NCBI GenBank assembly: GCA_902537215.1
Contig: CACBAM010000003.1
Coordinates: 1 to 64,000 of the forward strand
Length of the DNA stretch: 64,000 bases
Direction of reading: 5' to 3'
Source of the DNA: an uncultured Alphaproteobacteria bacterium
GTDB lineage: Bacteria; Pseudomonadota; Alphaproteobacteria; Rhodobacterales; Rhodobacteraceae
Shown here: piece after piece, positions 1-64,000 of the stretch
Position numbering within the stretch: the first letter of the stretch is position 1
Layout of the letters: every line of letters begins with the position of its first letter
Notes under the pieces: generated by a model
Told to the model about the DNA's origin: nothing
The model's database searches: none
Seen by the model: the letters and a program-made list of their open reading frames with translations, nothing else
Position numbers and translations under genes: made by a program

Positions 1-1052
1 GTGGATCGTCTCTAACTAATAAAGAAAAAGCAAGAAATAACGCTACTTTTGTAGATAATTTACAATACCAGGGAGCAATCATTTTGGGTAAGACACATAT
101 GACTGAGCTTGCTTTTTCAGGCCTTGGTCTAAATCCCATCACCGCAACCCCTACCAACCCATTCAATGAGGAACTTGTTTCTGGCGGATCTTCCTCGGGA
201 TCGGCAGTATCTGTTTCTAGAAATTATTGTTTTGCGTCAATTGGATCGGATACTGGGGGGTCTGTTAGAATTCCTGCAGCCTGGAATAATCTAGTAGGAT
301 TGAAAACAACCCATAATCTTATTGACTTATCTGGTGTTTTGAAACTTTGTCCTAGTTTTGATACCTTGGGGCCCATTTGCAGAAATGTTGATGACACCAA
401 TTTGGTCTTTACCGGAATGATTAATGGAAAGCTACAAAAACTTAAAAAATATAGGGCTGACAATTTTAATTTTTTGATTATAAAAAATATGTTTTTTGAA
501 GGCATAGATAGTGACATATATGATAGCTTTAAGGTTACTATTGATAAGATAATTAAAAACGGTGCACGTGTAGAATATAAGAACATCTCAGAGATTGATA
601 GCGCATTTGAAATCAGCAAGACAGTTTTTCCAGCTGAGGCTTATGGAATGTGGCAACATGAAATTGAAAAAAACCCGGGGGAAATGTTTGCTCCTATTCG
701 GGAAAGGTTTCGTAGTGGGAAAAAGATCTTAGCGCATGATTATGTGTATTCCCTACAAAGATTATTTGAATTGAGGATGAGTTTCCTCAAAAAAGTTATT
801 GGGTTTGACGCTATATTGGCACCAACCTCACCCATAAAACCCCCAAGCATTACACAATTATTAGATAGTCATAAATTCTTTACTGAAAGGAATTTATTAG
901 CTTTACGAAATACTAGAATCGCAAACTCATTAAATTTATGCGCATTAACATTGCCAACTGAAGCAGATTTTTCTGGTTTAATGATTATGGGACGTCCTAA
1001 CAATGAATTTGATCTAATGAATATCGGGTTAGCTATCGAGAAAATAAAATAA
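1..1052 (+). CDS. Amidase signature family protein (5' end cut by window)
   Basis: The reading frame is open from base 3, so the gene begins before the window; 349 codons are visible and the TTG at 84 is an internal Leu, not a start. The protein is an amidase-signature hydrolase (GatA/amidase type) that cleaves C-N amide bonds. All three catalytic elements of the Ser-cisSer-Lys triad are visible: Lys in LGKTHMTE (base 90), the cis-Ser in SGGSSSGSAV (near base 189) and the nucleophile in DTGGSVRIPAA (near base 261). The C-terminal part is ordinary for the family. There is no gatC or gatB nearby, so a free-standing amidase is more likely than the tRNA amidotransferase subunit. The substrate cannot be told from sequence. 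Confidence 0.85.
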   Translation, partial: GSSLTNKEKARNNATFVDNLQYQGAIILGKTHMTELAFSGLGLNPITATPTNPFNEELVSGGSSSGSAVSVSRNYCFASIGSDTGGSVRIPAAWNNLVGLKTTHNLIDLSGVLKLCPSFDTLGPICRNVDDTNLVFTGMINGKLQKLKKYRADNFNFLIIKNMFFEGIDSDIYDSFKVTIDKIIKNGARVEYKNISEIDSAFEISKTVFPAEAYGMWQHEIEKNPGEMFAPIRERFRSGKKILAHDYVYSLQRLFELRMSFLKKVIGFDAILAPTSPIKPPSITQLLDSHKFFTERNLLALRNTRIANSLNLCALTLPTEADFSGLMIMGRPNNEFDLMNIGLAIEKIK

Positions 1053-1146
1053 TCAAATAAAAGTCTAATCTTTACCTAGATGGCAAAAAAAAGTATTATA
1101 AATAAAAATATATCTTGAAATAAACAAGAAAAAACGAGCAGAAAAA

Positions 1147-3600
1147 ATGTCTTTTTTAGAAAAAGTTGACTATCCAGACTCAGCTGCAAAGGAGTATTCA
1201 AAAAAGTTTTTACTATTCATTTTTGTAAAAACTTTTGGAATTTTACTATTTTTTTCATCAGTCTTTATATTGCTATCTGTGATTACATACTCCAAAAATG
1301 ATCCCAGCTTTCGAAACGCCAACGACGGAGAAGTTGCAAATTTATTTGGTATATTTGGCTCCTATTTAGCAGACTCTCTTCATGTAGCAATTGGAGTTAC
1401 TATGCTTACATTACCTATATTTTTATTTGCATGGTCGAGTAGATTTCTCTTTAGTAACGCTCCAATTTATCTTTTCAAAAGAATAATTTTGCTACCATTA
1501 TTTATTGGATTTTTCTCAGTATTTTTATCAACAAATAGTCCCCCAAACTATTGGTCTTTTGAGTATGGTCTAGGTGGAATATTTGGAGATACATTTTTGA
1601 AGAAAATACTAATTTATCAACCCATCGAAATAAATCAGTGGCTTCAATCGATTGCAATACTCTGTCTAGCCTTTTCTATTTTTTTGTTTTTTCTTGTTGC
1701 TGGTTTCAGGAAGCATGAGATTAACTCTTTGACAAGAAATAGAGTTCGGCATTTAAAGATTTTTTTGATGGGATCGTATAAAGTTTTTAAGATTCTCTTA
1801 AAAACCATATCTCAATCTGGAAAAGAGAGTTTAGAGACAAATGATCATAAAAATGGTTCAATAAAGCTTTACAACCCTGCAATAAAAAATAAAGAATATC
1901 ACGATATAAATAACAATTTTTCTGCTTCTAAGGAAAATGAAAAAGATCTTTTAAATGGAATTTATAGTAGGCCTCCTATTAGTATTTTTGGTAATGGAAG
2001 GATAAAAACAAGATCTAACAAAATTAAGAGTAGTAGTAGGGCTGCTTCCGAAGCTCAGCCTTCACTAGATTTAACTCAAAATAGAGAAAAATACCATTAT
2101 CCCCCTTTGGCTCTGCTCAGTGATTATACATATCAATCAGTAAGTTCTGTGAGCTCTGTTTCGTTAAACGAAAATGCAAAAATGCTTGAAGCAGTATTAG
2201 AAGATTATGGTGTAAAAGGTAATATTATTTCTGTCAAGCCTGGTCCTGTAGTAACTCTTTACGAGCTAGAGCCAGCTGCGGGTTTGAAAGCCAGCCGAGT
2301 AATTTCTTTATCTGAAGATATAGCAAGGTCAATGTCTGCTTTGGCAACCAGAGTATCTACAATACCAGGTCGATCTGTTATAGGAATTGAATTACCAAAC
2401 TCAAGCAGAGAAAAAGTTTTTTTAAAAGAACTTTTGTCATCGAAAAGTTATGAAGATTGCCGTTTCCAATTACCACTGACCTTGGGTAAAGATATAGGTG
2501 GAGAGCCCGTGATAGCAAATCTGGCAAAAATGCCCCATCTCTTGATAGCGGGAACAACTGGGTCAGGAAAATCAGTTGGTATCAATACAATGATACTATC
2601 TCTTTTGTACAGGCTTACTCCAGATCAATGTAGACTGATAATGATTGACCCTAAAATGTTAGAATTATCTGTTTATGATGGCATACCTCATCTGCTTAGT
2701 CCGGTGGTCACTGACCCCAAGAAAGCAGTTGTAGCTCTTAAGTGGGCGGTATTAGAAATGGAAGATAGATATAAAAAGATGTCACGGATGGGGGTTCGAA
2801 ATATAGAAAGCTTTAACTCGAAGGTAAGCGAAGCAATCAATAACGGAGAAACTTTCTCAAGAACTGTTCAAGTAGGATTTGATCAAAATACAGGTGAGCC
2901 GCTTTATGAAGAACAGAGCGAAGAACCTAAAGTATTACCATTTATAGTCATTATAGTTGATGAAATGGCGGACCTTATGATGGTTGCGGGAAAAGAGATA
3001 GAAGGTTGCATCCAGAGATTGGCACAAATGGCCAGAGCGGCAGGTATACATCTTATTATGGCTACTCAAAGGCCCTCGGTAGATGTTATTACTGGAACGA
3101 TAAAGGCAAACTTTCCCACAAGAATTTCTTTCCAGGTAACCTCAAAAATAGATAGTAGAACAATTTTGGGTGAGATGGGCGCTGAACAACTTCTTGGAAT
3201 GGGCGATATGCTTTATATGGCCAATGGGGGTAAAGTTACTCGCGTTCACGGTCCTTTCGTATCCGACGCAGAGGTTGAAGAAATTGTATCTCATTTAAAG
3301 GAACAAGGCGTGCCTGAGTACCGGGAAGAAATATTGGACCCAAAAAACATTGAAAATAACGATAGCTTTTTTGATTCATCAGCTACGAATGGTAACAGTG
3401 ATGAGGAAGATCTTCTTGAAAACGCATTAGAAATCGTGAGAAGAGATAGGAAGTGCTCAACATCATATATTCAAAGAAAATTATCCATTGGATATAACAG
3501 AGCAGCAAAGATAGTGGAAGCGTTGGAAGAGAAAGGTTTCGTGTCTCCTGCAAACCATGTTGGGAAGCGTGATGTATTAATTCCTGAAAACAACATTTGA
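1147..3600 (+). CDS. ftsK: DNA translocase FtsK
   Basis: 817 residues, normal for a short-linker FtsK/SpoIIIE. The N-terminus carries about four membrane segments (roughly residues 25-50, 72-96, 108-128, 163-187) that anchor it at the septum. A short polar linker (about 200-320) follows, then the motor. Walker A is GTTGSGKS at about 469-476, and Walker B ends in DE at about 605-606 (VDEMADL). The last 65 residues form the winged-helix gamma domain that reads KOPS sites. It pumps chromosome termini through the closing septum and activates XerCD recombination. The stop overlaps the possible TTG start of lolA, and ftsK-lolA-xth is a familiar alphaproteobacterial neighbourhood. Confidence 0.96.
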   Translation: MSFLEKVDYPDSAAKEYSKKFLLFIFVKTFGILLFFSSVFILLSVITYSKNDPSFRNANDGEVANLFGIFGSYLADSLHVAIGVTMLTLPIFLFAWSSRFLFSNAPIYLFKRIILLPLFIGFFSVFLSTNSPPNYWSFEYGLGGIFGDTFLKKILIYQPIEINQWLQSIAILCLAFSIFLFFLVAGFRKHEINSLTRNRVRHLKIFLMGSYKVFKILLKTISQSGKESLETNDHKNGSIKLYNPAIKNKEYHDINNNFSASKENEKDLLNGIYSRPPISIFGNGRIKTRSNKIKSSSRAASEAQPSLDLTQNREKYHYPPLALLSDYTYQSVSSVSSVSLNENAKMLEAVLEDYGVKGNIISVKPGPVVTLYELEPAAGLKASRVISLSEDIARSMSALATRVSTIPGRSVIGIELPNSSREKVFLKELLSSKSYEDCRFQLPLTLGKDIGGEPVIANLAKMPHLLIAGTTGSGKSVGINTMILSLLYRLTPDQCRLIMIDPKMLELSVYDGIPHLLSPVVTDPKKAVVALKWAVLEMEDRYKKMSRMGVRNIESFNSKVSEAINNGETFSRTVQVGFDQNTGEPLYEEQSEEPKVLPFIVIIVDEMADLMMVAGKEIEGCIQRLAQMARAAGIHLIMATQRPSVDVITGTIKANFPTRISFQVTSKIDSRTILGEMGAEQLLGMGDMLYMANGGKVTRVHGPFVSDAEVEEIVSHLKEQGVPEYREEILDPKNIENNDSFFDSSATNGNSDEEDLLENALEIVRRDRKCSTSYIQRKLSIGYNRAAKIVEALEEKGFVSPANHVGKRDVLIPENNI

Positions 3601-3605
3601 CGCAA

Positions 3606-4214
3606 ATGCGTGATTTTAGAAAAAAGTTTTTCAGAACAATTTTTAGTATTTCTATTGTTTTTATATTTTCAACTGATGTTGTACTTTCCAAAAATAACAC
3701 TTTAAAACTAATTAAGGACTATCTTGAGGATATTAAGACACTTCAAGCAAGATTCTCTCAAACTGATTATATGGGAGGAATTATGACAGGTGATCTTTTT
3801 TTAAAAAAACCAGGAAAAATTCGTTTTTCTTATGATCCTCCCAATTACTTACAAATTGTTTCAAAACAACAGGCAATATTGATATTTGATCCTAAAAACA
3901 GTGGTACCGGTCCTCTTACATACCCCCTTTCTTATACTCCTCTGGGCTTCTTAATCAAAAATGATTTGAGCTCATTAATAAGTGAAAATGGTGAGAGTTT
4001 TGAGCTCAATGGTTTGATCTATTTGAAAATTCGAAATCCGCAATACCAACTAAGCATTGAATTCAATAAAAATCCTGTATCCATAACTGGATGGGAATTC
4101 AAAAATCAAATGGGAGAAATGATAGAAATCAGACTTAAGGATATACGAAAAAATAATTACATATCGGATGAAATTTTTAAAACTGAAAAGGATTATGAAC
4201 GATTCAAAAAATAG
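3606..4214 (+). CDS. lolA: Outer-membrane lipoprotein carrier protein LolA
   Basis: A periplasmic chaperone that ferries lipoproteins from the LolCDE exporter to the outer membrane. I chose the ATG at 3606 (202 aa); a TTG at 3597 overlapping the ftsK stop as TTGA is possible and would add three residues. The N-terminus is a signal peptide (basic RKKFFR, then hydrophobic FSISIVFIFS, cleavage near VVLS-K). The mature part has LolA hallmarks: the TLQARFSQ helix, a GDLFLKKPGKIRFSYDPP strand pair and a later VSITGWEF strand. It runs directly after ftsK and converges with xth, whose 3' end overlaps it by 11 bases. Confidence 0.9.
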   Translation: MRDFRKKFFRTIFSISIVFIFSTDVVLSKNNTLKLIKDYLEDIKTLQARFSQTDYMGGIMTGDLFLKKPGKIRFSYDPPNYLQIVSKQQAILIFDPKNSGTGPLTYPLSYTPLGFLIKNDLSSLISENGESFELNGLIYLKIRNPQYQLSIEFNKNPVSITGWEFKNQMGEMIEIRLKDIRKNNYISDEIFKTEKDYERFKK

Positions 4215-4989
4215 AGAGTATAGGAACGTGATCAGAAGGTCTTTCCCAGTCTCTAGCTTCTGAAAAAATTTGGACTTTTCTTAATTTAGATTTTAAATCT
4301 TGGCTTACCCATATATGATCCAAGCGTCTTCCACGATTTGAAATTTTCCAGTCTCGTGCTCTATATGACCACCAACTATATAATTTGCCAGACGGTTTCA
4401 TTTCTCTAAATGTGTCGATCCAGTCTCCACTTTTTTTTATCTCTGATAAAAGGTCTGTTTCTATTTTTGTGTGTGAAACAACGTTTGAAAGGGCTTTGTG
4501 GCTCCAAACGTCATCTGGTAAAGGGGCTATATTGAAGTCTCCAACGAGTATAGTTTTCTTTTTCTTGCCTTTAAAAAATTTATTCTTAAGTTCGGAAAGG
4601 AAATTGATTTTATGCTCAAATTTAGGATTTAATTTCGTATCGGGTAAATCCCCACCCGCCGGAATATAAAGATTGTGGACCTTTATACCATCTTCAAGCT
4701 CAATTCCAATGTGTCGAGCATCGTCTTTACCACAAAAATTGAATTTCTCAATTTTCACTATTTTACGTTTTGATAAAATTAAGACACCATTATACGACTT
4801 TTCCCCCCTAAAAGCCGCGAATTTATAACCCAACTTTTCAAAATTTTCCAAGGGGAGCTTTTCGTCAGTACATTTTGTTTCTTGGAGACACATAATGTCT
4901 GGGCAAGCCAGCTTCAAAAATCTCAACACTAGTTCTTCTCTAAGTCTGACAGAGTTTATATTCCATGATGCTACTGCAAGTGACTTCAA
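4204..4989 (-). CDS. xthA: Exodeoxyribonuclease III / AP endonuclease
   Basis: 261 aa, the usual length for the ExoIII branch of the endonuclease/exonuclease/phosphatase fold. It acts in base-excision repair, incising abasic sites and removing 3' blocks. Visible motifs are ASWNINSVR at the N-terminus, LQETK with the metal-binding Glu, GDFNIAP in the middle, and the terminal SDHVPI with the catalytic Asp-His pair. The start overlaps the stop of the upstream response-regulator-like gene by four bases, so the two are probably translated from one mRNA. Its 3' end overlaps lolA on the opposite strand. Confidence 0.94.
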   Translation of the reverse strand: MKSLAVASWNINSVRLREELVLRFLKLACPDIMCLQETKCTDEKLPLENFEKLGYKFAAFRGEKSYNGVLILSKRKIVKIEKFNFCGKDDARHIGIELEDGIKVHNLYIPAGGDLPDTKLNPKFEHKINFLSELKNKFFKGKKKKTILVGDFNIAPLPDDVWSHKALSNVVSHTKIETDLLSEIKKSGDWIDTFREMKPSGKLYSWWSYRARDWKISNRGRRLDHIWVSQDLKSKLRKVQIFSEARDWERPSDHVPILSIF

Positions 4990-5660
4990 TTTTTCTGGCC
5001 CGTAAGTTCATGATTCAAATAAAATCTGCCCCCTTTATTAATAATAAAATCGTTGAGAATTAGGCCCTCTTTGATTTTTTTTCTTAATCTGTACAGGTGT
5101 GTTTCGAAAGTATGTGTTTCAATATTGGGATTTAACATCCAAACTTTTGACATTACTTCCTCTTTCGTAATTCCTCTATCTTCCGAGTTCAGCAAAAATA
5201 CAAATATATCACTTTCTTTTTCAGTTAACACAATGGCCTGTTTGTCTTTGTAAATTAATTTTCTATCAGAAATTATAAAGCTAATATATCCAAGAACTTT
5301 GTTGTTCTCTCTTTTACTTTTCATCCTTTCGAATATTGGTTGCAATACTTCGACCAGCTCAACAATCCTAAATGGCCGTTTTAGGTAAATATTACCCTTT
5401 GGCAATAATTCGAACCTCTTTTGAGTAATTAATATTTTTTCTATCTCCTTAAGTTTATTTTTTTGTATTTTTGTATTTGATAGAAACTCTTTGAATTTAG
5501 TGGAATCATAATCACTTACTAAAACATCGAGGTTTTCGAAGTTTTCCAAAGTAAAATCTTTGACAACAAAAGATCTTCCATTTCTGAATTTGTAATTTTC
5601 CAATAAAGTCTTTAAGCTCTCTCCAAATAACATATTTGACGTTATAATTGCTAAGTTCAC
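4986..5660 (-). CDS. OmpR-type transcriptional regulator with degenerate receiver
   Basis: 224 aa. The C-terminal half (about 125-220) is a clear OmpR/PhoB winged helix: LTEKESDIF, an EEVMSKVW helix, then THTFETHLYRLRKKI as recognition helix and a GGRFYL wing. The N-terminal half resembles a receiver: an Asp in LVSDYD near residue 50 sits where the phospho-acceptor should be, and K in YLKRPF matches the conserved Lys. However, the acidic pair expected near residues 8-9 is Ser-Asn, so magnesium-dependent phosphorylation is doubtful. No histidine kinase is adjacent. Translation runs into xthA through a four-base overlap. It may be a phosphorylation-independent regulator; targets are unknown. 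Confidence 0.8.
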   Translation of the reverse strand: MNLAIITSNMLFGESLKTLLENYKFRNGRSFVVKDFTLENFENLDVLVSDYDSTKFKEFLSNTKIQKNKLKEIEKILITQKRFELLPKGNIYLKRPFRIVELVEVLQPIFERMKSKRENNKVLGYISFIISDRKLIYKDKQAIVLTEKESDIFVFLLNSEDRGITKEEVMSKVWMLNPNIETHTFETHLYRLRKKIKEGLILNDFIINKGGRFYLNHELTGQKN

Positions 5661-5768
5661 GTTCTTTACCTTAAGTGAATAAAAATTATAAGATATACAT
5701 CTATTAAAAATTTCCTTAGCATCAACTTAACACAAAAATTGAAATTCTAAACCAATTGACACAATAAA

Positions 5769-6863
5769 ATGTTTTTAAGCTCATCTGAAATATCTTCGAG
5801 GTTGGTATCAGATTTACGATTAGGACTGCCAATCATCTTATACGATGCAAAGACGTATTTTTTGACCGCAGCGATAGAAACATTGTATTCAGAGAAACTA
5901 AATAAAATAATGGAGATTGCGAAAAACCAAAAATTTGAGATAGCTATAACTAATAGAAGAGCAAAGGTATTAAACGTTAGAATATATAATGAATCAGTTA
6001 CTAGAATTTCGATAAGAGAAAGAGTCAGCATACAACTCCTACAAGCTATCGCAGATCCTTCAAAGGATCTAGATTATCCTCTTAAGGGCCCATTCCAAAG
6101 CGAGAGAAATGGTAAATTCAACGTTGCTAATTTGTCACTATCACTTTGTAAAAAAGCAAGACTTTTGCCAGCATCAATACTTGTAAATATACCAAAAAGC
6201 ATACGGGACGATTTGGTATCTTCCCAAATATCTGAGTCTGATATAGGTGATTTAAAGATTAAACGTGAGGAGACCAAGTTTTTACCGAATTTGAGCTCGG
6301 CCCAATTACCCATCAGTGGACAACAAAATATAAGCCTATCTGTTTTCAGAGAAGTAACAGATATAATTGAACATTATGCGATAGTATTTGGCAATCCAAA
6401 AATTAATCAACCTGCTTTAACACGTGTACATTCTGCTTGTTTTACAGGTGATTTACTTGGCTCAGAAAAATGTGATTGTGGGGAGCAATTTAGTGTCTCA
6501 ATGTCAAAAATGAGAAATGAGGGAAATGGGATTTTGTTATATTTAAACCAGGAAGGTAGAGGAATTGGCTTGGCTAACAAAATGAGAGCATATCATCTCC
6601 AAAATATTGGTTTTGATACGGTCGATGCTAATCATAGACTTGGTTTTGAAGACGACGAAAGAGATCTAGAGATTGCTGCAAAAATTTTAAAATCTTTAGG
6701 TGTAAGCGACATAAAGCTAATGACTAATAACCCAAAAAAAATCGAACTTTTAACTGAGAATGGGATTACCGTCAAAGAAAGAGTACCTTTGATAGTAAGC
6801 ATGAATCCTAATAATGAAAATTACTTGAAAACAAAAGCTAAAAAAAGTGGGCACCTTTTCTAA
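5769..6863 (+). CDS. ribA: GTP cyclohydrolase II (riboflavin synthesis)
   Basis: Opens GTP to 2,5-diamino-6-ribosylamino-pyrimidinone phosphate, the first riboflavin step. The catalytic domain fills residues about 190-364. The zinc cysteines lie in CFTGDLLGSEKCDCGEQF, followed by LYLNQEGRGIGL and GFEDDERD. The roughly 180-residue N-terminal part is not a standard DHBP synthase domain. It resembles the extension of rhodobacterial RibA proteins (RRAKVLNVRIY, then ADPSKDLDYPLKGP), so the protein is probably monofunctional. The first ATG lacks a clear Shine-Dalgarno sequence but fits the family N-terminus. It is divergent from the regulator gene across about 108 bases. Confidence 0.92.
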   Translation: MFLSSSEISSRLVSDLRLGLPIILYDAKTYFLTAAIETLYSEKLNKIMEIAKNQKFEIAITNRRAKVLNVRIYNESVTRISIRERVSIQLLQAIADPSKDLDYPLKGPFQSERNGKFNVANLSLSLCKKARLLPASILVNIPKSIRDDLVSSQISESDIGDLKIKREETKFLPNLSSAQLPISGQQNISLSVFREVTDIIEHYAIVFGNPKINQPALTRVHSACFTGDLLGSEKCDCGEQFSVSMSKMRNEGNGILLYLNQEGRGIGLANKMRAYHLQNIGFDTVDANHRLGFEDDERDLEIAAKILKSLGVSDIKLMTNNPKKIELLTENGITVKERVPLIVSMNPNNENYLKTKAKKSGHLF

Positions 6864-6865
6864 CC

Positions 6866-7537
6866 TTACTGCCTTAAACCAAAAATAGCCGTGCCAACTC
6901 GTACAAATGTTGCGCCACAATTTACGGCTGCCATGTAGTCTGAGCTCATACCCATTGATAATTCTAGAAGACCATTTTCATCAGCTAACTTTTTCAAAAG
7001 CCTAAAATGTGTTTCAGGTGCTTCATTAATGGGTGGAATGCACATTAGACCTATAATGTTTAGATCCATAAACTTCTGGATTGTATCCATAAACTCACTT
7101 AGCTTTTCAGGCTCAATACCGGCTTTTTGTTGCTCTAAACCTGTGTTAACTTGAATGAAAATCTTTGGGCAGAACCCCTTTTTTTGAGCTTCGTCTGACA
7201 TCTTCTCGGCTAATGAGTTTCTATCTAAGCTGTGTATATAATCAAATAAGCCGAAAACCTTTTTCACTTTGTTTGACTGTAATGGACCCAAGAGGTGTAA
7301 ATTTATAACTTTATTTTTTTTCTTTAATTCCTGCCACTTCATCACTGCTTCTTGAACTTTATTTTCACCAAAGTGAGAATGGCCCTCATCTATAACAGGT
7401 TTTATTTGATCCATGGACTTTGTTTTGGATACAGCAATTAGGTTAACAGAACCTTTTTTTCTACCCGCTTCGATTTCCTGTGATGCGATTTGGTTGTTAA
7501 TTGTTTCTAATTTACTTATTTGTGTCACTGAATTCAT
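6866..7537 (-). CDS. YggS family PLP-homeostasis protein
   Basis: A PLPBP/YggS-type protein that binds pyridoxal phosphate on a lone TIM barrel and buffers the cofactor. Family motifs are LIAVSKTKS (PLP Lys), HFGENKVQEA, LHLLGPLQSNK, GLMCIPP and the C-terminal SMGMSSDYMAA followed by VRVGTAIFG. A longer frame runs back to 7609 inside the upstream gene. I chose the ATG at 7537 (223 aa) because it gives a family-like N-terminus; it still overlaps the malonyl-CoA synthetase end by 26 bases. It is the last gene of a minus-strand operon. Alphaproteobacterial relatives often lie alone, so the coupling may be chance. Confidence 0.92.
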   Translation of the reverse strand: MNSVTQISKLETINNQIASQEIEAGRKKGSVNLIAVSKTKSMDQIKPVIDEGHSHFGENKVQEAVMKWQELKKKNKVINLHLLGPLQSNKVKKVFGLFDYIHSLDRNSLAEKMSDEAQKKGFCPKIFIQVNTGLEQQKAGIEPEKLSEFMDTIQKFMDLNIIGLMCIPPINEAPETHFRLLKKLADENGLLELSMGMSSDYMAAVNCGATFVRVGTAIFGLRQ

Positions 7538-9035
7538 CCCTGTATATATCTCGCAGCACATTTTTTTGTACTTTTCCCATTGAGTTTCTTGGCAATTCTT
7601 TAATAACATGTATTTTTTTCGGCAATTTAAAAGCTGCTAGATTTTTTCGAAGAGTTTCATTGATAATATCGACGTTAATGCTATGTCCTTTTTTCTCAAC
7701 TATTATCGCTAAAATACCCTCACCAAAATCTGGATGTGACACCCCAACAACCGCAGACTCGTCAACCTTACTATCCTGGTCTATAACTGTCTCGATTTCT
7801 TTTGGATAGACATTTAAACCCCCTGTTATTATGAGGTCCTTATTTCGTCCCACTATCGTAAGGTATTTATCTTGATCTAGGAAACCCAAATCACCAGTAA
7901 TAAAATAACCGTCGTCTCTAAATTCGCTTTTTGTTTTCTCTGGTTGTTTCCAGTACCCCTTGAATACATTAGGGCCTTTTACCTCCACAACACCTATATC
8001 CCCATTTTTTTTAACTTCGTCTTCAATCTCCAAGTATACTATTCTTATCTCAACATCTTCAAGAACCGTACCGACAGTCCCTGCTTTTCTTTCACCAATA
8101 TATGGATTTGAAGTTATCATGTTAGTTTCTGTCATTCCGTACCGTTCTAAAATTTTATGACCAGTACGATACTCAAATTCTTTGTGCGTTTCTATCAATA
8201 ATGGCGCACTTCCCGAAATAAAAAGGCGTATGTTTTTTGTTATTTCCTTATTAAATTTTTTATTTGCTAATAATCGGGTGTAGAAGGTTGGAACTCCCAT
8301 CATCACCGTTGTTGAGGGAAGATTTAACATAATGTCATCTACATCAAACTTTTTAAGAAATCGAATTTGACTGCCTGAAACTAAGGCAATATTTGTTGCT
8401 ACAAATAGCCCATGTGTATGGTAAATGGGAAGAGCATGTAACAATATATCGGAAGCTGTAAATTCCCACGCTTTTGAGAGGGTTAGGGCGTTTGAAAGCA
8501 AGTTTTTTTGAGAAAGCATAGCACCCTTCGATTGACCAGTCGTTCCTGAGGTGTAAAGAATTGCTGCTGTATCATCTTCAACTAGTCCTTCAATAAAATC
8601 TAGAGGTTCATTTTCATTAAATTTTGAAAAAAAACTTCCTTTGTAATCAGCATCTATTGTTTCTATATTTAAGCTTCTTTTTTTTTCTAGTGGGTCCAAT
8701 TCCTTCAGCATTTTTGAAGTGGTTATAAAAACTTTACATCCGCTATCATTTAGAAAATATTCCACTTCAATTCCTGTATAGCTCGTATTTAAAGGTATAA
8801 ATATTATACCTAGTTGAACACAGGCACCGTAAATTGTAAAAACGTGATGAGATTTCGCTATTTGAAGAACTAAACAATCCCCCTTTTCCAAACCAAATTT
8901 CTTCAGACAATTTGCCGTACACTTTATTTCATTTAGGAATTCATCATATGTAAGTGTCTTATCCAGGTCAGAAAAACTTAGAAAAATTTTTGACCCTTGG
9001 TTTTTCGCAAACAACTGATTGAATAGGGGGTTCAT
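7512..9035 (-). CDS. matB: Malonyl-CoA synthetase (malonate-CoA ligase)
   Basis: 507-aa member of the ANL adenylating enzymes. It activates malonate with ATP and CoA. The P-loop is LYTSGTTGQSKGAM (about 160-173). The region LHALPIYHTHGLF, then MMGVPTFYTRLL and ERYGMTETNM, is the MatB version of the acyl pocket rather than that of long-chain ligases. The hinge and C-terminal lysine region (TGDLGF, GGLNVYPKE, PRNSMGKVQKN) are complete. It starts four bases after the upstream reductase stop and overlaps yggS, in an operon with a transporter. No malonyl-CoA decarboxylase (matA) or malonate transporter of known type is adjacent. Product assignment rests on motif resemblance. Confidence 0.88.
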   Translation of the reverse strand: MNPLFNQLFAKNQGSKIFLSFSDLDKTLTYDEFLNEIKCTANCLKKFGLEKGDCLVLQIAKSHHVFTIYGACVQLGIIFIPLNTSYTGIEVEYFLNDSGCKVFITTSKMLKELDPLEKKRSLNIETIDADYKGSFFSKFNENEPLDFIEGLVEDDTAAILYTSGTTGQSKGAMLSQKNLLSNALTLSKAWEFTASDILLHALPIYHTHGLFVATNIALVSGSQIRFLKKFDVDDIMLNLPSTTVMMGVPTFYTRLLANKKFNKEITKNIRLFISGSAPLLIETHKEFEYRTGHKILERYGMTETNMITSNPYIGERKAGTVGTVLEDVEIRIVYLEIEDEVKKNGDIGVVEVKGPNVFKGYWKQPEKTKSEFRDDGYFITGDLGFLDQDKYLTIVGRNKDLIITGGLNVYPKEIETVIDQDSKVDESAVVGVSHPDFGEGILAIIVEKKGHSINVDIINETLRKNLAAFKLPKKIHVIKELPRNSMGKVQKNVLRDIYRDEFSDTNK

Positions 9036-9038
9036 AGA

Positions 9039-10172
9039 TTAGGGCTTCTCATTGATTTCGCTCAATGCTGACTTCCACTTACTTAGCCACCAGCGATATT
9101 GCTGTGGCCATTCCTTGAAATCCCGATTTTGATTTGCAATTTCTCTTGCCTGATTTGTCCAAAACGGATTAAAAAGATGCTGTCTTCCCAAAGCGATCAA
9201 ATCTGCTTTTTCTTCTTGTAAGATGGTATTTGCAAAATCAAAAGTTCTAATCAGCCCCACAGCTTGTGTCTTAATACCTACCTCTTTCTTAATTTTTGCT
9301 GCGAAGGGAACTTGAAAACCAGACTTCCTTTTTTTGCCTGAAGCGGTAGCCCCTTTAGAGGAATTTCCACCTGAAGAGCAGTCGACAACATCTACTCCCT
9401 GTTCCTTTAAAATATGGCAAAAATTAATGCTATCTTCTATAGTCCATCCTCCATCTAATCCATCTTCAGCAGATATTCGAACGAAGAGAGGAACTTTTTC
9501 TCCAATTGTTTCTCTAACTTTTTTAACCACTTCCAAAGGAAAACGCATTCTGTTCTCTATTGACCCTCCATACTCATCATTTCTTGAATTAGATATTGGA
9601 GACAAAAAGCTATGAAGAAGGTATCCATGTGCCATATGGATTTCTATAACCTCAAACCCTGCCTCTATCGACCTCTGAGATGCCTTTACAAATGCATCTC
9701 TAACTTCTTCCAACTCTTTTCTTTCCATTTTTCTCGGCTTTAACCAACCCTCATCTAAAGGCCGATCCACAGGCGCAATAGGTTCCCATATAATATCACC
9801 TCTATCTGTGTCGATCGTTGTTTGCGGACCATTGCCGTGCCACGGTCTTTGCATGCTCGCTTTTTGTCCTGCATGACCTAATTGGATGGCTGGAATTGAC
9901 CCTAATACCTTAATCGATTGAGTAATTTCTCTTAATCCATCTATTTGCTTATCATCCCAAATGCCCAAACATCCATTTGTTATTCGTCCTTGTGCAGTAA
10001 CCCCAGTTGCTTCAAGAAAAATGAGACCCGCTCCACCCATAGCGAGTTGGCCGTAATGTGTTTTATGGTGCGTTTGAATGTAACCGTCTTTAGCCGAATA
10101 CTGGCACATTGGAGACACAACCACACGATTTTTAAGGTTAACATCACGGATCTTTAAATTTTCAAATAGCAT
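9039..10172 (-). CDS. NADH:flavin oxidoreductase, old yellow enzyme (YqjM/NamA type)
   Basis: 377 aa from the ATG at 10172, which has a good ribosome site (GGAGAG, four bases before the start); the frame extends upstream to 10262, but that part lies in the EamA gene. It is an FMN-dependent TIM-barrel ene-reductase acting on activated C=C bonds. Class III features are visible: VVVSPMCQYSAKDG with the flavin-tuning Cys, HxGQLAMGGAGL, QLGHAGQKAS, the HMAHGYLLHSFLSP active-site loop, SNSRNDEYGGSIENR, and VGLIRTFDFA. Physiological substrate unknown. It lies between the EamA gene (29-base gap) and matB (3-base gap). Confidence 0.9.
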   Translation of the reverse strand: MLFENLKIRDVNLKNRVVVSPMCQYSAKDGYIQTHHKTHYGQLAMGGAGLIFLEATGVTAQGRITNGCLGIWDDKQIDGLREITQSIKVLGSIPAIQLGHAGQKASMQRPWHGNGPQTTIDTDRGDIIWEPIAPVDRPLDEGWLKPRKMERKELEEVRDAFVKASQRSIEAGFEVIEIHMAHGYLLHSFLSPISNSRNDEYGGSIENRMRFPLEVVKKVRETIGEKVPLFVRISAEDGLDGGWTIEDSINFCHILKEQGVDVVDCSSGGNSSKGATASGKKRKSGFQVPFAAKIKKEVGIKTQAVGLIRTFDFANTILQEEKADLIALGRQHLFNPFWTNQAREIANQNRDFKEWPQQYRWWLSKWKSALSEINEKP

Positions 10173-10201
10173 TTTCTCTCCATATTTTGGTATAAAATAA
10201 T

Positions 10202-11077
10202 TTATTCTCTTTTTAAGACAACTAATAGTATTCCTGGTGTAATCAAAATTAGGCTCAACCAACCATATATTCCTAAAAGTTCACCGAGTATCAGTAGCCC
10301 TAAAACTGACCCAATTGGTGGGACTGATGACAATATGGCTGATATTGATGCTGATCCAATTTTTTGAGAGGCATAGGTAATAAAAAATATGCCTATAAGA
10401 TTAGGCACAAAACCTTGGTACATCATCTGTAGCACTAAAATTTGGTTTGGTGCTTCTGTTATACCTTTAGGAAGAAAGGCAAAGTAAACTGGGAGATATA
10501 TAATTGCATTTATCACCGATCCGCAAAATAGTAATTGGCTCATAGTAATATTCCATAACCTACTTAAAACGACATAAATAGAAAAAAATATTGCTCCTAT
10601 TATAAAGAATAGATCTCCAATCCAGGCATCCGCAAAACTTAATTCAAGCCCATCATACACGGCGAGACATCCTCCGAACAAAATCGTTGCTGCTCCTAGT
10701 GTTTGTTGGAAAAATATTTTTTGTCTAAGAAGGAAAAATCCAAAAATCAAAGTAAAAAACGGCATAAGTCCATTCATAAATATGCCTCCGTGAGAGGCTG
10801 GTGCGTAAATAAACCCACTAAAAACGCAAAGAATGTAAATTGGTCCAAGTAAAAAAGTAATTACTATTACTCTGAGAAAACTCATGGTTTGCCAGGGTTT
10901 AAAATATAATACAATTGGAAGTGCTATTAATGATGACAGCCCATAACGAAATGCTGCGAAATCAAAAATGGTTAATGTGGAAGAGACGCCAGACCTTGTC
11001 ACCACCAACCAAAATGACCAGATTAAGACAACCGAGATACCAGCAATTAATCCTAAAAAATATTCACTTTTGAGCAT
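10202..11077 (-). CDS. EamA/DMT-family transporter
   Basis: 291 aa from the ATG at 11077; a TTG at 11116 would add 13 polar residues and is less likely. Ten predicted membrane segments form two EamA repeats. The first begins near LGLIAGISVVLIWSFW and the second near ADAWIGDLFFIIGAIFF. A lysine-arginine C-terminus (VVLKRE) is typical. Members export or import small metabolites such as amino acids. It heads the minus-strand operon with the ene-reductase, malonyl-CoA synthetase and YggS genes, so the cargo could be a substrate of those enzymes; this is inference only. Confidence 0.85.
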   Translation of the reverse strand: MLKSEYFLGLIAGISVVLIWSFWLVVTRSGVSSTLTIFDFAAFRYGLSSLIALPIVLYFKPWQTMSFLRVIVITFLLGPIYILCVFSGFIYAPASHGGIFMNGLMPFFTLIFGFFLLRQKIFFQQTLGAATILFGGCLAVYDGLELSFADAWIGDLFFIIGAIFFSIYVVLSRLWNITMSQLLFCGSVINAIIYLPVYFAFLPKGITEAPNQILVLQMMYQGFVPNLIGIFFITYASQKIGSASISAILSSVPPIGSVLGLLILGELLGIYGWLSLILITPGILLVVLKRE

Positions 11078-11131
11078 CTCTGGAAATCTCTCTGACTTTA
11101 CAAATTTTTTATACAAGAAACTTAACGATAG

Positions 11132-11153
11132 GTAAGTGACTCGCTTACTTTTT
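11132..11153 (+). other. Short hairpin with T-run between EamA and liv operon
   Basis: GTAAGTG at 11132-11138 pairs with CGCTTAC at 11142-11148 (one G-U pair) around a three-base loop, and five T follow on the plus strand. It looks like a weak intrinsic terminator, but no plus-strand gene ends just upstream. It could end stray transcription before the liv promoter or be a regulator site for the divergent genes. Confidence 0.3.
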
Positions 11154-11197
11154 GATTAAAAGCAACAAAAAATTATTATTTTAAATAAAAAGCAATT

Positions 11198-11207
11198 TGC
11201 CTATACT
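11198..11207 (+). promoter_or_regulatory. Candidate -10 element of the liv operon
   Basis: TATACT at 11202-11207 matches the sigma-70 -10 consensus at five of six positions, with a TG just upstream. A good -35 is not visible at the right distance. It lies about 60 bases before the binding-protein ATG at 11268, which has a clear ribosome site (GGGAGAAAG). Confidence 0.4.
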
Positions 11208-11267
11208 CTGGTTTTGTAAATAGATTCTTTTTTATTAGAAAGAAGATCAAATTTTTGGGAGAAAGAA

Positions 11268-12443
11268 ATGAAAAAAATTTTTACAACACTCCTAGCTTTA
11301 TGCCTTTTAAATACTGCGTCTTTCTCTGACGTAAAACTAGGTATAATTTTAGGATTCACTGGACCCATTGAAAGTTTAACACCAGATATGGCCGCCGGTG
11401 CTGAACTAGCAATTGACGAAATAAACAAATCTAAACATTTTAGTATGGGAAAAGTCTCTGGGGTTAGAGCCGATTCTACCTGTGTTGACTCGGCTGCTGC
11501 AACTACAGCTGCAGAAAGATTAATTACTTCAGATAAAGTTAATGGGATTATGGGAGCTGACTGCTCAGGCGTTACAACAGCTATTCTTCAACAAGTAGCT
11601 ATGGCTAACGGAATGGTTATGATATCTCCTTCAGCTACTTCCCCTGCTTTATCCACAGTAGAGGATAATGGTCTTTTCTTTAGAACAGCACCATCTGATG
11701 CACGTCAGGGCCAGGTAGTAGCTGATATTTTAAAGGAAAAGGGCTTAACTAATATAGCTATATCCTACGTTAACAATGACTATGGAAAAGGTTTGGCTGC
11801 TAGTATTGAGGAAAACCATAAAGCTGCTGGCGGTACCGTTACAATAAGTGCTCCGCATGAAACTGATAAGGGAGACTATAGCGCTGAAGTTGGCGCTCTA
11901 GCTCAGGCCGGTGGAGACATTTTGGTTGTTGCTGGATACCTAGACCAGGGAGGAAACGGGATAATTCAAGCTTCATTGGACACTGGTGCGTTTGACATTT
12001 TCTTCCTTCCAGATGGTATGATAGGTGAAGGTCTACCAAAAGAAATAGGTTCCGGTCTAAATGGTTCAATTGGAACAGTTCCCGGGACAGATAGCCCAGG
12101 CGCTGCAAAGTTCAGCGATATGGCAACTGCTGCAGGATTTAAGAGTGGGCCGTTTGCAATGGAATCCTATGATGCCGCTGCACTTATGCTTCTTGCAATG
12201 GAGGCTGCAAAGTCCTCAGACAGCCAAGTCTATAAATCAAAAATAATGGACATCGCAAATGCTCCAGGAGAGAAAATATATCCTGGTGAACTCGATAAAG
12301 CTCTCCATTTAATAGAAGATGGAAAGGATATAGACTATGTTGGTGCTTCCGCCGTTGAACTCGTAGGCGGTGGTGAAAGTGCTGGGAATTATGCACAAAT
12401 AGAGGTGCAAAACCAAAAGAATGTTACTGTAGCTTACAGATAA
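11268..12443 (+). CDS. LIV-type ABC transporter substrate-binding protein
   Basis: 391 aa. A signal peptide (MKK, hydrophobic core, cleavage near SFS-DVK at residue 20) sends it to the periplasm. The mature protein is a Leu/Ile/Val-binding-type two-lobed receptor: VKLGIILGFTGPIESL, then the AAGAELAIDEIN helix, IMGADCSGVTTA, MISPSATSPAL, and ISYVNNDYGKG. It starts a five-gene importer operon followed by a homocysteine S-methyltransferase. Family members bind branched-chain amino acids, amides, urea, betaines and others, so the ligand is open. An intercistronic stem-loop directly after its stop probably keeps its expression above that of the membrane parts. Confidence 0.92.
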   Translation: MKKIFTTLLALCLLNTASFSDVKLGIILGFTGPIESLTPDMAAGAELAIDEINKSKHFSMGKVSGVRADSTCVDSAAATTAAERLITSDKVNGIMGADCSGVTTAILQQVAMANGMVMISPSATSPALSTVEDNGLFFRTAPSDARQGQVVADILKEKGLTNIAISYVNNDYGKGLAASIEENHKAAGGTVTISAPHETDKGDYSAEVGALAQAGGDILVVAGYLDQGGNGIIQASLDTGAFDIFFLPDGMIGEGLPKEIGSGLNGSIGTVPGTDSPGAAKFSDMATAAGFKSGPFAMESYDAAALMLLAMEAAKSSDSQVYKSKIMDIANAPGEKIYPGELDKALHLIEDGKDIDYVGASAVELVGGGESAGNYAQIEVQNQKNVTVAYR

Positions 12444-12458
12444 TATTATTGTCAAAGG

Positions 12459-12484
12459 CCCTGGCTTGCTTTTGCTAGCCAGGG
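12459..12484 (+). promoter_or_regulatory. Intercistronic stem-loop holding the livG ribosome site
   Basis: CCCTGGCT (12459-12466) and AGCCAGGG (12477-12484) form a perfect 8-base-pair stem with a 10-base loop. No T-run follows, so it is not a simple terminator. The AGGG of the 3' arm (12481-12484) lies nine bases before the livG ATG at 12494, the right distance for a Shine-Dalgarno sequence. The structure can therefore protect the 3' end of the upstream message and mask translation of the next gene. Confidence 0.65.
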
Positions 12485-12493
12485 TACAAAGTA

Positions 12494-13246
12494 ATGATAA
12501 CTTTAAAAAATATTTCAAAAAGCTTCGGTGGTCTGCAAGCTGTTAGAAACGTGTCTATTGAAATAAAAAAAGGCACGATCACTGGGCTAATAGGTCCCAA
12601 TGGTGCAGGAAAAACAACTCTTTTTAATATAATTGCAGGTTTCTATAAAGCAGATAGCGGTTCAATAGCTCTTGATAATGAAGATATATCGGGTTTGAGA
12701 TCAGATGAACTCTTTGAAAAAGGCTTGCTGAGGACATTTCAAATAGCACATGAGTTTGAGAATCTTACTGTTAGAGAAAACCTGATGATGGTTCCCAGTC
12801 ACCAGACTGGTGAAAATATTGTTAATACTTGGCTTTTTGCAAAAAAAATAAAGCATGAAGAGAAGATAAATTACGAAAGAGCATCTGAAGTTATGGATTT
12901 TCTTGGACTGGATCACCTCCAAAATGAAAAGGCAGGAATTCTATCAGGTGGTCAAAAGAAATTATTGGAGCTCGGAAGGACCATGATGGTGGATGCAAAG
13001 ATAGTACTTCTTGATGAGGTTGGTGCTGGTGTAAATAAAACCCTTTTGAAGAAGATTTCAAAATCTATAGCGCGTCTTAACACAGAAAGAGGTTATACAT
13101 TTTTCATGATTGAGCACGATATTGATTTTATTTCTGAACTTTGTGATCCTATCATTGTAATGACAGAGGGATCTGTTCTAACTAGTGGATCTGCCGAAAA
13201 AATAAAAAATAATGACCAGGTTATTGAAGCATACCTTGGTGTTTAA
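12494..13246 (+). CDS. livG: LIV-type ABC transporter ATP-binding protein (LivG-like)
   Basis: 250 aa cytoplasmic ATPase. Walker A is GPNGAGKTT at 34-42, the signature is LSGGQKK near 151, and Walker B is IVLLDEVGAGV. In this last motif the usual Pro after Asp-Glu is replaced by Val, a small deviation that keeps the catalytic Glu. The H-loop reads MIEHDIDFI, and the C-terminal YLGV ending matches LivG. Translation may depend on opening of the stem-loop just upstream. It pairs with livF to power import through the two permeases. Confidence 0.93.
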   Translation: MITLKNISKSFGGLQAVRNVSIEIKKGTITGLIGPNGAGKTTLFNIIAGFYKADSGSIALDNEDISGLRSDELFEKGLLRTFQIAHEFENLTVRENLMMVPSHQTGENIVNTWLFAKKIKHEEKINYERASEVMDFLGLDHLQNEKAGILSGGQKKLLELGRTMMVDAKIVLLDEVGAGVNKTLLKKISKSIARLNTERGYTFFMIEHDIDFISELCDPIIVMTEGSVLTSGSAEKIKNNDQVIEAYLGV

Positions 13247-13258
13247 AGAGAGATTTTA

Positions 13259-13963
13259 ATGGCGTTTTTAAATGCAACTGAAATGCTAGGAGGTTATGGA
13301 GAAACCACCATTCTAAACAGCTGTACAATATCTGTTAATAAGGGAGAAATTGCAGTTATAGTAGGCCCCAATGGTGCAGGAAAATCTACAGCAATGAGAG
13401 CCATATTTGGAATGTTACGATTAAAAAAGGGTCAAATAATGTTTGACAACCAAGATATAACCAATCTTAAACCACAAGAACGAGTTGGACTTGGCATGGG
13501 CTTTGTTCCACAAACAAATAATGTTTTCAATTCAATGACGGTATTAGAAAATCTCGAGATGGGAGGCTTTTTAAACAATAAAGACATAGATAAAAATATC
13601 CAAGATATTTTCTCTCTTTTCCCAATTCTTCGCGAAAAAAGATCGCAGACACTAAATGAATTATCTGGAGGCCAAAGGCAGCAGGTTGCTGTGGGTAGAG
13701 CATTGATGACGAACCCGAAACTTTTGATGCTAGATGAACCGACAGCTGGTGTATCTCCAATAGTGGTTAAAGAGCTGTTTCAAAAAATAACAGAAATTTC
13801 TTCTAAGGGAATAGCTATATTAATGGTTGAACAAAATGCAAAGCAGGCATTAGCTATTGCTAATAAAGGGTTTGTATTAGTTCAAGGAGAAAATAAATAT
13901 ACAGATAAAGGTTCATCACTTCTAAAAAATAAAGAAGTCAGAAAAGCATTTCTCGGAGGCTAG
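13259..13963 (+). CDS. livF: LIV-type ABC transporter ATP-binding protein (LivF-like)
   Basis: 234 aa, the second ATPase of the importer. Walker A is GPNGAGKST at 36-44, the signature is LSGGQRQQ near 139, Walker B is LLMLDEPTAGVSP, and the H-loop is MVEQNAKQAL. The C-terminus (FLGG) is typical of LivF. It starts 12 bases after livG and its stop is immediately followed by the first permease start, so the genes are translated together. Confidence 0.94.
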   Translation: MAFLNATEMLGGYGETTILNSCTISVNKGEIAVIVGPNGAGKSTAMRAIFGMLRLKKGQIMFDNQDITNLKPQERVGLGMGFVPQTNNVFNSMTVLENLEMGGFLNNKDIDKNIQDIFSLFPILREKRSQTLNELSGGQRQQVAVGRALMTNPKLLMLDEPTAGVSPIVVKELFQKITEISSKGIAILMVEQNAKQALAIANKGFVLVQGENKYTDKGSSLLKNKEVRKAFLGG

Positions 13964-14974
13964 ATGGATTATTTTAACGCTCTCGCACTAATTATTAATT
14001 TCATAGTTATCCCAGGACTTACTTATGGAAGCCAGCTAGCCCTTGGAGCTCTAGGGGTAACTCTAATCTATGCAGTTTTAAGATTCTCAAATTTTGCACA
14101 TGGAGAGCTAATGTCATTTGGGACTATGATATGTATTCTTTTTACTTGGCTAGGTCAAAGCTACGGTTTTTCATTTTCGTTTTTACCAACTGCGCTTTTG
14201 TTTGTTCCAATAGCAGTAATCTTTTGTGTGTTGTATTGCATTGTTATCGAAAAGTTTGTCTTTTCTTTTTATCGCAAACAAAAAGCTGATCCAATAATAA
14301 CACTAATTGCATCAATAGGAGTTATGTTTCTAACTGCTGGTCTAATTAGATTCATAATAGGGCCAGGTGACCAATCTTTTAATGATGGAGTCCGTTTTAT
14401 TTTTTCGGTCAGAGATTTTAAAAATTTTACTGGATTAGAGCAGGGTTTTGGGTTGAAAACCACTCAAGCTCTTACCATTGGAATTACACTTTTTCTAAGT
14501 ATTTCTCTTTTTTGGTTTCTTAATTCAACCAAAACTGGAAAATCAATGAGAGCTTTTTCAGATAATGAGGAATTGGCTCTTTTATCTGGAATAGACCCAA
14601 ATAAGGTGGTTTTAGTGACCTGGATTATAGCTGGATCTCTTGCAACTTTTGCAGGAGTTTTATATGGGCTGGATAAGATTTATAAGCCTTTCATATTTTT
14701 ACAAATGCTTCTTCCCATTTTCTCAGCCGCGATTCTAGGTGGAGTTGGAAATCCGATTGGAGCATTTATCGGAGGTTACATAATAGCACTATCGGAATTA
14801 ATTGTTACTTTTGCATACAAACGAGTGCTGGGGTATATTCTTCCAGAAAATCTTGCTCCTGATAGTATGATGCAATTTTTAGCTACTGATTATAAATACG
14901 CTGTATCGTTCATTATATTGGTAATAGTTTTGATTATTAAGCCAACAGGTATTTTTAGTGGGAAAACGATATGA
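13964..14974 (+). CDS. livH: LIV-type ABC transporter permease (LivH-like)
   Basis: 336-aa inner-membrane protein with about eight hydrophobic segments. Family motifs: LGALGVTLIYAVLRFSNFAHGE near the N-terminus, IASIGVMFLTAGLIR in the middle, and a cytoplasmic coupling loop with MRAFSDNEELALLSGID. The C-terminal AAILGGVGNPIGAFIGGY repeat is also typical. It begins directly after the livF stop and overlaps livM by four bases (ATGA). Confidence 0.93.
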   Translation: MDYFNALALIINFIVIPGLTYGSQLALGALGVTLIYAVLRFSNFAHGELMSFGTMICILFTWLGQSYGFSFSFLPTALLFVPIAVIFCVLYCIVIEKFVFSFYRKQKADPIITLIASIGVMFLTAGLIRFIIGPGDQSFNDGVRFIFSVRDFKNFTGLEQGFGLKTTQALTIGITLFLSISLFWFLNSTKTGKSMRAFSDNEELALLSGIDPNKVVLVTWIIAGSLATFAGVLYGLDKIYKPFIFLQMLLPIFSAAILGGVGNPIGAFIGGYIIALSELIVTFAYKRVLGYILPENLAPDSMMQFLATDYKYAVSFIILVIVLIIKPTGIFSGKTI

Positions 14975-16281
14975 ACTATTGGAACAGAAGATTTACGGTA
15001 TTTTCAATATTCTTTGCTGCCCTTTTTATAGTTGGATTTTTTCAGAGCTGGAACGTCGCTTTTGCGATCTTTAACATTTGCATAATATCAGCAATCATGG
15101 CTTTGGGCGTAAATATTCAAGTTGGCTACGCTGGGATTTTCAATGCAGGGATTATGGGTTTCGCAGCTATAGGAGGGCTTGCAGCAGTACTGATATCTCA
15201 CCCTCCAGTTACGGAAACAATATCCATAGGTGGATTTTCAATACTATTGTGCGGATTGATTATTGGACTTGTTGTCACTATCTGCATCTTACTGAACACG
15301 AGAATCCTCTTGTCTAAAATAACTCGAAGGCTATTAATTTCCCTCACAATCATAATAGGCTTATTTTTCATAAATTTCATTGGCTCTCCCGCGGTAGAAC
15401 AAATTGAATCCTTTGAACCGGCTGCAACTGGTTTTCTAGGGGGCTTCGGCATGCCAATAATATTTTCATGGATCATTGGAGCAATTGCAGCAGGATTTGT
15501 TGCTTGGCTTATCGGGAAAATAACTCTTGGTCTTCGAAGTGATTATCTAGCAATTGCCACCTTGGGTATTGCAGAAACCATTATCTATGTTCTAAAAAAT
15601 GAAGACTGGTTAACTAGAGGAGTAAAAAATGTAAATGCTTTGCCTCGACCGGTGCCTTATGAGTTAAGCCTTCAAGAAAGTAAATGGTTTATAGAATTTT
15701 GTGAAAGATACCAGTTTCCACTCGTTGAAACATCATCAATAATTGTAAAACTTTGCTATTCATCTTTATTCTTAACTGTATTAATTGTCCTTTTCTCTCT
15801 ATTTGAAATTGCTCTTAAATCTCCTTGGGGTCGAATGATGCGCGCTATTAGAGATAATGAGGTATCAGCACGAGCGATGGGCAAAAATATAAAGGCAAGG
15901 CATATTGAAATCTTTATACTAGGTTCTGCTGTAGTAGGTCTGGCTGGCGCTATGCTAACAACTCTTGAAGGTCAGTTTACTCCTATAGCATATCAGCCGT
16001 TAAGATTCACTTTTACAGTTTGGGTTATGGTTATTATCGGTGGAACGGGAAACAACTACGGTTCGATTATTGGTGGATTTCTTGTCTGGTTCCTATGGGT
16101 TGAGGCAGAACCTCTTGGCCTATTTATAGTTGAGTTTGTAACAAGTCCTTTAAATGAGACCAACTCTTTGCGAGTGCATCTTATAAACAATGCTGCTCAT
16201 ATGAGGTATATAATGATGGGTCTTCTTCTTCTTTTGGTTTTAAGGTTTTCGCCTAAAGGTATTTTTCCAGAAGGCAAATAA
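14971..16281 (+). CDS. livM: LIV-type ABC transporter permease (LivM-like)
   Basis: 436 aa with ten or so membrane segments. It carries GVNIQVGYAGIFNAGIMGFAAIG, the DYLAIATLGIAE segment, the coupling helix MMRAIRDNEVSARAMGKN and the C-terminal VMVIIGGTGNNYGSIIGGF. It is at the long end for LivM because of an extra hydrophobic pair around residues 85-150 and a loop near 225-255. The four-base overlap with livH and the 11-base gap to the methyltransferase support one operon. Confidence 0.93.
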   Translation: MNYWNRRFTVFSIFFAALFIVGFFQSWNVAFAIFNICIISAIMALGVNIQVGYAGIFNAGIMGFAAIGGLAAVLISHPPVTETISIGGFSILLCGLIIGLVVTICILLNTRILLSKITRRLLISLTIIIGLFFINFIGSPAVEQIESFEPAATGFLGGFGMPIIFSWIIGAIAAGFVAWLIGKITLGLRSDYLAIATLGIAETIIYVLKNEDWLTRGVKNVNALPRPVPYELSLQESKWFIEFCERYQFPLVETSSIIVKLCYSSLFLTVLIVLFSLFEIALKSPWGRMMRAIRDNEVSARAMGKNIKARHIEIFILGSAVVGLAGAMLTTLEGQFTPIAYQPLRFTFTVWVMVIIGGTGNNYGSIIGGFLVWFLWVEAEPLGLFIVEFVTSPLNETNSLRVHLINNAAHMRYIMMGLLLLLVLRFSPKGIFPEGK

Positions 16282-16292
16282 GAGGATATTAA

Positions 16293-17201
16293 ATGCAAAA
16301 AAAAATTATACTTCTTGATGGTGGAATGGGACAAGAACTTATAAAAAATTCGAAGTCAGACCCTCATCCGCTTTGGTCAACATACGTTATGTTAAAAGAG
16401 CCTGAACTAGTAAAAAAAGCACATATAGATTTTATTGAAGCTGGGGCTAGAATTGTTACACTCAATACATATTCGACAACACCAGAGAGATTAGAGACTA
16501 ACAATCTATCAGATAAGTTTAGTTTTTTTCATAAAAAAGCTATTGATTTAGCAAGAGAGGCAATTGATTACGCACAAAAAGATGTACTCATAGCAGGGTG
16601 TCTCCCTCCGCTAGTATGGAGTTATCGACCTGATAAAGCGCCTGATTTTGAAAGATGCGTTGAATTGTATTTACAAATAGTTAGGGAGCAAGAAAATTTC
16701 GTTGATCTTTTTATTTGTGAAACAATGGCTTCTATAAAGGAAGCCAAAGCGGCTGTGATGGCTGCCAAAACTAGTGGAAAAACAATTTGGTGTGGCCTAA
16801 CATTGGAAGATAATGAAAATTGTGAATTAAGGTCAGGTGAAAAACTAATTGATTGTGTGAACGAGTTGCAATCTCTTGGACAACAGGAAATTGTTCTTAA
16901 TTGCTCATTTCCTGAAGTTATAGATAAAGGAATGACAATTCTTAGTCAAAACTCAAAATTCTTTGGAGGTTATGGTAATGGTTTCACATCAATAGAACCC
17001 TTAAAAACAGCTAGCAACGTCTCCGTGTTGTCAGCTAGAACAGATTTAGGTCCTAAAGAATACTCTAATCACGCTTTAAACTGGGCAAACCAAGGAGCGG
17101 CTGTTGTTGGAGGTTGTTGTGAGATTGGGCCAAGCCACATAAAATATTTACATGATAGATTAATCGAAAACGACTTTCGGATCGTTACTTCCTTAAGCTG
17201 A
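16293..17201 (+). CDS. Homocysteine S-methyltransferase family protein
   Basis: 302-aa cobalamin-independent methyltransferase of the BHMT/MmuM type. It has the N-terminal LLDGGMGQEL. The three zinc-binding cysteines are at 204 (LNCSF) and 275-276 (VGGCCEIG). The family transfers a methyl group from a betaine, S-methylmethionine or another sulfonium donor to homocysteine, forming methionine. The GNG and PLKTASNV part between the zinc cysteines is divergent from E. coli MmuM, so the donor is uncertain. Placement as the sixth gene of the LIV-type operon suggests that the imported compound is its methyl donor. The 3' end overlaps glpK on the other strand. Confidence 0.85.
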   Translation: MQKKIILLDGGMGQELIKNSKSDPHPLWSTYVMLKEPELVKKAHIDFIEAGARIVTLNTYSTTPERLETNNLSDKFSFFHKKAIDLAREAIDYAQKDVLIAGCLPPLVWSYRPDKAPDFERCVELYLQIVREQENFVDLFICETMASIKEAKAAVMAAKTSGKTIWCGLTLEDNENCELRSGEKLIDCVNELQSLGQQEIVLNCSFPEVIDKGMTILSQNSKFFGGYGNGFTSIEPLKTASNVSVLSARTDLGPKEYSNHALNWANQGAAVVGGCCEIGPSHIKYLHDRLIENDFRIVTSLS

Positions 17202-18683
17202 AGTTCTCGTTTTTTCTATTGCTTTTTTCCAACCCTCATATTTTTTATCTCGTTCGTCTGAAGAAAGATTGGAAGAAAATTTCTTTTTAAGTGCCCACTC
17301 TCTTTCAAACGTTTCCAACTTATTATATAGACCTATTTTCATACCTGCCAACCATGCTACCCCTTTTGCAGTAGACTCTTGAATATCGGGTATATTTATC
17401 TCTACTCCCGTGAGATTTGCCAAAATTTTCATGGTTGAACTTGATTGGGTCATCCCACCATCTACGCGCAACTTTATATGGTCTCTTTCCATCCCATCTA
17501 CATCTTTTATCATGGCCTCTAGTAAATCTCTTGTTTGAAAACCAACACTTTCGAGGGCAGCCAAAGCAATCTCTTCTCTTCCTGTATCTCTCAATAATCC
17601 AAAAATTGCTCCGCGTGCATCTGCGTCCCAGTATGGCGCACCTAGCCCTGTAAAAGCGGGAACAAAATAAATATTTTGTTTCTTTGCTTTTGACGCAAGA
17701 TCTCCAACTTGATCTGCTTTATCTATAATATTAATTGAGTCCCTTAGCCATTGAACAATAGCACCAGCAATGAATATTGACCCCTCAAGAGCATAACAAA
17801 TCTTTCCATCTATTTTATATGCTATAGTTGAAAGGAGCTTACTTTTACTTAATACAAATTCATCTCCGGTGTTCAGTAGGGCAAAACATCCTGTTCCGTA
17901 TGTAGATTTAATCATGCCCTTTTGAAAACAAGCTTGGCCTATTGTTGCGGCTTGTTGATCACCTGCAACTCCTTTAATCGGAATTGGGGAACCAAGTATT
18001 TCTGATGCCATTTCTCCAAAGTCATCAGCACACTCTTTGACACATGGAAGAATTTTTTTGGGCACATTTAGATCACCGAGAATATCATTGTCCCATTCTA
18101 AACTCTTGATATTAAATAGCATGGTCCTGGATGCATTGGTTATATCAGTTGAATGACTTTTTTTATTGGTAAGCCTCCAAATCAAATAGCAATCAATCGT
18201 ACCAAATAATAACTTTCCAGAATTTGCCATAGTTCTTTCGGGATCATACTTATCTAGAAGCCACTTAACTTTTGTTGCGGAAAAATACGGGTCGATGAGT
18301 AAGCCTGTCTTTTGTTGATAAACTCTCTCTTTCCCATTTTTTTTTAGTTCATTGCAAAATTCAGAAGTACGTCTATCTTGCCACACTATTGCTTTAGAAA
18401 GTGCGTGGCCCGTTTCAGCACTCCATATGGCTGTAGTTTCTCTTTGGTTGGTAATCCCAACACTTAAAATTTTTTGTGAAGATATTTTCGCTTCTTTTAC
18501 AGCATCACGTACTGTAGCAATGACAGTTGCATAAATTTCGTCTAGATCATGCTCTACCCAACCAGCGAAAGGAAAAAATTGCTCTATTTCCTTTTGAGAT
18601 GATGCTACTATTTGTAAATCTTTATCGAAGACTATAGCTCTAGTTGATGTTGTCCCCTGGTCAATCGCTAGAACGTAACTCAT
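17193..18683 (-). CDS. glpK: Glycerol kinase
   Basis: 496 aa, normal length. It phosphorylates glycerol to sn-glycerol 3-phosphate. FGGY-kinase motifs: AIDQGTTSTRAIVFD at the N-terminus, GITNQRETTAIW, KAIVWQDRRT, SRTMLFNI, GVAGDQQAATIGQ and the GLGAPYWD / LRVDGGMTQS region. It is the last gene of the TerC-glpD-glpK unit, 13 bases after glpD. No glycerol facilitator or GlpR-type regulator is in the window. Confidence 0.96.
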   Translation of the reverse strand: MSYVLAIDQGTTSTRAIVFDKDLQIVASSQKEIEQFFPFAGWVEHDLDEIYATVIATVRDAVKEAKISSQKILSVGITNQRETTAIWSAETGHALSKAIVWQDRRTSEFCNELKKNGKERVYQQKTGLLIDPYFSATKVKWLLDKYDPERTMANSGKLLFGTIDCYLIWRLTNKKSHSTDITNASRTMLFNIKSLEWDNDILGDLNVPKKILPCVKECADDFGEMASEILGSPIPIKGVAGDQQAATIGQACFQKGMIKSTYGTGCFALLNTGDEFVLSKSKLLSTIAYKIDGKICYALEGSIFIAGAIVQWLRDSINIIDKADQVGDLASKAKKQNIYFVPAFTGLGAPYWDADARGAIFGLLRDTGREEIALAALESVGFQTRDLLEAMIKDVDGMERDHIKLRVDGGMTQSSSTMKILANLTGVEINIPDIQESTAKGVAWLAGMKIGLYNKLETFEREWALKKKFSSNLSSDERDKKYEGWKKAIEKTRTSA

Positions 18684-18696
18684 AGTAAGACTTTCT

Positions 18697-20199
18697 CTAA
18701 TTTAATTTTTTTATGTATAAACTAAGTTCCCTTATCTGCTTACTAGACAATCGTAACCCAAGCTTACTTCTTCTCCAAATCAAATCCTCAACACATCTGG
18801 TATGCTCTTGATTAATATACCAAAGTACTTCCTTTTCCGTTAGATCAGATCCGAAATTCCTACCTAAGTCTTTTTTTGCTTTAGCCTTGCCTAAAACTTT
18901 TTCAACATCTGTGCCAAATGTTTTAAATAATCTTTCTGCCCAATCTCTATTTAAGAATTTGTATTTATTCAATAAGCCTAAAATAAGTTTCTCTTTATCC
19001 TCTAATTTGAAATCGCCACCTGGTAAGTGTTTTGTGGCAGTCCATTCCTTTCTTTTTAAATTTAATAATGCTGTGATTTTAGAAACAGCTTTTTCAGCCA
19101 GTTTTCGATATGTTGTGATTTTCCCTCCATAAATAGTAAGGAGTACCGCTCCTTCCTTTTCTTCAATTTGAAAGGAATAATCTCTACTAGCATTTCGCGC
19201 TTCTACATTTTTGTTTTCGTATAAAGCCCTCACTCCAGAGTAATCCCAAACAATATCTTTTTCTGTTATTTTTTTTTTGAAATAACCTGAAGCAAACTTA
19301 CACAAATAATCTTTTTCTTCATCGGAACACTTAACTTCGTTATCCATTTTGTGCTCAACTTCAGTTGTTCCAATTAGGGTAAAATCGTTTTCATAGGGAA
19401 TGCTAAATATTATTCTTCCATCTTTTCCTTGGAATATATATGCACTATCATGATTAAAAAGCTTTTTTACGACTATGTGACTCCCTTTTATTAGTCTTAC
19501 CATTACTTGATTATTTTTAATTTTTTCAAGTTGACTCAAAGAATTGACCCAAGGACCCATAGTATTTATTAAAACCTTAGTTTTTACCTCGAATGACCTA
19601 TCCTTTGATTTAATCGAAACAAGCCAATGACCATTTTTACGTTGAACGTTAGTTACTCTGGAATAAGAGAATGCTTTTGCTCCTTTTTTTTCTGCATCCA
19701 AAATATTTAGTAGCACTAGTCGCGAATCTTCCACCCAGCAATCTGTAAATGCTAGTCCTCTTGTGTAAGATTTGTCCAAACAACTACCAACTGTATTATT
19801 TTGCAAATTAATACCGACACTTTTTGAAAGTTTCGTTGAACCCGCCAAGAGATCATAGATATATAATCCAAGCCGTAAAATCCAATAGGGTCTCAGGTTT
19901 TTGTTGTGGGGAAGTATAAATTTTACTGGCCAGCTTATATGAGGCATAAGATTAAGGAGCAAGTCACGTTCACGAAGAGACTCTTTTACAAGCCTAAACT
20001 GATAAGATTCTAAGTATCTCAATCCACCATGAAATAATTTTGTGGATGAGGAGGATGTTGCTGAGCCAAAATCACCCATATCGGCCAAACCACACTTATA
20101 CCCACGGCCTGCAGCGTCTCTTAAAATTCCTGCACCATTTACTCCGCCACCTATAACAAAAATGTCAAAGTCGTTTTCATCCAATGTTTTTTTCTTCAT
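18697..20199 (-). CDS. glpD: Aerobic glycerol-3-phosphate dehydrogenase
   Basis: 500 aa FAD enzyme that oxidises glycerol 3-phosphate to dihydroxyacetone phosphate and passes electrons to quinone at the inner membrane. The FAD-binding GGGVNGAGI lies near residues 17-25, followed by SSTKLFHGGLRYLE, the FIG/GTTEVEH catalytic region and YGGKITTYRKLAE. A C-terminal DAO_C-type helical domain (about 390-495) includes VLWYINQEHTRCVEDL. It sits five bases after the TerC-like gene and before glpK, which supplies its substrate. Confidence 0.95.
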   Translation of the reverse strand: MKKKTLDENDFDIFVIGGGVNGAGILRDAAGRGYKCGLADMGDFGSATSSSSTKLFHGGLRYLESYQFRLVKESLRERDLLLNLMPHISWPVKFILPHNKNLRPYWILRLGLYIYDLLAGSTKLSKSVGINLQNNTVGSCLDKSYTRGLAFTDCWVEDSRLVLLNILDAEKKGAKAFSYSRVTNVQRKNGHWLVSIKSKDRSFEVKTKVLINTMGPWVNSLSQLEKIKNNQVMVRLIKGSHIVVKKLFNHDSAYIFQGKDGRIIFSIPYENDFTLIGTTEVEHKMDNEVKCSDEEKDYLCKFASGYFKKKITEKDIVWDYSGVRALYENKNVEARNASRDYSFQIEEKEGAVLLTIYGGKITTYRKLAEKAVSKITALLNLKRKEWTATKHLPGGDFKLEDKEKLILGLLNKYKFLNRDWAERLFKTFGTDVEKVLGKAKAKKDLGRNFGSDLTEKEVLWYINQEHTRCVEDLIWRRSKLGLRLSSKQIRELSLYIKKLN

Positions 20200-20204
20200 A
20201 AATC

Positions 20205-20810
20205 TTAGAGAATATGTAAAAGCTCAAGCCAACCATCAACGAGCATCTTTATGGTTAGATAGACCAGGAAAATAAGTCCGATCCACGAAAGCCATGGGAA
20301 CTTCGTCATTACACGCATTATAATAGTTGCAAAAAACGCCATCAGTACTATAGCTAAAACGAGTCCAAACACTAATAATGCCGTATCTTCTCTTGCTATG
20401 GCAGCAACAGCTACAACATTATCTAAAGACATTGAAATATCAGCGACCGCAATTGTGAATAACGCTTGCGAAAATTGTTGCTTTTCAGTCAGCTTTTCTG
20501 ACAAATTGGACTTAATTTCTGGATCGGTTTTTTGGCCAGCATGACGGATTTCTTTAAAAAACCGCCAACAAACAAACGCCAAAAGTATTCCGCCAAAAAT
20601 TAATATTCCAGGTATTTGAATTAAAAAAGATGCTATAGCTGCAAAGATAATTCTGAACCCTGCCGCTAATGCTAACCCCCAGAAAATTACCCTCTTTCTA
20701 AACTTCTCTGATAAGCCAGCTGCAGCCATACCTATAATGATTGCGTTATCGCCAGATAAAAATATATCAGCTAAAATGACCTGAGCCAGCTCGACTAGAG
20801 AAAAGTTCAT
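20205..20810 (-). CDS. TerC/YjbE-family integral membrane protein
   Basis: 201 aa with about six or seven membrane segments. It shows the two TerC hallmark acidic motifs: LSGDNAIIIGMAA near residue 19 and ADISMSLDNVVAVAAIA near residue 122. Such proteins are tied to metal handling, including manganese export. It leads the glpD-glpK unit with a five-base gap. No clear Shine-Dalgarno sequence precedes the ATG. The substrate and the reason for the glycerol context are not known. Confidence 0.88.
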   Translation of the reverse strand: MNFSLVELAQVILADIFLSGDNAIIIGMAAAGLSEKFRKRVIFWGLALAAGFRIIFAAIASFLIQIPGILIFGGILLAFVCWRFFKEIRHAGQKTDPEIKSNLSEKLTEKQQFSQALFTIAVADISMSLDNVVAVAAIAREDTALLVFGLVLAIVLMAFFATIIMRVMTKFPWLSWIGLIFLVYLTIKMLVDGWLELLHIL

Positions 20811-20834
20811 GTTTATTTAAATTATTTATTGCTT

Positions 20835-20863
20835 TTGACACTTTGGGTTTAGTAGCTTATCGT
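20835..20863 (+). promoter_or_regulatory. Sigma-70-like promoter of the 20.9 kb hydroxyacid dehydrogenase gene
   Basis: A perfect -35 TTGACA (20835-20840), a 17-base spacer and TATCGT (20858-20863; four of six to the -10 consensus). The expected start is near 20870, giving a leader of about 33 bases before the ATG at 20903. Confidence 0.55.
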
Positions 20864-20902
20864 CAGTATTTCAAATAAAATCTTCTACAAAAGTAAATTT
20901 TT

Positions 20903-22018
20903 ATGAAAAAAAGCTCTATCCATAGTATGAAGGATGCTCGTCACCTCGCAAAGAAAAGACTTCCTTCAATGATCTTTGATTATGTCGATGGAGTAGCACT
21001 TGAGGCAGACGGTTACCATTCAAATGCTGAGTACTTAAAGGCTCTCAAGTTATCACAAAATGTCCTCGTTGGTGGGGGTTCCAAAAAAATTTCCAAACGA
21101 ATATTGGGTAAATCATATGACCTACCTTTTGGTATAGCGCCAATGGGTATGTGTAATCTTGTGAGTTCAAAAGCGGATTATGCAATTGGAAAATTGGCAA
21201 AAAAGTTTAATGTTCCTGTTTGCTATTCTACAATGGCTTCCTCATCTCTAGAGGAAACTCTCAAGATCACCGGTGATTTGGGCTGGTTTCAACTCTATGT
21301 TTATGATGATTTAAAATCAGGGTTACTTTTAGCCAAAAGAGCACAATCCACTGGTTACAAAACATTGATACTGACTGTCGATGTACCTGAATTAGGCCGC
21401 AGACCAAGAGAATTAAAGCATAATTTTTCAGCAAAGTTTAGACCAAATTATAAACAAATTTTTGATTGCGCAATGCATCCCAAATGGAGTTTAGATCTTT
21501 TGGCTAATGGTATTCCGAGACCTCAAAACTTTGAAAAAGATTTGAAGATAGACAGGAATAAACCAAGGGGAGCAGCCGATTGGAAATTTCTTAAAGACTT
21601 AAGAGCGCTTTGGAAGGGGAAATTAGTTATCAAAGGAATCCTTAACCCGAAAGATGCAAAGAAGGCAGAGAGTCTTGGAGTGGATGCCATTTATGTATCT
21701 GGCCATGGCTCAAGACAATTTGATAGCAGCCCAATCCCCATTAACCAAATATCGAAAATACGTAAATCTATAAATAAAAGTACAGTCTTGATATATGATA
21801 CCGGAATAAGAAATGGAGAAGATATTCTTAAGGCACTTTGTTTGGGGGCAGACTTCGTAATGATTGGAAAGTATGCACTTTTTTCTATAGCAGCCGAAGG
21901 ATTTGATGGCCTAGTCCAAATGGCAAACAATCTTAAAAAAGAGATACAAATCGCAATGGCTCAAATGGGTACTTTTGATATAAACAAACTGAATTACAAA
22001 TACTTAGATGACTTCTAA
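20903..22018 (+). CDS. FMN-dependent alpha-hydroxyacid dehydrogenase (LldD-like, divergent)
   Basis: 371-aa TIM-barrel flavoprotein oxidising an L-2-hydroxy acid to the 2-oxo acid. Seen: MIFDYVDG at the N-terminus, FGIAPMGMCNL, YSTMASSSLEE, WFQLYVYDD, LTVDVPELGRR, LVIKGILNPKDA and YDTGIRNGEDILKAL. The catalytic-His motif reads SGHGSRQFD where most family members have SNHGGRQLD or SNHGGRQFD. His and Arg are kept but a flanking Gly is Ser. It is a paralogue of the gene at 30.7 kb, not a close copy. A single-gene unit with its own promoter; substrate unknown. Confidence 0.87.
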   Translation: MKKSSIHSMKDARHLAKKRLPSMIFDYVDGVALEADGYHSNAEYLKALKLSQNVLVGGGSKKISKRILGKSYDLPFGIAPMGMCNLVSSKADYAIGKLAKKFNVPVCYSTMASSSLEETLKITGDLGWFQLYVYDDLKSGLLLAKRAQSTGYKTLILTVDVPELGRRPRELKHNFSAKFRPNYKQIFDCAMHPKWSLDLLANGIPRPQNFEKDLKIDRNKPRGAADWKFLKDLRALWKGKLVIKGILNPKDAKKAESLGVDAIYVSGHGSRQFDSSPIPINQISKIRKSINKSTVLIYDTGIRNGEDILKALCLGADFVMIGKYALFSIAAEGFDGLVQMANNLKKEIQIAMAQMGTFDINKLNYKYLDDF

Positions 22019-22050
22019 GAGATAATCCTCATTTTCATATGCTGATATAA

Positions 22051-22563
22051 TCAGTCTAAAGAAAGACCTATTTTTATTTGAATTTTAGAGCCTATCTCAT
22101 AATAACGCCCTGTTAAACTGGAACCAGTGAATCCATTCCAGTTATAGATTACTCTGTAGCTTTCAACAGCGTTTCGCTGACTAGCTAGCTGGACAACCTC
22201 ACATCTCTGTTCTGTATTGTAACCAACGACCTTTGTTGTTGTTTTCTTTTGTTGCTCGGCTGCTACCACTCCTCCCATTACAGCTCCAACACCAGCTGCA
22301 TTGTTATCGTTTGTTAAGGCTTTACCGATTAGAGCTCCAACCACCATTCCTCCTAACACATCAGCGCCTGACGCACCGTTACCACTAACAACCTTTCCGT
22401 ATACTGGTACCTTTACATTTCTACAACGTGTCTCAGGTGTGTAAATATTCGTAGTTGAGTAAACTGGTTCAATTGATTGCACAGTACCTGTCACATAATA
22501 AGTCTCAGCAAATAAGTTTGAGAAAGAAAATAGAGCTAGGATTGCTGTGATTAATTTTAACAT
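22051..22563 (-). CDS. Glycine-zipper envelope protein
   Basis: 170 aa from the ATG at 22563, chosen because GGAG lies just upstream; the ATG at 22575 has no ribosome site. A signal peptide (cleavage near LFA-ETYY) is followed by a beta-rich stretch and a glycine-zipper double segment, roughly 67-102, containing GADVLGGMVVGALIGKAL and GVGAVMGGVVAAE. A C-terminal region with YRVIYNWNGF and YYEIGSKIQI follows. It resembles SlyB/RcnB-type glycine-zipper 2TM outer-membrane proteins but lacks a lipobox Cys. Function unknown; likely a periplasmic or outer-membrane stability factor. Confidence 0.8.
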   Translation of the reverse strand: MLKLITAILALFSFSNLFAETYYVTGTVQSIEPVYSTTNIYTPETRCRNVKVPVYGKVVSGNGASGADVLGGMVVGALIGKALTNDNNAAGVGAVMGGVVAAEQQKKTTTKVVGYNTEQRCEVVQLASQRNAVESYRVIYNWNGFTGSSLTGRYYEIGSKIQIKIGLSLD

Positions 22564-22613
22564 TCTGGTCTCCATTTATAGTTGGTCCATTCAATAATAT
22601 ACACCAAAATTAC

Positions 22614-22648
22614 AAAAAAAAAAGCCGAACAAAAATTTGCTCGGCTTT
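22614..22648 (-). terminator. Rho-independent terminator after the CaiB CoA-transferase gene
   Basis: AAAGCCGA and TCGGCTTT form an 8-base-pair stem, extended by CAAA/TTTG after one mismatch. On the minus strand the stem is followed by about seven further T. It lies some 90 bases past the stop of the CoA-transferase gene and separates it from the glycine-zipper gene. Confidence 0.8.
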
Positions 22649-22669
22649 AGTCAACAGGGAGGTATGAAC

Positions 22670-22831
22670 ATGAAAAATTTTCATGCTCTATCCGAATTGC
22701 AATTCGCGTACCAATTTAAATTAACAATTGAAAATATAAGTCAACTGCCCTTAATTACTTTATCGCTAAGCAATCTATCAACTTCCAATTCTGTAAAGCC
22801 TAATCCTGAAAGAACTGACTTAGTATGCTGA
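22670..22831 (+). CDS. Possible small protein with a near-perfect ribosome site
   Basis: A 53-codon frame starting MKNFHALSELQFAYQFKL. The ATG at 22670 is preceded by GGGAGG at 22657-22662, seven bases away, the best ribosome site in this region. The coding part overlaps the 3' end of the CoA-transferase gene on the other strand from 22741 on. I recognise no family. The lack of an obvious promoter and the terminator hairpin just upstream argue for caution. Confidence 0.28.
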   Translation: MKNFHALSELQFAYQFKLTIENISQLPLITLSLSNLSTSNSVKPNPERTDLVC

Positions 22832-23931
22832 CCAAGTGTTGGAGCTGACAAATTGTCATCTTTATTGGTTACAGAAAAGTTAGCCGCTAACTTAGACTGC
22901 CGTATCTTTCCCGCGATAGGATGTTCAGAAATTTTTATTATATCATTCGCAACTACTTGCTCATTCTTTATCATTTCTTTTCTAGTCAAAACGGGTGCAC
23001 AAGGAACATCTTTAGCCGTTAGTAGTTTCAACCATTCATCGGATGTTTTTTTCTTAAGCTCAGATTGTATCAATTCTAGTCTTTCATTTATATTCTGATG
23101 CCTTAATTCTGCCGTCAAAAACCTCGGGTCACTTAACCACTCTTTCTTATTAAATGCATCGCAAATATTAAACCATTCTTTATCGGACTGAACTGCAACA
23201 GAGATAAAGCCCTCTTTAGTTTCATATATTAGATCAATAAAACTCTGTGCGGTCTCCTTTTCAAGTTCGTCTCCAACAAAGGTATGCCCTCCCATATCGG
23301 AACCCCACAAAAAAGAAATTACAGCATCTAGCATTGATATTTTGACTTCCTGACCCTCACCTGTTTTTGCCTTATGAAACAGTGCCGCTGTTATCGCTTG
23401 AGCGGTAGCGAACCCAGTAAGCTTATCAGGAAGTATCGTTCGCATAAGCCTCGGTCTTTCTTCATCTGATCCGGCTTGTACAGTGGTTAGACCGGACAGA
23501 GCTTGAATCAGAGGATCGTAAACTGGTTTGTTCCTGTAAGGGCCAGTAAAACCGAAGCCACTTATGGAAACATATATGATGTTAGGACTTATCGCGCAAA
23601 CGTCACTATATCCGAAACCTAACCTATCCATTACCCCTGGTCTAAAGTTTTGTACTAAAACGTCTGCCGTTCCAATAAGCTTTTTAAGGATACTTTTTCC
23701 TTCCTCCGCTTTTAGATCAATACACACAGATTTCTTATTTCTATTATTATTAAGGTAAGCAGCTGAAATTCCAGACCTCTGAGTGCTGACAATCCTGGTA
23801 TAATCTCCAACTGTGGTATTTTCAATTTTTATGATTTCAGCATCCTGGTCTCCTAGTATCATCGTTGCACTTGGACCTGAAATCATCGATGTTAAATCGA
23901 TTATTCTTATCCCTTTTAAAGCACCAGCCAT
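22741..23931 (-). CDS. CaiB/BaiF family acyl-CoA transferase
   Basis: 396 aa from the ATG at 23931, which has a strong GGAGG ribosome site; a longer frame to 24057 covers the divergent promoter and is unlikely. It is a family III CoA-transferase moving CoA between carboxylic acids through an aspartyl-CoA thioester. Features: RIIDLTSMISGPSATMILGDQDAEIIKIE, LNNNRNKKSVCIDLK, a VQNFRPGVMDRLG loop, SISGFGFTGPYRNKPVYDPLIQ with the catalytic Asp region, and the C-terminal CAPVLTRKEMI and HPIAGKI. Divergent from the PhyH gene across 91 bases. Substrate unknown. Confidence 0.92.
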   Translation of the reverse strand: MAGALKGIRIIDLTSMISGPSATMILGDQDAEIIKIENTTVGDYTRIVSTQRSGISAAYLNNNRNKKSVCIDLKAEEGKSILKKLIGTADVLVQNFRPGVMDRLGFGYSDVCAISPNIIYVSISGFGFTGPYRNKPVYDPLIQALSGLTTVQAGSDEERPRLMRTILPDKLTGFATAQAITAALFHKAKTGEGQEVKISMLDAVISFLWGSDMGGHTFVGDELEKETAQSFIDLIYETKEGFISVAVQSDKEWFNICDAFNKKEWLSDPRFLTAELRHQNINERLELIQSELKKKTSDEWLKLLTAKDVPCAPVLTRKEMIKNEQVVANDIIKISEHPIAGKIRQSKLAANFSVTNKDDNLSAPTLGQHTKSVLSGLGFTELEVDRLLSDKVIKGS

Positions 23932-24022
23932 AAAAACCTCCAGAAAAATATTTACACTAAAATATGAGCTGTTAACCTTGAATATGCAACTTAAATTTAA
24001 GAAGCTTGAGAAGAGTTTAAAC

Positions 24023-24910
24023 ATGACACCAGAAGAAATTTTATCTTTTCCACCCAAAATCTTAACTCAGGAGCAGAGGGAACATTATTTTGAGTTTGGG
24101 TTCTTAGGAATAAAAGACTTAGTTCCGTTTGACACACTAAAACTTATCAAAAAAGTTACAAGTGAGTTCGTTGAAAAAAGTCGCGAGGTCACGGAGTCAA
24201 ATAATGTTTTTGATATCGGTCCAGGACATTCTTACGAGAATCCGGTACTTAGAAGATTAAAGAGTCCAGATGAGAATCATGAAGAGTATTGGAATTTCTC
24301 AAAGGGTCTTATGGCTGACGTTGCTAGTGACCTTGTTGGTCCTAATGTAACATTTCATCACTCAAAATTAAACTTTAAGTGGTATGATGAGAGCGATACT
24401 GTCAAGTGGCATCAGGATATCCAATTCTTTCCTCATACAAATTACAACGTTTTGACAATTGGGTGTTATTTAGAGGACACTGACATGGATAATGGGCCTT
24501 TAGCCGTGTTAAAAGGTTCACATAAAAATGACCTATATGATCAGTACGACAAAAATGGTAATTGGACAGGAATGTTAAGTGATGAAGACGCCGATACTGT
24601 TGATATGTCGATGGTTGACTATCTTACGGGAAATGCTGGATCTATAACAATACATAACGCACGAGCACTTCATTTCTCACCATCTTCAAAATCTAAAAAT
24701 CCCAGACCACTTTTGCTTAATTGTTATACATCTGCTGACGCTAAAGCCTATACACCTCACCCACAACCAACTGTGAATACGTATAAAATTGTAAGGGGAG
24801 AGCAGGTAAAATGGGCACACCATGATCCAAGACCTTGCCAGATGCCTCCCGACTGGTCAGGAGGGTACACTTCTATTTACGCGGCCCAAGCAGGCGAAGA
24901 TAAAGCTTAA
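24023..24910 (+). CDS. Phytanoyl-CoA dioxygenase (PhyH) family protein
   Basis: 295 aa from the ATG at 24023, preceded by GAGAAGAG; upstream in-frame starts lie in the divergent promoter or in the CaiB gene. A non-haem iron, 2-oxoglutarate-dependent oxygenase. The metal-binding His-x-Asp is WHQD at 130-132, the distal His is probably H217 (ARALHFS), and R228 fits the 2-oxoglutarate-binding arginine. The middle stretch GCYLEDTDMDNGPLAVLKGSH is typical. Members hydroxylate lipids, osmolytes or secondary metabolites, so the substrate is open. The stop overlaps the convergent esterase gene by four bases. Confidence 0.88.
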   Translation: MTPEEILSFPPKILTQEQREHYFEFGFLGIKDLVPFDTLKLIKKVTSEFVEKSREVTESNNVFDIGPGHSYENPVLRRLKSPDENHEEYWNFSKGLMADVASDLVGPNVTFHHSKLNFKWYDESDTVKWHQDIQFFPHTNYNVLTIGCYLEDTDMDNGPLAVLKGSHKNDLYDQYDKNGNWTGMLSDEDADTVDMSMVDYLTGNAGSITIHNARALHFSPSSKSKNPRPLLLNCYTSADAKAYTPHPQPTVNTYKIVRGEQVKWAHHDPRPCQMPPDWSGGYTSIYAAQAGEDKA

Positions 24911-25842
24911 GTGCATAGTTCGTCCAAAAAGTCCTTGAAAACCTGGAAAGACCTACGAGTCTCAATTAAATCTGTTTCGAGCTGAAAATCATGCCATAGG
25001 TCTTTCCAGGTTTTTGTTACCACTTTGACTCTATGCTTTTTTAGTCGTTTTAAAAACTGTCCAATCTGGACTGAAAGAACCTCATTTTCTGCATATTGGA
25101 TCATAATTGGTGGTGAATTTTTAAAGTTGCCAAATAAAGGTGAAATGAAGGGGTTTTTATGATCTGATGGATTGCAATAGAGATAAGATAAAGGACCAGA
25201 ACCTGTTTCTTTTGCGCGTTTTATAAATGGCCCTATTAGTACATCACTTTGACAGCAACTATCTGGATATTCTGCCATTATAGCAGTTGGATAGACCCAT
25301 GGGGAAATACAGAATATTCCTTTTGGTTTCTTTGATTTGTCTTTTTTCAGTGCTAACAATAATGCTAGTGCTAAATTGCCGCCAGCTGAATCACCAGCAA
25401 GGATAATATTGGATTTTTCTTTTTTTCCTAAAAGAAAAGAGTATGCTTTTTTCGCATCTTCTAATTGGCTTGGATACTTTGACTCAGGACTGAGTTTATA
25501 TTCAACAAATATAATTTCTCTGCAGAGGATCTCCGCTAAAAAAGATGCATAACTTCGATAAATTTTGAAGTTACCAACAAAAAACCCACCCCCATGAAAG
25601 AATAAGATCTTTACCTTATCAGAAATCTTATTTGGTATAATCCGATACAGCTCAAGCTGATCTAAAGATATTTTTTTTACGACGACATTGCTTATGTTTG
25701 CTTTTCTAAAGGACGCAAATAAAACAAGCAATCGCATTATTTTAATCTGAAAATGGCTAAGGCTTCCAGGTTTAATTAAAGCCACAATCCTCATAAAAAA
25801 GGAAATGACTTTTTTTCTGTTTCTAGCCTTTCTACTTATCAT
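24907..25842 (-). CDS. Alpha/beta hydrolase, hormone-sensitive-lipase type esterase
   Basis: 311 aa. The oxyanion-hole motif HGGGFF is at 83-88, YKLSPESKYP follows the usual YRLAPE position, and the nucleophile elbow is GDSAG (Ser152). A late Glu/Asp (YAENEVL) and His (LWHDFQLE) complete the triad. It likely cleaves short acyl esters in the cytoplasm. The first ATG has no clear ribosome site; the ATG at 25794 is an alternative start. It lies 15 bases after the EamA gene, so the pair is probably cotranscribed. Confidence 0.88.
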   Translation of the reverse strand: MISRKARNRKKVISFFMRIVALIKPGSLSHFQIKIMRLLVLFASFRKANISNVVVKKISLDQLELYRIIPNKISDKVKILFFHGGGFFVGNFKIYRSYASFLAEILCREIIFVEYKLSPESKYPSQLEDAKKAYSFLLGKKEKSNIILAGDSAGGNLALALLLALKKDKSKKPKGIFCISPWVYPTAIMAEYPDSCCQSDVLIGPFIKRAKETGSGPLSYLYCNPSDHKNPFISPLFGNFKNSPPIMIQYAENEVLSVQIGQFLKRLKKHRVKVVTKTWKDLWHDFQLETDLIETRRSFQVFKDFLDELCT

Positions 25843-25857
25843 AAATTATTGATATAT

Positions 25858-26811
25858 TTATCGTCTATATATTAATTTTCGCGATGAACGTATTGAACTT
25901 ACATGCTTTTCTCTCAATGATACAAAAATACCTGAACACATTATCAAAATTATACCAAAAAGAGAAAGTCTATCTGGGATTTCGTTCCAAATTAAATAGG
26001 TAGAAATAACTGCAATAACTAAAGCCCCATATTCAAATGGCGCTAAAAAAGATGCCTCATGATTCTTGTATGCATAAGAGACAAGAATACCTCCTATTGA
26101 GATTGGGAAGGCTATACCTATAAAAATCTGTAACAAATCAAAAGTATTGACTGAAACCCATGAGCCCGTCAAAAATATCAAAGCATTGCTCTGTCCAACA
26201 TTAAGATCAGCTATGTAAAAGCCTCCAGCAAATGTAAGGCTTGTGACAAGAAAACATATTTGGATATAAAAACCCATTGTGATCGGATTTTCTTGCGCGC
26301 CATACTTTCTAGTAATTATATGTAGAGCTGTATAAAAAAGAGCAGCGATTAAAGGAAACAATGAAATTAATTCAAACGAAATTGTACCTGGCTTTATTAT
26401 GAATAACATGCCCAAAAATCCGATAAAGCAGGCTAAGCTTCTACGTATACCCACTTTCTCTTTCAAAAAGAATACAGCGAAAATTGTAATCAAAACTGGT
26501 GCTATAAAAAATATTGCTGTTGCCTCTGCCAACGAAAGCTCTGCTATGGAAATAAAGAAGAAAGTATTTGCGCCAACAACAGCTAATCCCCTAAACACAT
26601 GAAAAGTAGGGTTATTCGTATTAACGTATTTAAAGCCACCGTAAAAAGGTAGAACGATAAAAAGTAAAATTGAAATGGCAAAAATAGCTCGGAAAAACAT
26701 GAGCTGATGTAGTGGCATATCAGTACTGAAAAGCTTAACCGATATGTCATTTATTGAGAAACAAATTGTACCCAAGACGATTGCCAATATTCCCCTATAA
26801 TTATTATTCAT
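25858..26811 (-). CDS. EamA/DMT-family transporter
   Basis: 317 aa with ten membrane segments in two EamA repeats. It begins GILAIVLGTICFSINDISVKL, with FFRAIFAISILLF, AEATAIFFIAPVLITIFA and the second half SLFPLIAALFYTALHIITRK. The C-terminus has a basic tail. It is of the RhaT/YdcZ-like class seen often in marine alphaproteobacteria; cargo unknown. It precedes the esterase gene and is divergent from the SDR that opens the methanethiol-oxidase cluster. Confidence 0.86.
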   Translation of the reverse strand: MNNNYRGILAIVLGTICFSINDISVKLFSTDMPLHQLMFFRAIFAISILLFIVLPFYGGFKYVNTNNPTFHVFRGLAVVGANTFFFISIAELSLAEATAIFFIAPVLITIFAVFFLKEKVGIRRSLACFIGFLGMLFIIKPGTISFELISLFPLIAALFYTALHIITRKYGAQENPITMGFYIQICFLVTSLTFAGGFYIADLNVGQSNALIFLTGSWVSVNTFDLLQIFIGIAFPISIGGILVSYAYKNHEASFLAPFEYGALVIAVISTYLIWNEIPDRLSLFGIILIMCSGIFVSLREKHVSSIRSSRKLIYRR

Positions 26812-26898
26812 GCATAGCCCAAAAAAACTTCAATTAACCTCCATTTGCTTTAATATCAATTGGAGTAAATTACAAATTGTTTTATGGATAAATAAAAA

Positions 26899-27606
26899 AT
26901 GGACATAGCGAATAAAAAAGCTCTCGTATTTGGTGGAACTTCCGGAATTGGGCTCTCTACATGTGAACAATTAATTGAAAAAGGTGCAGACGTTATTGCC
27001 ATCAGCAGAGACCCAAGCAAGGCTACCAGTGTTAAACATAACAAACTATCCTTTGAAAGCTGTGATGTAAGAATTGAAGAGGAAGTAAACAATATTTTTG
27101 AAAAGCATGCTCCCTTTGAAATCTTGGTAAGTGCTGCGACTGGAGGAAGCAGAGCTGCTGGCCCATTTCTAGAAATGGATATGACTGAATTTAAAAACTC
27201 TTTTGACAAATTGTGGGGTTACGCGAATGTTGTACGCTATGGTACACAGTATTTAAGCTCGGATGGAACAATAGTTTTGGTCAGTGGTGCACCTGCTAGG
27301 CGAATGAAGCCTGGACAAATTGCTCTTTCTGCTGTTGGAGGCGCAGTTGAGAACCTAGTCAGAGGTGTTGCCAACGAAATTGCTCCAAAGAGAATAAATG
27401 CTGTAGCGCCAGGCTTAATAGATACACCTATGTTTTCACAAGAAGGTGAGGATAGACGAATATTTCTAAGTTCAGCCACAGCATCTCACTCAATAAAGCG
27501 AGCTGGAAAACCGGATGAGGTTGCAAAAGGAATTATCTTTGTTATTGAAAATGATTTTGTTAACGGAACCACTGTTGATGTTGATGGTGGATGGATAAAC
27601 TCTTGA
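26899..27606 (+). CDS. SDR-family protein lacking the catalytic Tyr/Lys
   Basis: 235 aa. It keeps the Rossmann dinucleotide motif GGTSGIG at 12-18, a conserved Ser at 129 (VLVSGAP), the PGLIDTPMF substrate lid and the C-terminal NGTTVDVDGGWINS. Where the YxxxK motif should stand (about 142-146) the sequence reads ALSAV, so neither the proton-donor Tyr nor the Lys is present. It therefore binds NAD(P) but may not be a standard dehydrogenase. It is the first gene of the plus-strand cluster ending at 31832, and its stop is 48 bases before the GFA start. Confidence 0.82.
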   Translation: MDIANKKALVFGGTSGIGLSTCEQLIEKGADVIAISRDPSKATSVKHNKLSFESCDVRIEEEVNNIFEKHAPFEILVSAATGGSRAAGPFLEMDMTEFKNSFDKLWGYANVVRYGTQYLSSDGTIVLVSGAPARRMKPGQIALSAVGGAVENLVRGVANEIAPKRINAVAPGLIDTPMFSQEGEDRRIFLSSATASHSIKRAGKPDEVAKGIIFVIENDFVNGTTVDVDGGWINS

Positions 27607-27653
27607 ACTTAAGACCAATGAGCCGAGTTATGATAAATAGAGAAAAGGTAGAG

Positions 27654-28061
27654 ATGAAAGGATTCACCGGAAGCTGCTTATGTCGAGCTATAACGTATAA
27701 CAGTAACACTGCACCATTAAGGACTTTTAACTGTCATTGCGAGGACTGCAGAAAATGTAGTGGTGCCCCTTATCTTACCAACATATTTGTGAAAGAAGGC
27801 GATTTATATATTCAAGGGACTTTAAAAAGCTACATACATCAATCAGAAAGTGGCAAAAAAATAACTAAAAAGTTTTGCGAACAATGCGGTTGTCAGATGT
27901 TCTCTTTAAATGAAGGTAGACCTGGATTAGTGAGGATACATGCAGGAACAGTAAATGAATTAGAGGTGATAAAACCACAAGGAGACGTTTGGGTATCAAA
28001 AAAAATACCCTCAATCAAAATAGATGAAAGTTTAGATCAGTTTCAGAAAAACTTTTCTTGA
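27654..28061 (+). CDS. GFA/CENP-V family zinc protein
   Basis: 135 aa from the ATG at 27654, preceded by AAAGGTAG; a longer frame starts inside the SDR gene. The zinc-binding pattern is full: SCLC (C8, C10), CHCEDCRKC (C27, C29, C32, C35) and CEQCGC (C75, C78, C80). The family is named after glutathione-dependent formaldehyde-activating enzyme, though many members have other or unknown roles. Next to a methanethiol oxidase, which makes formaldehyde, a role in capturing that product as S-hydroxymethylglutathione is attractive but unproven. Confidence 0.87.
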   Translation: MKGFTGSCLCRAITYNSNTAPLRTFNCHCEDCRKCSGAPYLTNIFVKEGDLYIQGTLKSYIHQSESGKKITKKFCEQCGCQMFSLNEGRPGLVRIHAGTVNELEVIKPQGDVWVSKKIPSIKIDESLDQFQKNFS

Positions 28062-28081
28062 AATAGGAAGGAATAGACAAA

Positions 28082-28480
28082 ATGGCACAAAAAATTGTAA
28101 AACATGTGAAAGATATGGTAGCTGAAGCAAATAAAGAGGTTGAAATAACACCTGTAGTTGATGCCTCAAAATATTTCGAAGATAATAAGTACGTTTTTGT
28201 AGATATAAGAGACCCTAGGGAAATACAAAGAGAAGGAAAAATTCCAAATTCGTTCTCTTGCCCGAGAGGAATGCTCGAATTCTGGATAGACCCTGATAGT
28301 CCCTATCACAAAGAAATTTTTAACCAAGATAAGAAATATGTTTTTTATTGTGCTGCAGCTGGCCGATCTGCTCTTGCAGCCAAAGCAGCACAAGACATGG
28401 GTCTGAGCCCCGTATCTCATCTAGAGGGAGGATTTGCCGCATGGAAAAAATCTGGAAATCCCATTGAAACGAAAGAATAA
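28082..28480 (+). CDS. Single-domain rhodanese
   Basis: 132 aa, one rhodanese domain. The active-site Cys is C90 in a CAAAGRS loop, preceded by the VDIRDPREIQREG motif and followed by LEGGFAAWKKSGNP. No signal peptide is seen, so it acts in the cytoplasm. Rhodaneses carry sulfane sulfur on this Cys. A good ribosome site (GGAAGGAA) precedes the ATG. The next gene, methanethiol oxidase, starts four bases later; H2S from that enzyme could be the ultimate sulfur source. Confidence 0.9.
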   Translation: MAQKIVKHVKDMVAEANKEVEITPVVDASKYFEDNKYVFVDIRDPREIQREGKIPNSFSCPRGMLEFWIDPDSPYHKEIFNQDKKYVFYCAAAGRSALAAKAAQDMGLSPVSHLEGGFAAWKKSGNPIETKE

Positions 28481-28483
28481 ACT

Positions 28484-29839
28484 ATGAATGAAACGTGTTG
28501 TGGTCCTGGATATTCGTCCCCTGCAGAAGCTGTAAGAGCACCGAGGGAGAAACTTTTATATACAATTGCAATATATACAGGAACGGGAATACAGAAGCCT
28601 GACTATTTAGCTACAGTCGATGTTGACCCCGATAGCCCTACTTATTCGAAAGTTATACATAGGTTAGAAATGCCAGGCATTGGTGATGAACTTCATCATA
28701 TGGGATGGAATGCGTGTTCATCTTGCCATGACGATTCTAGGATGACCCGCAAATATCTTTTACTTCCAGGAGTGAGGTCGAATAATATTCACATAGTGGA
28801 TACTGCGACCAATCCTAGAATGCCCACTCTTCACAAAGTTATTGACGGAGCAGACATTAAATCAAAAACCAACTTAAGTGGCCCACATACAGTCCATTGC
28901 CTGGGCTCAGAAATAATTATATCTATGCTGGGTGATGCAAAGGGAGAAGCACCTGGAGGATATTTGCATCTGGATAAGAACTTCGAAATTATAGGAAGAT
29001 GGGAAAACTCAATGGGAGATATACCATTTGGCTATGATTTTTGGTATCAACCAAGACACAATATAATGGTTTCATCAGAGTGGGCTGCTCCCAACACATT
29101 TATGCCGGGCTTTGATTTAGAAGAAGTTGGGCACCTCAAGTATGGAAGACAACTCCATTTCTGGGATTTCAAGGAACGCAAGCCAGTTGAAACTATGTAT
29201 TTGGGTGAAGACGGTCTCGTTCCTTTAGAAGTAAAGTTTCACCATAATCCAGATAGCAGTCATGGGTTTTGCGGTGCAGCACTAAGCGCAAACGTGATAC
29301 ATTGGTGGAAAGACAAAAACGAAAAATGGCAATGGGAAAAAATTATTGATGTAGAAAACCAACCACACCCGGACTGGCCAATTCCTATCCCAGGTGTAAT
29401 GTCAGCAATTCTCGTTTCAATGGATGATAAATATTTATATCTTAATAATTGGCTGCACGGTGATATGAGGCAATATGATATTTCAGACCCTCACAAACCA
29501 AAACTTACTGGTCAAGTTTGGATGGGTGGTCTACTGGGAAGAGCTCCTGAAGTTAATGGTCTTAAGATTGCTGGGGGACCACAAATGTTTCAGCTCAGCC
29601 TAGATGGGAAAAGACTGTACGTAACAACTTCTCTATTTTCTACTTGGGACAATCAATTTTATCCAGATATAAGGGAAAAGGGTGGTGTATTGATGATGAT
29701 TGACTGTGATCCAGTAAACGGAGGGATGAAAATTAATCCTGATTTTATGGTAAATTTTGGGGAAGAACCAAATGGCCCGAGCCGCTGTCATGAAAGTAGG
29801 TATCCTGGCGGTGATTGCACTAGTGATATATGGCTGTGA
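28484..29839 (+). CDS. mtoX: Methanethiol oxidase, selenium-binding protein 56 family
   Basis: 451 aa, full length for SBP56. Recognised by the N-terminal CCGPGYSSPAEA, the CSSC motif at 78-81 followed by HDDS, NIHIVDT, SGPHTVHCLGS, SLDGKRLYVTTSLFSTWDNQFYP-type blades and the ending YPGGDCTSDIW. Characterised relatives are copper-dependent beta-propeller enzymes converting methanethiol, O2 and water to formaldehyde, H2S and H2O2. Some family members were only called selenium-binding. No signal peptide is visible. Known mtoX loci often carry SCO1/SenC and MauG genes; here the neighbours are a rhodanese, a GFA protein and a ferredoxin, with tight spacing. Confidence 0.9.
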   Translation: MNETCCGPGYSSPAEAVRAPREKLLYTIAIYTGTGIQKPDYLATVDVDPDSPTYSKVIHRLEMPGIGDELHHMGWNACSSCHDDSRMTRKYLLLPGVRSNNIHIVDTATNPRMPTLHKVIDGADIKSKTNLSGPHTVHCLGSEIIISMLGDAKGEAPGGYLHLDKNFEIIGRWENSMGDIPFGYDFWYQPRHNIMVSSEWAAPNTFMPGFDLEEVGHLKYGRQLHFWDFKERKPVETMYLGEDGLVPLEVKFHHNPDSSHGFCGAALSANVIHWWKDKNEKWQWEKIIDVENQPHPDWPIPIPGVMSAILVSMDDKYLYLNNWLHGDMRQYDISDPHKPKLTGQVWMGGLLGRAPEVNGLKIAGGPQMFQLSLDGKRLYVTTSLFSTWDNQFYPDIREKGGVLMMIDCDPVNGGMKINPDFMVNFGEEPNGPSRCHESRYPGGDCTSDIWL

Positions 29840-30204
29840 AAATATTTAAGGTTGAAATATCAAATAGACGCGGTAAATCCTATAAAGTTGAAGATAAGCG
29901 TCCATTGCTTGATAGCTTAAAGGAACAGGGTGTCGATCTCCCCTATGGCTGCAAATATGGTGGATGTATCACGTGTGCTGCAAAACTTGTTTATGGAGAA
30001 GTAGATCAAAGAAGGCAGGTGGCACTTAATAATAGACAGATAAATGATGGATACATTATACTTTGCGTTGCAAGACCTTTGTCGAACCTTATTCTTGAAA
30101 TTGGTGTTGAGAGTCATGACAAACTTTATAGAAATCCATTTTTAGATCCATTAAAGCCTCATGAACTAAAGAAAGATATTGCAACGAAAGAAAGAGAGAA
30201 GTGA
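29830..30204 (+). CDS. Plant-type [2Fe-2S] ferredoxin
   Basis: 124 aa. Cluster ligands C41, C46, C49 and C79 follow the C-x4-C-x2-C...C plan of soluble plant/oxygenase ferredoxins (PYGCKYGGCITC, then ILCVARP). A C-terminal tail of about 35 residues, rich in Lys and Glu, goes beyond the fold. It overlaps the methanethiol oxidase end by ten bases, which implies coupled translation and perhaps an electron-transfer role. No ferredoxin reductase is in the cluster. Confidence 0.9.
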   Translation: MAVKIFKVEISNRRGKSYKVEDKRPLLDSLKEQGVDLPYGCKYGGCITCAAKLVYGEVDQRRQVALNNRQINDGYIILCVARPLSNLILEIGVESHDKLYRNPFLDPLKPHELKKDIATKEREK

Positions 30205-30668
30205 TGCCTGAAGCTGATGTAGACCATATATATGATTATCCTAAAGGTTATATCGAAGACATTCTAAAATCTGTAAAAACAATTGCCATGGTTGGGGCTA
30301 GTGGGGATAAGACAAAATTTAGCTATGGTGTTTTAAGGGTACTGCATGAAACTGGATATCAAATGTTACCTGTTAACCCGAACCCCAGTATTAAAGAGAT
30401 TAGAGGTCTTAAGGTCTTTCATAGTTTAAAGGAAATAGATAAGCCAGTTGATATGGTACAGGTATTTAGAAGAAAAGAAGAGTTTTTATCGGTAGCAAAA
30501 GAAGCAATTGAAATAAAAGCAAAAGTACTTTGGGGTCAAATAGGAGTGTATAATGACGAAGCTGCAGAGATAGCAAAAAATGCAGGTTTAAAAGTTGTCA
30601 TGAACAGATGTCCTAAAATTGAATTATTTCGTCCTTTTTGGAAGCCCAGATTAGACCTAAAGATTTAA
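30204..30668 (+). CDS. YccU-like CoA-binding protein
   Basis: 154 aa, a single CoA-binding Rossmann domain. Seen: IAMVGASGDKTKFSYGV, LPVNPNPSIKEIRGLKVFHSL, DMVQVFRR, VLWGQIGVYNDEAAEIA and MNRCPKIE. The ATG at 30204 overlaps the ferredoxin stop as TGATG; a GTG at 30201 is also possible. Family function is unsettled; some members bind CoA or take part in protein acylation. A link to CoA-bound intermediates of the cluster is only a guess. Confidence 0.88.
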   Translation: MPEADVDHIYDYPKGYIEDILKSVKTIAMVGASGDKTKFSYGVLRVLHETGYQMLPVNPNPSIKEIRGLKVFHSLKEIDKPVDMVQVFRRKEEFLSVAKEAIEIKAKVLWGQIGVYNDEAAEIAKNAGLKVVMNRCPKIELFRPFWKPRLDLKI

Positions 30669-30680
30669 AGAGAGTGTCAC

Positions 30681-31832
30681 ATGGAATATCTCACTATTGA
30701 CGATCTTAAGAACGAAGCAAGAAAAAAAGTTCCTAAAGCATTTCACGAATATGTTCTATCAGGTTCTTGGACGGAGTCTACTTTGAAAGATAACAGTAAC
30801 GATTTTAAAAAAATTTCCTTTAGACAGAGAGTTGCTGTCGATATTTCTAATAGAAGTACTAGAAAGAGTTTATTAGGCACAGACTACAAGATGCCGGTTG
30901 CTTTAGCTCCGGTAGGTTTGCTCGGCATGCAAAAAGCAAATGGTGAGATATTGGCAGCACAAGCAGCGGAGAGTTTCGGAGTTCCTTTTACACTTTCTAC
31001 CATGTCGATTTGTTCAATAGAAGAAGTTGCGAGAAATACTTCAAAACCATTTTGGTTTCAGCTCTATGTCATGAGAGATCACGATTTTGCCAAACGATTA
31101 GTTGAAAGAGCAAAAGCAGCAGAATGCTCAGCCTTGGTGCTTACTTTGGATTTACAAATACTAGGCCAAAGGCACGCCGATATAAGGAATGGTTTATCAG
31201 TACCTATCAAGATAAAAATGTCTAATGTTTTTGACTTGATATCAAAACCAAATTGGTGTTTTGAAATGGCAAGATCAAAAAATAGAACCTTCGGAAATAT
31301 TATGGGTCATGTAAAAGATATTAAAAACCTAACCTCTCTAACGAAATGGGTACAAAATCAATTTGATCCAAAACTTAACTGGGATGATGTCAAAAGAATA
31401 AAAGACTGGTGGGGAGGCAAGCTAATTATTAAGGGGGTCATGGACCCAGATGACGCTAAAATGGCACAGAAATGTGGTGCGGATGCTTTGGTGGTTTCTA
31501 ATCATGGTGGAAGACAACTAGATGGAGTTAATAGTTCTATTTCTACGCTTCCGCAAATTAAGAAAGCTGTTTCAGATATAGATGTATTATTTGATGGTGG
31601 TATTTCTTCCGGACAGGATATTCTCAAAGCTATCGCCTTAGGAGCTGAAGGAGTAATGATTGGTAGATCTTTTGTTTATGGTCTATCAGCAAAAGGAAAG
31701 AAGGGGGTTATAAAGGCGTTAGAAATTCTCGATAAGGAACTTGATATGACAATGGCGCTATGCGGAAGACGAGACATAAAAGACGTTGGAAGAGATATAA
31801 TTAAAGATTGTCCTTTTTTTGATAAGAACTAG
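30681..31832 (+). CDS. FMN-dependent alpha-hydroxyacid dehydrogenase (LldD family)
   Basis: 383 aa. Family features are canonical here: APVGLLGMQKANGEI, STMSICSIEEVA, WFQLYVMRD, LTLDLQILGQRHAD, LIIKGVMDPDDA, the catalytic His in SNHGGRQLDG, and FDGGISSGQDILKAIALGAEGVMIGR. It oxidises an L-2-hydroxy acid (lactate, glycolate or a similar compound), passing electrons to quinone or oxygen. As the last gene of the cluster, 12 bases after the CoA-binding gene, it might handle a hydroxy acid made from the C1 unit. It converges on recF with a four-base overlap. Confidence 0.9.
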   Translation: MEYLTIDDLKNEARKKVPKAFHEYVLSGSWTESTLKDNSNDFKKISFRQRVAVDISNRSTRKSLLGTDYKMPVALAPVGLLGMQKANGEILAAQAAESFGVPFTLSTMSICSIEEVARNTSKPFWFQLYVMRDHDFAKRLVERAKAAECSALVLTLDLQILGQRHADIRNGLSVPIKIKMSNVFDLISKPNWCFEMARSKNRTFGNIMGHVKDIKNLTSLTKWVQNQFDPKLNWDDVKRIKDWWGGKLIIKGVMDPDDAKMAQKCGADALVVSNHGGRQLDGVNSSISTLPQIKKAVSDIDVLFDGGISSGQDILKAIALGAEGVMIGRSFVYGLSAKGKKGVIKALEILDKELDMTMALCGRRDIKDVGRDIIKDCPFFDKN

Positions 31833-32908
31833 GCGACAAATTTTTTCCTTTCGTCCAATTCCAAAAATTTTGTTTTTTTGCTTAAGGAACTAAATATACC
31901 CACCTCCGTTCCTGAAATAAAGAACTGGCTTTCCAAAGATAATAGTTCTGAAAATAAATTTTCTTTACGTACTTCATCCAAATGAGCAGTTATCTCATCC
32001 AAAAGCATTATGGGAGAGACTTTGTGGTGTTTTTTAATCAATTTTGCATTGGATAAAATAATGGAAATTATCGAAAGCTTTTGTTCACCTGTAGAACAGT
32101 ATTTTGTATCTATTTCCTTCTCTAAATAAAACCCTTGTAGATCATCTGTATGAGGGCCAAAAGTTGTTCTGCCAGATACTAGATCCTGCCCTCTTTGGTT
32201 GATTAAATTTTTCAAGAATACTTCTTCACTTTCGATAGGATTGTCTTTCAGATTAAGCTTTATCAGCGGAAAATAATTATTCTTTTCGATTAAAACAGTA
32301 TTAAGCTTTCCAATAAAGTCTCGTCTACAATTATCTATTTCAAATCCAAGTATGGCCATTTCCTTTTCGATAGCGTGATACCAAGAGCTGTCTGATATAC
32401 GATCTTTAAGTAACCTATTCCTATCTCTTAGAAGTTTTTCATATTGAGCACATCTTTTAGCATGGTTAATATCAAGACTAAATACCATTCTATCTAAGAA
32501 TTTTCTTCTGTCCTTGGAGGTTTCCATCCAGATCCTATCCATTGGGGGTAAAAACCATAAAATTTTTAGACACGAACTGAGATTATTCTGTGGCACTTTT
32601 TTTCCATCTATTCTCACAACTCTTCCATTTCCGTCACTAAAAGTCTCGATTTCAAAAAGATTATTGTTTCTGTGAGCTAAAGCCTCAACTTTCCAGGGAA
32701 TATTAGTAGATAGATTTATCATATCATGAAAGCTAGACCTTCTTATTCCCTTACCTGGGTATAAGAGCGATATAGCTTCCAAAAGGTTTGTTTTTCCAAC
32801 TCCGTTTTTCCCATAAATAACGGTCGGATTTAAATCAAAATGGAGTTCTAGAGTTTTATACGATCTGAAATTACTTATTTTAAGTTTTTCTATTCCAGCA
32901 GCACTCAT
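31829..32908 (-). CDS. recF: DNA replication/repair protein RecF
   Basis: 359 aa. An SMC/ABC-like ATPase that loads RecA at gaps. Motifs: ISNFRSYKTLEL at the N-terminus, Walker A YGKNGVGKTNLLEA, a TGEQKLS signature and Walker B LLDEITAHLDE. It follows dnaN by 15 bases in the dnaA-dnaN-recF order. No gyrB follows; instead the methanethiol-oxidase cluster ends against it. Confidence 0.95.
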   Translation of the reverse strand: MSAAGIEKLKISNFRSYKTLELHFDLNPTVIYGKNGVGKTNLLEAISLLYPGKGIRRSSFHDMINLSTNIPWKVEALAHRNNNLFEIETFSDGNGRVVRIDGKKVPQNNLSSCLKILWFLPPMDRIWMETSKDRRKFLDRMVFSLDINHAKRCAQYEKLLRDRNRLLKDRISDSSWYHAIEKEMAILGFEIDNCRRDFIGKLNTVLIEKNNYFPLIKLNLKDNPIESEEVFLKNLINQRGQDLVSGRTTFGPHTDDLQGFYLEKEIDTKYCSTGEQKLSIISIILSNAKLIKKHHKVSPIMLLDEITAHLDEVRKENLFSELLSLESQFFISGTEVGIFSSLSKKTKFLELDERKKFVA

Positions 32909-32923
32909 TTTAATATAAATTGT

Positions 32924-34042
32924 TTATACACGCATAGGCATAACAACATAAACCGCTGTGTCGTCATTATTATCCTTCATAAGTGCAGGATCACCAACAT
33001 CATTAAATAAGAAAATTGCTTCGCCGCTTTCAACCTGATTTGAAATTTCTTGGAGATATTTAGCATTAAATCCAATTTCAATTTCTTCTCCCTCATAAGC
33101 TACAGGAATTTCCTCAATTGCCAATCCTGTCTCTGGAGCATTTACAGATAATATGAGCTTTTCTTTACTTAGACTCAGTTTAACTGCCCGAGCACGCTCT
33201 GAAGAAATAGTTGCTACTCTATCCACTGACTTAGCAAATTCTGAGGCATCAATAACCAATTTTTTGATATTATTTTTTGGTATAACTCGATCGTAATCAG
33301 GAAATGATCCATCCACTACTTTAGATGTTAAAGATAAGGTCGAGTTTGAAAAACGGATTTTCGTTTCTGATACAGAAACGTTTACTGTGTCTTCCGTCGT
33401 TTCATATATCATCCTCAATTCAGAAACTGTCTTTCGTGGCACAATCAATCCCGGCATTCCACTAGCATTGTCAGGTAGTAATGAATCTATTTTTGCAAGT
33501 CTATGACCATCTGTGGCGACAGTACGTATTAGCTTGGTTTCTTGATCAATAAACTCATGTAAAAAAACACCGTTAAGATAAAATCTTGTTTCTTCCATTG
33601 ACATAGCAAACTTTACTTTTTCGAATAGCCTCTTTAGCTCTTCAACCTTTATAGAGAATGAAAAGTCGTATTCCGACGATGCCATTAATGGAAAGTCATC
33701 AACGGAAATAGTTGTTAATGAAAAAGTGGAACGTCCAGCTTTAACATTTATTTTCTGATTCAAAGGATCAAGGTCTATTAAAACTCTCGAACCATCTGGA
33801 AGTTTTCTAAGAATCTCATAGAAGGTATGCGCTCCAACGGTGACAGCTCCCTCTTTTTCGACTACAGCTTTTATGGAGTCCAATAATTCTATATCCAAAT
33901 CAGTAGCTCTTAGGGTTAGACGGTCTTCTCTGGCTTCAATTAAAACGTTCGATAGAATGGGAATAGTAGTTCTTCTTTCAACGATGGCTTGAGCTCGGCT
34001 CATTGACCTTAGCAAATCACTTCTTTCTACACTAATCTTCAT
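32924..34042 (-). CDS. dnaN: DNA polymerase III sliding clamp (beta subunit)
   Basis: 372 aa, standard length. It begins MKISVERSDLLRSMSRAQAIVERR and has PILSNVLIEA, TVGAHTFYEILRKLPDG, FYLNGVFLHE, ATDGHRLAK and the C-terminal YVVMPMRV, typical of alphaproteobacterial clamps. The ring of two copies encircles DNA and tethers replicative polymerases. A 74-base gap separates it from dnaA, enough for its own promoter, although I cannot point to one. Confidence 0.97.
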   Translation of the reverse strand: MKISVERSDLLRSMSRAQAIVERRTTIPILSNVLIEAREDRLTLRATDLDIELLDSIKAVVEKEGAVTVGAHTFYEILRKLPDGSRVLIDLDPLNQKINVKAGRSTFSLTTISVDDFPLMASSEYDFSFSIKVEELKRLFEKVKFAMSMEETRFYLNGVFLHEFIDQETKLIRTVATDGHRLAKIDSLLPDNASGMPGLIVPRKTVSELRMIYETTEDTVNVSVSETKIRFSNSTLSLTSKVVDGSFPDYDRVIPKNNIKKLVIDASEFAKSVDRVATISSERARAVKLSLSKEKLILSVNAPETGLAIEEIPVAYEGEEIEIGFNAKYLQEISNQVESGEAIFLFNDVGDPALMKDNNDDTAVYVVMPMRV

Positions 34043-34116
34043 TTTCGCTTCATACCAATAAATGTATAGGGTGAATGATATCCGTTTTTAAAATAAAATA
34101 ATAGCTAAAAAGCTTT

Positions 34117-35481
34117 TTATGCCTCAAGTGTTCTGCGTAAGATTTCCACCTCGTCTGCAACCTGTACATCGACAAGTTTTAATTCTTCAATTTTCTTAAC
34201 CGCGTGAATAACAGTGGTGTGATCTCTTCCACCGAATTTTCTTCCAATTTCTGGCAAAGATTTTGAGGTTAGACTTTTAGATAAAAACATAGCTATTTGT
34301 CTAGGCCTAGCTACTACTCTTGCTCTTCTCGCAGATATCAAGTCTGTCATTCTAAGATTGTAGTGTTCAGCAACTTTTCTGATTATCTCTTCAATAGTAA
34401 CTTTTCTCTCTGAAGTTCTAAGAATATCCGATAGACATTCCTGAACTAAATCAATAGTTATTTCTTTTCCAACCAAAGATGCAAAAGCGAACAACCTTGT
34501 CAGAGCTCCCTCTAGCACTCTAACGTTTGAAGAAATTTTGTGAGCTAAATACTCTAATATACCTTCATCAATCTTAACGTCTCTATTCAGTTCCATCTGT
34601 ATTTCAGCTTTTGCCTGTAAAATTCCTAAGCGTAATTCATAGTCTGTCGGGTGCACGTCGACAACCAGACCCCAAGCAAGTCTAGATTTAATCCTTTCCT
34701 CTAGACCATCAATTTCACCAGGAGCTCTATCAGCCGATATGACTATTTGTTTTCCTTGCTCTATAAGAGCATTAAAGGTATGGAAAAATTCATCTTGTGT
34801 TGAATCTTTTCCTGCTATGAACTGAACATCATCTACCATCAAAACGTCCACCGACCTAAATAACTTCTTAAACGCATGCATATCCTTAAATCTTAAAGCT
34901 TGTACAAACCTATACATAAACTGTTCGGCTGAGAGGTATAGTATTCGCGCTCTTTTGTTCTTTTCTTTGGTAGACCAAGCAATAGAGTGCATTAGGTGCG
35001 TTTTTCCTAGACCGACCCCTCCATATAAAAATAATGGATTGAAAGTTACCTTTCCCCCATCTGAAACTCTTTTTGCAGCTGCATGTGCCAACTCATTTGG
35101 TTTTCCAACCACAAATTTATCAAAGGTAAACCTGGCATCAAGTGGTGAACTGGGTAGATCAAGCTGAGATTCTTGTGATTTTTGGTCAGTTCTTTTCAGT
35201 TCCTTTTTCTCTGAAACATTTCTTTTGCCTGCTGTCTTATCTGACGATGCAATAAACTCAAGTCTATCTATCATTAGTTTTTGATTCTTAAATCCTTGGA
35301 TAATGTGATCTCCGTAGTTCCTATAAACCCAAGTACCAATAAATCTTGTTGGCACTTTAAACTTTGCAACAGAACCGTTAATCTCCTTTAGCTCAATGGG
35401 TTGTATCCAGTTTGCGTGAGCACTTTCGCCTATATTGTTCTTCACAAACTCTTTAACCTTTGACCACTCATCTTTGTTCAT
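34117..35481 (-). CDS. dnaA: Chromosomal replication initiator DnaA
   Basis: 454 aa. Domain I is at the N-terminus (WSKVKEFVKNNIGESAHANWIQPI), and a short lysine-rich domain II lies near 95-115. Domain III is an AAA+ ATPase with GGVGLGKTHLMH and MVDDVQFIAG. Domain IV carries the DnaA-box signature around GRKFGGRDHTTVIHA near the C-terminus. The start codon overlaps the stop of an upstream rhodanese gene by one base (TAATG), so dnaA translation is probably coupled to it. No convincing DnaA-box cluster is seen nearby. Confidence 0.97.
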   Translation of the reverse strand: MNKDEWSKVKEFVKNNIGESAHANWIQPIELKEINGSVAKFKVPTRFIGTWVYRNYGDHIIQGFKNQKLMIDRLEFIASSDKTAGKRNVSEKKELKRTDQKSQESQLDLPSSPLDARFTFDKFVVGKPNELAHAAAKRVSDGGKVTFNPLFLYGGVGLGKTHLMHSIAWSTKEKNKRARILYLSAEQFMYRFVQALRFKDMHAFKKLFRSVDVLMVDDVQFIAGKDSTQDEFFHTFNALIEQGKQIVISADRAPGEIDGLEERIKSRLAWGLVVDVHPTDYELRLGILQAKAEIQMELNRDVKIDEGILEYLAHKISSNVRVLEGALTRLFAFASLVGKEITIDLVQECLSDILRTSERKVTIEEIIRKVAEHYNLRMTDLISARRARVVARPRQIAMFLSKSLTSKSLPEIGRKFGGRDHTTVIHAVKKIEELKLVDVQVADEVEILRRTLEA

Positions 35482-35945
35482 TAAATAACTCTACTCCAGG
35501 GCAAGCCCAAGTTCTTCCATCCGGTTGGGTTTTGTGGATAGACTGAAGGCTGTTCATATCCCTCGAATCCATCTGAAATGTTAAAACACATACCATTATA
35601 ATTACCGGATTTAAACGATTCTTCCACAGTTAATGCAGCGAAATTTGATCTAATTCCAGATCTACATATAAAAAGATACTTTCCTTCATCATGATGACTT
35701 AAATTTTTGTTAAAATCGTTTAAAAAGCGCTTTCGTGACCCCGGTAAGATCGAGTTTCTCCATTCTATTTTATAGATATCTTTTCCGATTTCTCTTAGGT
35801 CAGGTATTCCAACTTCCAAATGCTCTTTATTGGTTCTTACATCTACCAATACAGCGTTTTCATCTTCTTTTAGAAGATCAAAAGCTACTTTTGAATTTAT
35901 ATTTTCAACCAAATTCAAACCTGTTTGAAGGGACGGTTTTGCCAA
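35481..35945 (-). CDS. Rhodanese-like protein coupled to dnaA
   Basis: 154 aa, one rhodanese domain: VLVDVRTNKEHLEVG, then the active-site Cys at 94 in a CRSGIRS loop, and a C-terminal SDGFEGY and LPW. No ATG lies near the N-terminus. The TTG at 35945 is the best start; AAGGA is directly next to it, an awkward spacing, so the true start is uncertain. The stop overlaps the dnaA start. It lies between rpsT and dnaA, a position normally empty in related genomes as I recall them. It is not a close copy of the rhodanese at 28.1 kb. Confidence 0.82.
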   Translation of the reverse strand: MAKPSLQTGLNLVENINSKVAFDLLKEDENAVLVDVRTNKEHLEVGIPDLREIGKDIYKIEWRNSILPGSRKRFLNDFNKNLSHHDEGKYLFICRSGIRSNFAALTVEESFKSGNYNGMCFNISDGFEGYEQPSVYPQNPTGWKNLGLPWSRVI

Positions 35946-36027
35946 TCCTTTTTACAAAAAAAGGTGTCTTAATTATACGGTAACTGTGTCATAGGATTAT
36001 GGCAACAAATTAAAAACCATTCTGGCG

Positions 36028-36300
36028 CTAGCTTGCTTTTTTTAAACTTTTTACTTTTGAATTTAATCTTGATATTTTTCTACTCGCTGAGTTTTTATGA
36101 AAAACACCTTTTGTAACGCCTCTCATGATTTCCGACTGCGCTGTCCTAAGAACTTCATTAGCAGTGCCTTGATCACCCTTGACTATAGCCTGCTCAACTT
36201 TTTTGACAAACGTTTTAATTCTGGTTTTTCTATTCTTATTTTCAGTGGTTTTTTTAACTGTCTGTCTAAGTCTTTTTTTAGCTGAAGCTTTGTTTGGCAT
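36028..36300 (-). CDS. rpsT: Ribosomal protein S20
   Basis: 90 aa, highly basic, with the S20 pattern MPNKASAKKRLRQTVKKTTENK and the C-terminal GVFHKNSASRKISRLNSKVKSL. It binds 16S rRNA early in 30S assembly. AAGGAG stands ten bases before the ATG. A single-gene unit with its own strong -35; dnaA and its rhodanese follow after about 80 bases. Confidence 0.96.
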   Translation of the reverse strand: MPNKASAKKRLRQTVKKTTENKNRKTRIKTFVKKVEQAIVKGDQGTANEVLRTAQSEIMRGVTKGVFHKNSASRKISRLNSKVKSLKKAS

Positions 36301-36325
36301 CTTTCTTGTACTCCTTACTCAATCA

Positions 36326-36352
36326 ATTACACAATGCGGTTATAAATGTCAA
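36326..36352 (-). promoter_or_regulatory. Promoter of rpsT
   Basis: On the minus strand a perfect -35 TTGACA (36352-36347) is followed after 15 bases by TGTAAT (36331-36326; five of six to the -10 consensus). The spacing is short; TAATTG at 17 bases is an alternative. It lies 26 bases before the rpsT ATG. Confidence 0.5.
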
Positions 36353-36363
36353 TAAGCGAACTC

Positions 36364-37140
36364 CTATTTGTCTTCGAACTTGGGTGTTCTTTTTTCTATG
36401 AAAGCGGACATACCTTCTTTTTTATCTTGAGTTGAAAAAAGAGCATTAAAGATTCGCCTTTCAAACAATATACCCTCTGACATTCCAATTTCGAATGAAC
36501 GATTTATTGATTCCTTGATTCCCATTGTCGACAACATAGACTTTTCTGCGATTTTATAAGCTACAGCCTTAGCTTCCTTTAAAAGATCCTCGGCAGGAAC
36601 GACCCTACTGACTAGACCGGATCTTTCAGCCTCTTCAGCATCCATATTTCTACCAGTTAGATGCATCTCCATTGCTTTAGATTTTCCAACAAATTTCGAC
36701 AGCAGTTGCGTTCCTCCAAAACCCGCCATAACACCTAAATTTATTTCAGGTTGTCCAAATTTTGCACTTTCTGCAGCCAGGATAAAATCGCACCTCATTG
36801 CGAGCTCACATCCTCCTCCTAGCGCGTATCCGGCTACAGCAGCTATAATAGGTTTTCTAGTTGCTTGAATTCTATCTAAATCATTAGAAAAAAAGTTTTT
36901 GTAAAACATATCTACAAAAGACTTTGACATCATCTCCTTGATATCCGCACCAGCAGCAAAAGCCTTTTCAGAACCAGTTAAGATAATTGTTCTAACAGAA
37001 TCATTATTGTCTGCATCTGTAAGAGCACTGTTTAGTTCCTCCAACAGCTTACTGTTTAGAGCGTTCAATGCGCTTGGCCTATTGAGTTTTATAATTAAAA
37101 TAGGTTCTTCATGCTCGATTATGAGCGTCTCGTAAGCCAT
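36364..37140 (-). CDS. Enoyl-CoA hydratase
   Basis: 258 aa from the ATG at 37140, with GGAG at the right distance; an earlier ATG at 37167 has no such site. Crotonase fold with AAGADIKEM (oxyanion loop), GYALGGGCELAM and both catalytic glutamates, GQPEINLG and KAMEMHLTG, so true hydration of trans-2-enoyl-CoA is likely. It sits between mutM and rpsT, an order kept in many alphaproteobacteria, rather than in a beta-oxidation operon. Confidence 0.93.
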   Translation of the reverse strand: MAYETLIIEHEEPILIIKLNRPSALNALNSKLLEELNSALTDADNNDSVRTIILTGSEKAFAAGADIKEMMSKSFVDMFYKNFFSNDLDRIQATRKPIIAAVAGYALGGGCELAMRCDFILAAESAKFGQPEINLGVMAGFGGTQLLSKFVGKSKAMEMHLTGRNMDAEEAERSGLVSRVVPAEDLLKEAKAVAYKIAEKSMLSTMGIKESINRSFEIGMSEGILFERRIFNALFSTQDKKEGMSAFIEKRTPKFEDK

Positions 37141-37211
37141 TCGATTCTCCAAAAAATTGATCTGCACAAACTTTTAATTTTCTTATCAAAATTTATCAAG
37201 AAAATAATGAA

Positions 37212-38045
37212 TTACTTCTGACAGGTTGCGCAATAAAATGTACTCCTCCCACTAATTATAATTTTCCCAACATTACCCTTACATTTACTCCGAAAACATG
37301 CTTGACCCTCTTTCCCATAAACCTGCAGTTTGTTTTGAAAATATCCTACCTCTCCACCAACCTGTCGGAAATCTTTTAAAGTAGTACCACCAAATTTAAT
37401 CGCCTTTTCAAGAACTTTCTTAATTGATGCAACCAGTGCTTCACATTCAATTAGAGACATGTTTTTGCCAATCCTAGTCGGTTTGATTCGACAATCCCAC
37501 AAAGCCTCACTAACGTATATATTACCTAAGCCAGCTACAACTTTCTGATCCATTAAAATATTTTTTAAGGATCTTGAAGAGTTTTTGATTTTGGACCATA
37601 GATGTTGTTCATCAAATTTATTGGAAAGAGGTTCTATTCCTATATATTTGAACCTTTGATAATCTGCATAGTCCCCTTCTATAGTTTCAATAAAACCAAA
37701 CCTTCGAGGATCATTATATATAAGCAGAAATTGATTATCGAATGATATTATCAGATGATCGTGTTTCTTTGGTTTATATTTATTTTTACTTTCTGTACTT
37801 AAGTTTACCCTTCCTGACATCCCCAGATGTAGGACTATTGTTGTTTTATTATTCAGAAAAAAAAGAAGGTATTTTGATCGCCTACCAACCCCTAGAACTC
37901 GTTTTTTCAGGATCAATTTTTCAAAGTTCCCTTCTATAGGGAACCTTAAGTCTCTTCTAAATATTTTAGTTGAGATTATGGCACTACCTAAAACTGTCTT
38001 TTCTATACCTAATTTAACTGTTTCTATTTCTGGAAGTTCTGGCAA
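37212..38045 (-). CDS. mutM: Formamidopyrimidine-DNA glycosylase
   Basis: 277 aa. It removes oxidised purines such as 8-oxoguanine. The start codon is TTG: it gives MPELPEIETVK, in which Pro2 and Glu3 must form the N-terminus as catalytic residues, so no other start is possible. Other features: the helix-two-turn-helix MDQKVVAGLGNIYVSEALW, the QVYGKEGQACF stretch and a C-terminal zinc finger (C-x4-C...C-x2-C). It is divergent from xseB. Confidence 0.96.
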   Translation of the reverse strand: MPELPEIETVKLGIEKTVLGSAIISTKIFRRDLRFPIEGNFEKLILKKRVLGVGRRSKYLLFFLNNKTTIVLHLGMSGRVNLSTESKNKYKPKKHDHLIISFDNQFLLIYNDPRRFGFIETIEGDYADYQRFKYIGIEPLSNKFDEQHLWSKIKNSSRSLKNILMDQKVVAGLGNIYVSEALWDCRIKPTRIGKNMSLIECEALVASIKKVLEKAIKFGGTTLKDFRQVGGEVGYFQNKLQVYGKEGQACFRSKCKGNVGKIIISGRSTFYCATCQK

Positions 38046-38126
38046 AAATCTATTTATAAAAATGAACTGGCTATTGATCTAAAAGACTATACTATAGATC
38101 ATTATAAAAATATCATTAGATTTATT

Positions 38127-38372
38127 ATGCTTACAGAAGACGAGATAAAAGGCCTTAAATTTGAAGAGGGGCTGAAGAAATTAGAAGAGTTGGTAACTCA
38201 TCTAGACGATGGGAATTTAAGCTTAGAAGAATCAATTTCTTACTACGAAATAGGAATTAAACTGAAAAGCCACTGCGAAAAACTTTTGAAGATGGCAGAA
38301 TTGAAAATTTTAAAAGTATCTGACAAAGAGAAGTTGGTAACGGAAGACTTAAGAGCAGACGATAATGACTAG
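38127..38372 (+). CDS. xseB: Exodeoxyribonuclease VII small subunit
   Basis: 81 aa with the family core FEEGLKKLEELVTHLDDGNLSLEES, ISYYEIGIKL and CEKLLKMAELKI. It forms the small helical subunit that binds XseA. The large subunit gene is not in the window. It overlaps ispA by eight bases, the common xseB-ispA arrangement; dxs does not follow here. Confidence 0.93.
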   Translation: MLTEDEIKGLKFEEGLKKLEELVTHLDDGNLSLEESISYYEIGIKLKSHCEKLLKMAELKILKVSDKEKLVTEDLRADDND

Positions 38373-39270
38373 CCCCTATAGTGAGTTCGACGAGACTTAC
38401 TTCAAAACAATGCTCGAAAATAACGCTCTTTATTTTAATCAACATTTAAAAAAATTTTTAAAAACAAGAAATTTTGGAATTTTAAAAAAACCAATTGAGT
38501 ATTCGATTTTGGGGCAAGGAAAAAGATTGAGGCCGTTGCTGTGTATGGAAACGTCAAAGGTTTTCAATATTGCAAACGAAGTGGCTATATTCTGTGCTAT
38601 CGCAATTGAATGCATTCATACGTACTCTCTGGTGCATGACGATCTTCCATCAATGGACGATGATGATTTGAGAAGGGGTCAACCAACTATTCATATGAAA
38701 TGGAGTGAGGCAACAGCCATTTTAGTTGGAGACGCACTACAAAGTTTGGGTTTTGAAGCACTAAGTGGACATAAATTTAAAGTTAACGATAAAGTAAAAA
38801 ATAAATTGATCTTGAGTTTAGCCAGAAATTCTGGGGCCTCTGGTATGGTATTAGGTCAAGCATTAGATATAGACGCTGAGACTTCCCAAAAGGAGCTTAA
38901 AATAAACGATATTTCGAAAATACAAGAATATAAAACTGGAAAGTTGATATCCTGGTCCTGTGAGGTTGGACCGATAATAGCAGGAGAAAACACTGAACCC
39001 TTTTCCTTATACGCTGCTAAAATAGGTTTAGCTTTTCAAATTATTGACGATATCTTAGACGTTACTAGCTCTTCCAAAACGTTGGGAAAAAATGTAGGTA
39101 AAGATAAGGAGAATAATAAGGCCACTTTTGTTTCAAAACTAGGTCTTGATAATGCTAAAAAGAAAGCCTTAGGGTTAGTAGCAGAAGCTTGTGAAGCTAT
39201 TTCAGGTTTTAAAGACCGATCAAGAAATCTTTGTCAAATTGCTAACTTTATTGTCAATAGACAATTTTAA
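38365..39270 (+). CDS. ispA: Farnesyl/geranyl diphosphate synthase
   Basis: 301 aa all-helical prenyl synthase that condenses isopentenyl diphosphate with allylic diphosphates. The first aspartate-rich motif is DDLPSMDDDD near 92-101, and the second is FQIIDDILD near 223-231. LGQGKRLRP near the N-terminus and KTGKLI are also conserved. The short-chain class (IspA) fits the length and the two extra residues in the first motif. Translation is coupled to xseB. Confidence 0.93.
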   Translation: MTSPYSEFDETYFKTMLENNALYFNQHLKKFLKTRNFGILKKPIEYSILGQGKRLRPLLCMETSKVFNIANEVAIFCAIAIECIHTYSLVHDDLPSMDDDDLRRGQPTIHMKWSEATAILVGDALQSLGFEALSGHKFKVNDKVKNKLILSLARNSGASGMVLGQALDIDAETSQKELKINDISKIQEYKTGKLISWSCEVGPIIAGENTEPFSLYAAKIGLAFQIIDDILDVTSSSKTLGKNVGKDKENNKATFVSKLGLDNAKKKALGLVAEACEAISGFKDRSRNLCQIANFIVNRQF

Positions 39271-39298
39271 CCTTTGATTGAAGAATTTAGAGAACCAA

Positions 39299-40324
39299 TT
39301 ATTTTTCTTTTTTTAAAACTTTATTTCCTAATAACTCAGCGATTTGCACTGCATTTAGAGCAGCGCCTTTTCTAAGATTATCAGATACACACCATAAATT
39401 CAGACCATTCTCCGTTGTAGAATCTTGTCTTATTCGACTAATAAAAGTCGCATAATCGCCTGCACACTCTATTGGCGTTGTGTAACCTCCTTCTTCTCTT
39501 TTATCTACCACAATTATTCCTGGAGATTGTCTTAAAATTTCTCTAGCTTCTTCTTCATCTAAAAAATCTTCAAACTCAATATTTACTGCCTCCGAGTGGC
39601 CCACAAAAACTGGCACCCTGACACATGTTGCTGTCAATTTTATCTTCTTGTCTAAAATCTTCTTTGTTTCAGCAACCATTTTCCACTCTTCTTTTGTTTG
39701 CCCGTCATCAAGAAACACATCTATTTGAGGAATTACATTAAAAGCGATTTGTTTGGGATAAGCTTTTGGGTCTACTTCCTGACCTGGCACGTATAAACCT
39801 TTTGTTTGAGCCCACAGCTCGTCCATTGCTTCCTTACCTGAGCCAGAAACTGATTGAAAAGTTGTTACCACGACTCTTTTTATTTGTGCTCTATCGTGTA
39901 GAGGTTTTAATGCTACAACCAATTGGGCGGTTGAACAGTTAGGGTTTGCAATAATATTCCTCTTATCGAAATTTAGTATCTCCTCAGGATTAACCTCAGG
40001 AACTATTAGGGGGACATCTGGGTGGTAACGAAAAAGAGATGAATTGTCTATCACTATGCAGCCACTATCAGTCGCTTTTTTCACATATTTTTTTGTTGCT
40101 TCTGACCCAACTGCAAAAAGTGCGATATCTATTCCTTTAAAATCAAAAGTATCTAAATCTTTAGTCTTTAGAACTTTATCTCCAAATGAACATTCGGTTC
40201 CCAAAGATCTTCTACTGGCTAAGGCAGACAGCTCATCCACTGGAAACAGGCGCTCAGCCAATATATTAAGCATTTCTCTTCCTACGTTACCAGTGGCACC
40301 GCAAACAGCAATCTTATATCCCAT
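39299..40324 (-). CDS. asd: Aspartate-semialdehyde dehydrogenase
   Basis: 341 aa. It reduces aspartyl phosphate to the semialdehyde on the way to lysine, threonine, methionine and diaminopimelate. NADP site GATGNVGREMLNIL at 9-22, catalytic Cys130 in NPNCSTAQL, then TFQSVSGSGKEAMDEL and RVPVFVGHSEAV with the active-site His. AAAGGAAAAG precedes the ATG. It starts 11 bases after the crotonase gene on the same strand; leuB lies further up the minus strand. Confidence 0.95.
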   Translation of the reverse strand: MGYKIAVCGATGNVGREMLNILAERLFPVDELSALASRRSLGTECSFGDKVLKTKDLDTFDFKGIDIALFAVGSEATKKYVKKATDSGCIVIDNSSLFRYHPDVPLIVPEVNPEEILNFDKRNIIANPNCSTAQLVVALKPLHDRAQIKRVVVTTFQSVSGSGKEAMDELWAQTKGLYVPGQEVDPKAYPKQIAFNVIPQIDVFLDDGQTKEEWKMVAETKKILDKKIKLTATCVRVPVFVGHSEAVNIEFEDFLDEEEAREILRQSPGIIVVDKREEGGYTTPIECAGDYATFISRIRQDSTTENGLNLWCVSDNLRKGAALNAVQIAELLGNKVLKKEK

Positions 40325-40335
40325 ACTTTTCCTTT

Positions 40336-41229
40336 TTAATTTTTTGAAAAGTGATCTTTGAGCTTTGGTAATTCGGCAAAATTGCCTTCGGTCTTATCTT
40401 TATAGGATCGAAATCCTTCCATCAACTCAGATTGGCTCAGCATCGATGCATTCCACATATTTATCCAATCCAATCCCTCATCGATGGTGTGGTCACGCGC
40501 AAAGTCAATAACTTTCTTACAACCAAAAACAGCAGCCGGAGAATTAGAAGCTATTTCTTTAGCAATCTCTAATGCGCCTTCGATAAGAGCATCATGACTG
40601 TCATATAATTTATTTACGAAACCATGATCTTTGGCCTCTTGAGCAGAAAAATTTCTTCCTGTAAACGCTAATTCCTTAACAATACCTTCAGGGAGTAATT
40701 TTACAATTCTTGGAAATGTACCCACATCTGCTACCATTCCAATTTTTGTCTCTCTTATTGAAAAAAAAGCGTCGTTCGTTGCTAATCGTATATCTGCAGA
40801 ACAGATTAGATCTACGCCTCCTCCTATACAGCCACCCTGTATTGCACAAATTACGGGAATTCTAGCTTTTTGTAATGATGAAATAGAGTCTTGTAAAAAA
40901 GACAAAAAGTTCATGAAGTTTTGAGGCGTTTGCAGCTCTTTTTCATTATTTTTATTGGTACTAGAGCTCGAAAAGACTTCTTGACCAAAAAGGCTTAAAT
41001 CCAAACCGGCTGAAAATACGGGGCCATTTGAAGATAGAACAATACATCTCGCACTAGAATTTCTATCAATGTCTCCAATAATCCTTGGTAGATCTCTCCA
41101 AAAATCCCAGTTCATGGCATTCCTTTTTTCTGGCCTGTTAAGCTTTATGTGAGCAATATGCCCAAGAAACTCAATGGCAAAATAATTTGATTGGTATTGG
41201 TTTTGATCGGCAACTTCTAATTTATTCAT
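40336..41229 (-). CDS. Crotonase-family dienoyl-CoA isomerase-like protein
   Basis: 297 aa. The core FSAGLDLSLFG forms the oxyanion loop, QGGCIGGGVDLICSADIR the second, and the active-site stretch reads ETKIGMVADVGTFPRI. Glu and Asp here match the acid pair of delta(3,5)-delta(2,4)-dienoyl-CoA isomerases (ECH1 type), not the two Glu of enoyl-CoA hydratases. It would help oxidise polyunsaturated fatty acids. It lies between an alpha/beta hydrolase and asd on the minus strand. The residue assignment is by eye. Confidence 0.86.
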   Translation of the reverse strand: MNKLEVADQNQYQSNYFAIEFLGHIAHIKLNRPEKRNAMNWDFWRDLPRIIGDIDRNSSARCIVLSSNGPVFSAGLDLSLFGQEVFSSSSTNKNNEKELQTPQNFMNFLSFLQDSISSLQKARIPVICAIQGGCIGGGVDLICSADIRLATNDAFFSIRETKIGMVADVGTFPRIVKLLPEGIVKELAFTGRNFSAQEAKDHGFVNKLYDSHDALIEGALEIAKEIASNSPAAVFGCKKVIDFARDHTIDEGLDWINMWNASMLSQSELMEGFRSYKDKTEGNFAELPKLKDHFSKN

Positions 41230-41268
41230 TTTATATCCTACCTTTGCAATGCGCCTTAATTATAATAC

Positions 41269-42147
41269 TTAAGAATAGGATTTAAAGCCTTTAATAAGAG
41301 AGATAAGCTTATCCGGTTGCTCCATAGGGAAAAAGTGACTACCACCCTTTATTCTTTCGACTTGTTCTAAATACTTAAGCTTTTTAAATGAACTAATTGA
41401 AGCCGTTGTGCTCCCAAACTCAGCGATTAGTAGCAACGTTGGTACATTGATGTTTTTAACAATATGTGGTGTAGTAATTTTCTCAGTATTTATGAAACTT
41501 GCAGCCTCAGTTTCAGGGTTACAGGACAAATGTACGCCATTTTTATCTTTCTTTGTTCCACCTATTAAATAATCATACAGAAAACCTTCTTTCCACGTTT
41601 TAAAAATTCCCCTATTTGTGTAGGATTTCAATACTTCATCAAAGCTTTTCCATTTGCTTCTCTTTTTTAAGGCCTGACGATAAAGTTTTATAGTATTGCT
41701 ATCATAGCCAAGCGGACCAAAGAATTTTGTAAAATATTTGTAATAATAGTTAATTACAACTGGGTCCGCTAAAACTAAACCATTAACTTTATCATTCAAG
41801 TGTTTGCTTGCCATTATACTTAATGATCCACCAATAGAGTGTCCGCCTAGAACTATTTTGCTTTTATGTTTCTTGTAAAGTTCTGTTATCAAGGCAGCTA
41901 AATCTTTTGAATATCCTAAAACTGGGTTGACTGCATCATAGTAGCTTCCTGTCTCAGACATTCCGTATCCAGGTGTATCCCAAGCATATATATTATATTT
42001 TGACGTTAACTTATTTAGAATTCTGCTGTAAGTTTGCCCATTAAAGCCATTTGCGTGGGCCCAGTGTAATACTGGTCCTTCTTTTGGTCCTTTCCAAAAG
42101 CAAGTTGAAATATCACCCCTTGCAGTTTTTACTCTAATTCTTTCCAT
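41269..42147 (-). CDS. Alpha/beta hydrolase
   Basis: 292 aa. Nucleophile elbow GGHSIGGSLS, HWAHANGFNG near the oxyanion hole, LLIAEFGS before the acidic residue and GGSHFFPMEQPDK with the catalytic His. The HANGFNG start resembles hydrolases that act on lipid or polymer esters, but the substrate is unclear. The gap to the downstream crotonase is 39 bases. It is divergent from the NAD(P)HX repair gene. Confidence 0.87.
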   Translation of the reverse strand: MERIRVKTARGDISTCFWKGPKEGPVLHWAHANGFNGQTYSRILNKLTSKYNIYAWDTPGYGMSETGSYYDAVNPVLGYSKDLAALITELYKKHKSKIVLGGHSIGGSLSIMASKHLNDKVNGLVLADPVVINYYYKYFTKFFGPLGYDSNTIKLYRQALKKRSKWKSFDEVLKSYTNRGIFKTWKEGFLYDYLIGGTKKDKNGVHLSCNPETEAASFINTEKITTPHIVKNINVPTLLLIAEFGSTTASISSFKKLKYLEQVERIKGGSHFFPMEQPDKLISLIKGFKSYS

Positions 42148-42187
42148 ATATGGTCACAATTTTATTTATTAAAGCCTAAGTACGATA

Positions 42188-42193
42188 TATAAC
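42188..42193 (+). promoter_or_regulatory. -10 element placing a leaderless start on nnr
   Basis: TATAAC lies six bases before the ATG at 42200, so a transcript starting about seven bases downstream of the -10 would begin at or next to the A of the ATG. No Shine-Dalgarno sequence is present. A clear -35 is not obvious. Confidence 0.4.
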
Positions 42194-42199
42194 TTTATA

Positions 42200-43645
42200 A
42201 TGCAAAAATCGATACTGGACACTGATTTTTCTTTTAGATTGTTCGGATCCAAAAAATCTAAGCTAATCGATTGCAAGGTCTGTGAAAAATTTGCAAAGCC
42301 AATCTTGCTTATGCTACGAGCTGCTGAAGCAGCTAAAAAGTACCTTATTAAAGAAAACGCAAAATCAGTCACTATTTTTATAGGAAAAGGGAATAATGGT
42401 GAAGATGGGCTTTGCCTGGCAGCCCTCCTAAGAATTGAAAACATTGATACGCATATAATTGACCTTGACCGTGAAACTCGTACTGAGACTCAAGCTTACA
42501 GACTCTGCCTTGATCTAGAAATCAATATTAAGAAATATAATACTAAGAAAATACCAAAAGCTGATTGGTATGTTGATGCCATATTCGGAATAGGTCTAAA
42601 TAGAAACCTTACAGGCGACTATCTAAGCGCTGTGAATTATCTACAATCTACAAAGTCAAAGAAAATATTATCTCTAGATATTCCGAGTGGCCTTCACGGT
42701 TCAAGAGGAAATATTTTTAATAAGATAGTTCAAGCAACAACTACCATCTCCTTTCTAACCTTAAAGCCTGGACTATTTTTTGATGACGCCTCTGATTACA
42801 TAGGCGATCTTTATTTCGATGATTTAAGCATAAATAAAACTTTCTATAATCCAGATATGACCTCTATTTCTAGAGAGAAAACTCATTTCCCTATTTTATC
42901 TCGCTCTGCTCACAAAGGCTCAAGAGGATCATTAATTTGTCTGGGTGGCTCTAAATCAATGGAGGGTGCGGGAATATTGGCATGCATTTCTGCTTTACGA
43001 TCCGGGGCAGGTAAAGTCTTTTGGGCCTCAGATACCGACAAACTGCAAAGGCCTCCAGAACTGATTCAAATAGAACCATGTATTGAGGACATACAATCAG
43101 TTCTAAATAAAAATATGCGTATTGCAATTATAGGTCCAGGGCTAGGAAAGAGGTTCGATAAAGAAATTGAATTCTTATGGAATACTGATCTCAATATTAT
43201 TCTAGATGCCGACGGCTTGGATTGGTTATCAAGAAAAAAACCAAAAAAGAGAGCAGCGGCGTGGGTCGGCACTCCTCATATTGGTGAGATGAAAAAGCTT
43301 TTAAAAGATGACTTCTCGGATAAATGGTCCAACATCATTAAGCTCAAGAAGTATTACGGAGGCGAATGGATATTAAAGGGTCCAGGAACCCTTGTTTCAG
43401 AAGATAAGCAGCTCTGGCTCAATTTATATTCAAATGGATGGTTAGGAACTGCTGGAATGGGTGATGTTTTAGCAGGTATTATTGCAGGCCTTTGGAGCTC
43501 TGGATCCAAAACACCCTTTAGAAGTGCTGTTTACTTACAAACTCAGTGCGCCAAACATTTTTTGTCTAAGGAAGGCGCTGGCCTGACAGCTGGAAAACTG
43601 TCTGAGCTTATTGGATTTAATATTGGTTTAATACATAAAGCCTAA
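42200..43645 (+). CDS. nnr: Bifunctional NAD(P)HX epimerase/dehydratase
   Basis: 481 aa. The N-terminal epimerase domain (about 1-205) has GKGNNGEDG, ADWYVDAIFGIGL and SLDIPSGLHG. The C-terminal ADP-dependent dehydratase (about 220-480) has HKGSRGSLICLGG, IIGPGLG, LDADGLDWL, TPHIGEMKKLL and TAGMGDVLAGIIAG. Together they repair hydrated NADH and NADPH. The start lacks a ribosome site but fits a leaderless message. It converges with the duplicated-domain protein across a shared hairpin. Confidence 0.94.
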   Translation: MQKSILDTDFSFRLFGSKKSKLIDCKVCEKFAKPILLMLRAAEAAKKYLIKENAKSVTIFIGKGNNGEDGLCLAALLRIENIDTHIIDLDRETRTETQAYRLCLDLEINIKKYNTKKIPKADWYVDAIFGIGLNRNLTGDYLSAVNYLQSTKSKKILSLDIPSGLHGSRGNIFNKIVQATTTISFLTLKPGLFFDDASDYIGDLYFDDLSINKTFYNPDMTSISREKTHFPILSRSAHKGSRGSLICLGGSKSMEGAGILACISALRSGAGKVFWASDTDKLQRPPELIQIEPCIEDIQSVLNKNMRIAIIGPGLGKRFDKEIEFLWNTDLNIILDADGLDWLSRKKPKKRAAAWVGTPHIGEMKKLLKDDFSDKWSNIIKLKKYYGGEWILKGPGTLVSEDKQLWLNLYSNGWLGTAGMGDVLAGIIAGLWSSGSKTPFRSAVYLQTQCAKHFLSKEGAGLTAGKLSELIGFNIGLIHKA

Positions 43646-43671
43646 CTTATCTTGTTAGAAGCAAGTTAGGC
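43640..43671. terminator. Bidirectional hairpin between convergent genes
   Basis: GCCTAACTT (43640-43648) and AAGTTAGGC (43663-43671) form a perfect 9-base-pair stem with a 14-base loop. T-rich but interrupted sequence lies on both sides (TCTGTATTTATT on plus, TTTATGTATT on minus). It sits between two converging stop codons, so it likely ends both transcripts; its long loop makes it weaker than a classic terminator. Confidence 0.5.
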
Positions 43672-43678
43672 TCTGTAT

Positions 43679-44305
43679 TTATTGATCAGCCGGAACTGTC
43701 ATCCATCCATTGTGTAACTCGCCGACCTCAGCCGCCCGACTTACAAGCGATTGAAATTCCTCAGTCATCCCCATTTGATCAAATGCTTTTCCTGAAGCTT
43801 CAAGGGAAGTTGCACCATAGGCAATAATCATACTACTCATGTTATCTCCTGTCACTGGCGTCAAAAGCACAGGATTTACATCGACTTTTTCGCACATTCC
43901 CTTTACTTCTTCAAACATCTCCATAGCCATTGGCATTTTATCTTTTTTCATAAGGTACCACCTGAAGTTCATCACTCGATGTGTTGGCTTCATTTCTCCT
44001 GCTGCCACTCTTACCAGATTCAGTGGCATAACTATGTCACTTGCTGGGTTGTCATCCAATCTCATTTGTACCTTTGACCACATTTCACTTGAGAAAACTT
44101 TTTGAACATCTGCCATAGCTTCAGTGAAATTTGCCGCGAAAGTGGAAAACACTAAGCATCCTGCATTTTGGCCAAAAAGAACTCTAGATACTCGAGCGGT
44201 TATTCCCATATCTCCGAATGCTTTTGTTACTTCCAACATATTATTTAGTTGTAATTTTGCTTTGCCTAAATGTGGTTTTACAGTATTTGTTGCAATTACA
44301 GTCAT
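43679..44305 (-). CDS. Hypothetical protein, tandem ~100-residue alpha/beta repeats
   Basis: 208 aa, no signal peptide or membrane segment. The two halves (1-104 and 105-208) share a pattern: a beta strand, a helix, a turn, a strand of the CLVFSTFA / SSMIIAYGA type, then a helix with KVFSSEMWSKV / KAFDQMGMTEEFQ. This suggests an internal duplication of a ferredoxin-like dimeric alpha/beta-barrel half, as in NIPSNAP- or ABM-type proteins. I do not recognise the family with certainty. A very strong ribosome site (GGAGGAATC) suggests efficient translation. Confidence 0.7.
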   Translation of the reverse strand: MTVIATNTVKPHLGKAKLQLNNMLEVTKAFGDMGITARVSRVLFGQNAGCLVFSTFAANFTEAMADVQKVFSSEMWSKVQMRLDDNPASDIVMPLNLVRVAAGEMKPTHRVMNFRWYLMKKDKMPMAMEMFEEVKGMCEKVDVNPVLLTPVTGDNMSSMIIAYGATSLEASGKAFDQMGMTEEFQSLVSRAAEVGELHNGWMTVPADQ

Positions 44306-44375
44306 GATTCCTCCATAATAATTATTCTTATTGTAACTTAAATTAGTTCAATTTTACTTTTTTTTGGTAGGTAAT

Positions 44376-45113
44376 ATGTCAAATGAGATGGGTATCAATA
44401 ATCTAAGAGACCTAGGGAGCAAAAAAACATCTGAAAACACAACTATTAGAAAAGGTTTGTTTTTAAGATGTGCGGCTCCGACGGAGTGGAATAAGCAGGT
44501 TAAAAATCAATTAGTAGCACTTAAAAAACCCTTAATCATAGATTTCAGAGGGGTTCAGGAGGAGAAAAATAACCCTTCTCAGATTCCAAAAGAATTTTTA
44601 AGCAAAAGAGTGCACCTACCAATTGAACCCAAAGTGACCGAATTGTTAAGAAATTTGAATGAAGTTAATAGATCAAAAAAAACAGAAATTGATAAAATTT
44701 TTCAACAGGCGTATCGAAAATATACGATTGAAAACCTTGGGACCTTTGAAGAGTTTTTCAAAATATTATTTGATAATCCAGATTCCACTATAATGTTTCA
44801 CTGCACCGCTGGAAAGGATCGAACAGGCTTTGCCTCAGCTTTAATCTTATCTCTTTTCGGTGTAGCAAATGAAACAATCATAGATGATTATTTGCTGTCA
44901 AACAGAACGTATAAACCGACCCAGAAAGTCAAAGGCGAAGTTCAAAAAGTTGGCATTAAACAACTTTTGAAGGTTGATGAAAGTTGGTTGAATGCTGGGC
45001 TAGAAGAGTTTTCAGAAAGAGTTGGAAATATTAGAGATTTTTGTACTAAGATAATAAATGGCGAGAATAGGCTTAAGGAATATTTAGACTATTGCCAGAA
45101 TGAAAGAGAGTAG
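44376..45113 (+). CDS. Tyrosine-protein phosphatase (MptpB type)
   Basis: 245 aa from the ATG at 44376, behind AGGT; a TTG at 44364 is less likely. The P-loop is HCTAGKDRTG with Cys143 and Arg149, followed by ADD-type residues around DDYLLSN. The N-terminal NLRDLGSKKT and IDFRGVQEE motifs are those of the Y_phosphatase3/MptpB group, which act on phosphotyrosine and phosphoinositides. Target unknown. It is followed by the KduD-like gene, whose start lies four bases after its stop. Confidence 0.87.
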   Translation: MSNEMGINNLRDLGSKKTSENTTIRKGLFLRCAAPTEWNKQVKNQLVALKKPLIIDFRGVQEEKNNPSQIPKEFLSKRVHLPIEPKVTELLRNLNEVNRSKKTEIDKIFQQAYRKYTIENLGTFEEFFKILFDNPDSTIMFHCTAGKDRTGFASALILSLFGVANETIIDDYLLSNRTYKPTQKVKGEVQKVGIKQLLKVDESWLNAGLEEFSERVGNIRDFCTKIINGENRLKEYLDYCQNERE

Positions 45114-45117
45114 ACTT

Positions 45118-45885
45118 ATGTCGATAATGGAAAAATTTAAGCTGGATGGGAAGACGGCTTTAGTCACAGGATGCAGTAAAGGAATAGGTTTTGGAATTGC
45201 CAAGGGCTTAGCAGAGGCAGGAGCAGATATAATTGGTGTCAGTTCTACATTAGATATAGGTAGTGAGATTGAAAAATATGTTGAGTCGATCGGTAGAAAA
45301 TTTCATTGCTTTAGCTGTGACTTTTCTCAAAGACAGAATACGCATAATTTTTTACAGGAACTTGGCGAAAATAATTTAGAACCAAATATCCTTGTGAGCA
45401 ATGCAGGTTCTTTAATTAGAACTGAACTCAATGAACATAATGATGCCCATTGGGATAGAATACTAGAAATCAATTTATCGTCTCAGTTTGTTCTTGCAAG
45501 GGAACTTAGTTCAAGAATGATTGAAAGAGGCTGGGGTAAAATTATTTTTACAGCATCAATCTTATCTCATCAGGGTGGTTTATTTGTTCCCAGCTATACA
45601 GCATCTAAAGGTGGAATCGCACAACTTACAAAAGCTCTATCAAATGAACTGGCAGAAAAGGGAATAAATGTTAATTCCATCGCACCAGGTTACGTTGTTA
45701 CTGATATTAACGCCGCTCTTCGCCAAGATAAAAATAGGTCAGCTGACCTAATGGCGAGGATACCTATGAAAAGATGGGGTACCATAGACGATATGGCAGG
45801 AGCAGCTGTTTACTTAGCTTCCGATGCATCAGACTACGTCAATGGAGAACTATTAAATGTAGACGGTGGTTGGATGGGCAGATAG
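45118..45885 (+). CDS. SDR-family dehydrogenase, KduD-like
   Basis: 255 aa from the ATG at 45118 (GAAAGAGAG upstream); a start at 45127 is also possible. NAD motif TGCSKGIG, NAG motif SNAGSL, catalytic Ser near 147, Tyr160 and Lys164 in SYTASK, then APGYVVTDIN and the SDYVNGELLNVDGGW end. These match 2-deoxy-D-gluconate 3-dehydrogenase (KduD) closely, but the neighbouring pectin-degradation genes are absent, so the substrate may differ. It converges with leuB. Confidence 0.86.
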   Translation: MSIMEKFKLDGKTALVTGCSKGIGFGIAKGLAEAGADIIGVSSTLDIGSEIEKYVESIGRKFHCFSCDFSQRQNTHNFLQELGENNLEPNILVSNAGSLIRTELNEHNDAHWDRILEINLSSQFVLARELSSRMIERGWGKIIFTASILSHQGGLFVPSYTASKGGIAQLTKALSNELAEKGINVNSIAPGYVVTDINAALRQDKNRSADLMARIPMKRWGTIDDMAGAAVYLASDASDYVNGELLNVDGGWMGR

Positions 45886-45888
45886 CTA

Positions 45889-46986
45889 CTAGACTGCCTC
45901 AAGCTCCTCCAGTATTTTTTCAGTAATCTCACTCGTTGAACACAGTCGTCCCTCGTCTCCCATCATTAGATCGGGAGTTCTGTACCCTTTAGCAAGTACC
46001 TTTTCTATACATCGCTCAAGAAGATCGGCATTCTGGGCGTCTGAAAATGAATACCTTAAAGCCATTGAAAAGCTTAAAATACACGCTATTGGATTAGCCT
46101 TTTCCTGACCAGAAATATCTGGTGCTGATCCATGTACTGGTTCATACATAGCTCGAGGCAAGCCATTTTCTTTTTTATTTCCCAAGCTTGCAGATGGTAG
46201 CATTCCCAAACTGCCTGTTAGCATAGCAGCACAATCGGATAGTATATCTCCAAAAAGATTATCTGTTACAATAACATCAAACTGTTTAGGATCTCTAACC
46301 AATTGCATCGCTCCATTGTCAGCATACATATGGCTGAGCTCTACATCCTGATAATCAACATGAACCTCATTAACAATATCTCGCCATAGAACACCACTCT
46401 CCATCACATTGGCTTTTTCCATAGAGCATAATTTTTTATTTCTCTTTAAAGCAAGTTCAAAGGCACTTATTGCAACCCTTCGAATCTCTGATTCAGTGTA
46501 TCTTTGTGTATTTATACCAACTCTCTCATTTGAGCCATCAGTATGAATACCACGAGGTTCTCCAAAATAAATCCCCGATGTAAGCTCTCTTACGATAACA
46601 ATATCCAGCCCAGAAACTATCTCTTTCTTGAGCGACGAGAAAGAGGCCAGTGCATCAAAACATTGAGCGGGTCGGATATTGGCAAATAAGTCAAGTTCTT
46701 TCCTAAGTCTCAATAGCGCTCGTTCTGGTTTCAAATCGAAACTAAGATTATCGTAATCAGGGCCACCAACCGCCCCTAGCAAAACAGCATCCACTCCTAG
46801 TGCTTTGTTTAAAATTTTTTCCGTAAGAGGAACACCGTGTTTATCGAAAGACGCTCCACCAACTAAACCTTCTTCAATATCTATTTTTAAATTTCGCTTA
46901 TCCTGGAACCAAGAAATGACACGCTTAACCTCTGTCATCACCTCTGGTCCAATTCCATCTCCTGGGAGAATAAGCAAAGAAAACAT
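45889..46986 (-). CDS. leuB: 3-isopropylmalate dehydrogenase
   Basis: 365 aa from the ATG at 46986 behind AAAGGT; a TTG directly before it would add one residue. It oxidises and decarboxylates 3-isopropylmalate in leucine synthesis. Features: [20 protein letters not shown], the substrate arginines in [41 protein letters not shown] and [12 protein letters not shown]. Last of leuC-leuD-leuB on the minus strand. Confidence 0.96.
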
Positions 46987-46999
46987 CAATTATACCTTT

Positions 47000-47605
47000 T
47001 TATGACCAGCTAAATTTATCAGAATATTCTTTTTCAAAGCTACTTATTTTATTCGCACTCTTGAGTGTTAATCCGATATCGTCTAATCCATTTAATAAGC
47101 AATATTTTTTAAACTCATCAACCTCAAAGTCTAGTTGGTTTCCATTGTTGCGAAAAATCTTCTGGTTTTCGAGATCAATTTTCATAATAGATGTTGTTTC
47201 CATTTCTGCGTCCTGTAGAAGTATTTGATGCAAATCTTCAGACACAATGATTGGAAGTATGCCGTTCTTAAAGCAATTATTAAAAAAAATGTCTGCGAAA
47301 CTTGTTGATATTATGCACTTAATTCCAAAATCTTTTAAAGCCCAAGGCGCATGTTCTCTCGAAGAACCACAACCAAAGTTAGCTCCACCTACTATAATTG
47401 AGGCTTTTGAATAATGATCCTTATTTAAGATAAAATCTTTTATTTCATTCCCATTTTGATCATAACGCATTTCAAAAAAAAGGTTCTCTCCAAGACCCGT
47501 CCTTTTAATTGTTTTGAGGAACTGTTTTGGTATTAACATATCAGTATCGATATTTATTAACGGCATTGGAGCTGCGATGCCTTCAAGTATATTAAACTTT
47601 TCCAT
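47000..47605 (-). CDS. leuD: 3-isopropylmalate dehydratase small subunit
   Basis: 201 aa from the ATG at 47605; a GTG directly before it is possible. The swivelling aconitase domain has [33 protein letters not shown] and FKNGILPI. It pairs with LeuC to interconvert 2- and 3-isopropylmalate. Gaps: 12 bases from leuC and 13 to leuB. In many relatives an endonuclease-type gene lies between leuD and leuB; it is absent here. Confidence 0.96.
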
Positions 47606-47617
47606 CACTATCTTTCA

Positions 47618-49018
47618 CTAAATATCTCTCACATCAGTCAATCGACCAGTTATTGCTGCTGCTGCTGCCATTGCTGGGCTCATTAAATGAGTACGGCCCC
47701 CACGCCCCTGTCGTCCTTCAAAATTTCTATTAGACGTCGCCGCGCATCTTTCCTCAGGCAACAACTGATCAGGATTCATTGCTAGACACATTGAACAACC
47801 TGGCATTCTCCAATCAAAACCAGCCTCTTTTAGTGAATTGGCTATACCTTCTTCTTCCGCCTGTTTTTTCACTAGTCCGGATCCCGGTACGACCATAGCC
47901 CTTATCCCACTCTTTACCTTTTTCCCCTTAACAATCTTTTCTACTTCTCTCAGATCCTCTATTCGTCCGTTGGTGCAAGAACCAATAAAAACGGCATCAA
48001 CTTCTATATCTTGCAATTTCTGTCCTGGCCTTAACCCCATATATTCAAGAGATCTTTTAGCCGCTTCTACTTTACTTCCCTGAAAATTATCAGGGCTTGG
48101 TACGAAATCTGTAATAGGAAGAACATCCTCGGGACTTGTTCCCCAGGTAACAACGGGCGCAATGTCCTCCGCCTTTAAGAAAATCTCTTTATCAAAATAC
48201 GCATCCGGATCAGAAAAAAGTGTTTTCCAAAATTTTACAGCTTTATCCCATTTTTCACCTTTTGGTGCATTTGGTCTACCCTTTACATAATCTAAAGTCT
48301 TTTGGTCAGGCGCTATAAGGCCGGCTCTCGCTCCACCTTCAATAGCCATATTGCAAACAGTCATTCGTCCTTCCAAAGATAGGCTCTCAATAGCATTTCC
48401 ACAATATTCGATTACATGCCCTGTACCACCCGCTGTTCCTGTTTTTCCAATTATTGTTAGTGTAATATCCTTTGCTGTGACCCCATTGCCCAATTCTCCA
48501 GAGACCTCCACCTTCATATTTTTTGACTTCTGCTGAATTAATGTCTGAGTTGCAAGGACATGCTCTACTTCGGATGTTCCTATGCCATGTGCTAATGCAC
48601 CAAAAGCTCCATGCGTTGCTGTATGACTATCCCCACAAACAATTGTCATACCTGGCAAAGTCCACCCTTGTTCAGGACCAATTATATGTACTATTCCTTG
48701 CCTAATATCATCAACAGCATAATAGTTAATGCCAAAATCGCGTGCATTCTTATCTAGAGTTTCTAACTGTATACGACCTTCTTCACTGCCAAAGTTGGTC
48801 AACCGATCAGATGTCGTAGCCACGTTATGATCTGGGACCGCAATTGTTTTTTTAGGAGCATGAACTTTCCTTCCTGCTTCTCTAAGACCCTCAAAAGCCT
48901 GGGGGCTAGTAACTTCATGCACCAAATGCCTATCAATGTATATCAGAGAAACATTATTTTCTGTTTGTATTAAATGGTTATCCCAAATTTTGTCATATAG
49001 AGTTCTACTTTTCGCCAT
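47618..49018 (-). CDS. leuC: 3-isopropylmalate dehydratase large subunit
   Basis: 466 aa from the ATG at 49018, which gives the family N-terminus [15 protein letters not shown]; an ATG nine bases earlier is possible. 4Fe-4S ligands are in FIGSCTNGR and [10 protein letters not shown]. Also [46 protein letters not shown]. No clear ribosome site. First gene of the leuCDB operon; upstream is a 170-base gap shared with the divergent IalB gene. Confidence 0.96.
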
Positions 49019-49160
49019 AATTTTCATATCTAAATAAATTTTTTATCAAAATCCAGAACTTTTTACTATTTCAGATTTTTGCAAGCTTTAATACATCAGC
49101 CACCTGTAATGGAAAACAAAATAAAAAGTCTTTTCTAGTTCCATAATTACTTGTATTAAG

Positions 49161-49182
49161 TATGCGCATAAAGATTTATAAT
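49161..49182 (+). promoter_or_regulatory. Palindrome and -10 element before the IalB gene
   Basis: TATGCGCATA (49161-49170) is a perfect ten-base palindrome. It is followed by a consensus -10 TATAAT (49177-49182), 12 bases before the ATG at 49195. The palindrome fits an operator in the core promoter, and the message would have a very short leader with no ribosome site. Confidence 0.4.
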
Positions 49183-49194
49183 GTAAAAGATTAA

Positions 49195-49800
49195 ATGAAA
49201 CTCGATATTAATAAAATCTCGGCATCATATTCTAATAAGATGGTTTTTAGGATTATTTTGTATATTGTATTAAGTTTTTTGTTTTTGACAAAAAGTTCCT
49301 TTGCCCAGGATAACTTGCGGAAAGCAGAAAAAAGTTTTAGAGACTGGAGCGTTTTCGTATCGAAAGAGGACCCCAAAATGTGCTTCATTGCTTCTCAGTC
49401 TATCAAAGGTGAAGCGTTCAGAAATAATCAAAAGCTCTCATCGGTTAATCGAGAAAAAGGAACATTGTATATAATTAAGATATTAAATAAAGAGAGCGAA
49501 TATGAGGGAACATTTTACGCTGGATATCCTTTACAGGTAGGGTCAAAAGCTGTTCTAGAAATCGATAATAAGGACAAGATTGTGTTTTTTGCTCATCCAT
49601 CGCCTAAAGCTAAAGCAGAGAAGGACCATGCATGGGCTCAAAAATTTGATCAAAAAAAATTAGTCACTTTTCTTAGGAAAGGCAGCAAGGCAATAATGAG
49701 CGCTATATCTCATCGTAACACTGTAACGAAAGATACATTTATGTTAACAGGCTTTTCCGATGCCTTATCGGAATTAGAAAAGCGGTGCCAATTAAATTGA
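49195..49800 (+). CDS. Invasion-associated locus B (IalB) family protein
   Basis: 201 aa with an N-terminal signal sequence (hydrophobic 17-33, cleavage near FAQ-DN). The core RDWSVFVSKEDPKMCFIASQSIKGE and a late TGFSDALSELEKRC give the IalB pattern, with the two cysteines that may form a disulfide. Periplasmic or outer-membrane protein first named for erythrocyte invasion in Bartonella; in free-living alphaproteobacteria its role is unknown. Its end overlaps rlmN by 16 bases. Confidence 0.85.
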   Translation: MKLDINKISASYSNKMVFRIILYIVLSFLFLTKSSFAQDNLRKAEKSFRDWSVFVSKEDPKMCFIASQSIKGEAFRNNQKLSSVNREKGTLYIIKILNKESEYEGTFYAGYPLQVGSKAVLEIDNKDKIVFFAHPSPKAKAEKDHAWAQKFDQKKLVTFLRKGSKAIMSAISHRNTVTKDTFMLTGFSDALSELEKRCQLN

Positions 49801-50915
49801 CCTTACAATCGACTTCTCAAGAAAGTAACATCTTAGGGCTCAGCAGAGACGATTTGTTCTCGCTCGTTTCAGACTTTGAAACTCAACCAAAAAGAGCATC
49901 TATGAGAGTAAATCAACTGTGGTCTTGGATCTATTGTTATGGAATGAGTTCATTTGATAATATGACAAATCTAGATAAAGATCTTCGGTCGAAACTGCAA
50001 AAAGTTTTTAATATTTCACGGCCAGCTATTGAAAAAAAAGAAGTCAGCAATGACGGTACAATAAAATATCTATTCCGTTTAAATGACCAAAGCAAAATAG
50101 AAACGGTATTTATCCCAGAAGAGAAAAGAAGCACTCTTTGCATTTCTTCACAAGTTGGTTGTACGTTGAACTGTTCATTCTGCCATACTGGGACCCAAAA
50201 ATTGGTTAGGAATCTCTCAAGTCAAGAGATTGTAGGTCAAGTCATCGCAGTTTATGATGATCTAGGGCTTTGGGAGAAGAAGAGAGTGAACAGTAGTAAT
50301 TCTTCCTGTTTCGAAATAATTACCAATATTGTTTTCATGGGAATGGGAGAACCTCTATTAAATTACGAAGAAGTAAAAAAAGCTTGTAGTATTTTGATGG
50401 ACAATAAAGGATTGGATTTTTCGAGAAGAAGAATCACCTTGTCTACAGCTGGCATTGTTCCAAAAATAAAGCTGGCTCATGAGGAAATCAGATGCATGAT
50501 CGCCATAAGTTTGCACGCGACAGAAAATAAGACAAGGGATATTTTAGTTCCTATAAATAAAAAGTGGAATTTAGAACAGTTGCTCGGTTCCTTAAGAGAT
50601 GATATTAAGTTGCGCAATTCTGAACGAGTAACATTTGAATACGTTATGCTTGACGGAATTAACGATACAAAAGAGGACGCGCATAGGTTAGTAAGATTAC
50701 TACAAGGTCTTCCTTCTAAGATAAACTTGATACCGTTTAATAATTGGACTGGAAGTCAATATAAGCGTTCTTCCTTAGATAGAATAAATGCCTTTAGAGA
50801 CATTATAATCAAATCAAGATTACCAAGCCCAATTCGAAAACCTCGTGGAGAGGACATTATGGCTGCGTGTGGCCAATTAAAATCTAATTCAGTTAAAGAA
50901 GAAGCGAGTATATGA
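49785..50915 (+). CDS. rlmN: 23S rRNA/tRNA A2503/A37 C2-methyltransferase
   Basis: 376 aa from a GTG start; a TTG at 49797 is a second option. Radical-SAM cluster CTLNCSFC with C126, C130, C133; the two methyl-transfer cysteines include the late one in MAACGQL near 363. Also MGMGEPLLNYE, RRRITLSTAGIVPKI and ISLHATENKTRD. It methylates C2 of A2503 in 23S rRNA and A37 in some tRNAs. It overlaps the IalB gene and the next transpeptidase by four bases, giving one operon. Confidence 0.93.
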   Translation: MPIKLTLQSTSQESNILGLSRDDLFSLVSDFETQPKRASMRVNQLWSWIYCYGMSSFDNMTNLDKDLRSKLQKVFNISRPAIEKKEVSNDGTIKYLFRLNDQSKIETVFIPEEKRSTLCISSQVGCTLNCSFCHTGTQKLVRNLSSQEIVGQVIAVYDDLGLWEKKRVNSSNSSCFEIITNIVFMGMGEPLLNYEEVKKACSILMDNKGLDFSRRRITLSTAGIVPKIKLAHEEIRCMIAISLHATENKTRDILVPINKKWNLEQLLGSLRDDIKLRNSERVTFEYVMLDGINDTKEDAHRLVRLLQGLPSKINLIPFNNWTGSQYKRSSLDRINAFRDIIIKSRLPSPIRKPRGEDIMAACGQLKSNSVKEEASI

Positions 50916-51412
50916 AAAAAATTAGCAAAAGACGCTTTTTCTTGTTTTCAATTCTATTTCCTTTTATTTTTTTTAAGCCTTCATGGAGTCATCCTAAAAA
51001 GCCAGATTTATTGGTAGTATGGAAAAAAAAGAGAGTTCTAGCCCTTTACATAAACAGTAAAATAATAAAAGCCTATCGAATTCGTTTAGGGTTCAGTCCT
51101 CAGGGTCAAAAAGAAAAAGAGGGAGATGGTAAAACCCCGGAGGGTAAATACTACATTACGCACAAAAACCCAAATAGTAAATTTTACTTAAGTCTTGGAA
51201 TAAACTTTCCCAATCAATCTGATAAAAAAAGAGCTCTTCAAAGAGGCCTCAATCCTGGTAGTGACATTTTTATTCACGGGCTTGGGAAAAAAAATATCCT
51301 GTTGCACTATTTTTTTGACTGGACTGAGGGATGTATTGCGGTAACAAATAAAGAAATAGAAGAAATTTATGGTTTGGTTGAACCTGGTACCGTTATCTAC
51401 ATTTATGCTTAA
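50912..51412 (+). CDS. L,D-transpeptidase (short YkuD type)
   Basis: 166 aa with a signal sequence (6-26, cleavage near SWS-HP). The catalytic motif has His122 in IHGLG and Cys141 in WTEGCIAVTN. It cross-links peptidoglycan by 3-3 bonds or anchors lipoproteins. The four-base overlap with rlmN indicates cotranscription. A second, different transpeptidase lies at 52 kb. Confidence 0.88.
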   Translation: MKKISKRRFFLFSILFPFIFFKPSWSHPKKPDLLVVWKKKRVLALYINSKIIKAYRIRLGFSPQGQKEKEGDGKTPEGKYYITHKNPNSKFYLSLGINFPNQSDKKRALQRGLNPGSDIFIHGLGKKNILLHYFFDWTEGCIAVTNKEIEEIYGLVEPGTVIYIYA

Positions 51413-51426
51413 ACCTAAACTCGTGA

Positions 51427-51927
51427 TTAAGACTTGCCAATCATCTGTACCCACCAAACTTTTCCAGTGCTATCCTGATACCAACTAAGCCCTAGATCGG
51501 TCGCAGTGGGATCCAGAATAATTTCTCTGCCAATTTTACTTTTGAACCAGACATTCAATACATCATACTCACCTTCATACGTCTCCGAAACGTTTTCGCC
51601 AAGCACTAAGCCCTCAAAACCCGCAATTCTTGCCCTATCTATCGCTGATGATGCATCTGAACCGTAATTCCATGCTCGCTGTTGTCTGGCTATGTCAAAA
51701 GCGTGTGTCTTCGATGCAGCTGAAAGACTGGATGAATACTTTAATGAGGATCTTCCATTTTCCAATCTTAAGGCATTAACCATATCTAAGTGTCTAGATT
51801 TTAGAGCGGTCGCATTAAAGCTAGAAATAACTCCTGACTTGGAGTAACCCTGGTAAATGTCTGTTTTTGTACCGACACATCCTAACAGAATAGCCAAAAG
51901 CAGTATCTTTAATATAAAGTTATTCAT
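51427..51927 (-). CDS. CAP-domain lipoprotein
   Basis: 166 aa. A lipobox LLGC ends at Cys17, so it is a lipoprotein. The CAP/SCP fold (about 45-163) has the helix DMVNALRLENGRSSL, a KTHAFDIARQ helix in place of the usual His motif, GENVSET, VWFKSKIGREIILDPTATDLGLSW and WVQMIG. Only one of the canonical CAP cavity histidines is obvious. Envelope role likely; between two transpeptidase genes. Confidence 0.84.
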   Translation of the reverse strand: MNNFILKILLLAILLGCVGTKTDIYQGYSKSGVISSFNATALKSRHLDMVNALRLENGRSSLKYSSSLSAASKTHAFDIARQQRAWNYGSDASSAIDRARIAGFEGLVLGENVSETYEGEYDVLNVWFKSKIGREIILDPTATDLGLSWYQDSTGKVWWVQMIGKS

Positions 51928-52032
51928 AAATCTATAAGTCTTTTCTTCTAATTTTAGAAATAATATGTTAATTTTTTATCCATGCGCAATTAGTTGTTTT
52001 ATAGTAAATAAATTTCAACTATTAATTTAATA

Positions 52033-52611
52033 ATGACAAAAGCAATCTCTTACACATTAATATCATCGCTACTATTATTTGTTTATGCAGTAATAAGCAA
52101 CCCTATTATTGCTCAGACAGCAGTAGACTTTGGTAAAGATGGAAAACCAAAACACAACATTTTCTCATTCAGAGTACAAACTTGGCAGGATCATTTTAAA
52201 GATTTGAATAAAGGGGCAATACTCGTTGACACCAAAACGCGATCATTACATTACTGGAGTAAGAATGGAAATGAGTATAAGGTCTTTCCAACCTCCGTCC
52301 CCCTAAATGAAGAATTAACGCGACTCGGGTATACAAAAGTTACAAAAAAAGTAATTGGACCTGAGTGGAGGCCTACAAAAAAAATGAGGAAAAGAGATCC
52401 TAAGCTCCCTGAGTTTATGCCTCCAGGCCCTGATAATCCTCTGGGATCCCATGCACTTTATTTAAATTGGCCAAGTTATCGTATTCATGGAACAAGCGAT
52501 ACTAGAAAAATTGGAAGGCAAAGCTCTTCTGGATGTATAGGGCTGTATAATGAACAAATTGAAGAGCTTTTCAATTTAGTCGAGATTGGAACGCCTGTTA
52601 GAATTCTTTAG
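52033..52611 (+). CDS. L,D-transpeptidase (YcfS/ErfK type)
   Basis: 192 aa, signal sequence to about residue 28 (PIIAQ-TA). YkuD domain from ILVDTKTRSLHYW to the C-terminus; catalytic His152 in YRIHGTSD and Cys168 in SSSGCIGLYN. The stretch PGPDNPLGSHALYLNW is typical of enzymes with an extra loop near the active site. No ribosome site; TATAGT at 52000-52005 may be its -10. Its 3' end overlaps the convergent SDR gene. Confidence 0.88.
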   Translation: MTKAISYTLISSLLLFVYAVISNPIIAQTAVDFGKDGKPKHNIFSFRVQTWQDHFKDLNKGAILVDTKTRSLHYWSKNGNEYKVFPTSVPLNEELTRLGYTKVTKKVIGPEWRPTKKMRKRDPKLPEFMPPGPDNPLGSHALYLNWPSYRIHGTSDTRKIGRQSSSGCIGLYNEQIEELFNLVEIGTPVRIL

Positions 52612-53479
52612 AATTATTGTGGATCGCAAAGAGCCCCTCTTTAAATGAGGGAAAAGTGAGCTCATACCCCAATTCATCTTTAAGCCTAATGTTTGATACT
52701 TTTTTTTCTTCTTTATAAAAGCTTCTCGCCATTTCACTGACCATATCACTTTCCAAACTGACTGTCTGTGGGCATTTTTTTTTAAGTAAACTCGCAGCGA
52801 ATTGTGCTACATCCAATTGCGTTGCAGGCAAATCGTCAGACAAGTTAAAAATCGTAGCTTCTGATTTAGAGCTCATAGCCATCTCGATTGCGCCTACTAT
52901 ATCGTCAATATGGATTCTATTAAACAGATGAGCTGGTTTATTGACTATATAAACCCTTTCATTTGCCAATAAACGATCAATCAGACTTCTTCCTGGCCCA
53001 TATATACCTGCCAACCTGAAAATCATAGTTTTTATGGAAAAATTGCCTCCAAATCTTAGCCACGATTTTTCGGCCGCAGCTCTTGAAATACTTCTCTCTA
53101 GATTGGGTTCGAGGACTGTATCTTCTGTAACCCAACCACCTTTTTTATCTCCATAAACACTAGTTGTTGACAGATATCCAGCCCATTTTATTCTTTCTCT
53201 ATTTTTTTTGAATAAATACCCATAATTCTCAATAATTGGATCATTACCATTTTCTGGTGGAGCCGTGCTCAAAATATATGGATTCTTGTGAAGGATACTC
53301 TTAATTTTTTCTTCATCATTGAAAAAAACTGGTTTGGCATTAAGTGATTTAATTTCTTCGGCCTTTTCCTTAAATCTCGTCGTACAAAACACTTCCCAAT
53401 TTTTTTTTGAGAATTTCTTACACATAAATTTTGCTGTGTAACCAAAGCCAAAAATTAACAATATATTTTTTTCATTCAT
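52598..53479 (-). CDS. NAD-dependent epimerase/dehydratase (YeeZ-like)
   Basis: 293 aa extended SDR. A glycine-rich FGFGYTAKF stands where the GxxGxxG dinucleotide motif is expected, similar to YeeZ proteins. YLSTTSVYGDKKGGWV includes the Ser-Thr-Tyr region, but no typical YxxxK follows closely. FRLAGIYGPGRSLIDRL and the HIDDIVGAIEMAM motif are family-like. Reaction unknown. It overlaps queG by eight bases and is last of the gltB block. Confidence 0.82.
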   Translation of the reverse strand: MNEKNILLIFGFGYTAKFMCKKFSKKNWEVFCTTRFKEKAEEIKSLNAKPVFFNDEEKIKSILHKNPYILSTAPPENGNDPIIENYGYLFKKNRERIKWAGYLSTTSVYGDKKGGWVTEDTVLEPNLERSISRAAAEKSWLRFGGNFSIKTMIFRLAGIYGPGRSLIDRLLANERVYIVNKPAHLFNRIHIDDIVGAIEMAMSSKSEATIFNLSDDLPATQLDVAQFAASLLKKKCPQTVSLESDMVSEMARSFYKEEKKVSNIRLKDELGYELTFPSFKEGLFAIHNNSKEF

Positions 53480-54512
53480 TTTTTTTTAACTCAGAAATAG
53501 ACCAAATAGCTGCCTCAGATATAAAGTCTACAGAATGATTTCCAAACCGCTCCAGTAATTTTATGTATTCTTTTTTTCCACTATTTCCCATCGCGTATAT
53601 TACATTTCTTAAAAATCTAACTGATCCTAATCTTTTTATAGCGGTTCCACTGAAATAATTCCTGAAGTCACCATCTGAAAAGGTTAGAGCTTTCTCCAAA
53701 GCTAAGTCAGAAAAAGTTTCTCTATAATTCTCATTTCTGCTTATTTGTGCAAATTTATTCCAGGGACAGACAGCTAAACAATCATCGCATCCAAAAACTC
53801 TGTTGCCAATTGATGATCTAAGTTCTTTATCTATAGCACCCTTGTGTTCGATAGTGAGATAGGCGATGCATTTTCTAGCATCTAGTTTATATGCACCCTC
53901 AAAAGCATTAGTGGGACAAATATCCAAACACTTGGTACAAGATCCACAATTATCTTGCTCTGGTTCATCTGCAGGTAATAATTTATCTATGTACATTACA
54001 CCGATAAAAAACCAATTTCCCATATTTCTACTCACCAAATTGGTATGTTTGCCTTGCCAACCCAAGCCAGATAATTGTGCTAGAGGTTTTTCCATAACAG
54101 GGGCAGTATCGACAAATATTTTTAGTTCACAGCCTAATTTTTTTTTTACCCAGGAGGCTACGATCTTTAGCTTAGATTTGACTACTTTATGATAATCTCT
54201 TTTCGTGGCATAAACTGAGATATTAGATAATTCTTTATCCATCAATTTTTTTAAAGGGTCTTCTGCTGGAGTATAGTCATCTGTAAATACTAAAATTGAT
54301 TTAACACTTGGCCATAAATTTTCCGGTGCAATTCGTTCGTTTATCCTTTTCTCCAACCAATCCATACCAGCGTTCCAGTCATTTTTAATGAAGTCCCTAA
54401 ATTTTTCTTTTATTTTTTGATCAACCTTGAGAGGGTCGGTTATACCAACGGCAGAAAAACCTACATCAGAAGCTATCTGCTGAAGTTGTGATTTAAAATC
54501 CAATAGTTCCAT
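53472..54512 (-). CDS. queG: Epoxyqueuosine reductase
   Basis: 346 aa. Cobalamin-dependent iron-sulfur enzyme of the last queuosine step in tRNA. Two [4Fe-4S] sites: NCGSCTKCLDICPTNAF and GCDDCLAVCPW. The catalytic Asp is in VDTAPVMEK. The C-terminal HEAT-like helices are present. Spacing: one base after the GST gene, and an eight-base overlap with the SDR gene. No queA or tgt in the window. Confidence 0.94.
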   Translation of the reverse strand: MELLDFKSQLQQIASDVGFSAVGITDPLKVDQKIKEKFRDFIKNDWNAGMDWLEKRINERIAPENLWPSVKSILVFTDDYTPAEDPLKKLMDKELSNISVYATKRDYHKVVKSKLKIVASWVKKKLGCELKIFVDTAPVMEKPLAQLSGLGWQGKHTNLVSRNMGNWFFIGVMYIDKLLPADEPEQDNCGSCTKCLDICPTNAFEGAYKLDARKCIAYLTIEHKGAIDKELRSSIGNRVFGCDDCLAVCPWNKFAQISRNENYRETFSDLALEKALTFSDGDFRNYFSGTAIKRLGSVRFLRNVIYAMGNSGKKEYIKLLERFGNHSVDFISEAAIWSISELKKNE

Positions 54513-54513
54513 A

Positions 54514-55185
54514 CTAAAAATCTAAGTCACTATAGTGACCAGCTGGCACAAAGCCAGGAACTAAGTCCGTCAGCAAACCTGCATTTCTAAAAGCAGGCCT
54601 CGATTTAATTTTTGCATACCATTCTTTTATTATTGGCTTAGACTGCCAGTCAATATCTCCCACATAATCCAGTGCTGAAATATGTCCGGCTGCCGAGAAA
54701 TCAGCTAATGACATTTTCTCCCCAGCTACCCAATTTCTTTTTTCCAAAAGCCATTCCAAATAATCAAAATGAAACTTTATTTTCTTAAGGCCTTCTTTTA
54801 TTGCACCACTATCAGGTTGACCTATTTTAAAAATCTTTTTGTACACTCTCTCATTAAGTAAGTTCTTTGTAACTTCATTGTAAAATTTATCGTCGAACCA
54901 AGAGGTTACCCTGCGGGTCTCGAACCTTAGCTTCTTGTCGGCCGGGATAAGTTTTGGAATCGGGTGAGCTTCATCCAAATACTCACATATGGGAGTACTC
55001 TCAGTAAATACACTAGCTCCTTCTTTTAACAATGGCACTTTACCGGAAGGACTAAATCTTATGAAATCCAATCTTTTTTCCCAGACGGGCTCATCAATTA
55101 ATTCAACTTCAAGTTTTTTTTCTGCCAGAACCAGCCTTACTTTTCGACAGAATGGTGAGAGTGCTAAATGGTGGAGTTTTCTCAT
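54514..55185 (-). CDS. Glutathione S-transferase family protein
   Basis: 223 aa. Thioredoxin-like half with SPFCRKVRLVLAEK (Cys in the active-site position), SGKVPLL and the ESTPICEYLDE glutathione-binding turn; C-terminal helices have WVAGEKMSLADFSAAGHI. Closest to beta/zeta-type small bacterial GSTs. It lies directly before queG (one-base gap), an order common in Rhodobacterales as I recall it. Substrate unknown. Confidence 0.9.
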   Translation of the reverse strand: MRKLHHLALSPFCRKVRLVLAEKKLEVELIDEPVWEKRLDFIRFSPSGKVPLLKEGASVFTESTPICEYLDEAHPIPKLIPADKKLRFETRRVTSWFDDKFYNEVTKNLLNERVYKKIFKIGQPDSGAIKEGLKKIKFHFDYLEWLLEKRNWVAGEKMSLADFSAAGHISALDYVGDIDWQSKPIIKEWYAKIKSRPAFRNAGLLTDLVPGFVPAGHYSDLDF

Positions 55186-55217
55186 AGTTAATAAACCTTA
55201 CTCTGATCCATTTATAA

Positions 55218-55904
55218 TTATAAAAAACAGTTTGATCTGTCATCTTTTTTTAGGATATTAATGTCTTTTTTTAATCGTGAAATTCTTACTGTCAGATTAG
55301 ACTTAAGTTTTTTGGGGTTTCGAGTCTTTGGATTTGGAAGAGTCAATGCAATTCGGACTGATTGCTCTCTGGTTAGTTTATCTGCTGGCTTTTTATAATA
55401 CTTATCTGAAGCTTGATTAACACCAAATGTCAGCAGGCTTGTCTCAACGGTGTTTAGATATATTTCGAGAATTCTTCTTTTTGGAATAATGATCTCTATC
55501 AAAAAGGTAAAGTACAACTCTATAATTTTTCTTGACCAAGATCGTCCAGACCATAAAAAAAGATTTTTTGCAAGTTGTTGAGTTATCGTTGATGCGCCTC
55601 TTTTTTCCTTTCTTGTAATTACTTTGTAAATCTCTTTTATGTCTAGTCCTAAATGGTTACAAAAATTAGAATCCTCTGTTGCAACCACTGAGAGGGCGAT
55701 ATTTTCGCCCATATTTGAAATTGGAGTCCAACTATAATCTATTTTTCTTTGAAAAAAATTGCTCTCCGAAACCATAAAGCTCGTAAAAGGAGGATTAAAA
55801 AATCTAAGTAAAAGAACAGATGACACGGACAAGAATAAAAAGAACACGCATAATAGTGTGATAATTCTAGTAGTTTTGTATGCTAAATTTTTAATAACGC
55901 ACAC
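55218..55904 (-). CDS. mtgA: Monofunctional peptidoglycan glycosyltransferase
   Basis: 228 aa from a GTG start. An N-terminal membrane anchor (about 12-34), then the GT51 domain: VVATEDSNFCNHLGLD with the catalytic Glu, KRGASTITQQLAKNLFLW, RKIIELYFTFLIE and LEIYLNTVE. It polymerises lipid II into glycan strands. Placed 32 bases after gltD. Confidence 0.93.
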   Translation of the reverse strand: MCVIKNLAYKTTRIITLLCVFFLFLSVSSVLLLRFFNPPFTSFMVSESNFFQRKIDYSWTPISNMGENIALSVVATEDSNFCNHLGLDIKEIYKVITRKEKRGASTITQQLAKNLFLWSGRSWSRKIIELYFTFLIEIIIPKRRILEIYLNTVETSLLTFGVNQASDKYYKKPADKLTREQSVRIALTLPNPKTRNPKKLKSNLTVRISRLKKDINILKKDDRSNCFL

Positions 55905-55936
55905 AAAATAAAATTAAAATATGACAATTTTTTTCC

Positions 55937-57370
55937 TTAGTCTGAGAGACTGCTATAGCCCATCAATGCCTTGTCTACTGATTTCGCAACTTGTCTGCCT
56001 TCCCTTATTGCCCAAACAACAAGAGATTGACCACGTCGCATATCACCGGCTACCCACAATTTATCAAGAGAGGTTTTATAAGATTTGTCATCGGCTAACA
56101 CATTTCCACGATTATCCAGGGAAATTTCAGTATCTTTAAAAATCCTATCTGTAATGGGTGAGGTGAAACCCATGGCCAGTAATACCAAATCCGCTTTAAT
56201 TACAAACTCAGAGTTTTCTATTTTTTCAAATTTCTCATTTACCCTTATACAATTTAAAAAACTGACTCTACCATTTTCAACCCCAAAAGATGTTGTTAAT
56301 ACCGAAAATTCTCTATCTGCTCCCTCTTCTTGACTCGAAGAGGTTCTCATCTTGAGGGGCCAATTTGGCCATGTTAGCAACTTGTCTTCCCTTTCGGGCG
56401 GAGCAGGCATAATCTCTAGCTGTGTGACAGACAATGCACCTTGGCGAATAGATGTTCCTATGCAATCTGAACCGGTGTCTCCTCCACCAATAACTACGAC
56501 ATGTTTACCATCCGCTGTGATCTCTTCCAAACCCTCAAGCGTCTCTTTGCCTACCCTTCTGTTTTGCTGAGGTAAAAAATCCATAGCGAAATGAATCCCG
56601 TCTACGTTACGCCCTTCAATGTCCAGGTCACGTGGTTTTTCAGCCCCACAGGCTAAGATCAAAGCATCGTGTTCCTTTATCATATCATTAACTTCGATAT
56701 CTACACCTAGCTCCACACCACACTGGAAGTGAACTCCTTCAGCTGATAATTGCTCTAGTCTTCTGTCGATATGATTTTTTTCCATTTTAAAATCAGGAAT
56801 TCCATATCTAAGAAGACCGCCCATCTTTTTATTTTTTTCATAAATTATTACATTATGACCTGCCCTGGCTAATTGTTGAGCAGCTGCTAGCCCTGCTGGG
56901 CCTGACCCAACTATTCCTATTTTTTTGTTCGTCTTGTTTTGATTTATTTGTGGTTTTATCCATCCATTGTCCCATGCCTTATCAACTATAGAACATTCTA
57001 TGGATTTTATTGTTACGGGACTATCAACAATATTTAGGGTACATGAAGCTTCGCATGGTGCAGGGCATATTCTTCCCGTGAATTCCGGGAAATTATTGGT
57101 TGAATGTAAGTCTTTAGAAGCCTGTTCCCATTCACCCCTATAAACCAAATCATTCCAATCTGGGATCTGATTATTAACGGGACACCCTTTCAAGCCCTTC
57201 ATGTCATGACAAAAAGGAATTCCACATTCCATACATCTGCTGGCTTGGTCTCTTATGACTTGCTCTGGAAGTGGTACTATAAACTCCTTAAAATTTCTTA
57301 TTCTATCTGATGCAGGCCTATATTTCCTATCTTGCCTATCTATTTCTAAAAATCCAGTAACCTTACCCAT
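55937..57370 (-). CDS. gltD: Glutamate synthase small subunit
   Basis: 477 aa. N-terminal Fe-S ligands in [21 protein letters not shown] and [14 protein letters not shown] site [26 protein letters not shown] site [21 protein letters not shown]; final [21 protein letters not shown]. It passes electrons from NADPH to GltB. Gap to gltB 30 bases; same operon. Confidence 0.97.
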
Positions 57371-57400
57371 ATCAACTTCCCTTATATTCTAAATTAGAGG

Positions 57401-60400
57401 CTATTCTGCAGCTACGGTATTATTGAGCTTTTCAGCCTTTATTTCTTCCAACGCTCTTCTGTATTCCGTAGGCATTACTTTTAAAAATTTAGGCCTAAAA
57501 TTATCCCAACCGTCTAAAATCCTTTTCGCAACGTCTGATTGAGTAAACTTTAGGTGTCTAGAAATTATGTTTCTCAGCCTTTCCTCATCATATCTGGTCA
57601 TATCACTCGATATGTCCACGCGACCATGGTGCTCGATGTCGCCTCCGTGATGGTGCTCAGATTCAAGTAGATCATCTTCTTCTGGAACCGGCTCAAGCTC
57701 TACCATTGCCAAATTACATCTATTTTTAAAGGTACCATCTTCGTCCAAAACATATGCTATCCCTCCGGACATACCTGCTGCAAAATTAAGTCCTGTTTTT
57801 CCTAAAACGACTACTATTCCACCTGTCATGTATTCACAACCATGATCACCCACTCCCTCAACAACAGCGGTAGCTCCAGAATTTCTAACAGCAAACCTTT
57901 CTCCAACTATGCCTCTCAAATAGCATTCTCCGTCAATAGCACCATAAAGAATTGTGTTTCCTGCTATGATCGAATCTTCAGGAACAATTTTTTTTGCCTC
58001 TTTCGGAGGGTATACTATTATTTTTCCTCCAGATAATCCTTTTCCAACATAATCATTTGCTTCGCCTTCTACTTCTAGAGTAACTCCTCTCGCTAACCAT
58101 GCTCCAAATGCTTGACCTGTTGTACCCTTTAAAGAAATATTTATTGAATCTTCTGGGAGACCTTTATGTCCAAAAATACGTGCAACCTCTCCACTGAGCA
58201 TTGCTCCAGTTGATCTATTGTAATTATAAATCGGCAGCTTTATTTTTGTGGGTTTTTTATTTAGCAAGGTATCTTTTGACATTTCAATTAGCTGCCTGTC
58301 CAAAATATCCTTAATTGGATGCTGCTGTCTTTCACAATTATACTTTGGTACTCCATCGCCCATTTTTGGATCAAAAAACAACTTTGAGAAATCGAGCCCC
58401 TTCGCTTTCCAATGTTTAATTGCTTTTTTCCTATCGAGCACATCAATTTGACCAATCATCTCATCAAATTTTTTGAAACCTAATTTACTCATTAGTATTC
58501 TTACCTCTTCTGCAATAAAAAAGAAAAAATTCACAACATGCTCTGGCATTCCTACAAATCGTTTCCTCAAAACTGGGTCTTGAGTTGCGATTCCCACAGG
58601 ACAGGTATTCAGGTGACACTTACGCATCATAATGCAACCTGATGCAATTAATGGGGCTGTTGAAAAGCCAAATTCATCCGCACCTAACAATGCCCCGATA
58701 ACAACATCTCGGCCAGTCCTTAGCCCACCATCCACTTGGACAGATATCCTTGATCTAAGCTTATTTTTCATTAAAGTTTGGTGTGTTTCTGCCAAACCCA
58801 GTTCCCAGGGTGAGCCAGCATGTTTCACCGAAGTCAGGGGGCTCGCCCCAGTACCACCCTCCATACCCGAAATAGTAACATGGTCCGCTTTTGCTTTAGC
58901 CACTCCAGCAGCGACGGTACCAACCCCAACCTCGGATACTAATTTCACTGATATGTCAGCTTTTGGGTTGACGTTTTTAAGATCAAATATAAGTTGCGCT
59001 AAATCTTCTATTGAATAAATATCGTGATGGGGCGGGGGAGAGATAAGTCCAACCCCTCTAGTAGAATGTCGGACCTTTGCAATGACGGCGTCTACCTTGT
59101 GACCGGGAAGCTGGCCTCCCTCACCAGGCTTTGCTCCTTGCGCCATTTTAATTTGAATCATGTCAGAATTTACTAGGTATTCGGTTGTCACGCCAAATCT
59201 ACCAGAGGCAACTTGTTTTATAGCAGACCGTCTGTTGTCGCCATTATTGTCAGTAGAAAAACGTTCAACTTCTTCACCGCCTTCACCTGTGTTCGATTTT
59301 CCCTCAATCCTATTCATGGCTATGGCTAGGTTCTCATGCGCTTCTGCAGATATTGATCCGTACGACATGGCTCCTGTAGCGAACCGTTTTACAATTTCCT
59401 TGGCCGGCTCAACCTCATCAATTTTTATACTACTTCTGCCCGTTTCATTTGAGTCTTTAAGCCTAAATAAGCCTCTTATTGTGAACAACCTTTCTTCTTG
59501 CTCGTCCATGGAAGTTGAATATTCTTTAAATGTATCGAAAGAATTAATTCTTACAGCATGTTGAAGGTTCGTAATTTCATCTGAACTCCAAGCATGTACT
59601 TCTCCTCTTTTTCTAACAGCGTAATCACCTCCGACATCTAAAGAGTCTTTTAAAACTTCTAAGTTTGAATATGCTTCCTCATGGCGAGTAATCGTTTCCT
59701 TTGCTATTTCATTTATTCCTACACCGCTGATTTGAGTAGAAGTTCCCTTGAAGTACTTGCTCACGAATTGCTCTGATAAACCGACTGCATCAAAAATTTG
59801 TGCTCCGCAGTAAGATTGGTAAGTTGAAATACCCATCTTGGACATAACTTTTAGAAGCCCTTTGTTAACTGACTTTATATATCTTGTAACCGCTTCTGTC
59901 TCACTTACATCTTTAGACAACATGTTCTTTTGTTTAAGATCTAATATAGTGTCGAAAGCCATATATGGATTTATAGCCTCTGCTCCGTAACCTGCTAATA
60001 CTGCGAAGTGATGGACCTCCCTAGGCTCTGCTGATTCCACTACCAATCCAACGGCTGTTCGCAATCCCTTTCTTATTAAATAATGATGTACCGACGCAAT
60101 GGCCAAGAGAGCAGGCAAAGCTATCCTATCTTTACCAAACTGCCTGTCAGATAGCACTATAATATTACCACCCTCTTTAACTACATGCTCCGACTTTATG
60201 CATATATTCTCCAAACACTTTTCAAAACCTGTATAACCTGTATTCTTGTCAAAGGTAGTATCTAAAACTCTTGATACAAAATGGTTGTCACCAATCTCAC
60301 TTATCTTTCTAATCTTTTGCATATCCTCGTTTGTTAGGATAGGTTGTTTAACCTCTAACCTTTTCACACTACCCAAAGATTTATTATCAAAAATATTCGG

Positions 60401-62062
60401 TCTTGGACCAATAAAAGATACTAAGCTCATCACCGACTCCTCGCGAATGGGGTCAATCGGAGGATTCGTTACCTGTGCAAAGTTTTGCTTAAAATACGTG
60501 TAGAGTAATTTCTTTTTGTTGGAGATTGCAGAGATGGGCGTGTCTGTACCCATTGAGCCAATAGCTTCTTGGCCAGTTACTGCCATTGGAGACATAAGTA
60601 TCTTTAAGTCTTCCTGAGTATAACCAAACGCTTTCTGACCCGAGTAAAGATTGGCCTTTGACAAAGAAACTTTCTGTGTTTCATCTGACTCTAAGTCCTC
60701 TAAAACAATCTGTGTATTATTCAAAATACTTTCGTAATCCAACTCATTAGTTAGATTTGCTTTTACTTCTTCGTCTGTTATGATTTTCCCCGCTTCCATA
60801 TCAATCAGAAGCATCTTTCCAGGTTGCAATCGCCACTTTGTAATCACTTTGCTCTCATCAACTGGCAGCGTTCCAGCTTCGGAAGCTAGTACGACAGTAT
60901 CATCTTCAGAAACAAAATATCTTGCTGGCCTTAATCCATTTCTATCTAAAGTAGCTCCAATTTTTTTTCCATCTGTAAAAGCTATAGCAGCTGGCCCATC
61001 CCAAGGTTCCATTATAGATGCATGAAATTCGTAAAAAGATTTGCGTTTTCTATCCATTAGTGGATTTCCAGCCCAAGCCTCAGGGATCAGCATCATCGAA
61101 GCATGCTGAAGAGGGTATCCTCCCTGATATAATAATTCAATAGCGTTATCAAACGACGCAGTATCGGATTGACCTTCCCTTGTAATGGGCCATATTTCGT
61201 TCAAGTTTTCTCCAAGAAGATGTGATTTCAGACCTGCTTGCCTCGCTGCCATCCAGTTTACATTACCTCTACTGGTGTTTATCTCACCGTTGTGAGCGAC
61301 CATTCTATAGGGATGTGCCAGTCTCCATGAAGGAAAAGTGTTTGTTGAAAATCTTTGGTGAACCAAAGCCAAGGCGGACACATATCGAATGTCTTGGAGA
61401 TCTAAATAATATTTAGCCAATTGATCAGCTAAAAACATTCCCTTATAAACAACCGTTCGTGATGACAAGGATACCGCATAATATAAGTCTTCACTCCCCA
61501 GTTCTTCATAAATTTTATTGGTTGTTTTTTTTCTTAGTATATAAAGATTTCTTTCAAAGTCATCCTCGCTCATACCCACAGGTTTTTTGAAGAAGCCTTG
61601 CACATGTATGGGTTCAGCTTCACGAATTTCCTCGTCCTTTGACAAACACTCATTGTTTACGGGAATATCGCGCCAACCTAATAATTTTATGCCTTGTTCC
61701 TCACTATACTTAACGATGATGCCTTTTATAATTGCATGATATTTGACTTCTTTTGGGAAAAAAAACATACCAACGCCATAGTCGCCAAGATCAGGAAGAA
61801 AACAACTTAATTTTTTCATTTCCTCTCTGTACATTTCGTGTGGAATTTGTGTGAGCATTCCTGCTCCGTCACCCACTAAAGGATCTGCTCCTGTAGCCCC
61901 TCTGTGTTCAAGGTTCTCAAGTATAAAAACTCCTTTTCGGATAATTTCGTTACTTTTTCTTCCTTTTATATTGGCAATAAATCCCAGGCCACAGGAATCG
62001 TGTTCATTTCGAGGATCGTAAAGACCCTCCATTTTATTGCGTTTCTTATCAAAAATCTTCAT
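57401..62062 (-). CDS. gltB: Glutamate synthase large subunit
   Basis: 1553 aa. Converts glutamine and 2-oxoglutarate to two glutamates. The Ntn amidotransferase domain begins at the Cys in NEHDSCGLGFIA after a propeptide of about 23 residues; a start at 62032 would give a shorter propeptide. The synthase domain has the FMN barrel and 3Fe-4S cysteines in CIMMRKCHLNTCPVGIATQ. The C-terminal GXGXG beta-helix is present. A poly-Glu/His insertion (ESEHHHGGDIEHHGR) lies near residue 1475. The sequence looks more like rhizobial/SAR11 GltB than the usual Rhodobacteraceae type. Confidence 0.97.
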   Translation of the reverse strand: MKIFDKKRNKMEGLYDPRNEHDSCGLGFIANIKGRKSNEIIRKGVFILENLEHRGATGADPLVGDGAGMLTQIPHEMYREEMKKLSCFLPDLGDYGVGMFFFPKEVKYHAIIKGIIVKYSEEQGIKLLGWRDIPVNNECLSKDEEIREAEPIHVQGFFKKPVGMSEDDFERNLYILRKKTTNKIYEELGSEDLYYAVSLSSRTVVYKGMFLADQLAKYYLDLQDIRYVSALALVHQRFSTNTFPSWRLAHPYRMVAHNGEINTSRGNVNWMAARQAGLKSHLLGENLNEIWPITREGQSDTASFDNAIELLYQGGYPLQHASMMLIPEAWAGNPLMDRKRKSFYEFHASIMEPWDGPAAIAFTDGKKIGATLDRNGLRPARYFVSEDDTVVLASEAGTLPVDESKVITKWRLQPGKMLLIDMEAGKIITDEEVKANLTNELDYESILNNTQIVLEDLESDETQKVSLSKANLYSGQKAFGYTQEDLKILMSPMAVTGQEAIGSMGTDTPISAISNKKKLLYTYFKQNFAQVTNPPIDPIREESVMSLVSFIGPRPNIFDNKSLGSVKRLEVKQPILTNEDMQKIRKISEIGDNHFVSRVLDTTFDKNTGYTGFEKCLENICIKSEHVVKEGGNIIVLSDRQFGKDRIALPALLAIASVHHYLIRKGLRTAVGLVVESAEPREVHHFAVLAGYGAEAINPYMAFDTILDLKQKNMLSKDVSETEAVTRYIKSVNKGLLKVMSKMGISTYQSYCGAQIFDAVGLSEQFVSKYFKGTSTQISGVGINEIAKETITRHEEAYSNLEVLKDSLDVGGDYAVRKRGEVHAWSSDEITNLQHAVRINSFDTFKEYSTSMDEQEERLFTIRGLFRLKDSNETGRSSIKIDEVEPAKEIVKRFATGAMSYGSISAEAHENLAIAMNRIEGKSNTGEGGEEVERFSTDNNGDNRRSAIKQVASGRFGVTTEYLVNSDMIQIKMAQGAKPGEGGQLPGHKVDAVIAKVRHSTRGVGLISPPPHHDIYSIEDLAQLIFDLKNVNPKADISVKLVSEVGVGTVAAGVAKAKADHVTISGMEGGTGASPLTSVKHAGSPWELGLAETHQTLMKNKLRSRISVQVDGGLRTGRDVVIGALLGADEFGFSTAPLIASGCIMMRKCHLNTCPVGIATQDPVLRKRFVGMPEHVVNFFFFIAEEVRILMSKLGFKKFDEMIGQIDVLDRKKAIKHWKAKGLDFSKLFFDPKMGDGVPKYNCERQQHPIKDILDRQLIEMSKDTLLNKKPTKIKLPIYNYNRSTGAMLSGEVARIFGHKGLPEDSINISLKGTTGQAFGAWLARGVTLEVEGEANDYVGKGLSGGKIIVYPPKEAKKIVPEDSIIAGNTILYGAIDGECYLRGIVGERFAVRNSGATAVVEGVGDHGCEYMTGGIVVVLGKTGLNFAAGMSGGIAYVLDEDGTFKNRCNLAMVELEPVPEEDDLLESEHHHGGDIEHHGRVDISSDMTRYDEERLRNIISRHLKFTQSDVAKRILDGWDNFRPKFLKVMPTEYRRALEEIKAEKLNNTVAAE

Positions 62063-62198
62063 TCGCTTTTTTCTTTTTTTATCTTATTCTCCTTCTGAGG
62101 AGACTTTTTAATATAGTTTTCAACAAAAGAAAAGAAAGTTTATAATTTGTATTATTTACGATTTTCGTGTTGAAAAAGCAGGGAAAAACTTAATGGTT

Positions 62199-62207
62199 TG
62201 CTATACA
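62199..62207 (+). promoter_or_regulatory. Extended -10 promoter of uppP
   Basis: TG (62199-62200), one base, then TATACA (62202-62207), an extended -10 element 32 bases before the ATG at 62240. No good -35 is seen. The divergent 177-base region also holds the gltB promoter, not located. Confidence 0.35.
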
Positions 62208-62239
62208 TTCTCTAAAAAACTAAAGTTTATGATTTAAAA

Positions 62240-63022
62240 ATGACTATTTTTCACGTTTTTGTTTTGTCTCTTATACAGGGCGCAACGGAGTTTTTGCCAG
62301 TCTCTTCTTCCGCCCACTTAGTTCTTTACAACAAATTTGTGATTGGTCTACAGAACGATTTAAGCCTAGACATTGCCATGCATATTGGCAGCCTCTTAGC
62401 AGTTATTTTGTTAGTTTCAAAACCCCTAAAGGAACATATGAACAATGTTTTGATAAAAAATGGTGTGAGAAAATCAGTTTTTTTCCTAGCTTTAGCAACG
62501 TTTCCACTTGTAATTATGGCTTTATTCTTAGAATATGCACGTCTTCTTGATCTATCAAGACAAGTAGAGATAATTGCGTTATCCAATTTAATATTCGCTC
62601 TGTTACTTTTTGTGTCTGACAGAAACCAAAGCCAACGCAAACTTTCGGATATTACGGCAAGAGATGTTTTGGTGATGGGTGTTTGGCAGTCTTTTGCTGC
62701 CTTTCCTGGAACGAGCAGGTCTGGTGCCTCTATAACTGGCGCACGGTTTTTAAATTATGGCAGAAAAGAAGCAATTATCATTTCTGCCGTACTAAGTATA
62801 CCAACACTAGCAATTTCAAGTGGCTACATTGGATTCAAATTTTTTAGCAGCCCAAGCAAAATTGATATTGAATTTATTTTCTATGCAACAATATTTTCAT
62901 TCATTTTTTCCTATTTAGCCCTGAAGTTCTTTGTGAAGTTTGGAGAACTTTTTTCTTTCACTCCCTATGTAATCTACAGGTTCCTGCTCGGATTAGCTTT
63001 ACTAACATCACTGTATCTTTAA
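62240..63022 (+). CDS. uppP: Undecaprenyl-diphosphate phosphatase
   Basis: 260-aa membrane protein (about eight segments) of the BacA/UppP family. Signature motifs: QGATEFLPVSSSAHLVL with the catalytic Glu, and FPGTSRSGASITGARF with the second conserved Ser/Arg. It recycles the lipid carrier for peptidoglycan. Its stop overlaps the NDUFA9-like gene by four bases on the other strand. Confidence 0.95.
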   Translation: MTIFHVFVLSLIQGATEFLPVSSSAHLVLYNKFVIGLQNDLSLDIAMHIGSLLAVILLVSKPLKEHMNNVLIKNGVRKSVFFLALATFPLVIMALFLEYARLLDLSRQVEIIALSNLIFALLLFVSDRNQSQRKLSDITARDVLVMGVWQSFAAFPGTSRSGASITGARFLNYGRKEAIIISAVLSIPTLAISSGYIGFKFFSSPSKIDIEFIFYATIFSFIFSYLALKFFVKFGELFSFTPYVIYRFLLGLALLTSLYL

Positions 63023-63951
63023 CCACGCTTAAAACGATTAACAATATTTGGCAAAATTATTTTAAGCTTCTTTGGAACTATACCTAAATCTGAAAACTTC
63101 TCGGTTTTTAATTCTACCACGTTATCATTCTCAAGACTTTTTACCTGTGCCAAGGTTAAAAAGGCTGGTACGATGTCGCCTAATACCAAACGGAAAAAAT
63201 CATTTGTTGCAGCAATTATTCTTGCCGGTAAAAAAGGTATCTTTAATATAATCCTTTTCCGTTTTATTTCAGATAATAACATATCGATAAGCTCTTTGAA
63301 TGTGTATATTTCATCTCCTCCTAATTCTATATATCTTTTCCGCTGATCAGACTCTACCAATAAAGTTACAGCTTTGGCTACATCATCAACATATACCGGC
63401 TGAAACTTTGTACTCGAACCTATAACTGGGATAAATGGACTAATTGAGGATAATTTTGCAAATCTATTGAAAAATGTATCCTCATTTCCAAATATTAAAG
63501 ACGGTCTGATGATGTTAGCATCTGTAAAGCAATCAAGAACGGCTTCTTCGCCTGCACCCTTTGACTTAAGCAGAAGACTGCTTGATTTGGACGATGCACC
63601 TAAGGATGATATATGAATAAATTGATTTACCCCTTGCTTTTTTGCCTCTCGAGCCAAATTTCTAGCTGCATTAACGTGGAGATTGTTAAAAGACTGTGAG
63701 CGCGTTTCAAAAAAGGTCGCTACACAATTGATTACACAATCTGACTCCCTTATATAATCCCCTAGCTTTTGCTCTTCTTTTATGTCTCCTCTAAACAATT
63801 GTATTTGACCCACTTTACCGTAAACCCTCAAAAAAAGAGCTTCATTTGGGTGACGCGTAATAACCCGTATGAAGTAGCCCTTAGAAGCTAATTGTCTAAC
63901 TAAGTACCTGCCCAAAAAGCCAGAACCACCGAAAATAGTCACTAAATTCAT
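63019..63951 (-). CDS. NDUFA9-like complex I-associated NAD(P)-binding protein
   Basis: 310 aa atypical SDR. GGSGFLGRYLVRQLASKGY binds the nucleotide; ISSLGASSKSSS and LRPSLIFGNEDTFFNRFA, QPVYVDDVAKAV and YIELGGDEIYTFKEL are typical of the NDUFA9 family of alphaproteobacteria. No catalytic YxxxK is evident, as in that family. In mitochondria the homologue is a structural subunit of respiratory complex I. The ATG is preceded by GGAA; the remaining 49 bases to the window end hold only this leader. Confidence 0.88.
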   Translation of the reverse strand: MNLVTIFGGSGFLGRYLVRQLASKGYFIRVITRHPNEALFLRVYGKVGQIQLFRGDIKEEQKLGDYIRESDCVINCVATFFETRSQSFNNLHVNAARNLAREAKKQGVNQFIHISSLGASSKSSSLLLKSKGAGEEAVLDCFTDANIIRPSLIFGNEDTFFNRFAKLSSISPFIPVIGSSTKFQPVYVDDVAKAVTLLVESDQRKRYIELGGDEIYTFKELIDMLLSEIKRKRIILKIPFLPARIIAATNDFFRLVLGDIVPAFLTLAQVKSLENDNVVELKTEKFSDLGIVPKKLKIILPNIVNRFKRG

Positions 63952-64000
63952 AAAGTCTGTTCCTCAAAAGTTAAATGTAAGATAGTGTAATTACTTTACA

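Follow-up and report, generated by a model that had tools for sequence, protein, structure and literature searches.

A SELENBP1-like methanethiol oxidase candidate with a conserved ferredoxin and CoA-binding protein in an uncultured member of the Rhodobacteraceae

The window analyzed here, a 64,000-nucleotide stretch of contig CACBAM010000003.1 (assembly GCA_902537215.1) from an uncultured alphaproteobacterium of the Rhodobacteraceae, carries seven closely packed genes on its plus strand (Table 1). The original prediction had described them as a tightly spaced methanethiol oxidase cluster with handlers for the products, and all of its open reading frames were found as given. The SDR gene overlaps the GFA gene by 16 nucleotides, or is followed by a gap of 47 nucleotides (predicted as 48) if the GFA protein starts at the later ATG. 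By the open reading frame coordinates, gaps of 20 and 3 nucleotides flank the rhodanese gene on its GFA and SBP56 sides, SBP56 and the ferredoxin gene overlap by 10 nucleotides, the ferredoxin and CoA-binding genes overlap by 4, and a gap of 12 precedes the FMN dehydrogenase gene. The CoA-binding gene has a GTG start, and its following codon is an ATG at 30204. All seven proteins score well above the Pfam gathering cut-off of the family for which they are named.

Table 1. Genes of the cluster, with coordinates in the window and Pfam matches
Gene product	Coordinates	Strand	Pfam match	Place in the cluster
SDR (short-chain dehydrogenase)	26899..27606	+	PF13561, 108.5 bits	genus-level addition
GFA-domain zinc protein	27591..28061, start possibly 27654	+	PF04828, 106.1 bits	genus-level addition
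Single-domain rhodanese	28082..28480	+	PF00581, 68.3 bits	recurrent accessory gene
SBP56/SELENBP1-type methanethiol oxidase candidate, 451 aa	28484..29839	+	PF05694, 686 bits (gathering cut-off 34), residues 5-451	
Plant-type [2Fe-2S] ferredoxin, extra C-terminal tail	29830..30204	+	Fer2, 52.4 bits (cut-off 21)	core module
Stand-alone CoA-binding protein (CoA_binding_2)	30201..30668	+	PF13380, 125.6 bits (gathering cut-off 22.8)	core module
FMN-dependent alpha-hydroxyacid (L-lactate-type) dehydrogenase	30681..31832	+	PF01070, 435.9 bits	genus-level addition

The SBP56 protein belongs to the same fold family as MtoX of Hyphomicrobium and Ruegeria pomeroyi (available text of PMC5739008), but it fails the MtoX equivalog model NF052453 (160.7 bits against a cut-off of 650) and shares only some 27% identity with MtoX-type sequences in the alignment. 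By inspection alone, its N-terminus has no hydrophobic leader. Judged by its sequence, it is of the SELENBP1-like kind and not of the periplasmic MtoX kind. Cys78, Cys139, and Cys445, which lie in the motifs GWNACS, HT(V/I)HC, and GGDC(S/T), are kept in all 74 rows of its clade (clade A), as is each of H71, H72, H135, H138, D185, and E249. W227 and W388 are kept in 74/74 clade-A and 7/7 MtoX-type rows, and the MtoX-type rows also share the columns of H71, H72, H135, D185, and E249. In human SELENBP1, the six residues on which activity depends are those of an XHHX motif, an HXXH motif, an Asp, and a Glu (available text of PMC10362175), and all six have counterparts in the window protein by motif and spacing. 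The motifs GWNACS, HTVHC, and GGDCT are shared with RdMTO of Roseobacter denitrificans and with RlMTO (main text of PMC10936201). The likeness to RdMTO rests on the cysteine spacing, which is 61/366 in that enzyme and 61/367 here and in 72 of the 77 clade-A SBP56 rows, whereas RlMTO corresponds to a second clade (B), whose downstream partner is different. Residues that mark copper-dependent methanethiol oxidases are present, in line with the predicted assignment, and the window enzyme probably breaks down methanethiol.

According to the main text of PMC10936201, RdMTO and RlMTO consume methanethiol and give sulfane sulfur both in vitro and in E. coli, and they yield formaldehyde and sulfane sulfur with no H2O2. 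Besides formaldehyde, the original prediction gave H2S and H2O2 as products of the oxidase family, and these two are reported for human SELENBP1 in the available text of PMC10362175; in view of the tested relatives, this expectation should be revised for the window enzyme. Because these relatives make sulfane sulfur and no H2O2, a rhodanese fits better beside the enzyme than a handler of H2S would. The main text of PMC10936201 on RdMTO and RlMTO contains the words ferredoxin, rhodanese, and operon zero times, and ferredoxin has no occurrence in the available text of PMC10362175 on human SELENBP1.

Within the genus, the full seven-gene order was found in 16 of the 19 SBP56 loci, a duplicate stretch (L043 from genome G022) having been dropped from the counts. 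Two of the other loci (L055 and L056) are without the GFA gene only and keep the remaining six, and in the third (L057) the contig ends just upstream of SBP56. The arrangement is not due to chance, since 16 of 19 relatives hold all genes in order.

Beyond the genus the picture is different. Most of the loci compared come from the 80 best of at least 594 matches and are therefore related to one another, and those with insufficient flank are omitted from each denominator. Among these outside loci, all 74 that could be judged have the ferredoxin gene immediately downstream of SBP56, and the CoA-binding gene is found at SBP56 in 70 of 73, followed in frequency by an IclR gene (33/68) and a rhodanese gene (20/63), whereas homologues of the SDR, GFA protein, and FMN dehydrogenase at 40% identity or more occur in 0 of 75. 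Two loci, L136 and L138, had been dropped before these neighbor counts, as their SBP56 is identical to that of L135. The proposed conservation of the gene order across relatives thus stands for the ferredoxin, the CoA-binding protein, and the recurrent rhodanese and fails for the SDR, GFA, and FMN dehydrogenase genes. We rejected the view that all seven genes form a single conserved unit, as beyond the genus only SBP56, the ferredoxin, and the CoA-binding protein persist together. The SDR, GFA, and FMN dehydrogenase genes, with no homologue at that identity in the 75 outside loci and with GFA gone in 2 of the 19 genus loci, are genus-level additions.

The GFA protein had been proposed to trap formaldehyde. 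It scores 22.4 bits against the 234.55 of TIGR02820, the model for S-(hydroxymethyl)glutathione synthase (Gfa), and was rejected as a true Gfa; the formaldehyde-trap reading is therefore weak. A glutathione-dependent formaldehyde dehydrogenase (AdhC) of the standard type is encoded elsewhere in the window's genome. The FMN dehydrogenase exceeds the cut-off of PRK11197 (424.7 bits against 376) and falls below that of LldD (369.4 against 550). One could still read the seven genes as a single unit in which the GFA protein captures formaldehyde while the SDR and FMN dehydrogenase complete the processing of the carbon, as the tight spacing and the completeness of the run at most genus loci would suggest; with no homologues of the three at 40% identity or more at the outside loci, the low Gfa score, and AdhC elsewhere in the genome, we regard this as quite improbable.

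The rhodanese fared better as the predicted handler of sulfur. At the outside loci that have it, its gene lies on the same strand within 3.3 kb downstream of SBP56, and the active-site cysteine motif is present in 19 of the 20 proteins; 43 of the 63 loci have no rhodanese gene within 3.3 kb of SBP56. Some relatives' loci carry an extra gene for a persulfide dioxygenase (4/58), a DmdA-like demethylase (12/58), AdhC (4/58), or a copper chaperone, with reference loci L192 and L193 among those counted. No persulfide dioxygenase gene lies at SBP56 in 54 of the 58 outside loci, and none of the ECH, ACS, and DmdA-like genes in 37 of 58. The relatives' GcvT neighbor is named DmdA-like only because it lies under the NF009133 cut-off of 410 (377.0 in L192 and 380.5 in L076), and the acyl-CoA synthetase beside it was rejected as a 3-(methylthio)propionyl-CoA ligase (288.5 against 822). 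The window's own genome encodes two DmdA proteins above the NF009133 cut-off (499.5 and 470.4) and a persulfide-dioxygenase-like protein.

These neighbors bear on whether clade-A SBP56 mainly handles other thiols, persulfides, or selenium in vivo, with the ferredoxin and CoA-binding protein serving that chemistry. Its N-terminal CC motif, present in 72 of 74 clade-A rows, is tied to selenium binding in plants (available text of PMC10277263 and PMC10362175), human SELENBP1 oxidizes several thiols (available text of PMC10362175), and the window locus has no IclR gene, unlike about half of the outside loci. We nevertheless consider this explanation improbable, as sulfur-cycle neighbors (DmdA-like demethylase, rhodanese, persulfide dioxygenase, and AdhC) recur at the enzyme and the cluster-1 proteins tested do use methanethiol (main text of PMC10936201).

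The ferredoxin falls just under the cut-off of the plant-type model TIGR02008 (fdx_plant; 77.5 bits against 81.15). Its Cys41, Cys46, Cys49, and Cys79 (C-x4-C-x2-C-x29-C) are invariant in 36 rows. It shares this spacing and the Fer2 domain with plant-type ferredoxins and with the ferredoxin domains of oxygenase reductases; its best solved relatives are ferredoxins of the plant and cyanobacterial type, and its nearest named relatives include the reductase domain of PaaE, and also those of MmoC and BenC. It differs from plant-type ferredoxins in the extra C-terminal tail, which is nearly invariant in its own family, with H96, L99, N102, P103, and F104 kept in all 36 rows.

The CoA-binding protein has its domain in common, over most of its length, with the solved CoA_binding_2 proteins 2duw, 1iuk, and 2d59. 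It is set apart from them by a stretch near the C-terminus, RCPKIELFRPFWKP (C137 to W147), that is invariant in 36 rows; the match to 2duw (109 bits) ends before FWKP. This protein is nearly as fixed a companion of the enzyme as the ferredoxin, a point that the original prediction had overlooked.

Both proteins are encoded beside clade-A SBP56 in Rhodobacterales, SAR116, Pelagibacteraceae, and Granulosicoccaceae, so that the predicted pairing of ferredoxin and oxidase is kept far beyond the genus. In a search of 385 genomes of the class for ferredoxins of at least 44% identity, 8 places were found among the matches listed, each adjoining a clade-A SBP56 gene. Eight SBP56 loci on haloarchaeal plasmids have an intact ferredoxin gene in four cases, a broken one in one, and none in three, and no ferredoxin gene adjoins SBP56 at the Rubrobacter locus. 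The bacterial SBP56-linked ferredoxins alone stand at 94/84 in the tree; a single origin with the archaeal ones is neither shown nor excluded by it (38% of 200 bootstrap trees). The open literature, as far as its available text goes, was not found to describe the SBP56-ferredoxin pairing. In the available text of PMC10203303, consecutive genes for a CoA-binding protein, a ferredoxin, and a selenium-binding protein are among the expression-shifted core genes (51 of 2,196), in one direction, and its table names the three genes apart.

The core genes might adjoin only because they were inherited together in a tight operon, with no joint function. The loci are related, and the distances among SBP56, ferredoxin, and CoA-binding protein sequences correlate (r 0.46 to 0.60; 0 of 999 permutations) as expected from descent alone; calculated with no species-tree control, this correlation was rejected as proof of interaction. 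We judge shared descent by itself to be very improbable, because the other neighbors turn over freely around the kept SBP56-ferredoxin pair, the pairing reaches across orders of the Alphaproteobacteria to a family that is gammaproteobacterial by record title and to haloarchaea, and at one locus (L126) the same operon houses a ferredoxin of another lineage.

The original prediction also pointed out that SCO1 and MauG, the usual companions of mtoX, are missing. This holds for the locus and for this type of enzyme: neither gene has a match at 74 clade-A loci (genus locus L077, L136, and L138 included) or at 12 clade-B loci, while SCO1 is present in 7 and MauG in 5 of 8 MtoX-type stretches. Nor does SCO1 or CCP_MauG match anywhere in the window's assembly. 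Absence of SCO1 throughout the genus was overturned, as 16 of its 22 genomes have one elsewhere; CCP_MauG matches occur in 2 of the 22, and 19 of the 20 SBP56-bearing genomes have none. E. coli, searched as a control, has CCP_MauG and SCO1-type proteins of its own.

This distribution raises the possibility that the ferredoxin and CoA-binding protein serve to assemble the oxidase and not to run it, by providing electrons or a scaffold for the insertion of copper and for a tryptophan-derived quinone, a task ascribed to SCO1 and MauG in the case of MtoX. A possible quinone pair, W227/W388, is kept, its match to Trp223/Trp386 of RpMTO being inferred from spacing, and in Paracoccus seriniphilus a PpoB2 copper chaperone gene takes the third place instead of the CoA-binding gene. 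We hold a role in maturation to be a serious possibility, though on balance an unlikely one. RdMTO is active when produced in E. coli without its partners (main text of PMC10936201), many genomes of the genus have SCO1 elsewhere, and clade B has no adjoining MauG or ferredoxin gene, yet RlMTO is reported active in the same text.

We favor, at a probability of roughly 0.58, a methanethiol-oxidizing module in which the ferredoxin would be a dedicated electron donor and the rhodanese would take the sulfur. That the ferredoxin and CoA-binding protein stay by the enzyme in many ocean bacteria suggests that the three work together. The core would be a cytosolic three-gene module of a SELENBP1-like copper SBP56 oxidase, a [2Fe-2S] ferredoxin, and a CoA-binding protein, with the rhodanese in addition. 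For the substrate, the direction of the electrons, and the route of the sulfur, we infer the following scheme. Methanethiol, plausibly from dimethylsulfoniopropionate (DMSP) demethylation in the window's genome, would bind Cys445 and be oxidized at the copper site to formaldehyde, and the sulfane sulfur would stay on the cysteine, as reported for members of the clade. The rhodanese would accept this sulfur and either transfer it or pass it to a persulfide dioxygenase to be oxidized. The ferredoxin may supply electrons to the copper/O2 center or for release of the persulfide. The CoA-binding protein, the other fixed partner, might serve for docking or as a carrier of CoA or CoA persulfide, which is a guess. 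The SDR, GFA, and FMN dehydrogenase genes would have joined the run later, at the genus level.

Against the ferredoxin as donor counts the reported reaction, CH3SH + O2 → HCHO + S0 + H2O, which takes no outside electrons, as do the three haloarchaeal loci and the Rubrobacter locus without a ferredoxin gene. Both RdMTO and RlMTO are active in E. coli without their own partners (main text of PMC10936201), so partners are not strictly required there, although this host has the CCP_MauG and SCO1-type proteins mentioned above. In a bolder and doubtful version, the natural enzyme would be a ferredoxin-dependent copper system of bacteria and archaea in which electrons from the ferredoxin allow methanethiol to be split without H2O2, the CoA-binding protein of ocean alphaproteobacteria acting as a dedicated carrier of sulfur or CoA persulfide that passes the sulfur to the rhodanese. 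If it were ferredoxin dependent, the published assays, done on the enzyme alone, would reflect an uncoupled reaction.

The mechanism of the SBP56/SELENBP1 family is disputed, with H2S and H2O2 reported for human SELENBP1 and sulfane sulfur without H2O2 for the Rhodobacteraceae enzymes in the available texts, and clade-A enzymes occur without MauG, to which assembly of the MtoX cofactor is ascribed. With a ferredoxin and a CoA-binding protein as its constant neighbors in bacteria that abound in the ocean, the enzyme can be assayed together with two named candidates. If these partners alter its rate, products, or cofactor, this would bear on marine methanethiol turnover and on the question of which components are missing or substituted in the enzyme's relatives from animals and plants.

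The run at 26899-31832 holds seven plus-strand genes in the order SDR, GFA-domain protein, rhodanese, SBP56 (the candidate methanethiol oxidase, SELENBP1-like), [2Fe-2S] ferredoxin, CoA_binding_2 protein, and FMN-dependent dehydrogenase. All seven open reading frames lie where they were originally placed, and a family scan upheld their family names. Each gap or overlap is at most 20 nucleotides (nt), with 47 nt before the GFA gene if its later start is used. A divergent EamA transporter gene flanks one side and a convergent gene the other; the latter we take from its sequence, not from the family scan, to be recF, and likewise the nearby dnaN and dnaA. The organism is an uncultured marine alphaproteobacterium whose closest named relatives in the species-genome scan are single-cell or metagenome assemblies, several of which bear a Rhodobacteraceae title. 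Within its genus, SBP56 is present in 20 of 22 genomes, the two without it being 64% and 71% complete, and all seven genes occur in 16 of the 19 relatives' loci; GFA is missing in two, and a contig end cuts one.

A single scan of species genomes supplied 80 loci outside the genus, the best among at least 594 hits; others came from plasmid records and from whole-genome searches that covered 385 genomes of the class and 398 of the phylum. Neighbors were counted over the judgeable loci among 75 distinct ones, all of the same SBP56 clade as the window (clade A); the Phaeobacter inhibens and Paracoccus seriniphilus plasmids (L192 and L193) supplied some query proteins yet are counted among the matches. 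The ferredoxin directly follows SBP56 in 74/74 loci, and the CoA-binding protein is kept in 70/73, the exceptions (L031, L158, and L193) all being deep loci. Rhodanese recurs (20/63), as do a divergent IclR regulator (33/68), a DmdA-like gene with at least 60% identity to the Phaeobacter protein (12/58), enoyl-CoA hydratase (15/58), acyl-CoA synthetase (10/58), persulfide dioxygenase (4/58), and AdhC (4/58). Homologs of SDR, GFA, and FMN dehydrogenase with at least 40% identity were found in 0/75 loci, and a few loci hold weaker SDR and GFA homologs (26 to 31%). The seven-gene order thus holds inside the genus but not outside it. Since the core trio of SBP56, ferredoxin, and CoA-binding protein is kept while other neighbors turn over, the changing surroundings serve as a built-in control. 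In the Pelagibacteraceae-titled loci L109, L110, L122, L127, L132, L135, L138, and L139, a second CoA-binding gene, 41 to 42% identical to that of the window, follows the first. In Roseovarius sp. isolate 2-342 (L126), the CoA-binding gene stands between SBP56 and the ferredoxin, and the rhodanese comes last; this ferredoxin belongs to the lineage also seen at L193 and L158, and another SBP56 (40%) lies close by.

An SBP56 tree of 57 rows shows three groups, the periplasmic MtoX type (support of 100/100), clade B (99/99), and clade A, which includes the window's SBP56 (97/99 when the deep row L031 is left out, 61/88 when it is kept). SCO1 accompanies the MtoX type in 7/8 stretches and MauG in 5/8, with a flank of just 1.5 kb for seven of the eight, whereas neither matched at clade A (0/74) or clade B (0/12) loci; the noted lack of SCO1/MauG is borne out for the locus, and beside clade A stand the ferredoxin and CoA-binding protein instead. 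In L193, a PpoB2 copper chaperone takes the third place, where other clade-A loci hold the CoA-binding protein. The gene after clade-B SBP56 (38 to 43% identical) encodes, in 39/40 loci, a hydrophobic protein of ~210 amino acids that has no name, the exception being L174; four examples had no Pfam match over the cut-off, and two of the four also had no NCBIfam match.

Two Rhodobacteraceae enzymes, RdMTO and RlMTO, are both reported to consume methanethiol and yield sulfane sulfur (PMC10936201). The RdMTO cysteines C82, C143, and C448 are 61 and 366 apart (PMC10936201), and spacings of 61 and 367 occur in 72 of 77 clade-A rows; by the spacing of the published numbering alone, RdMTO would belong with clade A. 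Several clade-B proteins carry exactly the RlMTO numbers, C76, C140, and C456 (PMC10936201), which suggests that RlMTO belongs with clade B. Six residues described as essential in human SELENBP1 (PMC10362175, in part) have counterparts in 74/74 clade-A rows, as do two tryptophans, a possible quinone pair.

When the same 385 class genomes were searched with the ferredoxin, 158 had matches. At 44% identity or more, it occurred at eight places among the matches listed, each beside a clade-A SBP56 gene; one more such gene (in genome G385) lies at a contig end, where its neighbor is not judgeable. In 51/75 loci, the ferredoxin frame has a start codon no more than 20 nt ahead of the stop codon of SBP56, consistent with translational coupling, and the nearly invariant C-terminal tails of the ferredoxin and CoA-binding protein look like putative docking surfaces. 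Among the matches listed are eight haloarchaeal plasmids. In four of them (Natronorubrum aibiense, Natronococcus occultus, Halocatena salina, and Haladaptatus halobius), the gene right behind SBP56 is an intact ferredoxin; Natrinema gelatinilyticum has a broken one, and on the other three no ferredoxin lies within about 500 nt. Haloarchaeal ferredoxins are homologous over their length (50% between L031 and N. aibiense); the ferredoxin tree neither supports nor rejects one common origin for the SBP56-linked forms. The Rubrobacter SBP56 (61%) has no ferredoxin at its locus.

The firm part is that the clade-A oxidase goes together with an electron carrier and with a CoA-binding protein. The original prediction was that the ferredoxin could be its electron partner; the pairing stands, and the ferredoxin would give electrons rather than take them, since a plant-type ferredoxin, with its low potential, could hardly be reduced by the oxidation of methanethiol to formaldehyde, and since the relatives of this ferredoxin serve oxygenases. 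It might run the catalytic cycle, free persulfide, or help build the cofactor. RdMTO was active in Escherichia coli without its native partners (PMC10936201, in part), which argues against a strict need for them. The observation is confirmed; its interpretation has partial support and needs redrawing as a core of three genes, joined by a recurrent sulfur carrier (rhodanese) and by three local additions (SDR, GFA, and FMN dehydrogenase).

Coordinates of features at the window locus, in its genome, and at related loci
Feature	Location	Remark
FMN dehydrogenase gene and recF	window 31829-31832	convergent, 4-nt overlap
DmdA (DMSP demethylase), window genome	G000:C1:42988-44073	over curated cut-off; 41% identical to the other
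DmdA (DMSP demethylase), window genome	G000:C8:59377-60462	over curated cut-off
SBP56, L058 (genome G035)	7540-8869	split over two stop-bearing frames, through either gene decay or an error of assembly
Clade-B SBP56 (genome G027)	L048:8579-9928	downstream of DmdA-like, enoyl-CoA hydratase, and acyl-CoA synthetase genes (68, 57, and 51% identical to Phaeobacter's)
Clade-B hydrophobic protein, example	L238:8892-9563
PpoB2 copper chaperone, P. seriniphilus plasmid	L193:9761-10564	after SBP56 and ferredoxin
Ferredoxin-like frame, N. gelatinilyticum plasmid	L248, downstream of 4326	after SBP56; stops and frame change

On the conjugative Phaeobacter inhibens plasmid (NZ_CP010619.1), the core trio and the rhodanese are followed in one run by a persulfide-dioxygenase-like protein, enoyl-CoA hydratase, acyl-CoA synthetase, and DmdA-like demethylase, with a divergent IclR gene. 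The persulfide-dioxygenase-like protein matches the second half of the Blh model with 367 bits, below that model's cut-off of 625. With the clade-B case of L048, the cassette of DmdA-like, enoyl-CoA hydratase, and acyl-CoA synthetase genes accompanies two SBP56 clades. According to PMC10203303, 51 of 2,196 core genes differ in expression between two NAC11-7 species; three of them, annotated as CoA-binding domain, ferredoxin, and selenium-binding protein, have consecutive IMG numbers, and one species expresses all three more strongly than the other (ratios of 0.42, 0.34, and 0.47). From those numbers, the three are probably the core trio, which HTCC2255 (L083) carries in the window's order. Besides its two DmdA genes, the window genome holds AdhC and a persulfide-dioxygenase-like protein 50.5% identical to that of Phaeobacter, none of them at the SBP56 locus. 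Given these genes, the organism could plausibly form methanethiol and handle its products within the same cell.
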